38,848 nucleotides of DNA from Gammaproteobacteria bacterium (GTDB lineage: Bacteria; Pseudomonadota; Gammaproteobacteria; Pseudomonadales; Pseudohongiellaceae): contig PWQG01000365.1 of NCBI GenBank assembly GCA_003556835.1, positions 1 to 38,848 on the forward strand, read 5' to 3'. This document shows positions 1-38,848 of the stretch, piece by piece (position 1 is the stretch's first letter; each line of letters opens with the position of its first letter). The position numbers and the translations under genes are program-made. The notes under the pieces were generated by a model. The model saw only the letters and a list, made by a program, of their open reading frames with translations. It did not search any database and was not told the DNA's origin.

Positions 1-458
1 ATGGCGCGCGCGGTATCGGTGCGCCCGAGCACCGCATCCACCGCGTGCTCGAAAGCCGGCAGCGCATCATGGATGAGGAGAAAGGCCAGCAGCTCGCGCT
101 CGGTTTCCCCCAGCCGCAGACTCTGACCCAGAACTGCCAGGTTGCTGGCCAGCGTGCCACGGACTTCGTCATGCATTGACTCATGACGGACCAGCAACTT
201 GCGATAGTGCGCAACAAGGGCGGACCTGTCGTTGACGCTCGCCTCGGGCACCGGCAGCAGCATGCGGGTTTCATCGACGAAACGGGCTGCGTCGAAATCC
301 CGGTTCCAGGCCGCCCCCAGAATGCACAGCGTACGCAACATCCACAGACGGACCTTGGGCTCGTAGCCCGCAAAAACGGGCGAATTGAGTGGCGCACCGT
401 GCGCGCCGAGTGCAGCTGGCTCCGCCAGAGCCCGACTGCAAGTTTGCTGAATTGCCAT
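1..458 (-). CDS. N-terminal part of an unidentified protein (possibly an AAA-type ATPase), running off the left edge
   Basis: Minus-strand frame open from ATG at 458 (GAGGAGA RBS) to position 1: MAIQQTCSRALAEPAALGAHGAPLNSPVFAGYEPKVRLWMLRTLCILG...SLRLGETERELLAFLLIHDALPAFEHAVDAVLGRTDTARA. No catalytic motif lies in the visible part; two upstream in-frame ATGs (near 500 and 521) are possible alternative starts. Confidence 0.55.
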   Translation of the reverse strand, partial: MAIQQTCSRALAEPAALGAHGAPLNSPVFAGYEPKVRLWMLRTLCILGAAWNRDFDAARFVDETRMLLPVPEASVNDRSALVAHYRKLLVRHESMHDEVRGTLASNLAVLGQSLRLGETERELLAFLLIHDALPAFEHAVDAVLGRTDTARA

Positions 459-498
459 CCGATCATCTCCTCTCGATTGGATGGCAAGGTAGTCAGAC

Positions 499-521
499 AT
501 GGCGACAGATTTTGTCGCCAT
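499..521. promoter_or_regulatory. Inverted repeat ATGGCGAC-N7-GTCGCCAT, candidate operator
   Basis: Perfect 8-bp arms; 42 bp upstream of ATG 458. Its 7-bp core arms and spacing match the site at 4457-4477. Confidence 0.6.
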
Positions 522-526
522 AGGAA

Positions 527-1462
527 CTAATGCTTCGAAGAACCGCCTTCCAAGGCCTGATTTGGCGAACTGTCGCTAAAAAGACGCCGAATGCGTTCAA
601 GCTTGTCCAACGCCTCTTTATCATCATCAAAGCGCAAACACATGCCGCTCTGGTCGATTAACTCTATATACCGACCTTGCCCCTCCACCTTCAAATTCTT
701 GGGCTCACCAATTTTGTACTCTTTCTCTAGCACACACCTACCCTTTGGCAAACTCTGCCGAGTGACCAAGGTATTCGCGATACTGATCGAAGGTCGCTTG
801 GTGTGCGAAAAACTCACCACAAAATCAATCCCGTGAATACGGACGAGGAAACCGAGTCTCCCGTTGGACTCTCCCGGATCAAAACCTCGATCATCTCGCC
901 CTTCAAATCCACGAACCTCGAATTCGCGATCGTCGACTGCGGCAAGAAACTCGCTGAGAAAATCGTACGCACCTTCAAGCTGCAGCCTTTCCATCCTTTT
1001 CGAAGAAAACTCCCCTGTTCGCTCACCGCGAGTTCGACGGATGTCTATGTCTGGAAGTTCACCATATTCCCCTTTTGGGCGTACCATGTTGGCGCGGCGC
1101 CCACGATTCTTGTTTAGAAGTTCATCGTAGCCATATACAAAGTTGATCAAAACCGTTTCCACAGAAAATGCTTCTTCCGCCGTTTCAAACCGCCCAACAA
1201 TCATAACCTCTGGTTCATTCCCCGAAGAAAGCAAATCTCTAATCCTGCTCTGCTTATTCGATAACGAAACCGATGCTCGCTCCTCGGTTTGGAGAGGCAG
1301 CACCTCCTTGCTCAGAAATCGCTTGACTTCACCAGTGTGATAAAAGGCTCGATTGCCCTGCCCCTTTCCAACATAGAACGGCTTTCTTTCATCATCCAAA
1401 AGCACGTATACATAATGAGGAAGCAATACGCTTGACTCTAAGGGGGTCGCGTCTTGATTCAT
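527..1462 (-). CDS. GIY-YIG nuclease-domain protein (LEM-3-like/COG3680-like N-terminus)
   Basis: HYVYVLLDDERKPFYVGKGQGNRAFYH...EVMIVGRFETAEEAFSVETVLINFVYGYDELLNKNRG matches the GIY-YIG domain pattern. Confidence 0.75.
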   Translation of the reverse strand: MNQDATPLESSVLLPHYVYVLLDDERKPFYVGKGQGNRAFYHTGEVKRFLSKEVLPLQTEERASVSLSNKQSRIRDLLSSGNEPEVMIVGRFETAEEAFSVETVLINFVYGYDELLNKNRGRRANMVRPKGEYGELPDIDIRRTRGERTGEFSSKRMERLQLEGAYDFLSEFLAAVDDREFEVRGFEGRDDRGFDPGESNGRLGFLVRIHGIDFVVSFSHTKRPSISIANTLVTRQSLPKGRCVLEKEYKIGEPKNLKVEGQGRYIELIDQSGMCLRFDDDKEALDKLERIRRLFSDSSPNQALEGGSSKH

Positions 1463-1689
1463 TTCCTCTCCTTGTACTGTAACTGCGGCTTAACTAGATT
1501 ATGGCGAATCACCCTATAATCGGGCGCTCTTATAACTACTTCGAATTTATCTCGCCAGCCCGACGAATGCACACTGCCTACCAGCAAGATTAGCTATTCG
1601 CTTCGCGAGACGCACATCAAGACACATCGAAAACCCCGTTTTTCGAGGAACCCCTAATAATTTACTATCCTGTGAGGTACACAATGAAA

Positions 1690-3660
1690 TCATGGTCGAG
1701 AAGAGCCGTCAAAGACTAACCAAGCTTGCACAATCATTACCATGGCGAGAGTGTCCAACTCGCAGTAACGCTTGAGTGCATTTTCGGTTTGCGCCCTTTC
1801 CCCCGGGCTCATCATGTCGCACTGAAGACGTGCGTAGGCGGTGGCAGCTGCACCGCCTTCTGCAATGATGCTGGTGCGCTGAGCACGGGTGAAGTCTTCT
1901 GGGAGAAGGCTCTCAGCCAGCTCCCTGAGGCGCTCATACGGATCACCCGCAGTGTCCGGCTGATCGCCAGCCAGCCAACGAAAACCCTCGGCACCCCAAT
2001 TATTGAGGCTCGGAATTCCTCCGGCAACTCCGTACACCGGTTGCGCATAGAGGCGGCGCAATGTCTCCGACGACATGATCATCGCCGGCAGAACCTTCTT
2101 GATCGAACAGCTTCCATTCGTGGCCGGATGGAAGTAAACCTTCTGGGCCAGGTTGCGGAGGTCGACCATCTCGCGCTCGCCGCCTTCCTCTACAAGCGCA
2201 GACAGGAAGGTCACCAACTCGGTTTTATCTGAGAGCGGTGCGGCGTCGTTCTCAAGTTGAGCGATGATGTTGGTCAGAGTCGTCTTCTCATGCGCGGCCC
2301 ACATGAAGACAGTCCCCGTGTCAACCTGCAGTGCGCTTTTGAGGGCACGAGCGAATTCGTAGTTCGGGAAGACACCCGGCGCGGTGCACAAAAACTGGCT
2401 TTGGTGCCGCACTCCGCCGTCTTCATCGATCGTGTGATGTGAAAACTGGAAAGCGATCGTTTCGTAGGGGCGTCGGCCCCGGTGAAAAGGAAGCGGGCTA
2501 ACTGCCGTCTCGAAGTCGATCATATGCAGCGGATACCGCCAGCTTGCGGATGCCTGGCTGAAGCACGCACGGTCGAAATAGTAACCCCCGCCATCCAACG
2601 CTGCGGGAATACCCTCAACCTGAAGGAGTTGGCGTTGCGACTTGGTCAGCCCACCGGAACCGGGTTCTATCTCTGTGGCTCTGATATCTTCGGGTCCTAC
2701 CTGATGAAGTGCAAACACGCCGCGATCGATCAGCCCCTGCTTGTTTCCGTAATTCCAGAGGTCGAGCACAGTAGTCGCGGGAAAACTTTCATCGTCCCAG
2801 CCAGTTGCCCTCTTCCAGCATTCATGGAATCCACTCTTGAGTGAGTCGTTCAGCCCCGCTCGGAACTGACAGTCGCCACACTGCTTACCGATGGGCGTAT
2901 CGATTCGCTTGTCGTCGGCATAGTGCGTCGCGAAGAACTGGGCAGTCTCTTCAAAAGCCCCCTTTCCACCAGGGTATTTCAGAGGTTCGTTGAGAATCCG
3001 CTCGACATATTCATCAATATCGATTCTCTGAAGCACATCCTCGGCCACCTGACGCAAGTCAACGTCTTCACGGCGCAGCACCTCGACGTGGGAGTCCTTT
3101 TCAAGTCTGAACATCTGGCTGAGTCCATCAACTTCCACCGCTTTCGCCTTATTGGGCATCATCAGCGAGGTTGTGATCTCCATGCTCGGAAAAGCCTTCC
3201 GCAGCACCCAGGTCTGAAAGGCCGCGTCCTGAAGATAAGGCAGCATGGCTGGTACGAATCCGCCCCTCTTTCCGACGAAAACGTTCTCTTTAGCTGGATC
3301 GTATCCCTTCGACTTGACCTCGATGATCTCAAGGCGATTGCCCGTCCTGATCAGAATGTCGACTCGCACGAGAAAGTTGTCGAACCTGATTGCCGGCTCG
3401 AAGAGAACCAGATCGTCTTCCCCCTTCAGCAGTTCGAGCGTGTCTGAGACTGCATCCAATGGACTCCTGGTCCGAACCTCCTTGCCATCTGGATAGAGTT
3501 GCTTGGCCAACTCTCCAACCTGATGCCCGCCCTCGGCCAGCATTTGGAGAAACTCGTCATCGTCCCGAAGATCAGCATAGATGTCGCGCTTCGCCGTGTA
3601 GAAGAGTTTGGTTGGGCACTCGACGGCAAGCTTGAAGCGAGACTTAGACAACAGGCGCAT
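1690..3660 (-). CDS. DUF2779 protein: Cas4-like PD-(D/E)XK nuclease domain fused to a DEDD (RNase H-fold) exonuclease domain
   Basis: Starts at MRLLSKSRFKLAVEC. NFLVRVDILIRTGNRLEIIEVKSKGYDP (nuclease core); N-terminal Cys plus CGDCQF...HECW (possible Fe-S ligands); HMIDFETAVSP...RPYETIAFQFSHH and YCELDTLAMV (DEDD-like motifs). Confidence 0.78.
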   Translation of the reverse strand: MRLLSKSRFKLAVECPTKLFYTAKRDIYADLRDDDEFLQMLAEGGHQVGELAKQLYPDGKEVRTRSPLDAVSDTLELLKGEDDLVLFEPAIRFDNFLVRVDILIRTGNRLEIIEVKSKGYDPAKENVFVGKRGGFVPAMLPYLQDAAFQTWVLRKAFPSMEITTSLMMPNKAKAVEVDGLSQMFRLEKDSHVEVLRREDVDLRQVAEDVLQRIDIDEYVERILNEPLKYPGGKGAFEETAQFFATHYADDKRIDTPIGKQCGDCQFRAGLNDSLKSGFHECWKRATGWDDESFPATTVLDLWNYGNKQGLIDRGVFALHQVGPEDIRATEIEPGSGGLTKSQRQLLQVEGIPAALDGGGYYFDRACFSQASASWRYPLHMIDFETAVSPLPFHRGRRPYETIAFQFSHHTIDEDGGVRHQSQFLCTAPGVFPNYEFARALKSALQVDTGTVFMWAAHEKTTLTNIIAQLENDAAPLSDKTELVTFLSALVEEGGEREMVDLRNLAQKVYFHPATNGSCSIKKVLPAMIMSSETLRRLYAQPVYGVAGGIPSLNNWGAEGFRWLAGDQPDTAGDPYERLRELAESLLPEDFTRAQRTSIIAEGGAAATAYARLQCDMMSPGERAQTENALKRYCELDTLAMVMIVQAWLVFDGSSRP

Positions 3661-4414
3661 ATTTTCCCCCTTTCTCCGTTGCGATGTGATCATCGAAGAC
3701 GATGCCTTTGGAGCATTGCGCGTAGTAGGGGCACTCGTAGGGCGAGAAGCAGTGATCGCCGACTGGGACAACCGGAGCCTCGTCGCTGGCCAGAACGCTG
3801 TGAAAATCAGCGACCCGCTCGCCGAGTTCGGCCTGGACCTTCAGGCAATGCTCGGTTTCGTCGGAGAACCGGAACAGCGCCTGCGGATCGTAGTCACCGC
3901 CGGGATAAACGTAAGCACGATCGAGGCCGAGAACGCCGGCCCGAACGACACGGAGGCCAGCGCCGGTCAACACCCAGTGCTGGATGGCCACATCCAGCCG
4001 ATAGGGCGCTTTGTCGAGATCCGTCGACGACTTGACCTCGACCAGCTCCCAGCCGTCCGGATGCCGAACCAGGATATCGACTCGGACGAATACGCCCTCA
4101 TGCTCGATGGCCGCCTCGAAGATGGCGGGAACGGTGGGATCGGCCATCAGCCGCTCGGTATCGGCGAGCGCTGCCGCCCGTTCCCACGGCTCGTGGCCGA
4201 CGAGAACACCATCCAGATAGCGCTGTCGTGCCAGCTCCCCCACCCTGATTCCGACTTCAAATCTCGCCTTGATGCTTTCCGAATAGGCTGCTGCGAGATC
4301 GCGATGGTAGACATCGTTGTACAAGCGCAGGACGCACTGGTCCCCAGCGGCAAATCGCGTCTTGGTCAGATGAGCAGACGGGCGCTTGGCGGTTTGATTC
4401 GATGGTGATGTCAA
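3644..4414 (-). CDS. Cas4-like PD-(D/E)XK nuclease with a putative Fe-S cluster
   Basis: GVFVRVDILVRHPDGWELVEVKSSTDL plus DQCVLRLY and CFSPYECPYYAQC. The ORF is open from ATG 4447; TTG 4414 has the better RBS (GGGAGGGG). Confidence 0.75.
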   Translation of the reverse strand: MTSPSNQTAKRPSAHLTKTRFAAGDQCVLRLYNDVYHRDLAAAYSESIKARFEVGIRVGELARQRYLDGVLVGHEPWERAAALADTERLMADPTVPAIFEAAIEHEGVFVRVDILVRHPDGWELVEVKSSTDLDKAPYRLDVAIQHWVLTGAGLRVVRAGVLGLDRAYVYPGGDYDPQALFRFSDETEHCLKVQAELGERVADFHSVLASDEAPVVPVGDHCFSPYECPYYAQCSKGIVFDDHIATEKGGKYAPVV

Positions 4415-4456
4415 ATCTACCCCTCCCTGGATTGAGCTGGACAGCATGCATACAGA

Positions 4457-4477
4457 TGGCGACGATTACTGTCGCCA
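4457..4477. promoter_or_regulatory. Inverted repeat TGGCGAC-N7-GTCGCCA, candidate operator
   Basis: Same arms and spacer length as 499-521; 43 bp upstream of TTG 4414. Confidence 0.6.
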
Positions 4478-4528
4478 ACTGCGAAAGCTTGGGACAGCTT
4501 TCGGGGAATCCGCCGATTGCCAACCTGC

Positions 4529-5518
4529 CTAATCGTACCGCCTCAGGGTCTTCTCTGCATCCTCGCGAAGGGACTGGCGGAGCTGTTCAGGCCCGACAAC
4601 CTCGACCTCCGAGCCGAACGCCTTGAGCCACCAACGCAGTCGTTCCGAGTCGATGAGGGTGGCACGGATCTCGACCCGCCCGTCGTCTAACCCCACATGC
4701 GTCTGGTCCGCGCTCAGGGGCGTCTCCAGCAGGGACTTCGCGGCAGCGGCATCGAAACGCGCGACCAGTCCGATCTGCTGCCCGCGGGCGTAGTCAAAGC
4801 CGCCATCGCGTATGTAGCGGTCCAGATCGAAATCCGGCGGTTCCTTCGCCACCTCATCCAGCAGCCGCGCATCACTCATCCGGTGAAGTACCAACTGGCG
4901 GACGTCGCTGAAGTCGAATACCGTGGCCAGCAGGTAGTGAACCGAGTCGCGGACGACCAGCGCCAGCGGATGCAGAAGGAGGGTTCGCGGTGCCTCTCGA
5001 TCGCGATTGGTATATGCCACCTCGATCTTGCGCTGCTGCAGCAGACCCTGGTAGACGGCGTCCAGCACTTGAGTCGGCGTATCCGGCGCCTGCAACTGCA
5101 GGTGCCGGGGCAGCATGCGAACGCGCTGACTCCAGCGCCGCAGGTTGCCCTCGGAAACCTGCTCGAGATAGCCCCGCGCGGCTTGGAAATGCGGCTCGAT
5201 TTCCCGCAGCAGGCTTCTGGGCAAAAGCGGCTGCAGATGCTGCTCGATCAGGTGCCAGCTCAGTGCCGACAGGGAATCGTGGCCCGGCAGGGTCACCGTC
5301 TCGGCATGCGGCGCCCAGTACCAGCGCGGTCGGTCGGACTCATCGCAAACCAGCGGAAAGGGGGCCGACAGCTTGACCAGATCGCGCTGAATCGTGCGCA
5401 GGTCGACACTGAAATCCCGCGCCGCCAGCGCCGACTGCAAGGCGGCAGTGGTCATGCCCGGCGGACGCCGCGGTATCAGCCCGAGCATGGTGATTTGCCT
5501 CAGCGTGGTATCTGCCAT
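4529..5518 (-). CDS. WYL-domain transcriptional regulator
   Basis: MADTTLRQITMLGLIPRRPPGMTTAALQSAL...DLRTIQRDLVKLS (winged HTH) followed by a WYL-type region VAYTNRDREAPRTLLLHPLALVVRDSVHYLLATVFDFSDVRQLVLHRMSDARLL; RBS AAAGGAG upstream. Confidence 0.88.
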   Translation of the reverse strand: MADTTLRQITMLGLIPRRPPGMTTAALQSALAARDFSVDLRTIQRDLVKLSAPFPLVCDESDRPRWYWAPHAETVTLPGHDSLSALSWHLIEQHLQPLLPRSLLREIEPHFQAARGYLEQVSEGNLRRWSQRVRMLPRHLQLQAPDTPTQVLDAVYQGLLQQRKIEVAYTNRDREAPRTLLLHPLALVVRDSVHYLLATVFDFSDVRQLVLHRMSDARLLDEVAKEPPDFDLDRYIRDGGFDYARGQQIGLVARFDAAAAKSLLETPLSADQTHVGLDDGRVEIRATLIDSERLRWWLKAFGSEVEVVGPEQLRQSLREDAEKTLRRYD

Positions 5519-5532
5519 GATGTCCCCGACTC

Positions 5533-5555
5533 CTTTACCCGGGACGATGGTAAAG
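5533..5555. promoter_or_regulatory. Inverted repeat CTTTACC-N9-GGTAAAG just upstream of the WYL gene
   Basis: Perfect 7-bp arms overlapping the ribosome-binding region; possible autoregulatory or mRNA hairpin element. Confidence 0.35.
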
Positions 5556-5743
5556 CCAGTTCCAGAATGGATTCCAGTCTTTGCTAAAAAAACGACGACG
5601 CCGCACGCTGAGGCGACAAGCCGATACGCAGAAAGGCTCCGCGACCGCGGCATTGACCGCATCGGGGCCCAACACGATAATAGTAGCGCAGGCGTTGCAC
5701 AAGCCGCACTCCAGCGGCACTTTGGCCTAATCGGATCCAAGCA

Positions 5744-7483
5744 ATGGCAAACAAAGATGGGGACTCAGGACGTCTGGCCGACACTCTGGCCTGGATGCGA
5801 GCACATGAATGGTGGGTTGTTGCCGGCTTTGCACTGCTGGCATTTCTGATGGGGCTTGCTGGCGCCTGGCTGCACTTTCGTGCGGAGGGGATGACGGCGC
5901 AGCTGCACGATCTTGCCTATCTGAGCCTGCGCCTCTTTGGCCTTGATTACGACCTCGAAGGTCCTGACGGCTTACCCTACGCACCCAGCAACTGGCTGTT
6001 GCAGTCAGCGCGCTTTCTCGCTCCCGGCGTTCTCGCCTACGGTCTGTTCCGGCTCATTTTTCTTGCTGTCAGAGACATGTTTTCGCTGTTCAGCATTTCC
6101 GACTGGAAAGATCATGCCGTGATCTGCGGCGCTGGAGAGCGCGGCAAAAGGCTTGCGCTCACCCTCGTTGAACAAGACCATCGCGTGGTCGTGATGGAGA
6201 AGGATGAGGAAAATGAGAACCTGCTCGAACTCAGAGAAGCTGGCATCAAAGTGGTCATAGGCTCCGCTACCGACCCACTTCACCAGAAAGAGGCCCGCTT
6301 GGCGCAGGCCAGCTTGGTAGCGGCAGTTCTGCCCAACCCACAGAGTAATGTGGAAATATCGATTGAAGCGGCCAAGGTGATGCGCCAGTATCGCCGCATT
6401 AACCCAGATGCTGGCGAGGCCAGCATCCATGCGCACGTGCCCAGAGAGCTCGCCGAGGTCTTCGAGAATGAACCACCCTTCTCGAATTCGACCGACGGTG
6501 TGCAGTGCCGATTCTTTGACCACCACGCCACCGCCGCGAGAACGCTAGCGCTCGATACCATCAAGTGCCTTGTCCCAGGTTTTCTGCACAATCCCAGAGC
6601 CCCCCGGATTCTGATCGCTGGCAATGAACGGTTCCCGGCCAATTTTGCCGCGCAAATCCTTCCATTGCTCCAGCTGCCAAATTGCGGTGTTCCGGAAATC
6701 GAGATCGTATCAGACGATATTGATGTCATCCGCAAGCGGTTACCGGTCGCCCACCCTCAATTGAATTTGGTCGCCAATCTCCAGCTTGAGCAAATGGATC
6801 GGGGACAGATTCTGTCCTGCGATAGTCTTGGTCGCTGCGGCGAGTGGTTCAGGCGGCCACACGATATCGTTGTCATTGCATTCAATGACGATTTCGATAG
6901 CCTGAAATTCGCCCGTTCAATTCGACAACTCTGTTCGGGCAATGGCGCGCCGGCCATGGAGGTAATTGTCGGACTACGGCCGACCAGCAACCTGATGCGA
7001 CTGCAGTCGGACTCAGACAAATCAACCACCCGTTACGGCCGCCTTGTGGATCTGATCGAGTTAGGATGCAGTTCGCAAGTCGTATTTGATCAAACAATTG
7101 ATCGCGGAGCACGGTCAGCTCACGAGAACTATCTGGAGTCGATATCCGGGGATGAATCCCATGGCCAAAGTGAGTCCCATAGGCCCTGGGACACACTAGC
7201 CGAGGAGTTCAAGAATTCCAACCGCAGGCTTGTTGACCACAATCAGCTCAAGCAGGTCATTCTCAAGGCAGATCATTCAAATGACATGATCGAAGCGCTC
7301 AGTGAAGCCGAGCATCGAAGCTGGACCGCCGAGCGTATAGTTGGCGGCTGGCGGCACCATGAAGTTCGCGACGATGCGAAGCGACTTCATCCAGACATAG
7401 TGCCGTACGGCGACCTCTCGGAAAAGGCCAAGGACAAGGACAGGAAAAACGTCAGAGCTGTTCTCGCCCCAACTGAATCCTGA
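5744..7483 (+). CDS. Membrane-anchored TrkA-N protein with two Rossmann-like domains and a C-terminal RyR domain
   Basis: Two hydrophobic N-terminal segments; HAVICGAGERGKRLALTLVEQDHRVVVMEKDEEN (TrkA-N); PRILIAGNERFPANFAAQILP (second Rossmann-like segment); IEALSEAEHRSWTAERIVGGWRHHEVRDDAKRLHPDIVPYGDLSEKAKDKDR (RyR). Confidence 0.82.
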   Translation: MANKDGDSGRLADTLAWMRAHEWWVVAGFALLAFLMGLAGAWLHFRAEGMTAQLHDLAYLSLRLFGLDYDLEGPDGLPYAPSNWLLQSARFLAPGVLAYGLFRLIFLAVRDMFSLFSISDWKDHAVICGAGERGKRLALTLVEQDHRVVVMEKDEENENLLELREAGIKVVIGSATDPLHQKEARLAQASLVAAVLPNPQSNVEISIEAAKVMRQYRRINPDAGEASIHAHVPRELAEVFENEPPFSNSTDGVQCRFFDHHATAARTLALDTIKCLVPGFLHNPRAPRILIAGNERFPANFAAQILPLLQLPNCGVPEIEIVSDDIDVIRKRLPVAHPQLNLVANLQLEQMDRGQILSCDSLGRCGEWFRRPHDIVVIAFNDDFDSLKFARSIRQLCSGNGAPAMEVIVGLRPTSNLMRLQSDSDKSTTRYGRLVDLIELGCSSQVVFDQTIDRGARSAHENYLESISGDESHGQSESHRPWDTLAEEFKNSNRRLVDHNQLKQVILKADHSNDMIEALSEAEHRSWTAERIVGGWRHHEVRDDAKRLHPDIVPYGDLSEKAKDKDRKNVRAVLAPTES

Positions 7484-7492
7484 CTGGGTCCA

Positions 7493-7891
7493 TCATGCTC
7501 CGGCATCGATCCGCGCTCGAACGGCATCATCATCCCATGTGTCGGAATACATGCAATAAAACAAGGTATCTCTGAAACGGTGGAAAATGCTTGTTTTCTG
7601 CTCATCCGAAAACCTCTCCAGTTCCTGAAACCACCAATTCCCAGAAATGTAAGACATCAACCACTCGTTGATGCCATCATACGCTTCTTCGTCATCCAAG
7701 GCCTCGTATTCTTCCCGCAAATCGTCGAGCCCCTCCGGGAAGCTTTCGATCAACCACTCGCCCATTAGACGGTCCACCTGGTCTGCTTTCTCGTCATGAA
7801 TCAGGTTATATACCTCCAGATCAGAGATCAGTTTATTGAGCCTTTCAAAATCTTCTTTGATGTTTGATTCATTCACTCTATAGCGTGTCAT
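7493..7891 (-). CDS. Small acidic hypothetical protein
   Basis: 132-aa ORF with plausible acidic composition; converges on the TrkA-RyR gene. No family recognised. Confidence 0.5.
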   Translation of the reverse strand: MTRYRVNESNIKEDFERLNKLISDLEVYNLIHDEKADQVDRLMGEWLIESFPEGLDDLREEYEALDDEEAYDGINEWLMSYISGNWWFQELERFSDEQKTSIFHRFRDTLFYCMYSDTWDDDAVRARIDAGA

Positions 7892-8092
7892 AACAGTTCT
7901 CTCAATATTAGCAAATAGTTGATGACCTATTTCGTGTGTTTAGGCCCCGTCTCAAGATTTGAAATCAAACCACCTTCGACTTCATGCCCATCCAAATCCT
8001 CTTAATAGCTCCATTCGAGGTGCCGCGCGGAGATTGATTGCTGCCGCAATGAAAGGCGATTCGAATACCCACACCTACAAGGCACTATGTAA

Positions 8093-11000
8093 TCATGCGC
8101 ATGGTCCGCAAACCATGAAACAAATTTCCAGCAACAAGAATTTCCGAATCTCTAGCAAAAAACCGTAGGTTTCCGGCATAGGCATCTGCCCAAACAAAAC
8201 GCTTGCCTTTGAAGAACAACTCCAGGCTCGACTACCCTCAAAATCGCCTGCTAAGTGAACCAGGAGCTTTGGACAGGCTTTTTGGCGAGAAGCCTCCAAG
8301 ATAAGGCATGAAGCTGAATCAATATCAAATCTGGAAGTTAACAACAAAATCTGCCATATATCGGGCGCGCGCCTTTGCAACCTCTGAAGCTCACTCCGCA
8401 CGCCCCGAGGATTCATCGCTGAAAAGAACGAAATCCATGCTTTCAGGACCTCCCAGTCTTGATATCTTGCCGCAACCATTCGACTCAGAAGAGACTCCTC
8501 CAGTTGCTCTACTTCACTCTGACCATTAATTATAAAGTTGGCCTCCATAATAGCGGCCACTAACTCATCCGGGTAAGCCGAGACAAGCACCTTCGAAAAC
8601 GTGCTTATCAATTCCAACCGCCTATGAGCTGAGTAAAAAGGTCTTTCGGCCCGCCCATCCTCAATCAGACCAAGCAAGAAGGCGACTAGCTCTTGCAGCT
8701 GTGGTTTTTTTTCTTGAGGCGGTTCATTTCTAATACACGCCCTCAAAAAGACAGGTCTAACGTGACTATTTGAAAAAAATACTTTTTTGTGCCCTTCGTA
8801 GACAATACCCCAGCTCATCCACTCGTTAGTCTTGGAATCAACATCGAGACCTTCTTCAAGTTTTAGGAAGTCATCACTGCTCCTAGGAGGACATCTCAAT
8901 CTTTCAGTCCTTGGCTGCATCGAATCAGGTTCAAAGTTCCAATAGGCATTCTTATTAGACAATCTGTAATCCCGTCTAACTAGCCTCCAAATAAAAATAT
9001 CAGTCATTCCATGTGACCTATCTACTTCAGCAACAAGCATTCCTGCTCTATTTTGATATAGAGCTGATACTTTGTAGTCGGCATTTGACAAATAGTGAGG
9101 GCTTGCTGAGTTCCAAAGCATTCGCGGAGGCCGGGAAATCGGCTCACTCATCAGTTGAGATCGATATGGAACAGGATCCAGCATTTCTTTTTTCACTAGA
9201 ATCACTCGCCCGGAACAATCCCAAACAATTAGTCGCTCAACCCCGTTTTTAATTGCGAAAGATTGAGCCCCAACGACTGAATTAAAATCCCGAATTGGAC
9301 TCACTTTCCATCGCCTCTCTTTCTTCTCGCGGGCTAGATGGGCGCAAATTCCGTCTGGATTGAACGGCCATACAAGCATAGAACCGTCTGAGCATTCAGT
9401 AATGCCAGTATATTTCGGAGAAGGCCCGGATGGAAGCATGATGATTTCTGGGTTCGGAGCATAGTTGACAAGCACGTCGGGCGCTTCGCCATTTAAAGGT
9501 GGCCATAGCAGCAACGCAGACAGGTTGGCGTAAGTTCCCAGGGTTGCAAAACCACCATTTTTCAGGGGAATAGCTTTTACGACCTCAAATAGATGCTTGG
9601 CGGGAAGAAATACCCAGATTCCGTCAAGTCCAGAGCGTAGATTTTTATGCTTAGTTTCACGAACTTTATAAAGGCGACTTACTTCCCGCAAACCTCCGTA
9701 TTCATACAATAGCCAAGCTCCCCCACTCTTACAATCAAGGCCATTGGGTCGCCCCCAGCAAAACCAAAGGTTGTTTTCCAGACGCCAGGCGCGACAACCG
9801 GCAATTTTGAATTGCCGAGGCGCCTCTGAACAGAGATTAATTACATTTAAGGTTGATTCGATATTGCCCAAATCAAGCCCATTCAGTCCATCAAACAGCC
9901 GGCACTGCCCAGTAACAGCATCGAAAATCTGGATATTGTTGGAAGCATCCGCATCAACATGTACAGTTGAGAAGCCCTTTTCAGAGAATTCGGAATGTTC
10001 TCTTTCCCGACCAGAGCCATGCAGCACGATGTAAGGCGTTTGCTCCATCAGGTTAGGTGCATATGGAACACACTCCGGCAGCAAGCCCTTTTTGTACCAT
10101 CTTAAGGCGGCAGCATGCATTTCTCTTTCTGGATATTGTTCTAGCGCCAGTTGCAGAAACACAAGATAGTTCTTCCAGCCGATAGTGTGATATGAACGTG
10201 ATAGCACGTGTCGATTTGATGAAAGAAAATTGATAGAGCTTAGACCACCTAAATTAGCGAAATCCACTTCAAGGTCAAGAGTCCCCAAGCATGCAGACTT
10301 TGCCAAACAGAACCCAAAGTCGCTGATTAATTTCGTTAGCTCGGGTTTCCGGCCGGCCTGGGCCAGCTGCCACGGCTGCTCCATCACACGCCGCAGGGCC
10401 GGGCCTTGTGGTTGGGCGCTGATGTCGGTGCGGCGGAACAGATCGTCGTTGCCGGGGGCCCGGGCTTCGAACATTTCGGCCAGATGACCATGGGTAGTCT
10501 CGCGCTGCTCCGCTGTGGCCAGATAGCGCTGCGCGATCACCTCGCCAAACTCGCGGTGGAACCAGCGGTACAGCAGGGTCTGGTCGGTAAAGGCCGACAC
10601 CAGATAGGGGGCAAGGTCGAAGTACAGGCGTGACCACAGCACCGGCGGCAGGCGCGGATGGTCGGGGTCGATGAGCCATTCCTGCCCGGTTCTTTCATTC
10701 TGGGCTTCGAACTAGGCCATGACTTCGGGGTCGGTGGCCAGGGCATGGTTCAGCTCTTCCTCGCTCAGGCCAAAGCGCGCAGCGCTCAGGTAGGCCAGTG
10801 CCCGGGTGGTGAAGGCCGGCGGGTGGTTTTCCACAGCGATCAGGCGCTGGTCGATCAGCGCTTCGATCATGCCCGTTACTGTCGCCGGCAGGTCTTTCGG
10901 GGGTTCGTACGAGGTCCAGTGCCGGACTTTCTCATAGGCCAGCTTCAGCCACAGCGGGTTGCCGTGTGCCTCGAAGCGCTCGATGACCCAATCAAACTGT

Positions 11001-12586
11001 TCTGCGGTCAGCCGGTGGGCCCGCACCGGAGCAATGCCGGCGCTGTAGTAGGCATCGCGCGCATCGGCCAGCCAGGCCTTGAGCATGGCGCGTCCTTCGG
11101 CAGCCGGCATGGCCGGCAGCTCGATGCAGGTGCTTGGGTAGCGCCGTTGTGCAGCCTGCAGTGTTGGCCCGCCACGGGTGCTGGCGACAATGCGGGTGTG
11201 TTTGCCCAGTTGCTTCGGCAGCCACTGCAGCATCCAGGCACCATCGCGGCTTTCGAGTTGGTCCAGCGCATCAAGGAACAGCACCAGCGGCCGCTCGGCG
11301 CTCGACCAGGTCAGGGCCTGGCCGAAGGCCTCGATGGCCTGCTTGATCGTCTCGGCCGGCGACGGCTCAGGCTGGTCGTAGGCCAAGGCCAGATCTTCGG
11401 TGAGCGTGGTCAGCAGGGTGTACAGGCTCTCGGTGGTCGGGATACCGCCAATGAAGCGGATCAGCCGGACGCTCTGGTCGCTACTGACCCGAGCATTGTC
11501 GAAGGCCTTGGCCAGCAGAGCAGACTTGCCCGTTCCGCCTTCCCCATGAAGGATCAGCGGGGCATGGCGCTGTCCTTTCAGGTAGCGCGCAATGCGGCGC
11601 AGGGTATTGGTCCGGCCGCGGAAGTTGCGGCTGCGTTCTGCGCCGAAGTCCAGATGGGCCCGGTTGCGCATTGCGCTGGGCGTTTCTTCCTGCACTTGAG
11701 CGAACTGGCGCTCGATGATGGCTTTCTGGTCTTCGAGGAACTGCTGGCAGAAGGTGTCCAGGTAGGCTGGATCAACCCCATTACCCTGCCAGCCGGCACT
11801 GAAGCTGCGGCAGCGGTCGGGCAGGCGTTGCTGGAGTTGCGACTCGAGAGCGCGCAGGCGTGCGTGGGCATCGCTGTCAGGGGCGTCATGTTCAACATCC
11901 CAGTCCAGAAAGGCCCGGGCAGACTGATCCCGCGGCAAGTCGGGGATGCGCCGGATATAGACATGGACATGCTCGTTGGGGTGCAGCGCCTGCCCGGACT
12001 CGTCCTGCTCGGCCAGTGCGCCCAGTGCAATCTCCTGGTGCGTGGCTGATGCAAAGAACGCCAGGCGCTCGTCACCGGTAAAGCCGGCCGCATCGGCTGC
12101 CCGGCGCAGGGCCTGCAGCAGCGTGCCCTCTGCAGTATGGCTCTCAGCCCAATCACCCGCACGGGGCTTCAGCTGGTATACAGCTGGAATGGCGTTGCGA
12201 TCCGGTCCGCGGTAAGCGGATTGAATGATGGCCTGATCCGCTTCATCGGCCGCAGACACAAGACGGTGCCAGCAGTTCTCAGGAATCCGTGCCGGCTCTG
12301 GCTCCCAGCCATAGCGGTCGCCCAGCAGTACGGCGAAGTTCGGACGGGGAGACAGCGCCTGGCAGCGCCGCACTTCTTCCAGGCACAGGCGCAGTGTGTC
12401 ATGGCTTTGCTGCGCTTCCTCGGTGATGCCCCAGCGCAGGTCCACCGCCTGAAAACTCGCACCGCGCTTGCGGCAGAAGGCCTCCAGCTCAGGAAACACC
12501 CGCTTCTGCAGCGCCTCGCGTTCGTCTACGAAATCACTGAAGGTGGAGCTGATGAAAAGCCGGAAAAGACGAGGTTTGTGCATCAA
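8093..12586 (-). pseudogene. DUF4062-NACHT/STAND ATPase with a divergent C-terminal sensor; interrupted by an in-frame amber codon at 10712-10714
   Basis: ORFs 10712..12586 and 8093..10642 are in the same frame. PRLFRLFISSTFSDFVDEREAL (DUF4062), APLILHGEGGTGKSALL (Walker A), RPLVLFLDALDQLE (Walker B). Paralogue 2 reads VMAEFEAQN where this copy reads VMA*FEAQN. Confidence 0.8.
10320..10890. repeat. Copy 1 of a roughly 570-bp module duplicated at 14278-14890
   Basis: Long stretches are near-identical by eye, e.g. ggcgctgatgtcggtgcggcggaacagatcgtcgttgccgggggcccgggcttcgaacatttcgg. Confidence 0.85.
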
Positions 12587-12668
12587 GACTCCAGAGTCAA
12601 CGAACTTATCCTACATAACAGACAGTGCTATGGCACCCGAGCCCGTTGCGGGATGAACCATGCAACTT

Positions 12669-14849
12669 TTACGATGACCTTTGGCAATCAAGCGCAAAGG
12701 GTTTTGATCCACGCATTGGCGACAAGACAATGAGATCATTGCTTGATATCACTACCAATCGACCGTAGAGGCAGGCAACGATCTTTGAAACATCACCCTG
12801 CCAGCGAGCGAACCATTTTCCATCCTTGCTTGCGAGACAAATCCGCCTCATGTCAGGGGTTTCGGCCAAAGTGTCGCCACACGCCTGGGTCAGGGGCATG
12901 TTCTCCAGAACAGGTTTGCACCAGCCGCTCTCGATCGCCGATTCAATCCATGGCTGCTTGATTGCTCCGAGCTGTTCTCCCTCGCTGTTTAACATGCGAA
13001 GCGTGCCCTCTTCATTGCCTATGGACCAGAACAATAGAAGGGAGTCCGAAAGCATCTGCATCCCTTGCAATGCCTGCCTGCGACCACCCCGCAGCACGAC
13101 TGTTGATTCGCCGCTGTCGCCATCCCAGAGTCGCAGCGCGCCATCTTTGGACCAGGACAGGATGCAACCACTGGACAGCACCTGAACGCCTTCAATCCGG
13201 TGCGAATGCCCCTGCATTACTGCCAGTGACGACCCACTGTCGCCATTCCAAAGTCGCAGCGTGGCATCGTCCGACCAGGACAGAATGCGGCCGTCAGGCA
13301 GCAACTCTACGCCCGAAACCACTTCTGTATGTCCCTCCATCACGGCAAGCGGCGCCCCACTGTCGCCATCCCAGAGTCGCAGCGTGCCATCCCACGACCA
13401 GGACAGGATGCGGCCATCGGGCATTAACTCTGCGGCCCAGACTTGTTCCGCATGTCCGGCCATCAAGACCAGTGACACCCCGCTGTTGCCATCCCAGAGT
13501 CGCAGCGCCCCATCAGAGGACCAGGACAGGATGCGACCATCAGGGAGTATCTCTGCGCCCGAAATGGCTTCCGAATGACCCTCCATCACGGCAAGCGGCG
13601 CCCCACTGTCGCCAGCCCAGAGTCGCAGCGTGCCATCCCAGGACCAGGACAGGATGCGGCCATCCTGCAACAGCTCTGCGCCCGAAATGGCTTCCGAATG
13701 ACCCTCCATCACGATCAGTGCCGCGCCGGTCTCGCCATCCCACAGCCGCAGTGTGCTGTCATCAGACCAGGACAGGATGCGGCCATCCTGCAGCACCTCT
13801 GCACCCCATACTTTGTCCGTATGGCCCTCCATCACCGCAACGCAAGCCCCGCTGCTGCCATCCCATAATCGCAGAGTGTGGTCCCTCGACCAGGACAGGA
13901 TGCGGCCATCGGGCAGGACCTTGGTGCCTAGAACCGCGTCACTATGCCCCTCGAGCACCATTAGGGTCTGATTGTGGCGGCGCTGGCCCGGGACATCCTT
14001 GCGCTTCAGCCACACCCAGTCACAATGGTCCTGCTCCAGCCACTGCTCGGCCGCATGACGAACCGGGCTGCCAGGCTCGTCTTCGGAGGCCAACTGCAGC
14101 AGGATCTTGTGCGCAGGCCAGCGCGCTTCACCACGCCGCAGATAGTGGCCTTGCCGGAGCATGAACCGCCGCCATTGCGCTGGCTCGGATGAGGGCTCGG
14201 CCTTAACTGCCGACCAGTCCTCAACCAGTTCACCACCCTGATTGGCCGCACACTTGCCGAGGCAGAAGCCGAAGTCGCTGAGTAATTTCTTAAGCTCGGC
14301 TTGCCGGCCGGCCTGGGCCAGTTGCCAAGGCTGCTCCATCACACGCCGCAGGGCCGGGGCTTGTGGTTGGGCGCTGATGTCGGTGCGGCGGAACAGATCG
14401 TCGTTGCCGGGGGCCCGGGCTTCGAACATTTCGGTCAGGTGACCATGGGTAGTCTCGCGCTGCTCCGCTGTGGCCAGATAGCGCTGCGCGATCACCTCGC
14501 CGAACTCGCGGCTGAACCAGCGGTACAGCAGGATCTGGTCGGTAAAGGCCGACACCAGATAGGGAGCAAGGTCGAAATACAAGCGTGACCACAGCACCGG
14601 CGGCAGGCGGGGATGGTCAGGGTCGATGAGCCATTCCTGCCCTGTCCGGGCATTCTGGGCTTCGAACTCAGCCATGACTTGCGGGTCAGTGGCCAGGGCA
14701 TGGTTCAACTCTTCCTCGCTCAGGCCAAAGCGCGCAGCGCTCAGATAGGCCAGTGCCCGGGTGGTGAAGACCGGCGGGTGCTTTTCCACCTCGACCAGAC
14801 ACTGGTCGATCAGCGCTTCGATCATGCTCGTCACCGTCGCCGGCAGTTA
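12669..14849 (-). pseudogene. 5'-truncated NACHT-family paralogue with a C-terminal WD40 propeller
   Basis: The frame carries TAA at 14847-14849, preceded by HWTSYGPPR matching copy 1 HWTSYEPPK. DUF4062 and P-loop regions are absent. The C-terminus has repeated GHSEAISGAELLQDGRILSWSWDGTLRLWDGDSG units. Confidence 0.75.
13105..13968. repeat. Tandem WD40-coding repeats, 123 bp (41 aa) per unit, about 7 clear units plus a degenerate one
   Basis: Recurring ccatcccagagtcgcagcgtgccatc..gaccaggacaggatgcggccatc; the (G)RILSWS motif recurs every 41 aa. Confidence 0.85.
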
Positions 14850-14890
14850 TCTGGGGGGACCATATGAAGTCCAGTGACCGGCTTTGGGCG
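14278..14890. repeat. Copy 2 of the duplicated NACHT C-terminal module (see 10320-10890)
   Basis: Direct comparison with 10320-10890; similarity fades at about 14890. Confidence 0.8.
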
Positions 14891-15027
14891 TTGCGGCTTC
14901 CGCGGTGCATGGAAGGGGGAGATGAAGTGGCCGTTATCCGAGCCGTTGTCTGCCCTGGCGTAGGAGAGGGAAACATGGTGCTGGCGATCAGCCATGGCTC
15001 AAAAGCTCCTTGTATCAGCGACCAGGC

Positions 15028-16299
15028 TCATGCGCCACCATGCCAGCGCAGTCTCTCGATATCGCAACGCATCGGGTTGCGAGCCGGCCGCAGGCGGTCT
15101 GAGGAATCACCGCTATAACTCTCGGAGCGGCTCGAGAACTTGAGCGTTTCCTCGCGGTTGGGTCGGATCATGGGTTCACCGTCGCGCCTGAACTCTCTCC
15201 GGATTCCACTGTAGCGAATCCAGCCAGCATGATTGCCCCCCAGCGACCGCTCGCTCCGGCCAAAACCAATGACGGCCGTACCGAGACACTGCAGGTCGAA
15301 CGAAGAAATGCCGCGGTTCGAGTCGTTTCTGACCCGGATCGTCTCGTTGCCCTCGTTGATGCTCAGAACCACCAAAATCCCACTGCCTTCCGCACGCGCT
15401 GACTCGACGGACCGCAACTCACCCGAGACCAGTTCGCAGCGAACCCGGTTGGCGTAATCGGCGGCATCGAACTGGCGAGCGGCAAATCCGTTGGACTCGA
15501 CCCGCGCACCAAATCCCGGCGGAACGCGATAGTCCAGCGAGAAGCCCATTCGGTCCTCGTGGGCCACGTTTCCGCTGCGCAGATAGAAACGGCACAGGGC
15601 AGCCACAGCGATCAGATCATGGCTGGACCCATTACGGACACGAAGAGCGACGCGCAAACCTCCAGAGCCGACTAGCGCAGGATTCGTGACCAGCGAAATC
15701 TGCTCGACAGGAAGGATTCGATCGGGATTGCTCCTGGCTTCTGCGACAGCCATTTCGTGCGCGGTGCGTTCGGCAGCGCTTGCATAGGACATCATGAACA
15801 GGATGACAGCGAGCGGGTAACTGATCCAGCGCTTGGACAACAAAAACATCGCCAGCATGAAAACACCAAAAACCAGCAAGCCCAATAGGGCAGCTGAGGC
15901 AGCGTCGCCCCGCTCGCGTTCTCGCCCACTCGGCTGATAGGAGGCGCCGATGGCCATGCCCGCGCCGGCGGCACCGGAAAAAATCGCCTTGTCGCGCGTC
16001 GACAGGGCGCTGAGGATTCGAACCACGATCTCAGCCCCGAGCAGCCATAGCGCCAAAAAGACAGGGACCAGCAGGAACCATGCCGCACCATAGACATCAC
16101 GCATGCTGGGCTCGATACCGTCAGCAAGCAAAAGGAGACCCGAATCAGCAGCCGTCGCACCAACAGATGGCAGCAATAGCACTGCCACAACAAACTGCAG
16201 ACGCCAGCGAACCCGCAAGCTCAAAAACTTGCCAGCACCAGACCACAGGTCAGGAGTGCGCAACACCACGCATCCACGCCGTACACCTATTTCCACCAA
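15028..16299 (-). CDS. Hypothetical membrane protein
   Basis: 423-aa ORF with several hydrophobic segments (LQFVVAVLLLPSVG; AAWFLLVPVFLALWLLGAEIVV; ALLGLLVFGVFMLAMFLL). Start codon uncertain. Confidence 0.55.
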   Translation of the reverse strand: MVEIGVRRGCVVLRTPDLWSGAGKFLSLRVRWRLQFVVAVLLLPSVGATAADSGLLLLADGIEPSMRDVYGAAWFLLVPVFLALWLLGAEIVVRILSALSTRDKAIFSGAAGAGMAIGASYQPSGRERERGDAASAALLGLLVFGVFMLAMFLLSKRWISYPLAVILFMMSYASAAERTAHEMAVAEARSNPDRILPVEQISLVTNPALVGSGGLRVALRVRNGSSHDLIAVAALCRFYLRSGNVAHEDRMGFSLDYRVPPGFGARVESNGFAARQFDAADYANRVRCELVSGELRSVESARAEGSGILVVLSINEGNETIRVRNDSNRGISSFDLQCLGTAVIGFGRSERSLGGNHAGWIRYSGIRREFRRDGEPMIRPNREETLKFSSRSESYSGDSSDRLRPARNPMRCDIERLRWHGGA

Positions 16300-16494
16300 C
16301 CCAACACCTTAGCCACCCGCCTCAGAAGCTAACAGATGTATGTTGTTGCTGCAAGTGGCGGCCAGCACAACAAGAAAGTAGCGACGAGTTGTGGGTGCTT
16401 GGTGCCAATTGAGGCTTGCATTTGGACTAGCAGCACCGGAAACAATTGTTGTAGCATCCTCGGAGGCTCGCGCGATTCTGCAAGGTAAATATCA

Positions 16495-17073
16495 ATGGCA
16501 ACCAACACCGCCATGGCAGTCCTCGGCCGCTCGCATCCGAACGATGCTGGAATCGCCGGAGAAATGCGGTCCAACCCGTTCCTGCGGCTTTCGGAGAATA
16601 GCCGTCCCGGCTGGGTATTTCGGCCAGAAGACTATTTTCGGGTGCAAGGAACATTGGATCCAGCACCGCGGATCAGGCAATTCGTACTGATTCCCACCCT
16701 CGAGCACACCCTCGATGACGGCATCCTTTTGATGTCTTTGGTGTTGTTCTACGACCAGCCTTGGGGCGAGGCTGCCTGCCGCATGCGCGACGAACTGCTG
16801 GAAACCGGGCGTCTGGAAATGTATACGGTGGAGGAACCACAGAGGATCGAAGCGCGAGAGGAGGTGCGCGAGCGCTCAGCCATGCTCCCAGAAATGGTAC
16901 TGAGCGTTTTCCAGCGCGATTCACTCATTCACGACCAGATCGGTATGCTCCGACACTATCAGCATGAAATGTCGATCTGCATGCCGGTTTTCACCCGCAG
17001 CCGTTCACAGTGGTCCCGCGATCCTCATGAAGAGGGTACGCTGGAGGGTTCCATGCCGCTGGATGCAAAGTAG
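16495..17073 (+). CDS. Hypothetical protein
   Basis: 192-aa ORF, followed closely by another plus-strand ORF; no family recognised. Confidence 0.5.
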   Translation: MATNTAMAVLGRSHPNDAGIAGEMRSNPFLRLSENSRPGWVFRPEDYFRVQGTLDPAPRIRQFVLIPTLEHTLDDGILLMSLVLFYDQPWGEAACRMRDELLETGRLEMYTVEEPQRIEAREEVRERSAMLPEMVLSVFQRDSLIHDQIGMLRHYQHEMSICMPVFTRSRSQWSRDPHEEGTLEGSMPLDAK

Positions 17074-17086
17074 TGGAGTTCTGACC

Positions 17087-17527
17087 ATGGAAGAGGCACC
17101 TCACCCAATCCTGCTGCTGACGCCCGCAGAGGTCAAGAACATTCAGACCTGGATCGCCAAGAACGGTTATTCACTGGACGAGGGCTACTTCGAACTCATC
17201 TACGAATTCTGGATTTTTGGTCCCGGCATTCGCATCCAATGGAAATCCGAGTCCGAAAATGGATTTGAATGGCTTGAGCTACGGGATGATGGCTATGGCG
17301 ATGACCCGACCAACATGCAAGACACGGTGGATATCGCCGGCCGCAAGGTGCCATTGGTTTTGCCCGAAGAACTTCGCGAGCGATGGCTGGGCCTCGCTGC
17401 CGCACGCACCGAAGCCGAAGTCAATGCGGACTGCGAGCCATCAGGTTCTTCGCTCCACCTCAAGATCCAGCGCCATGGCGTACAGGTCTTGATCAGAAAC
17501 GAGTGGATCGACCTCCAAGAGGTCTGA
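17087..17527 (+). CDS. Hypothetical protein
   Basis: MEEAPHPILLLTPAEVKNIQTWIAKNGYSLDEGYFELIYEFWIFG; start moved from the ORF-track start 16964 to ATG 17087. Confidence 0.55.
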   Translation: MEEAPHPILLLTPAEVKNIQTWIAKNGYSLDEGYFELIYEFWIFGPGIRIQWKSESENGFEWLELRDDGYGDDPTNMQDTVDIAGRKVPLVLPEELRERWLGLAAARTEAEVNADCEPSGSSLHLKIQRHGVQVLIRNEWIDLQEV

Positions 17528-17531
17528 GCCC

Positions 17532-18188
17532 TCAGCCTCCGGACAGGAACGTGCACAACTGGTGCGCCAGCGTCCGGTCCACATCCTGGTTGACGAACGA
17601 GGCAAGCTCGTCCAACGGCACCAGATGCACTGCCTGTGATTCCCACCCCATGTCGGCCGGATTTCCACCCAGACGTCGGGCCAGGTAGTAGCGCGTCACG
17701 GATTTGCTTCGTGTCGAATCAGCGAGAAATCCAGTCAACTCGACGCGCAAGCCGCTCTCTTCGAAAACCTCTTTGAGCGCATTGGCCCGGAGTGCAGCGC
17801 GCTCAATGCTCTCGCAGGTGCCCTTCGGGAAGGTATTGACATACCCCCAGAACTGATTGGTGGGAGAAACCACCCAGACTCGTCGATCAGGCTCCACGAT
17901 TATCGCGCCTGACGCGGATCGCATGTCGGCTGGGGCCTCGAAAGGCGGCTCGTCGAAATACAAGCCCTCCGTCAGACTCCTCCAACCCTCATTGCTGAAC
18001 GGAGCATCCTGCCATGAGTCAAAAGGAACACCATGAAGCTGATCCGGCATTCGGCCGGCTGGAACCACCGTCGCCAGCAGTGATGTCTCTTGCCATGTCG
18101 ATAGCGCCGTTGGTTGGTTCGGCGTCCGGATTTCCACTGGATGACCGTCGTGACGAGGGCGCGGATGTCGAATTGTCATCTTTTCCAT
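17532..18188 (-). CDS. Nudix hydrolase
   Basis: GAIIVEPDRRVWVVSPTNQFWGYVNTFPKGTCESIERAALRANALKEVFEESGLRVELTGFL: Nudix-box-like, with slightly non-canonical spacing. Confidence 0.7.
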   Translation of the reverse strand: MEKMTIRHPRPRHDGHPVEIRTPNQPTALSTWQETSLLATVVPAGRMPDQLHGVPFDSWQDAPFSNEGWRSLTEGLYFDEPPFEAPADMRSASGAIIVEPDRRVWVVSPTNQFWGYVNTFPKGTCESIERAALRANALKEVFEESGLRVELTGFLADSTRSKSVTRYYLARRLGGNPADMGWESQAVHLVPLDELASFVNQDVDRTLAHQLCTFLSGG

Positions 18189-18259
18189 CTCTCTCGATCA
18201 CGGTAATCAGAAGACTTCTATACTGAAAATAGAGCATAGCGCAACATAGCGGAGTGCCA

Positions 18260-18838
18260 ATGAGATTCCTGCTGCTGTCTCTGATCCTGACCGGACCAGC
18301 TCTAGCCGATCTGGCCCCGGTGGTCGTACCCAGAATAGGCCCCTGCCCTTCTGGCTATTCCTCCTCGGGCGATTACTGCCGCCCGGGCCCTTCAGCCAGA
18401 TTTGCTGTGGAGCGAGTGGGCCCATGCCCGTCGGGCTATTCAACCTCGGGAGCATTTTGCCTGGCCACAGGCGACAACAGCCGGCATGCGATACAGCGGA
18501 GCGGTAGTTGCCCCGCCGGATACGCCAGTTCAGGCGCCTACTGCCTGCAAAATCGCGGGCACACAGCCCCTCAGACCGAACAGCCAGAGCTCATTGCAAG
18601 AGCGCTTCCCCGAATCGGACCCTGCCCTTCCGGCTATTCCAGTTCTGGCGACTTTTGCCGCCCTGGCTCCGCGGCGCGGTTTGCGGTTGAAAGAGTTGGC
18701 ACCTGTCCGTCCGGCTATTCAAGTTCAGGCGCTTACTGTCTCGCAAACTCAGCTACCAGTCGGCACGCACTGCCCCGTTCTGGTTCGTGTCCATCCGGGT
18801 ACACGACTTCTGGTGCCTACTGTTTAAGCTCCAATTGA
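18260..18838 (+). CDS. Secreted Cys-rich repeat protein
   Basis: Signal peptide MRFLLLSLILTGPALA, then six units of the type R-[IVS]-G-x-CPSGYSSSGxYC. Confidence 0.75.
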   Translation: MRFLLLSLILTGPALADLAPVVVPRIGPCPSGYSSSGDYCRPGPSARFAVERVGPCPSGYSTSGAFCLATGDNSRHAIQRSGSCPAGYASSGAYCLQNRGHTAPQTEQPELIARALPRIGPCPSGYSSSGDFCRPGSAARFAVERVGTCPSGYSSSGAYCLANSATSRHALPRSGSCPSGYTTSGAYCLSSN

Positions 18839-19440
18839 CGTTGACCAACAATGGCGTCTCGCCCGAAACCATCCAGCCACCCCCGTTCCCGGCTATAGCG
18901 AAACCGCTCGAGAGCCCATCGGCACCATGGCACCAGCCAGCAACCAGCGGCCAGATACGCAAAACCGCCAAGGCCAGCTCCTTGTCAGGGGCACCAAACC
19001 CGGGGCGTGGCTAGTGGAAGGATTGATCAATCAATGCCTGCAAAGACCGACGCGCTGCTGAAATTCACCTGGTGCTCACGGTCTTGTAGCCTGAATGGAG
19101 ACATGGGGCAAAGAGCGGCAGGTAAAACAACATCGTTCAGAATACTTCGCTCTCGGTTAAAGCGCGCCTGAGGGGGTGTGATTGCCGACGCGAACTATTC
19201 CGCCGGCACAGCGTACAGCCCGCCCATTCATGCGCATCCATTCGGCAGCTGTCGCGTCGTTGGATAGACCTTTTCCCAACAGATCGGCGCATTTTTTATG
19301 TAACAACCTCGGGTAGCTCGAGGCTGACCGGAGTTGATGTCAAACGTCAAGCTGACACGACACTGGGTACCGTTGGAATTCGCGGAAAAGGGCGGTTATA
19401 GTTCCTATGCATATATACGGTGGTGACTGGCAGACGTTCT

Positions 19441-19487
19441 ATGACCTCAAAAAAGCGGAGCGTTTCAAGTGTAGCGTTGTCGGATAG
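19441..19487. repeat. 47-bp diverged direct repeat, copy A
   Basis: atgacctcaaaaaagcggagcgtttcaagtgtagcGTTGTCGGATAG versus copy B; last 12 bp identical. Confidence 0.5.
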
Positions 19488-19557
19488 ACAGCTCTGCGGT
19501 CTGCCAATCCGAATGAATAAAGCTCATCAGGAACACACCTTCGACACGCGCACGTAA

Positions 19558-19854
19558 CTAATCTAACTCAAGTCCATAATTGATTTCGTAGGGGTCCGTT
19601 GATGTGATGCTTTCTCCATCCTCGAAATCAAGGGGCAGGTGGTTTGCTGCAAACTCTGCGAGATAACCATTTCCCTCTTCCATGTTGCTATCGACAAACT
19701 CTTCGACTGTCATATCGCCGAGTTCGGATTTGATACCTTCTCTTGCAGACTCATCACTCATTGCTTCTTCAATCACCGCAATCAGATCTTCTCTGCTGAT
19801 ATCGATATACGCAGTGTAGTCTGTATAGTAATTCTCAATTCGTTTTAATAACAC
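19558..19854 (-). CDS. Small acidic hypothetical protein
   Basis: 98-aa ORF MLLKRIENYYTDYTAYIDISREDLIAVIEEAMSDES...; upstream cggttgctcctttcag-like region contains an RBS-like AAAGGAGC on the minus strand. Confidence 0.55.
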   Translation of the reverse strand: MLLKRIENYYTDYTAYIDISREDLIAVIEEAMSDESAREGIKSELGDMTVEEFVDSNMEEGNGYLAEFAANHLPLDFEDGESITSTDPYEINYGLELD

Positions 19855-20033
19855 CGTGTTGCTCCTTTCAGAACTCGTTACTCTGAATGTAATTCAAACC
19901 ATATTTATCGGTCACTAATACGGTGGGCGATCGCGTTATCCGTTAACAAGTAGCCTGGATCATAATCCGTTCGATTTTTTTCAATATTTTTTCGAAACGA
20001 ACAATCCCGATGCCGGAGCACAACTTTCATTTT

Positions 20034-20080
20034 ATCATCTCAAAGAAGCACTGTGCTTTAAATGTAATGTTGTCGGATAG
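20034..20080. repeat. 47-bp diverged direct repeat, copy B
   Basis: atcatctcaaagaagcactgtgctttaaatgtaatGTTGTCGGATAG. Confidence 0.5.
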
Positions 20081-20307
20081 CATTCAGACTGCTACGTGAC
20101 ACTAATCAGCTATTCAGTGCTGCTGCTCTCAGCTCATTCGCAAGAACTAACGGCACAACCTCATCCTATTCTCCGTCATAGCACAACACGTACACGTGAC
20201 GCCCTTCATCAAAGTAGAAGTCCTCTACGTCGCGAAACTCATTCATTCCGGACACGCCCGAGAGCCCTTCAGTGACGACCCTGCACTCCCAATGACTGAT
20301 TTTTTGA

Positions 20308-20604
20308 TCAGCCGTGTTCAGCAGTTGGCCTGTTGGCGCGTTCAGGGTGCTGGTCCCACAGCACCAAACGGCGTTTAAGGCGACATTCCAGCCGGGATCG
20401 GAGCTCCGGGAGGCTCAGGCCGTCCAGATACACCAACTCCGATCTCACCCACTGATACAGCGCCGTCCGGTTGTCCTTGGCCTGGCCCCGACTCAGGCAA
20501 ATGATTCGGTCGGTGCCTGACTCCATGCCGCAGTAAAACCAGAGATGGGCGACCAGCCTTGCCACGAGTTCGTCCCGCGTGTCGTTGTCGGTCAACTTGC
20601 CCAT
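20308..20604 (-). CDS. Hypothetical protein
   Basis: MGKLTDNDTRDELVARLVAHLWFYCGMESGTDRIICLSRGQ...; ATG 20604 is preceded by GGAGACC. Confidence 0.5.
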   Translation of the reverse strand: MGKLTDNDTRDELVARLVAHLWFYCGMESGTDRIICLSRGQAKDNRTALYQWVRSELVYLDGLSLPELRSRLECRLKRRLVLWDQHPERANRPTAEHG

Positions 20605-20651
20605 GAAACGGTCTCCTGTCCCCTGCTCTGCATCGCTTTCAATCTGAGCAC

Positions 20652-21026
20652 TCAGGCCCGCCCACTCCACGATGGGTAGGTAGCGGCAGTGGCATTCCGC
20701 GCCGAGACTTCGGACCACAACTGGAAATGATTCAGCGCCCGCTTGTGTGCTTGCTGATACAAGCGCACCCAGTCCAGCATCCCGGCCGGCAAGTCACCGC
20801 GGTAGTCCTGACGGATCACCGGCAGCAGCCATTTCCGGCCGGCAGCGGTGATGCGGGCGGTGGCGAGGAACGGATCGGCGTCGAGAAACACCGACCACTC
20901 GCTTGAGATGACGACCTTGTAGGCCATCTCCAGGTCGGTCAAGGTTCCGTGCTGCTCGCGCGCGGCGAAGATCGCCGGATTGACCTGAAATTCAGGGGTT
21001 TTCGGGCGAGGGATGTGCGTTTCCAT
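20652..21026 (-). CDS. Hypothetical protein
   Basis: 124-aa ORF in the same direction as the flanking integrase-element genes. Confidence 0.5.
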   Translation of the reverse strand: METHIPRPKTPEFQVNPAIFAAREQHGTLTDLEMAYKVVISSEWSVFLDADPFLATARITAAGRKWLLPVIRQDYRGDLPAGMLDWVRLYQQAHKRALNHFQLWSEVSARNATAATYPSWSGRA

Positions 21027-21065
21027 GGTCAGTCTCCTTTGTCGAGTTTCAGTGGGTGCGTTGGA

Positions 21066-22739
21066 TTACTCGCTGTCTTCGGGGTGGTCCGGGTCTTTAC
21101 AGGGCGACTTGCTGGCCTCATCACCCTCGACCCCCTCGAACTCCTCCCACTGCCCTTCCAGAATCCGCGCCCAATCCGTGGGGCTGACGACCTGGTTGAT
21201 CTGACGAATCACCACCAGCTTCTCTCGGGCGGGCAGCACCGCGCTGGGGTTGCGAATGGCCGCATAGCGCTCGCCCTCAGGGGTACACAGGATCAGGATC
21301 AGCCAGTAGCGATCGCCCAACGCTTTAGCCCGCGCCCACTGCTTTTCGGTCATGCTGAACTGCTGGCCAGGGCGCACGCTCTTGGTCTCGATGGCCCATT
21401 CCGGCTCATCGCGGCGCTCGACGATGCCGTAGTCGTAGCCGCAACCATCGGCCGTGCGGTCGATCAGTTGACCCGGTCGCGGCCAGCCATACCGGGCATG
21501 GACCTGCTCAAAGCTCTGCTCGGCCTGCCGTCCGGTTCGAGTCCGCGCGTACGGTTTCTTGCTGGGTTGGCGACGGGAATGATCGGAACGACCATAGGGC
21601 TCGATATAGCCGTGCTCCAGCTCCGGCGTGGGGTCGATGCTCAAGCCCGCACACGCTGCCTTGAGTTCGCTGACCGTGTCGGTCGCTGCCCTCGGCAGAC
21701 TGACCAGCCTCGGCTCATCGGTGGTCCGAAGGAGACGACAGTGGGTCTTGATGGCCATGCAGCAGCGCGCCATCAAGGTCAACTCGCTGTTGAGTCCGTG
21801 GGGCTCGCGGTTATGAAAGCTGATCGCCTGGACCAGCTGCCCGGCCACAGTGGTGCCCTCACCGGGCCGATGGGACCAGCGACCGGCAAAGGCATCCCGC
21901 CAGATCCGCTCAACGGTCGGATCCAGGCTGATGGTGACGGCGGCAGCGGCCAGGGCTCCGGGTGCCGCCAATTCGGCGGGAACCGACAACGATTTCATCG
22001 CTTGCATGCCACGGCGCTGGGAGCGCTTCTTGCAGGCAAAGCGCTGCAGTTTGCAGGCGCGGCGCGCGATGGTTCTGACCAGTTCATGGTTGGTGCGGTG
22101 AGAGATCGTGACCGGCTGGAGCCGGGGAATCCGCCCCACCAGGCTGGCTTTGGGCCGAAAGAGATCCGGGCTGAGCCGCACCTTCTTGCACTCACGAACC
22201 GCCATCAGCAGATCCGGAATGGACACCGGGCGCGGTGCGTCGGTCAACCAGGGCTCGATGCCGCGCTCGCGACACTCCGTGACATGGCGGACGATCGCCA
22301 GGCCCGACTGAAACAGATAGTGCTGGTAGTCGTGGCGCACGGTAATCAGCTTGTAGCCGGTATGGCGAGTGCTCTCGGCCAGCAACCAACCGGCCGGGTC
22401 GATACGCCCATCCTCGTGCCGGAACCAGTGACTTTCATTGAAGGCACGCCACAGCTCAATACTGACCGGATCGAGCGCCAGACTGACCAACGCCGCGCCC
22501 AGGATCCCGGAGGAAAACAACCGCCGCCGCGGGTGCAGCGAGTCGAGCAGACGAATCTCATCGTCGTAGACGTCGCGGGCTTTTTCCAGGTTGACCGGGA
22601 CCTCGGTCTGCTGCCAGGCCTGGGGCACACCGCGGATGGCCAGGGTCAGGGCCTTGTCGATGTTGCTCTTGCGGAACAGCGGGCTGATGAATCCATTCAT
22701 CGGCTCCGGACGCTGCCCGGAGTGGTTTTGAATCCTCAT
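21066..22739 (-). CDS. Protein with a C-terminal DUF3883-like (PD-(D/E)XK-related) domain
   Basis: C-terminal GCGYDYGIVERRDEPEWAIETKSVRPGQQFSMTEKQWARAKALGDRYWLILIL. Start at ATG 22739 overlaps the upstream stop by 4 bp. Confidence 0.6.
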   Translation of the reverse strand: MRIQNHSGQRPEPMNGFISPLFRKSNIDKALTLAIRGVPQAWQQTEVPVNLEKARDVYDDEIRLLDSLHPRRRLFSSGILGAALVSLALDPVSIELWRAFNESHWFRHEDGRIDPAGWLLAESTRHTGYKLITVRHDYQHYLFQSGLAIVRHVTECRERGIEPWLTDAPRPVSIPDLLMAVRECKKVRLSPDLFRPKASLVGRIPRLQPVTISHRTNHELVRTIARRACKLQRFACKKRSQRRGMQAMKSLSVPAELAAPGALAAAAVTISLDPTVERIWRDAFAGRWSHRPGEGTTVAGQLVQAISFHNREPHGLNSELTLMARCCMAIKTHCRLLRTTDEPRLVSLPRAATDTVSELKAACAGLSIDPTPELEHGYIEPYGRSDHSRRQPSKKPYARTRTGRQAEQSFEQVHARYGWPRPGQLIDRTADGCGYDYGIVERRDEPEWAIETKSVRPGQQFSMTEKQWARAKALGDRYWLILILCTPEGERYAAIRNPSAVLPAREKLVVIRQINQVVSPTDWARILEGQWEEFEGVEGDEASKSPCKDPDHPEDSE

Positions 22740-23200
22740 GCGGAATCCTCCTTGAAAGATGCGGGGTTGACGTTGGGGGCTGAGAGATCGGCGCCCGAAA
22801 CTCGCCGAACAACGCGAGACTGGCTGGTGCGTGGCAGACACTCGGGCGTGTATTCCCAGAAGGGCTTTTCGAAATTCGATCGCTGGGCCCGGCGCGATGG
22901 CAGATCCAGCTCACCGCCCTGACCGGGGAAGGCGTCCAGCAGCAGCCGATGCAGGCGCTCTTCCAGCGCGACCAGCAGGTTGTCGACCGGATGAAGGGCG
23001 ATCTCTGCCAGCTGAATCCGCACCCAGTAACGCAGGGCGGCGTGATTGCAGTCTGGGGCTTCGGGCGCAAGCGCCCAGGCCAGATCACTCCCGGGCTGGA
23101 TGCGGAACACCGCTACCAGGTGCTCGGCCAGCAGCGAGACCTTGGGTCCGAGCAGACGGTAGGCGCCGCTCTGGCTAATGATGGATAGGCGGGTACTCAT
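22736..23200 (-). CDS. Hypothetical protein
   Basis: 154-aa ORF coupled to the downstream gene and close to the integrase stop. Confidence 0.5.
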   Translation of the reverse strand: MSTRLSIISQSGAYRLLGPKVSLLAEHLVAVFRIQPGSDLAWALAPEAPDCNHAALRYWVRIQLAEIALHPVDNLLVALEERLHRLLLDAFPGQGGELDLPSRRAQRSNFEKPFWEYTPECLPRTSQSRVVRRVSGADLSAPNVNPASFKEDSA

Positions 23201-23212
23201 GTCATGTTCCTC

Positions 23213-24457
23213 TTAGTGGCTATTCAATCGGGGCCCGCGCTCGGCCAGCAGGCGGCTCATGGCCGAGCCATCCTGGCGGGTCAGGTTGGGGACAAAACGG
23301 GAGTAGGTCTTGAACAGCATTTCGGTCGAGGTATGCCCCAGAATGCTGGCAATCCACTCCGGCGACTCTCCGGCCGCCAACATCAGCGTGGCCGTGGTGT
23401 GGCGAGTCTGATAAGGCCGTCGATAGGGCAGGTCGACATAGGCCAGCATCGGTCGCCAGACCCGCTTGACGAAATTGTTGGTGTCGATCGGCATGCCATT
23501 GCGGTTGCAAAAAACCCACTCATACCGACCGCCAGTGACCTTGTACTGGGCTTCCAGCGCTTCGCGCACGATTGGCAGCATCGGCACATCACGGACTGAC
23601 TCGTAGGTCTTGCCACCACTCTGAACCTCACCCTTGACCAGCGTCTCGCGGACCAGGATCAGGCCTGCATCAAAGTCAATGTTTTTCCAGCGCAGACCGT
23701 GCATCTCCCCGCTGCGCAGTCCGGAGAAAAACCGGACCGCCATGTAGTTCCGATAATCCGGGCGGACCTTTTCAAGGATCAGGTTGACCTCATCCAATGT
23801 GAAAGGATGGACCTCCGTCTTGAGCATCTTCAGTGGTTTGATGCCCTGAAACGCTTGCGGAAACTCGTAGCGATTCGCCGCCTCGTTCAGGATCTGGCGC
23901 AAGAAAGTCATGATCTTGTTGATCCGGTTGTTCCCCAAGCGCCGACCCGTGGGGCTCTGGTGTTTCGAGAGCTGCGCACGAAAGGCCAGCACATCCGCGC
24001 GCTTGATCGTCTCCACAGCACGGTCAGCAAAAGCCGGCAGCAGATACTTGCTCAGCACGCCCTCCACCGCTTCCAGGTGGGAGGGACGCCACTGCGGCGT
24101 GCACTCCATCTTCCAGGTGTCGGCGAAGTCCTTGAACAAAGGCGTGGACGGGACGAACTCCGGCGGAGCCACTGCCGGGACTGGGCCCGGCGTTGGTGCA
24201 GGCTGAGCAGAAGAACCATCCGAACCTGTAGCGGGACCATTCCTGAACTTGGCAGCCCTTTTGCTCCCCGGAAAAAGAGTCGCGTAGTCAAAGGTGCCGA
24301 GGCTGATTTCCTCCAAGACCTTCTTCAACAAGCTCTCCACCTTCCGGCGATTCCGCGGGGTGTCCTCTAGCGAGGTGTACTCCCGGCAGCGCTTTCCAAG
24401 ATAGGAAAAGTCGAGGTACAGGCGCCCGGTCTCGGGCCTGGTTCTTACCTTACCCAT
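23213..24457 (-). CDS. Tyrosine recombinase/integrase with DUF3596-type arm-binding domain
   Basis: MGKVRTRPETGRLYLDFSYLGKRCREYTSLEDTPRNRRKVESLLKK; RFFSGLRSGEMHGLRW; YQTRHTTATLMLAAGESPEWIASILGHTSTEMLFKTYSRF. Confidence 0.93.
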   Translation of the reverse strand: MGKVRTRPETGRLYLDFSYLGKRCREYTSLEDTPRNRRKVESLLKKVLEEISLGTFDYATLFPGSKRAAKFRNGPATGSDGSSAQPAPTPGPVPAVAPPEFVPSTPLFKDFADTWKMECTPQWRPSHLEAVEGVLSKYLLPAFADRAVETIKRADVLAFRAQLSKHQSPTGRRLGNNRINKIMTFLRQILNEAANRYEFPQAFQGIKPLKMLKTEVHPFTLDEVNLILEKVRPDYRNYMAVRFFSGLRSGEMHGLRWKNIDFDAGLILVRETLVKGEVQSGGKTYESVRDVPMLPIVREALEAQYKVTGGRYEWVFCNRNGMPIDTNNFVKRVWRPMLAYVDLPYRRPYQTRHTTATLMLAAGESPEWIASILGHTSTEMLFKTYSRFVPNLTRQDGSAMSRLLAERGPRLNSH

Positions 24458-24467
24458 GCTCGGTCAC

Positions 24468-24815
24468 CTACCTATTGGCCGACAGGTCGACAGGGCTTTT
24501 TACTTTCGGCATCGACCTCCCTGATCCCGGACGCCGACGGACGCCTTTGCGGTCGTCCTCCGCATTCGCAGGCAACCCATCATGATCAGGATGCTCGACT
24601 GAGGCTTCAGTCAGCGGAGCGTGCTCCAGGGAATACTTGACCATGTCCCGCTCGATGGCATCCCAGTAGTAAAGGATCTTGCGCCCACCAAAAGGGCGGA
24701 AGTAGTGGATGCCTTCGTGCAGGACAGAGTCGTTCAGCCGATTGCGGATGGTCCGCTCGTCGTAATGAATGCGCTCGGACAGCTGCGCGGTGGTAATATA
24801 CTCTCTGTTCATCAT
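24468..24815 (-). CDS. Excisionase-like HTH DNA-binding protein
   Basis: YITTAQLSERIHYDERTIRNRLNDSVLHEGIHYFRPFGGRKILYYWDAIE, directly upstream of the integrase. Confidence 0.7.
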   Translation of the reverse strand: MMNREYITTAQLSERIHYDERTIRNRLNDSVLHEGIHYFRPFGGRKILYYWDAIERDMVKYSLEHAPLTEASVEHPDHDGLPANAEDDRKGVRRRPGSGRSMPKVKSPVDLSANR

Positions 24816-24884
24816 CGTCCTCCAATGTTGATGGAACCGCCTAAACGTCGACTTAATTCAACGCTTGAGGGTTATTATGGGCCT

Positions 24885-24916
24885 CTTTTGTTGATTGTCA
24901 ACCCCTTTTGTTGATT
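24885..24916. promoter_or_regulatory. Two CTTTTGTTGATT direct repeats with 20-bp periodicity, candidate operator
   Basis: 24885-24896 and 24905-24916, between the divergent xis-like and Cro/CI-like genes. Confidence 0.55.
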
Positions 24917-24936
24917 TTTTTGAACGCTCGTCGAAA

Positions 24937-25164
24937 ATGATCAGATTCAAGCTGAAGCAGCAGATCGCCGACAAGGAATTCCGCGAGAAGCGCCGGATCA
25001 GCCTTCAGGAAGTGGCGGACGCCACCGAGATCAACCGGGGAACGCTTTCGAAAATGCTCAACCAGCACGGGGCCGTGGTTCGCACCGACGTACTGGACAA
25101 GCTGTGCACTTACCTGGACTGTCGTCTGGAAGACCTGGCGGAGTTCCTTCCTGACGAGAAGTAG
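24937..25164 (+). CDS. Cro/C1-type HTH regulator
   Basis: MIRFKLKQQIADKEFREKRRISLQEVADATEINRGTLSKMLNQHGAVVRTDVLDKLCTYLDCRLEDLAEFLPDEK. Confidence 0.85.
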   Translation: MIRFKLKQQIADKEFREKRRISLQEVADATEINRGTLSKMLNQHGAVVRTDVLDKLCTYLDCRLEDLAEFLPDEK

Positions 25165-25806
25165 GCTGTTGGGCTGGCGTGTGCCCCCTGCCCTGCACCT
25201 CGCCTGACACTTGACTCGCAGGGCACTCATCACCCGCACGCTTTTTCCTGATCGCTTGCTCATTCCTTCAGCTCCTGTCTTGTCGCCTGACCGACGCGGA
25301 ATTGCGCCGCTCGAATTCAGGCTAAGAGGGGTAGTCGGTAATGCAAGGGCAAACGGGGTTCTCAAGCCTTCCGGCCGAGTGACTGGTCAGGATCGAGATT
25401 CAGCTGGCAAATGAGTCAGCCCCAACCTCGACTTGACGAGCGTTGATCGGCTAGGCCGGAAGCGGCGAAATGCAATGGCTGGCAGAAGATGATTGGCAAT
25501 CTGGGGAACAAGGACCGTCGCGGGCGCCAGGCGCGGGTGGGTCATTACGGACGCAGTCTGCGCATCAGCCGCACCGGTGGTGTGTCGCTGCGCCATGCGG
25601 TGCGCGCCGGGCGGGTCGAACGACTTTGGGCGCACTTGTAGGACTTAGCCAGCGCACCTGTATCAAAACGTCAGGCTGTGTAGTCCTGACACCGATCGCT
25701 ACCTAAACATGTGAGCCTGCGAATGGACGCGAACGACGATATATGCCGGATTTTCACCGCCGTTCTGGGGTTGCATCGCACCCAAGGCAAGTAGCTCGCA
25801 GTATTC

Positions 25807-26940
25807 TCAACGTACGGGTGAAGTCTCTACTTGCGGAACCTTTTGAGCGGTATGTGCGCCACATTCGCAGTTTGGATGTGGCGGAAGATCAACAAAAGAT
25901 ATTTCATTGCTGAGGAAATTGAATTCCCCGCGTCGATTCAGCATCGCCGGCCTAAGACGTTCCGACTTCACAGCAAGCCTAATGACCTCCAATGAAGTCA
26001 GAGAAGAAGTAATCCCAACGAGTGGCGAGAGGCTTCCAAGATTTCGTTTTGGTCTCCAAAGTCTTCTGACCCCTCTAAGAGAATCATCTTCGAGTTCATC
26101 AAGACGCGCACGAGCGCACTCAAAACAGGAGGACTCTCCTGGGATAACTGTCATTCCAATGAGGCTGAGATGGAGGTTATATCCCCCGGCAATCACGTAG
26201 GAAATCTCCTCGACCATGCAGAAGCGGTTAAGCCATGCACTTGTTTGATCGACCGAAGGACTGTCAGCACAATTAACGAAAAGCGTCGGCTTTTCGCGTC
26301 CAAAAATCAAACCGAGATCCTCCTGTCGCCCAACCTCTCTGGAGATTGTCTCTATACTCATCCCCGAATCAATCTCGAGCAGAGCCGCCTTCAGAGCATG
26401 AACCTTCGGCAGTCCAATATCCTGACGTGAGAAAAGCGAGCGATTGAGGTTGGACTCTTCGATGATATCATTATCTATAAGTACAAACTCAGCAACACCC
26501 GACTGCGCTAATTGAATTGCGACCCAACTACCAACCGCGCCGCATCCGAGGATTCCAACTCTCGAATCTCTTATCCTCTGGAAGGCCTCAAATACCTCTG
26601 CTGCTGGAAAGTAGTCCCCGAGAAAGTTCAACACCCTGTAGAACTTACTCGCATTAATTCTTTCTCGAAGAGCCTTTGGCTCCACGATGCACTTTTCGTG
26701 AAGGAGCCCGACAAGGTGTGTGACATTTTCCTCTTTCACAGAGTAAGCTTCAGACACCTTTCGGAGACTATCTTTGCCATCGAGGCTAAGAATCACTTGG
26801 GCAATTTCAGGGGTAAAGCGAAAACGACGAGAGCGACGCGTTGATGATTGAAAAAAATCGAAGATGCTGTCCCCCAAGGGAACGATGGATACTGACGGCC
26901 TTACTAACCAGTGTTCGTCGTATGCAATTTTCCCGACCAT
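25807..26940 (-). CDS. ThiF/MoeB/HesA-family E1-like enzyme with an N-terminal RRE/PqqD-like region
   Basis: RVGILGCGAVGSWVAIQLAQSGVAEFVLIDNDIIEESNLNRSLFSRQDIGLPKV...NCADSP; Cys pairs CFEC and CEC. Confidence 0.85.
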   Translation of the reverse strand: MVGKIAYDEHWLVRPSVSIVPLGDSIFDFFQSSTRRSRRFRFTPEIAQVILSLDGKDSLRKVSEAYSVKEENVTHLVGLLHEKCIVEPKALRERINASKFYRVLNFLGDYFPAAEVFEAFQRIRDSRVGILGCGAVGSWVAIQLAQSGVAEFVLIDNDIIEESNLNRSLFSRQDIGLPKVHALKAALLEIDSGMSIETISREVGRQEDLGLIFGREKPTLFVNCADSPSVDQTSAWLNRFCMVEEISYVIAGGYNLHLSLIGMTVIPGESSCFECARARLDELEDDSLRGVRRLWRPKRNLGSLSPLVGITSSLTSLEVIRLAVKSERLRPAMLNRRGEFNFLSNEISFVDLPPHPNCECGAHTAQKVPQVETSPVR

Positions 26941-26943
26941 TTT

Positions 26944-28083
26944 CTAGTGACCGAAAACGCTACTGCATGTTGGGCATGTCGGGTTTCTCGCAACCTCAAA
27001 ACTGTCGATGCGGTAGTTATCGAACAAAAACTCTCCTCGGCCCTTCTGGGTGTCTTCATGGCTTGTTGTTGCGAAAAACCTGTAAACCTTGAGGGCGGCC
27101 ACAGATGCTGAAAATATTGCTAGCGAACAGAGTCCACCAAAACCAAAACGTCTGTCATCAACGGGATGAGGAGCTGGCTTCCAGTCCTGTAGAGCTGCTT
27201 CAAAATGCGTTGCATAGCAGTCGGCGCATGGGGTGACACCTGGGATTATCATTTCGCTCAAGCAACCCAAATGAGCATCAAACCCTCCAGCCACAAGCAG
27301 TGGAAGTTTTTTCGTCACACAGTAGCGTGAGAGTTTGATACTGGTTGCGCCAATATAGGGTTCGTCAGCAGTATTTATAATAAGCGTTATGCCTGTACCG
27401 ATAAGGGACTCAATCTCTGTGTCTATGTCGAGAGCGGCTCGTCGTATTTCGACCTCAGGGTCAATTGCCTCCGATCTTATGTATGATCTGGCTACCTCTG
27501 CCTTGGAGGCACCGAGCATGTTCTCTTGGTAAAAGGCATTGCGGGTCGCGTCTGCAGGTCTAAGCGGCTTAGGGTCAACGATCACGAATCGTCGAAACCC
27601 CATAGCAACCAGTTCTTTTACGATCCAACTGCCTACTGCACCAACACCGAAGATTGCGATTTTCGCATTCATGATTCTGCGAAAAACAGCCGCGGCTTTT
27701 TCTGTTGTTTCTTCAGTATCCAGCAAGAAGTTCAGCTGCCGTGAGTACCGTAAAGTCCGGTGATCAGGGAATTGCTGTGTCATCCACTCTTTTTCGACAA
27801 GAATTCCCCGTTGAAAAAGATAATTGGCAAATGCCAGAAACGCCGGAGGACGATTAGCATCCTCAGTCAAGAATTGCCCAGTAAATCGGTCTTGCAACTC
27901 GCCTAAAGAGGCTTCTCCATCAAACCATTCGAGCGTTGCGACAAGTTCAGGAATAACGCGGAGGCGTATCCGTTTCCGCGTGGAAAGGAAAACGAAATGA
28001 GTGACAGAATCAGGGGATAAATACACATCAACTCCGTCCCTGAGCCAGAGACGGAGCGATCGGGAGAAACCAGTAATATTCAA
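26944..28083 (-). CDS. Second ThiF-family E1-like enzyme with an N-terminal RRE/PqqD-like region
   Basis: VYLSPDSVTHFVFLSTRKRIRLRVIPELVATLEWFDGEASLGELQDRF; AKIAIFGVGAVGSWIVKELVAMGFRRFVIVDPKPLRPADATRNAFYQENMLGASKAEV; CADC and CPTC. Confidence 0.83.
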   Translation of the reverse strand: MNITGFSRSLRLWLRDGVDVYLSPDSVTHFVFLSTRKRIRLRVIPELVATLEWFDGEASLGELQDRFTGQFLTEDANRPPAFLAFANYLFQRGILVEKEWMTQQFPDHRTLRYSRQLNFLLDTEETTEKAAAVFRRIMNAKIAIFGVGAVGSWIVKELVAMGFRRFVIVDPKPLRPADATRNAFYQENMLGASKAEVARSYIRSEAIDPEVEIRRAALDIDTEIESLIGTGITLIINTADEPYIGATSIKLSRYCVTKKLPLLVAGGFDAHLGCLSEMIIPGVTPCADCYATHFEAALQDWKPAPHPVDDRRFGFGGLCSLAIFSASVAALKVYRFFATTSHEDTQKGRGEFLFDNYRIDSFEVARNPTCPTCSSVFGH

Positions 28084-28289
28084 TACTGAATCTGCCCACC
28101 CCGAACATCCAGAAATTTCGCCCAGTCCTCATCGCTGGCGACAAAGGTGGCATCAGCACTACAAGTCCTTGTGCAGCAGTCTGAACGCGACCCGGAGCAG
28201 TCCTTTGTATACGCCGCTGCGTTGGTCATTCCTTCAGTGATTTCTAATTCTTCGAAGCCGTGGGTCCGCAAGCTGAATTTTTGTTCCAT
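28080..28289 (-). CDS. 69-aa Cys-rich peptide, candidate RiPP precursor
   Basis: MEQKFSLRTHGFEELEITEGMTNAAAYTKDCSGSRSDCCTRTCSADATFVASDEDWAKFLDVRGGQIQY; stop overlaps the start of the ThiF-like gene by 4 bp. Confidence 0.6.
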   Translation of the reverse strand: MEQKFSLRTHGFEELEITEGMTNAAAYTKDCSGSRSDCCTRTCSADATFVASDEDWAKFLDVRGGQIQY

Positions 28290-28325
28290 CGAGATATGCT
28301 CTATCTAAACGCCAATCGAACACTC

Positions 28326-28355
28326 ATTCTAAAGTTTTGTCCGGGCACGAGTCAA
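28326..28355 (-). promoter_or_regulatory. Putative sigma70-type promoter of the peptide/ThiF operon
   Basis: TTGACT-N18-TAGAAT on the minus strand, about 37 bp before ATG 28289. Confidence 0.4.
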
Positions 28356-28433
28356 TCGGGAGCCCGCCCGAAAGCTGACAGGATGCGCATCACTGAGGAC
28401 GAGGTAAGCGGCCTACAGATTTGAATGAAAAGT

Positions 28434-29528
28434 CTATTCATCTTGAAGTGAGAAATGCATTTTGAGTCGCTCGACCGTATGCCGCCACTTTGGAGTTTTC
28501 GGGGCGCAGACGGTGTTCTGATTACCGAATAGCCCTACCTCGTTGATGGCGCGCTCAAGCGGGACCGTCTCGAGCCAGTCGACCGGGACGAAATACTCGC
28601 TTTTCTCTGGATCTGCCTCGAACTGGCGGTGGTAGTGTCCACCGCGCAGTACCTCGAGCGCAGGCTGCAGGGTCCCGTCCTGGCCCGATAGCTCGTACTC
28701 GGCAGCCGGGACGGGGGCACCGCGGACGCGGCCGACGCCGACGAAACCGAAGCCAGGCGCCTTGACCCAGATGCGGTCGCCGGGCTCGAGCATGTTCAGG
28801 GTGCCGCTGTACCAGGCTCCGCCACCCGCGCTGATGAACCCATGCTCCACCGCCTCGGGCCAGGAGCGCGCCTCGCTGTGGCCGAAAGAGGCGTAATACT
28901 CCCCGTTCCAGGGCTCTTTTTCAGACGCCCGGCGACCACTGGTCGACGCCGCCACCTGGGTTTCGACGGGATCGTGCAGCCAGGCGCGACTAAGCAGCGG
29001 CCCGTCTGGAGTCTCGAAGACCTGGAAACACAACACGTTGATGGCGATGTCGCGGCGGTTGAGGTAGCCGACGATGCGCTCGCTGGCCGCATCCAGTGCA
29101 GAGGCGACGATGACGATCTGGTGGCTCTGGTTCAGGGCGTCCTCGTCCAGCAGCTGGCCGAAGCGCTCCCGGAAGGCCTGGCCGAGGTCACCGCCGGCTG
29201 AGAATCGGCCATAGATGCGGCTCAGGTCATCCGCCTCCAGCGATTCGGCCCAGCTGGCGTAGTCCAGCGCCTGGGCCACCACCTCCCGCGGGGTGCGGGC
29301 GCGCTTGAGTTCGATCAGAATCAGCGCCCCGTCCGGCGCCAGCGCCAGCAGGTCGATCCGACCGCCGTGGCCCGTGTCTTCCTGGCGGCCGATGATCATC
29401 CATTCCGGCGACAGGATTTCCGGCGCGGCGACGATCATGTCTTCGAGCAACGCCTCGCTGTCGAGCCGGGACTCATTCAGCGGCTGGGGATTGCGGCCGA
29501 CTTTCCAGATGCTGTGGCGGATGGGCAT
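28434..29528 (-). CDS. NucS/DUF91-like endonuclease-domain protein
   Basis: MPIRHSIWKVG...ALLEDMIVAAPEILSPEWMIIGRQEDTGHGGRIDLLALAPDGALILIELKRARTPREVVAQALDYASW; starts 1 bp after the hsdS stop. Confidence 0.72.
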   Translation of the reverse strand: MPIRHSIWKVGRNPQPLNESRLDSEALLEDMIVAAPEILSPEWMIIGRQEDTGHGGRIDLLALAPDGALILIELKRARTPREVVAQALDYASWAESLEADDLSRIYGRFSAGGDLGQAFRERFGQLLDEDALNQSHQIVIVASALDAASERIVGYLNRRDIAINVLCFQVFETPDGPLLSRAWLHDPVETQVAASTSGRRASEKEPWNGEYYASFGHSEARSWPEAVEHGFISAGGGAWYSGTLNMLEPGDRIWVKAPGFGFVGVGRVRGAPVPAAEYELSGQDGTLQPALEVLRGGHYHRQFEADPEKSEYFVPVDWLETVPLERAINEVGLFGNQNTVCAPKTPKWRHTVERLKMHFSLQDE

Positions 29529-29529
29529 G

Positions 29530-31257
29530 TCAGGCGGCCTCGCGTTCCGGGGCTGTCTCGGCCAGTGCCTCATGCAGCAGAGCATCAAGTAGATGGGTTC
29601 GAGAGGTTTCGGCGGTGGTGAGGGCGGCTTCCAACTGGTCGCAGAGGGCCATGAGGGCATCGACCTTGGCCACGATGCGATGTTGTTCGGCGAGAGGTGG
29701 GAGGGGCTGCAAAGACATGCGCATGTCTCTAACATTTACGTGCTTCGCGCCAATTCCCTTATGCAGCGTCAGGAGTCTGCGAAGCGCTGAAGGCTCTGAT
29801 ATTGCCAACTTAAACCATTCAGAACTAACGACTGGGCTGGGGCGAAACAGCATAACTCTCTGCCCAAGGCAACATTTGAGTCCAGCCGGTACGATGACCG
29901 TCTCCCCAACACTACCTTCTCGTGCAAAAACCACATCCCCTGGTCGCGGAATCAATCTCTTGTTCCGCACCGCAGAAGTTTCTTCCGAAACAAACCTCAG
30001 CTTTTCATAAAGCAACCCAGAGGACTTGACACTGTTGGTATCTAGGCATGCAATCCCGCTCTCCGCAAACTTCGGCGTAGAGTGAGGGCAATCGACAATC
30101 TCCTCGCAAATCTCCTCCGCCGTCACCCAAATCCAAGAAGGGGGGAGCTTATTGGGCGGGCTTGACTTCACTGCTCTCCAAGCCTCAAGAAGTTTTGTGC
30201 GTTTCCCTTTAGTCAGGCCAGACAATTTCTCGCTTAGCCACTGATCCAGCCCCTCTGAAATCGGCACATCGGAAGGGGTTTGTTCTTCTAACCTGCCTTG
30301 GACCGCGAGGTTGAGGATAGTCTGGCGGAGTTGCTTGATTTGGTCGGGACGGGTGGTGAGTGCGGGGAGCGTGTCGATGGCGAAGCGGGCGTGGGTGGGG
30401 AAGGTTTCGGGCTCTGCGTCGGCGGCGGTCAGGCGGGCGAGGCTGGAAACGGTCAGTCGGTCGCGGGTCGCCTCGCGCTGCTGCCGCGCCGCCTCCACCC
30501 GATCCAGGAGCCCCATCAATTCCTCCACCTTCGCCACGATCCGTCGCTGCTCGGCGAGGGGTGGGAGGGGAAAAGGTGAGCCAGCAAAATAGTCAGCCGG
30601 CACGCGCTTCTGACCAGCAGTACCGGTCATTCGGGGTATGCCAATCTCAATAAATTGCGGGCTCTTGAGGAAAGTAACGATGTAATCGGCTTCCACAAGG
30701 ATCGGGCGAATTACATGCAGCTCGGTCGTTCCCGCTCCGATGCCGCCTGTCAGGCCTCGAAACACGGTCGACTTGCCATTCTCAAAGCAAGGCGTGATCT
30801 TCGCCAGGCCAACATCTCCCTCGGCAAAATGGGTGTAGCCCTTCTTGATATCGCCCCAGGACCGTACCTCATGCTTATTGGGCACACCGTACTCGGCAGC
30901 AATCATCGGCATGGGGACGAATGATGCTTCCAAGTCATCCTCGGCCTCATTCCGGGGACTCACCAAACCAAGCTGCCCTAGCTGCGTCCAGACCCAACCA
31001 CTCGGCACCGAAAACGGCAGGTCACTTTGGTCCAGAGACGAAATATCCCTTGGTTTCCGGGCCACACCGGCCTTTACCAAGCTCGCTTTCTCAGCCCCAA
31101 CCCGCTTCAACAACTCCGCCGCCGGCTCATCATTTGGGTCTTGCTCCACCAGCTTTCCCCTAACCGCCAAGTCCAGCACAAAGCGCCGCAGCCGTGAAAT
31201 GGCGTCAGGCGCCTCGGCAACCTTTTCGTAGAGCGCGAGGAGTTGATCCGCATTCAT
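29530..31257 (-). CDS. hsdS: Type I restriction-modification specificity subunit
   Basis: Two target-recognition halves, each ending in a LPPLAEQ(R/H)RIVAKV(E/D)xLM helix. Confidence 0.93.
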   Translation of the reverse strand: MNADQLLALYEKVAEAPDAISRLRRFVLDLAVRGKLVEQDPNDEPAAELLKRVGAEKASLVKAGVARKPRDISSLDQSDLPFSVPSGWVWTQLGQLGLVSPRNEAEDDLEASFVPMPMIAAEYGVPNKHEVRSWGDIKKGYTHFAEGDVGLAKITPCFENGKSTVFRGLTGGIGAGTTELHVIRPILVEADYIVTFLKSPQFIEIGIPRMTGTAGQKRVPADYFAGSPFPLPPLAEQRRIVAKVEELMGLLDRVEAARQQREATRDRLTVSSLARLTAADAEPETFPTHARFAIDTLPALTTRPDQIKQLRQTILNLAVQGRLEEQTPSDVPISEGLDQWLSEKLSGLTKGKRTKLLEAWRAVKSSPPNKLPPSWIWVTAEEICEEIVDCPHSTPKFAESGIACLDTNSVKSSGLLYEKLRFVSEETSAVRNKRLIPRPGDVVFAREGSVGETVIVPAGLKCCLGQRVMLFRPSPVVSSEWFKLAISEPSALRRLLTLHKGIGAKHVNVRDMRMSLQPLPPLAEQHRIVAKVDALMALCDQLEAALTTAETSRTHLLDALLHEALAETAPEREAA

Positions 31258-32702
31258 CGCGCCAGCGCCTCGGACAGAATTGTTTTCAACTGGTCACGCA
31301 GGGCCGCCACATCGGCCTCAGCCGCCGTCAGATCCTCCAGCAGGCTCTCCGGGTCGCCATGATCTTCCTCGACGGTATGCGGGTTCTTGATATCGAGGTT
31401 GTACCCCCGGGTCTTGATGTCGTCAGCCGAGACCTTCCAGGCGCGCTCGTTCTCCACCCTGCCCTCGCGCTTGGCGCCGCCCCACCATTCGGCACAGTCA
31501 GCCAGGTGCTCCAGCTTGATCGGGCGCGTCATGGAATAGGCTTTCTGTCCTTCGGGCACCTGGTGTTCCCAGAACCAGGTCTCGCGGGTTGGTGCGCCCT
31601 TTTCGAAGAACAGCAGATTGGTGCCGATGGAGGCATAGGGTCGGAACACGGAGTTGGGCAGGCGGACGATGGTGTGCAGATTGCACTCCTCCATCAGCTG
31701 CTCCTTGAGCCGGGTCTTGACGCCCTCGCCGAACAGCGAACCGTCGGGCAGCACCACCGCGGCGCGGCCGCCGGGCTTGAGCAGGCGGATGATCAGGGCC
31801 AGGAACAGGTCGGCCGTCTCTCGGGTGCGGAAGTGCTGGGGGAAGTTGGATTCGATCCCGTCTTCCTCGCGGCCGCCGAAGGGCGGATTGGTCAGGACGA
31901 TATCGACGCGCTCGTCCTTGCTCCAGGAGATGTAGGGCCGGGCCAGGGTGTTGTCGTGGCGCAGGAATGAGGGGTCTTCGATGCCGTGCAGCAGCATGTT
32001 GGTCACGGCCAGCATGTGCGGCAGCTGCTTCTTCTCCACGGCGCGCAGCGAGCCCTGCATGCGGGTCTCGTCCTCCGGCCGCTTGACGTAGTGCTCGCGC
32101 ATGTGGCGGATGGCGCAGGTCAGGAAGCCGCCCGTGCCACAGGCCGGGTCGAACAGCGTCTCGCCGGGCTTGGGGTCGGTCATCTGCACCATGAACGAGG
32201 TCACCGCCCGCGGGGTGTAATACTCGCCGGCGTTGCCTGCCGACTGCAGGTCGTTGAGGATCTGCTCGTAGATGTCGCCGAAGTGCTGGCGCTCGCTCAG
32301 GTTGTTGAAGTCGATGCCGTTGATCTTGTTGACCACCTGGCGCATCAGCTGGCCAGACTTCATGAAGTTGTAGGCGTCCTCAAACACATCGCGAACCGTG
32401 CGAGCACGCGGCGTGCGCGGCGCCAGGCCCTTGAGTGTCGGGAACAGGTCGTCGTTGACGAAGTTCAGCAACTCGTCGCCGGTAATCCCCTCCGGATCAG
32501 CCGCCCAGCTGCGCCACTGCAACCGCTCGGGGATCGGGGAGCGGTAATCGTCCTTGAGCAGCTCCAGTTCCTGATCCTGATCGTCGATGATCTTGAGGAA
32601 AAACATCCAGCACAGCTGGCTGATGCGCTGGGCATCGCCGTCGACGCCAGTGTCCTGACGCATGATGTCCTGGATGGATTTAACGAGGGTTCTGACGGAC
32701 AT
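31254..32702 (-). CDS. hsdM: Type I restriction-modification N6-adenine methyltransferase subunit
   Basis: FDPACGTGGFLTCAIRHM and DIVLTNPPFGG; 4-bp overlap with hsdS. Confidence 0.96.
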   Translation of the reverse strand: MSVRTLVKSIQDIMRQDTGVDGDAQRISQLCWMFFLKIIDDQDQELELLKDDYRSPIPERLQWRSWAADPEGITGDELLNFVNDDLFPTLKGLAPRTPRARTVRDVFEDAYNFMKSGQLMRQVVNKINGIDFNNLSERQHFGDIYEQILNDLQSAGNAGEYYTPRAVTSFMVQMTDPKPGETLFDPACGTGGFLTCAIRHMREHYVKRPEDETRMQGSLRAVEKKQLPHMLAVTNMLLHGIEDPSFLRHDNTLARPYISWSKDERVDIVLTNPPFGGREEDGIESNFPQHFRTRETADLFLALIIRLLKPGGRAAVVLPDGSLFGEGVKTRLKEQLMEECNLHTIVRLPNSVFRPYASIGTNLLFFEKGAPTRETWFWEHQVPEGQKAYSMTRPIKLEHLADCAEWWGGAKREGRVENERAWKVSADDIKTRGYNLDIKNPHTVEEDHGDPESLLEDLTAAEADVAALRDQLKTILSEALAR

Positions 32703-32705
32703 TCT

Positions 32706-35147
32706 TCAGGCTATTTCCTTGTAAAGTTCCATTTGAAGCTGATGCACCGCCCGCTCGAACTCCGGTCGGCCGCCGAAGGCCCGAACCAACTCGATCGGCG
32801 TACCAATTTGATCAAGTGGCGGAATGCGCAGCACGTTGGTGTTGTCAAGGTTCATAATGCCCTCATCGGCGTACTTGCCAAGCAGTGCATCCAGAACCGC
32901 CCGCGCCTGATCGCCATAACGGGCGAAAACATCGCGCTTGCGCACGTTCTCGGCCCGCTCCCGTCGTGTCAGTGGCTTGGCATCAAAGGCGACATGGCAG
33001 ATGAGATCAAACGCGTCCATGTCCTTGCCAAGCTCATCCAGAATGGGATCGAGCGGCAGACCCTCTTGCTCCAGCTCTTCCAGCAAGGCTTGCTTACGGT
33101 CCGTTGCATTCCAGCGGCGGAGGAAGTCATCCAGGCTGGCGAAACGCTTGCGCAGGGCTTTCTTGGTGAAATCGCGCAGGGACTCAGTGACCAGCTTGCC
33201 GTTGGCATCCAGATACTCGACCCGTTCGGCAACGATGTGGGCCGAGACACCGTCGACATAAATCTTGGGGCGGGGCTCCGGCCTTGGGCCTGGCGGCTCG
33301 GGATCGACGATTATCGTCTCGTCTTCGCCTGGCGTTTCCGGTATGGGGTCACCGTCAGGGTCGATTGGTGGAACCTCGGGCGGATCGATGGGGCCGCCCT
33401 CTTCCGGCTGGTAGATCTGCACCGGCTCGCCGTCGAAGTCCGGATCGGCAAAGTGGCTGGTGGCGCCCCGGAAGTCGATCAGGGTGAAATAGAACTTGCC
33501 GGTGTCCTCATGCACCCGCGTCCCGCGCCCGACGATCTGCTTGAACTCGGTCATGGAGCCAACCTCGCGGTCGAGCACGATCAGCCGGCAGGTCTGGGCA
33601 TCGACGCCGGTGGAGAGCAGCCGCGAGGTGGTTACCAGGACGGGCCACTTCGACTCAGGATCGATAAAATTGCCCAATTGCGCCTGCCCCTCGGGGTCGT
33701 TGCCGGTGATGCGCATGACATAACGGGGGTTTTCAAGCACCAGATCGGGGTTTGCATTGACCAGGGCCTGGCGCATTCGGCCGGCGTGTTCCTGATCGAC
33801 GCAGAAAATGATGGCTTTTTGGTAGCTGTCGCCGGCCTCCTTCAGAAACTGGGTGACCTTTTCGGCAACCAGGCGAGTGCGATCGTCGATGACCAGATGG
33901 CGGTCGAAATCCTTGGTGTTGTAGATCCGGTCTTCGACCAGCAGGCCGTCGCGGTCGCGCTTGCCCTTTTCGGGGCGGTAGCCGTCCACATCGCGGTCGA
34001 TGTGCACCTTGACGACCTTGTAGGGCGCCAGGAAGCCGTCGCTGATCCCCTGCTTGAGGGAATAGGTGTAGACCGGCTCGCCGAAGTAGGCGATGTTGGA
34101 AACGTACTTGGTTTCCTTCGGTGTCGCGGTCATGCCGATCTGGGTGGCTGAGCCGAAGTACTCGAGAATTTCCCGCCAGGCCGAGTCCTCGGCCGCGCTG
34201 CCGCGGTGGCACTCGTCAATGACGATCAGATCGAAGAAGTCCCGCGAAAACTCCCGGAATAGCTTCTGGTGCTCCTCCGGGCCGGTGATCGCCTGATACA
34301 GGCCCAGGTAGACCTCATAGGCGGTGTCGATCCGCCGCTGCCGATCCACGGCCAGGGGCAGGTCGATTTGGGTCCCGTCGGCACGCTCGATGGTCTTGGC
34401 CTGGGTCGACAGTTTCGCCATGGCCCCGCCGAACGGGCGGAAATCGTTGACCATGGTCTGGTCGATCAGAACATTCCGGTCGGCGAGGAACAAGATGCGT
34501 TTCTTCCGGCCTGACTTCCACAGCCGCCAGATGATCTGGAAAGCCGTGTAGGTCTTGCCCGTCCCGGTGGCCATGACCAGCAGTATTCGATCCTGGCCCC
34601 GGGCAATCGCCTCGATGGTCGCATTGATGGCGTTGACCTGGTAATAGCGCGGGGTCTTGCCACTGCCGTCGTCGTGGTAATCCTCCAGAACGACTTGCTC
34701 GGCCTCGGAGTCCAGCCCTTTCCAGGCGCGGTATCGCCGCCACAGTTCGTCCGGCGCCGGGAACTCATCCAGGGCCAGATTGCACTCTGGAGGGTGGCTC
34801 GCCCCCGTCCGGTCGTGGAAGACGAAACCATCGCCGTTGGAGGAGAACACGAAGGGGATTTTGAGGGTCTCAGCATAGCCCAGGCCCTGCTGCATGCCGT
34901 CTCCGACGCTGTGACGGTTGTCCTTGGCCTCGATCAGCGCGATCGGGATATTAGGCTTGTAGTAGAGGACATAATCCGCTCGCTTGGCCCGCCCCCGGCT
35001 CACCATCTTGCCGCGCACAATCAGGCGGCCCTTGGTGAAGCTGACCTCCTCGCGGATCTGAAACATCTCGTCCCAGCCGGCCTGGCGGAGGGCCGGGGTG
35101 ATGAATTTGGTGCAGATGTCGCGCTCGGATAGAGCCTTTTTATCCAT
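32706..35147 (-). CDS. hsdR: Type I restriction enzyme R subunit
   Basis: PNIPIALIEAKDNRH (nuclease), LLVMATGTGKTYTAFQIIWRL, LIVIDECHRGS, IGMTATPKETK (SF2 helicase motifs). Confidence 0.95.
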   Translation of the reverse strand: MDKKALSERDICTKFITPALRQAGWDEMFQIREEVSFTKGRLIVRGKMVSRGRAKRADYVLYYKPNIPIALIEAKDNRHSVGDGMQQGLGYAETLKIPFVFSSNGDGFVFHDRTGASHPPECNLALDEFPAPDELWRRYRAWKGLDSEAEQVVLEDYHDDGSGKTPRYYQVNAINATIEAIARGQDRILLVMATGTGKTYTAFQIIWRLWKSGRKKRILFLADRNVLIDQTMVNDFRPFGGAMAKLSTQAKTIERADGTQIDLPLAVDRQRRIDTAYEVYLGLYQAITGPEEHQKLFREFSRDFFDLIVIDECHRGSAAEDSAWREILEYFGSATQIGMTATPKETKYVSNIAYFGEPVYTYSLKQGISDGFLAPYKVVKVHIDRDVDGYRPEKGKRDRDGLLVEDRIYNTKDFDRHLVIDDRTRLVAEKVTQFLKEAGDSYQKAIIFCVDQEHAGRMRQALVNANPDLVLENPRYVMRITGNDPEGQAQLGNFIDPESKWPVLVTTSRLLSTGVDAQTCRLIVLDREVGSMTEFKQIVGRGTRVHEDTGKFYFTLIDFRGATSHFADPDFDGEPVQIYQPEEGGPIDPPEVPPIDPDGDPIPETPGEDETIIVDPEPPGPRPEPRPKIYVDGVSAHIVAERVEYLDANGKLVTESLRDFTKKALRKRFASLDDFLRRWNATDRKQALLEELEQEGLPLDPILDELGKDMDAFDLICHVAFDAKPLTRRERAENVRKRDVFARYGDQARAVLDALLGKYADEGIMNLDNTNVLRIPPLDQIGTPIELVRAFGGRPEFERAVHQLQMELYKEIA

Positions 35148-35481
35148 GGCCGACTAAGTCCCCACTCATCATTCGATGCCTTTTGCCAAGTCTGTACTGT
35201 ACCCGAACGGTTCAGTGCAATCCATTTGAGCTCTATTGCGTCCAATCTCGGTGCAACCGGACACGAAAAGCTGATTGCAAAACTTGCCAAAAGCCCGGCG
35301 AAGAACAGGCCTGAAGGTTTTAAGTCCTAGTTCTGCAGAGAATGGCGCGCCCTCTCAACGCACAGAAACTCGCCGAACATAAAACGTGCTCAGGTCGCGC
35401 CGTTTTGGCGAAAAACGACCCGCTGAGCGGAATAGTGCTGAGGTCGTTTTGGGCAGATCGGGCGCAGTGGCAAAATCCCGC

Positions 35482-35525
35482 TTGTCCCATATTTGTCCCA
35501 ATTTTGTCCCAATTTCGTCCCAGGG
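35482..35525. repeat. Four 11-bp iterons (TTGTCCCAATT type)
   Basis: TTGTCCCATAT/TTGTCCCAATT/TTGTCCCAATT/TCGTCCCAGGG in tandem. Confidence 0.8.
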
Positions 35526-35602
35526 ACAAAAACGGCCTTTTCAAGCCGGAAATGCACCGGCGAAAATAGAACCTAAAGGGTTGTTTTTGAAGGGGAAGGA
35601 GT

Positions 35603-35679
35603 TGGTGGCTACGGGTGGACTTGAACCACCGACCTCAGCATTATGAGTGCCGCGCTCTAACCAGCTGAGCTACGTAGCC
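35603..35679 (-). tRNA. tRNA-Met (anticodon CAT), CCA encoded
   Basis: Reverse complement GGCTACGTAGCTCAGCTGGTTAGAGCGCGGCACTCATAATGCTGAGGTCGGTGGTTCAAGTCCACCCGTAGCCACCA folds as a cloverleaf. Confidence 0.95.
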
Positions 35680-35759
35680 ACGGGCAAGCCCGCTATTGTC
35701 TCCAAACTTTGGATTCAGGTCAACAGGCTTTTCTAGGCCATAAACAGCCAGCCCGGGCT

Positions 35760-36779
35760 TCACTCCTGCGCGGCAACCACGGAGCGGCGCTGAACTGCAA
35801 CGTCGGGGTTGTCCGTAAAGACGCCTTCGATATGAAGCTCGCCGATAAAGAGGTCAAGCAGTGCTTCCAGACTGGTCTCCGGCGGCAGGCCTTCGCGGCG
35901 GAAGGTGTAAGGATGCATGGCCAGACCCAGTTCGCGTGACTTTCTGAACAGAGCGGACGGCCGTAATGGTTCGCCAGCATCCGCCTCGAGCAGCAGCGAA
36001 AATACGGGCCCAATCCCGACGGCGTATTCGGCAACCCGGCTCAGTCCTTCGGCGCTGACCATGGCCGAATAGTCCACCGTGTTCATGTCCCAATCGTTCA
36101 GCCCAATGAGCTGGATCAAGTCGAAGCGATCGCCGTGCGCGGCATGGATCTCAATCAGGGGCTCGGGCTCGAAGCTCTGAATGAAAATCGGCAGATCCTC
36201 CGTCGGCAACTCGTGCGCCAGCAGTGCGCTCACCAAAGCCGCGCCTATGTCTTTGCCCTGTTCAGCGTGGAACTGCGGCGCCTTGGTCTCCGGATACAAA
36301 CCCACCCGGCGACCCGTCGCCCGGTTGAGCTCACGGGTGAACTCGATCAGTTCATTGAATTCAACGACCCGGAACCGCCCTGCACCGACCGGCCAGCGCT
36401 CTGGATACCGGGCCTGTCCGCTGGCCGGCTCCACGCGCTCCTGCATCGTCAGCTGCCGGATTTCGGCCAGCGTGAAATCAACCGCATAAAAGCCGCCGTC
36501 GGCGCGTGCACGATCGGGAAACAACTCGGCCACGTTGGTGGTGGCCTCCAGCGTCAGATCGTGCAGCGCGATCAGGTGGTCATCGGCGGTCATGACCAGA
36601 TCCGGTTCGAGGAAATCCGCGCCTTGCCCGTAAGCCAGCGCGTAGGCTTCAAGGCTGTGCTCGGGTAAATAGGCTGACGCGCCCCGATGGGCGATGACCA
36701 GGCTCTCGGCACTGGCGGCCAGTACCGGAAGCCACAAAGACAGCAGCAGCGGCAGAAACAGCGCGTTCGAACGTCGCAT
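35760..36779 (-). CDS. glpQ: Glycerophosphodiester phosphodiesterase, secreted
   Basis: MRRSNALFLPLLLSLWLPVLAASAESLVIAHRGASAYLPEHSLEAYALAYGQGADFLEPDLVMTADDHLIALHD. Confidence 0.9.
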   Translation of the reverse strand: MRRSNALFLPLLLSLWLPVLAASAESLVIAHRGASAYLPEHSLEAYALAYGQGADFLEPDLVMTADDHLIALHDLTLEATTNVAELFPDRARADGGFYAVDFTLAEIRQLTMQERVEPASGQARYPERWPVGAGRFRVVEFNELIEFTRELNRATGRRVGLYPETKAPQFHAEQGKDIGAALVSALLAHELPTEDLPIFIQSFEPEPLIEIHAAHGDRFDLIQLIGLNDWDMNTVDYSAMVSAEGLSRVAEYAVGIGPVFSLLLEADAGEPLRPSALFRKSRELGLAMHPYTFRREGLPPETSLEALLDLFIGELHIEGVFTDNPDVAVQRRSVVAAQE

Positions 36780-36910
36780 GCAGACTCCAGCAGTTGAACT
36801 GGATGGCATTCCAACAAGCGCATGTTGCGCGGTCATGACAACCGGTCGCCCTGCAAAAAAGCCGTCATGTTCAATAGGCATGATGGGGTTTTCTCGGCAA
36901 GTCCTCTCTG

Positions 36911-37861
36911 ATGCGCTTGATCCTGATACTCGCCCTTTACCTGCTGGTCCCTGCGGCCTGGGGTAGTGACTGCCTCCCCTCGGCGCTCAATCCACCCCTG
37001 TGCGACCGGACAGGCGACCTGGTGGCCGACGCACCGACTGATCCGGGCACCCTCAAAAACCCGCGCGTTCTGATTTTTGCCTACACACCGGTGGAAGATC
37101 CGGCCGTCTACTCTGCCGTGTGGGCCGAGTTCATCACCCACCTGTCAGACACGGTTGGCCGTCCGGTGCGGTTTTTCCCGGTGCAGTCGAATGCCGCCCA
37201 GTTGGAGGCGATGCGCGCCGGACGCCTGCATGTGGCCGGCTTCAATACCGGAGCAACGCCGCTGGCGGTCAATTGTGCCGGTTTTGTTCCTTTCGCCATG
37301 ATGGCTCGCGAGGACGGCAGCTACGGCTACGAGATGGAGATCATCACCCGTCACGACAGCAATATCCATGACCTCCAGGACTTGGCCGGGCGCGCCCTGG
37401 CTTTTACCCAGCCCACTTCCAATTCCGGCTACAAGGTGCCCTCGTTACTTTTGGCCGAAGCGGGGCTGGTGGAAGATCGTGACTTCCGCGCCCGGTTTTC
37501 CGGCAAGCACGACAACTCGATTCTTGGCGTGGTCAACGGTGACTACGATGCCGCCGCGGTGGCCAACTCGGTGCTGCGGCGCATGAAGGCGCGCGGAATC
37601 ATTGACCCGCCATCCATCCGAACGATTTATCGGTCCGAGACCTTTCCGACCACGGCCTATGGCCACGCGCATGATCTCGACCCGGAACTGGCGCGACTCA
37701 TCCGCGAGGCATTTTTCACCTTCGACTGGGAGGGCACGGCATTGCAGGCAGAGTTCAGAGAGTCGGGGGAAGCACAATTCATCCCCATCACCTACCGGCA
37801 ACACTGGGCCCTGGTGCGTCTGGTCGATGAGACCAGCGGCCTGGAATATCGGTGCCGTTGA
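36911..37861 (+). CDS. phnD: PhnD-like phosphonate/phosphate ABC transporter substrate-binding protein
   Basis: Signal peptide; [22 protein letters not shown]...[19 protein letters not shown]...[16 protein letters not shown]; precedes phnC-like and phnE-like genes. Confidence 0.85.
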
Positions 37862-37871
37862 GCGCCAGCCG

Positions 37872-38654
37872 ATGCTGGATATACAGGGCCTGAGCAAGCG
37901 ATATCCGGGGGCGGCGGATGCGGCGCTGAGCGACGTGAACCTGCACCTGGATCACGGCCAGGTACTCGCCCTGATCGGGCCCAGTGGCGCGGGCAAGAGC
38001 ACCTTGATCCGCTGCATCAACCGCCTGGTTGAAGCCGACAGCGGATCCATCCTGCTGAACGGCGTCGACCTGACCCGGCTGAAGTCCGGCAAGCTGCGCA
38101 AGGCGCGCAGCCGTATTGGCATGGTGTTCCAGGAGTTCGCCCTGATCGATCGGCTGACGGTCATGGAAAACCTGTTGGCAGGCCGCCTGGGCCAGACCGG
38201 GTTCTGGCGCTCCACCCTGCGCCGCTTCCCCGCGCGCGATGTGGAAATGGCCTACCAGCTGCTCGACCAGGTCGAGCTGGGCGGCCTGCACAATCGGCGC
38301 GCCGATCAGCTGTCCGGCGGGCAACGTCAGCGTGTGGGGATTGCTCGTGCGCTGATGCAGGAACCCCAACTGCTGCTGGTCGATGAGCCAACCGCCAGCC
38401 TCGACCCGCGCACCTCACGCCAGATCATGCGGCTGTTGCTGGATTTATGCACTCAGCAGCAACTGGCAGCGATCATCAACTTGCATGATGTGCCGCTGGC
38501 GCGCGCATTCTGCCCGCGAATCGTCGGTCTGCGCGACGGTCGGATGGTGTTCGACGGGCCGCCTGAAGGGCTCAACGAGGCGTGGATGAGCGAGGTGTAC
38601 GGCGAGGAAGACTGGCGGTCCGAAGCCACCGTCCAGGAGGTGGACGAACCTTGA
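37872..38654 (+). CDS. phnC: PhnC-like ABC transporter ATP-binding protein
   Basis: [58 protein letters not shown]. Confidence 0.92.
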
Positions 38655-38848
38655 CCCGCCAGACGCATCCGAGCTCCTGGCAACGGCCGCCGCTGATCGA
38701 GCGGCGCGCACTGCGCTGGCTGTTGACCGGCCTGATCCCGGCCTATCTGCTGGTTGTGCTGCTGACCCTGGATGTGCCGCTGGCGCGCATCATGGCGGGT
38801 TTGCCGCGCGCATCGGAAATGGCTGCCGCACTGTTGAGCCCCGATTTC
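38651..38848 (+). CDS. phnE: PhnE-like ABC transporter permease, N-terminal part, runs off the right edge
   Basis: TTG 38651 overlaps the phnC stop; hydrophobic [20 protein letters not shown]...[22 protein letters not shown]. Confidence 0.7.

Follow-up and report, generated by a model that had tools for sequence, protein, structure and literature searches.

Several enzymes that couple an RRE-like domain to a ThiF/E1-type adenylation domain are known to modify ribosomally made peptides. MccB, the microcin C7 synthase, is a single homodimeric enzyme which acts on a 7-aa peptide ending in Asn, yields a nucleotide product and is accompanied by an exporter. PaaA, the pantocin A enzyme, likewise works alone, on a Glu-Glu-Asn core. 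GrcB and IndF, ThiF-like macrocyclases of streptococci, adenylate a carboxylate and make Glu-Cys thiolactone or Trp-Ile indolylamide rings, respectively, in pathways which also include radical SAM tailoring (grc) or a protease and a transporter (ind) (PMC12250964, PMC12150305). In the enzymes characterised so far the activated carboxylate is attacked by an amide (MccB), the backbone or a side chain (PaaA), Cys (GrcB) or Trp (IndF), and each new branch has brought a new bond (phosphoramidate, bicycle, thiolactone, indolylamide). A different group of proteins, the short UvrA-like Ecm16 and DrrC, is encoded next to biosynthetic genes and protects producers of DNA intercalators. The known ones guard producers of quinomycin-, anthracycline- and aureolic-type compounds, not RiPPs (PMC10192343).

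We describe here a locus which combines two enzymes of the first kind with a short cysteine-rich peptide and, in most relatives, with a protein resembling the second kind. In the review of ThiF-like RiPP enzymes and in the global RRE-ThiF mining paper, as far as these were consulted, only single ThiF enzymes are described, and text searches found no paper pairing two ThiF-like enzymes, or ThiF with UvrA, although subscription papers and most preprints were outside this search and the unlabelled network clusters of the IndF authors could contain the family. The enzyme fold is known, while the pairing, the precursor and the UvrA association are apparently undescribed.

Peptide and enzyme genes of the operon

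The window, i.e. the whole stretch of DNA that was analysed, is 38,848 nucleotides long (contig PWQG01000365.1) and belongs to a 3.37-Mb, 90%-complete draft genome of the same class as Pantoea. The first-pass annotation, made from the sequence alone, had proposed that a Cys-rich peptide and two RRE-containing ThiF/E1-like enzymes form a candidate undescribed RiPP pathway, and our analysis supports this proposal. The three genes exist as described there, tightly packed and co-oriented (Table 1). A sigma-70-like promoter precedes them, but as such sites are no more frequent here than in shuffled sequences, only its position is suggestive.

Table 1. Positions of features in the window and, where a locus label precedes the numbers, in other loci examined
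Position	Strand	Feature	Details
28080-28289	-	precursor peptide gene	69 aa, ATG start; MEQKFSLRTHGFEELEITEGMTNAAAYTKDCSGSRSDCCTRTCSADATFVASDEDWAKFLDVRGGQIQY
28161-28199	-	predicted core	C31-S-G-S-R-S-D-C-C-T-R-T-C43
28083-28124	-	invariant C-terminal tail	W56...L60....G65-x-x-Q68-Y69
28080-28083		overlap of peptide gene and ThiF-A	4 bp
26944-28083	-	ThiF-A, RRE-E1 enzyme	379 aa, TTG start
27784-28083	-	RRE-like N-terminal domain of ThiF-A, predicted	about residues 1-100
26941-26943		gap between ThiF-A and ThiF-B	3 bp
25807-26940	-	ThiF-B, RRE-E1 enzyme	377 aa, ATG start
26647-26940	-	RRE-like N-terminal domain of ThiF-B, predicted	about residues 1-98
28326-28355	-	sigma-70-like promoter	TTGACT-18-TAGAAT, 37 bp before the precursor start
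23213-24457	-	tyrosine integrase	Pfam Phage_integrase 3.3e-19, Arm-DNA-bind_2 4.1e-23
24895-25164 and 24468-24815		small Cro/C1-type HTH gene and a short HTH-like gene beside the integrase	possible island regulators
28434-32702	-	phage-defence neighbours	PDC-S11 candidate gene, type I specificity and methyltransferase subunits
28434-29735		PDC-S11 candidate defence protein	NucS-like C-terminal similarity
32706-35147		ORF directly upstream of hsdM	813 aa, in the position of HsdR
L083:8691-13576		G1043 copy (Pantoea family)	divergent from and directly beside RADAR genes rdrA and rdrB
L025:4445-4891		RadC-like JAB-domain gene in Sporolactobacillus	between precursor and ThiF-A; possible peptide-processing protease
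L085:289-5283 and 12273-13514		Hhe/PDC-S37 helicase-nuclease (1664 aa) on one side of the Pantoea cluster and MobA/VirD2-type relaxase on the other	probably a mobilizable element
L062:5743-6927 and L065:5551-6672		single MccB-like ThiF genes	near transporter-like genes on contigs labelled viral (IMG/VR)

Both enzymes match Pfam ThiF far above cut-off (2.3e-25 and 1.1e-36). Pfam gives no PqqD/RRE hit, but AlphaFold2 models built from family alignments show four strands followed by three helices before the E1 domain. In ThiF-B the strands span residues 10-41 and the helices residues 44-82, with an N-terminal pLDDT of about 90 (82.7 for the whole model). In ThiF-A they span residues 11-42 and 45-91, with a pLDDT of about 60-80 (71.5 for the whole model). 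These models rest on 6-7 sequences, and the domain packing of ThiF-A is uncertain (pTM 0.64). Nevertheless, Foldseek searches with the full-length models gave MccB as the best match for both enzymes, RRE included (for ThiF-B, TMt 0.78 over 363 columns), and by sequence MccB is also the best PDB match of both, with PaaA being the next RiPP enzyme. The enzymes are therefore of the MccB/PaaA type and not of the Ocin-ThiF type which the first-pass annotation had named among the possible parallels. The Cys pairs noted there are real (C286/C289/C370/C373 in ThiF-A and C272/C275/C358/C360 in ThiF-B), but they align with Cys pairs of MccB and are most likely structural zinc ligands rather than catalytic residues.

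In a joint alignment both enzymes keep the Arg and Lys equivalent to PaaA R174 and K187, whose mutation cripples PaaA (PMC12250964), as well as the Mg-binding Asp, the Arg of the RYxR motif (the invariant Arg102 in ThiF-B) and four Cys. ThiF-B has the canonical nucleotide site (GxGxxG, DxD, SNLxR, Lys179, Asp226). ThiF-A, on the other hand, has a changed SNL motif, and the second Asp of its D-x-D motif is replaced by Lys in 8 of 9 members. It is thus possible, though we hold this only tentatively, that ThiF-A is a non-catalytic, substrate-binding or structural subunit of a heterodimeric E1 in which ThiF-B does all adenylation, as in APPBP1-UBA3 or SAE1-SAE2. The constant pairing and co-evolution of the two enzymes (see below) would agree with this idea. 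However, ThiF-A keeps Arg115, Arg181, Lys194, Asp240 and the four Cys invariant, and the Sporolactobacillus ThiF-A keeps D-x-D.

Two other kinds of chemistry were considered and seem very unlikely. One is YcaO-independent azoline or thiazole formation on the Cys residues by the E1 pair. The core has four invariant Cys, and both enzymes show weak similarity to SagC/TOMM leader-binding profiles, but the scores (TIGR03603 and TIGR03882) are far below the TOMM cut-offs, MccB and PaaA are much closer relatives, and no YcaO or dehydrogenase was found in the window operon or in the flanks annotated or searched in relatives. The other is ubiquitin-like or sulfur-carrier chemistry, with the peptide as a small carrier whose C-terminus is activated and conjugated or thiocarboxylated. 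PADLOC E1-E2 profiles do hit the ThiF domain, and a RadC-like JAB-domain gene occurs in the Sporolactobacillus cluster. Still, the PADLOC hits cover only the common Rossmann core, the peptide is Ser/Asn/Cys-rich, gives no ThiS/ubiquitin-family hit and has no Gly-Gly terminus, no sulfurtransferase lies nearby, and the three-gene operon contains neither the E2 nor the ubiquitin-like partner of E1-E2 conjugation systems (CBASS, BIL, 6A). The RREs point instead to peptide tailoring.

Distribution and conservation of the dual-ThiF family

A tblastn search of plasmids gave the first paired relatives, in Acinetobacter johnsonii pXBB1-8 and Moraxella osloensis pNP7-2. A single-sequence pattern scan of genome contigs found nothing, but a three-member alignment did. 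Profile searches added Pantoea ananatis LMG 2665, Brenneria alni, Cedecea neteri, Methyloprofundus, an Aestuariivita MAG, Sporolactobacillus spathodeae, one genome of another proteobacterial class (G085) and another genome of the Pantoea family (G1043). The family is rare: it was found in 4 of 397 genomes of the Pantoea family, 1 of 369 of the class, 3 of 399 of the phylum and 1 of 348 of the Sporolactobacillus phylum, where the class count and the last count are only the window genome and Sporolactobacillus themselves. None of the other 96 relatives of the window genome searched, most of them from the same family, carries the pair, so it was probably acquired. Phage records contained no ThiF-A, viral contigs gave only unrelated single ThiF proteins, and nothing was found at the DNA level in E. 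coli genomes.

The peptide is a real conserved gene. All nine distinct relatives with an intact upstream side (Pantoea, Brenneria, Cedecea, another Enterobacteriaceae, Acinetobacter, Moraxella, Methyloprofundus, Sporolactobacillus and another proteobacterial class) carry a peptide of 63-72 aa before ThiF-A, with one extra gene intervening in Sporolactobacillus, and tblastn with the Acinetobacter and Methyloprofundus peptides finds the window peptide at 1e-11 and 4e-13. The Pantoea and Brenneria peptides are identical. The peptides share L.L.F.V near the start, the core pattern C-x6/7-CC-x3-C (with C31, S36, C38, C39 and C43 of the window peptide invariant) and a tail W-x3-(Y/F)L...(A/G)GxxQY, whose Tyr ends the chain in every relative. 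Core and tail are invariant although the enzymes share only 29-42% (ThiF-A) and 33-58% (ThiF-B) with the window. The gene is under purifying selection, as the Pantoea and Cedecea copies differ at 52% of synonymous but only 9% of nonsynonymous sites (pN 0.088 vs pS 0.52). These precursors resemble neither the heptapeptide of MccB nor the Glu-Glu-Asn core of PaaA; no EEN occurs in any precursor core.

ThiF-A and ThiF-B form two old paralogous clades, each monophyletic (100/100 and 99/96), with congruent branching. Pairwise identities correlate as well, with rho of 0.94 between A and B, 0.74 between precursor and A and 0.71 between precursor and B. Together with the predicted RRE-like fold of the N-termini, the presence of the small ORF in all relatives with an intact upstream side means that two of the three grounds on which the first-pass annotation could have been rejected do not apply.

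We consider it very likely that the three genes are the biosynthetic core of a RiPP pathway, and likely that this pathway involves E1-type carboxylate activation, even though no product, mass shift or activity is known. In the scenario we favor, with moderate confidence as a whole, the RREs hold the N-terminal leader of the precursor (LxL.F.V). ThiF-B, with its complete nucleotide site, would use Mg-ATP to adenylate a carboxylate, most likely that of the invariant C-terminal Tyr or an acidic side chain, and a nucleophile of the core (a Cys thiol, or the invariant Trp as in IndF) would capture it, giving a macrocyclic thiolactone- or amide-type peptide. ThiF-A might make a second such bond or work as a partner subunit. 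As the invariant features are a fixed C-terminal carboxylate, a Trp 13 residues before it and four Cys, ring closure by thiolactone or amide chemistry is the most economical proposal. A conserved pair acting on a Cys-rich peptide would be a new branch of ThiF-like RiPP enzymes.

A UvrA-like gene in most relatives

In all seven main-clade clusters with a complete downstream side, ThiF-B is followed in the same direction, usually with an overlap, by a gene for a 706-780-aa protein annotated as an ABC ATPase, which the first-pass annotation could not see. This protein is a UvrA paralogue. It has the UvrA DNA-binding domain (PF17755) but lacks the UvrB-interaction domain (PF17760), while the canonical UvrA of the window genome has both, and it matches Deinococcus UvrA2 (2vf7) and Ecm16 (7sh1) in one uninterrupted stretch over its whole length. 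The Moraxella copy, bounded by insertion sequences, shows that peptide, ThiF-A, ThiF-B and the UvrA-like protein form a self-contained four-gene module.

The window and its nearest relative lack this gene. The window operon and the Aestuariivita copy, the latter with 526 bp of free flank, have no UvrA-like gene, and their genomes show only canonical UvrA (the window genome being 90% complete), whereas G085 and Brenneria cannot be judged because their contigs end. No UvrA remnant was found in the window, where only ordinary ABC ATPase hits appeared near 38.3 kb, and no second UvrA was found elsewhere in the genome, as the remaining hits look like pieces of canonical UvrA. The argument for DNA as a target thus rests on relatives.

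The UvrA-like partner is the only basis for inferring that the product binds DNA and that the UvrA-like protein clears it from the producer's own DNA, as Ecm16 is proposed to do for echinomycin. UvrA-like proteins of this size also occur outside biosynthesis (Deinococcus UvrA2), and we regard DNA as a target to be about as likely as not. If correct, a UvrA-type protection gene beside a RiPP would point to a genetically encoded, four-gene DNA-binding peptide.

Genomic neighbourhood and missing exporters

No protease or exporter gene adjoins the operon. No exporter was found in eight dual-ThiF loci, in contrast to four of four single-ThiF loci with an adjacent MFS or ABC transporter (Fisher p 0.002, a post hoc comparison). 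In addition, several copies lie beside phage-defence systems: RADAR (RdrA/RdrB), BREX (PglZ/BrxL), a Hhe/PDC-S37 helicase and, in the window, type I restriction together with PDC-S11. One might thus imagine that the same modified peptide stays in the cell, binds DNA and blocks phage replication, as daunorubicin-type intercalators do (DNA intercalators block phages; PMC13250531), with the UvrA-like protein sparing the host chromosome. Such chemical immunity would explain the missing exporter, but we consider it unlikely on present evidence. RiPP clusters co-locate with defence genes more generally (class II lanthipeptides, PMC12715929), no background rate was measured for these loci, and the Moraxella, Cedecea and Sporolactobacillus copies have no phage-defence gene that we recognised in the stretch examined.

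The window operon itself sits in what looks like a mobile island, with the integrase and small HTH genes on one side and the PDC-S11 and type I genes on the other. No att repeat was found between tRNA-Met and the integrase, and an Rfam search gave only the tRNA. The listed ORF of the PDC-S11 candidate overlaps hsdS by about 200 bp, so its true start is probably further in.
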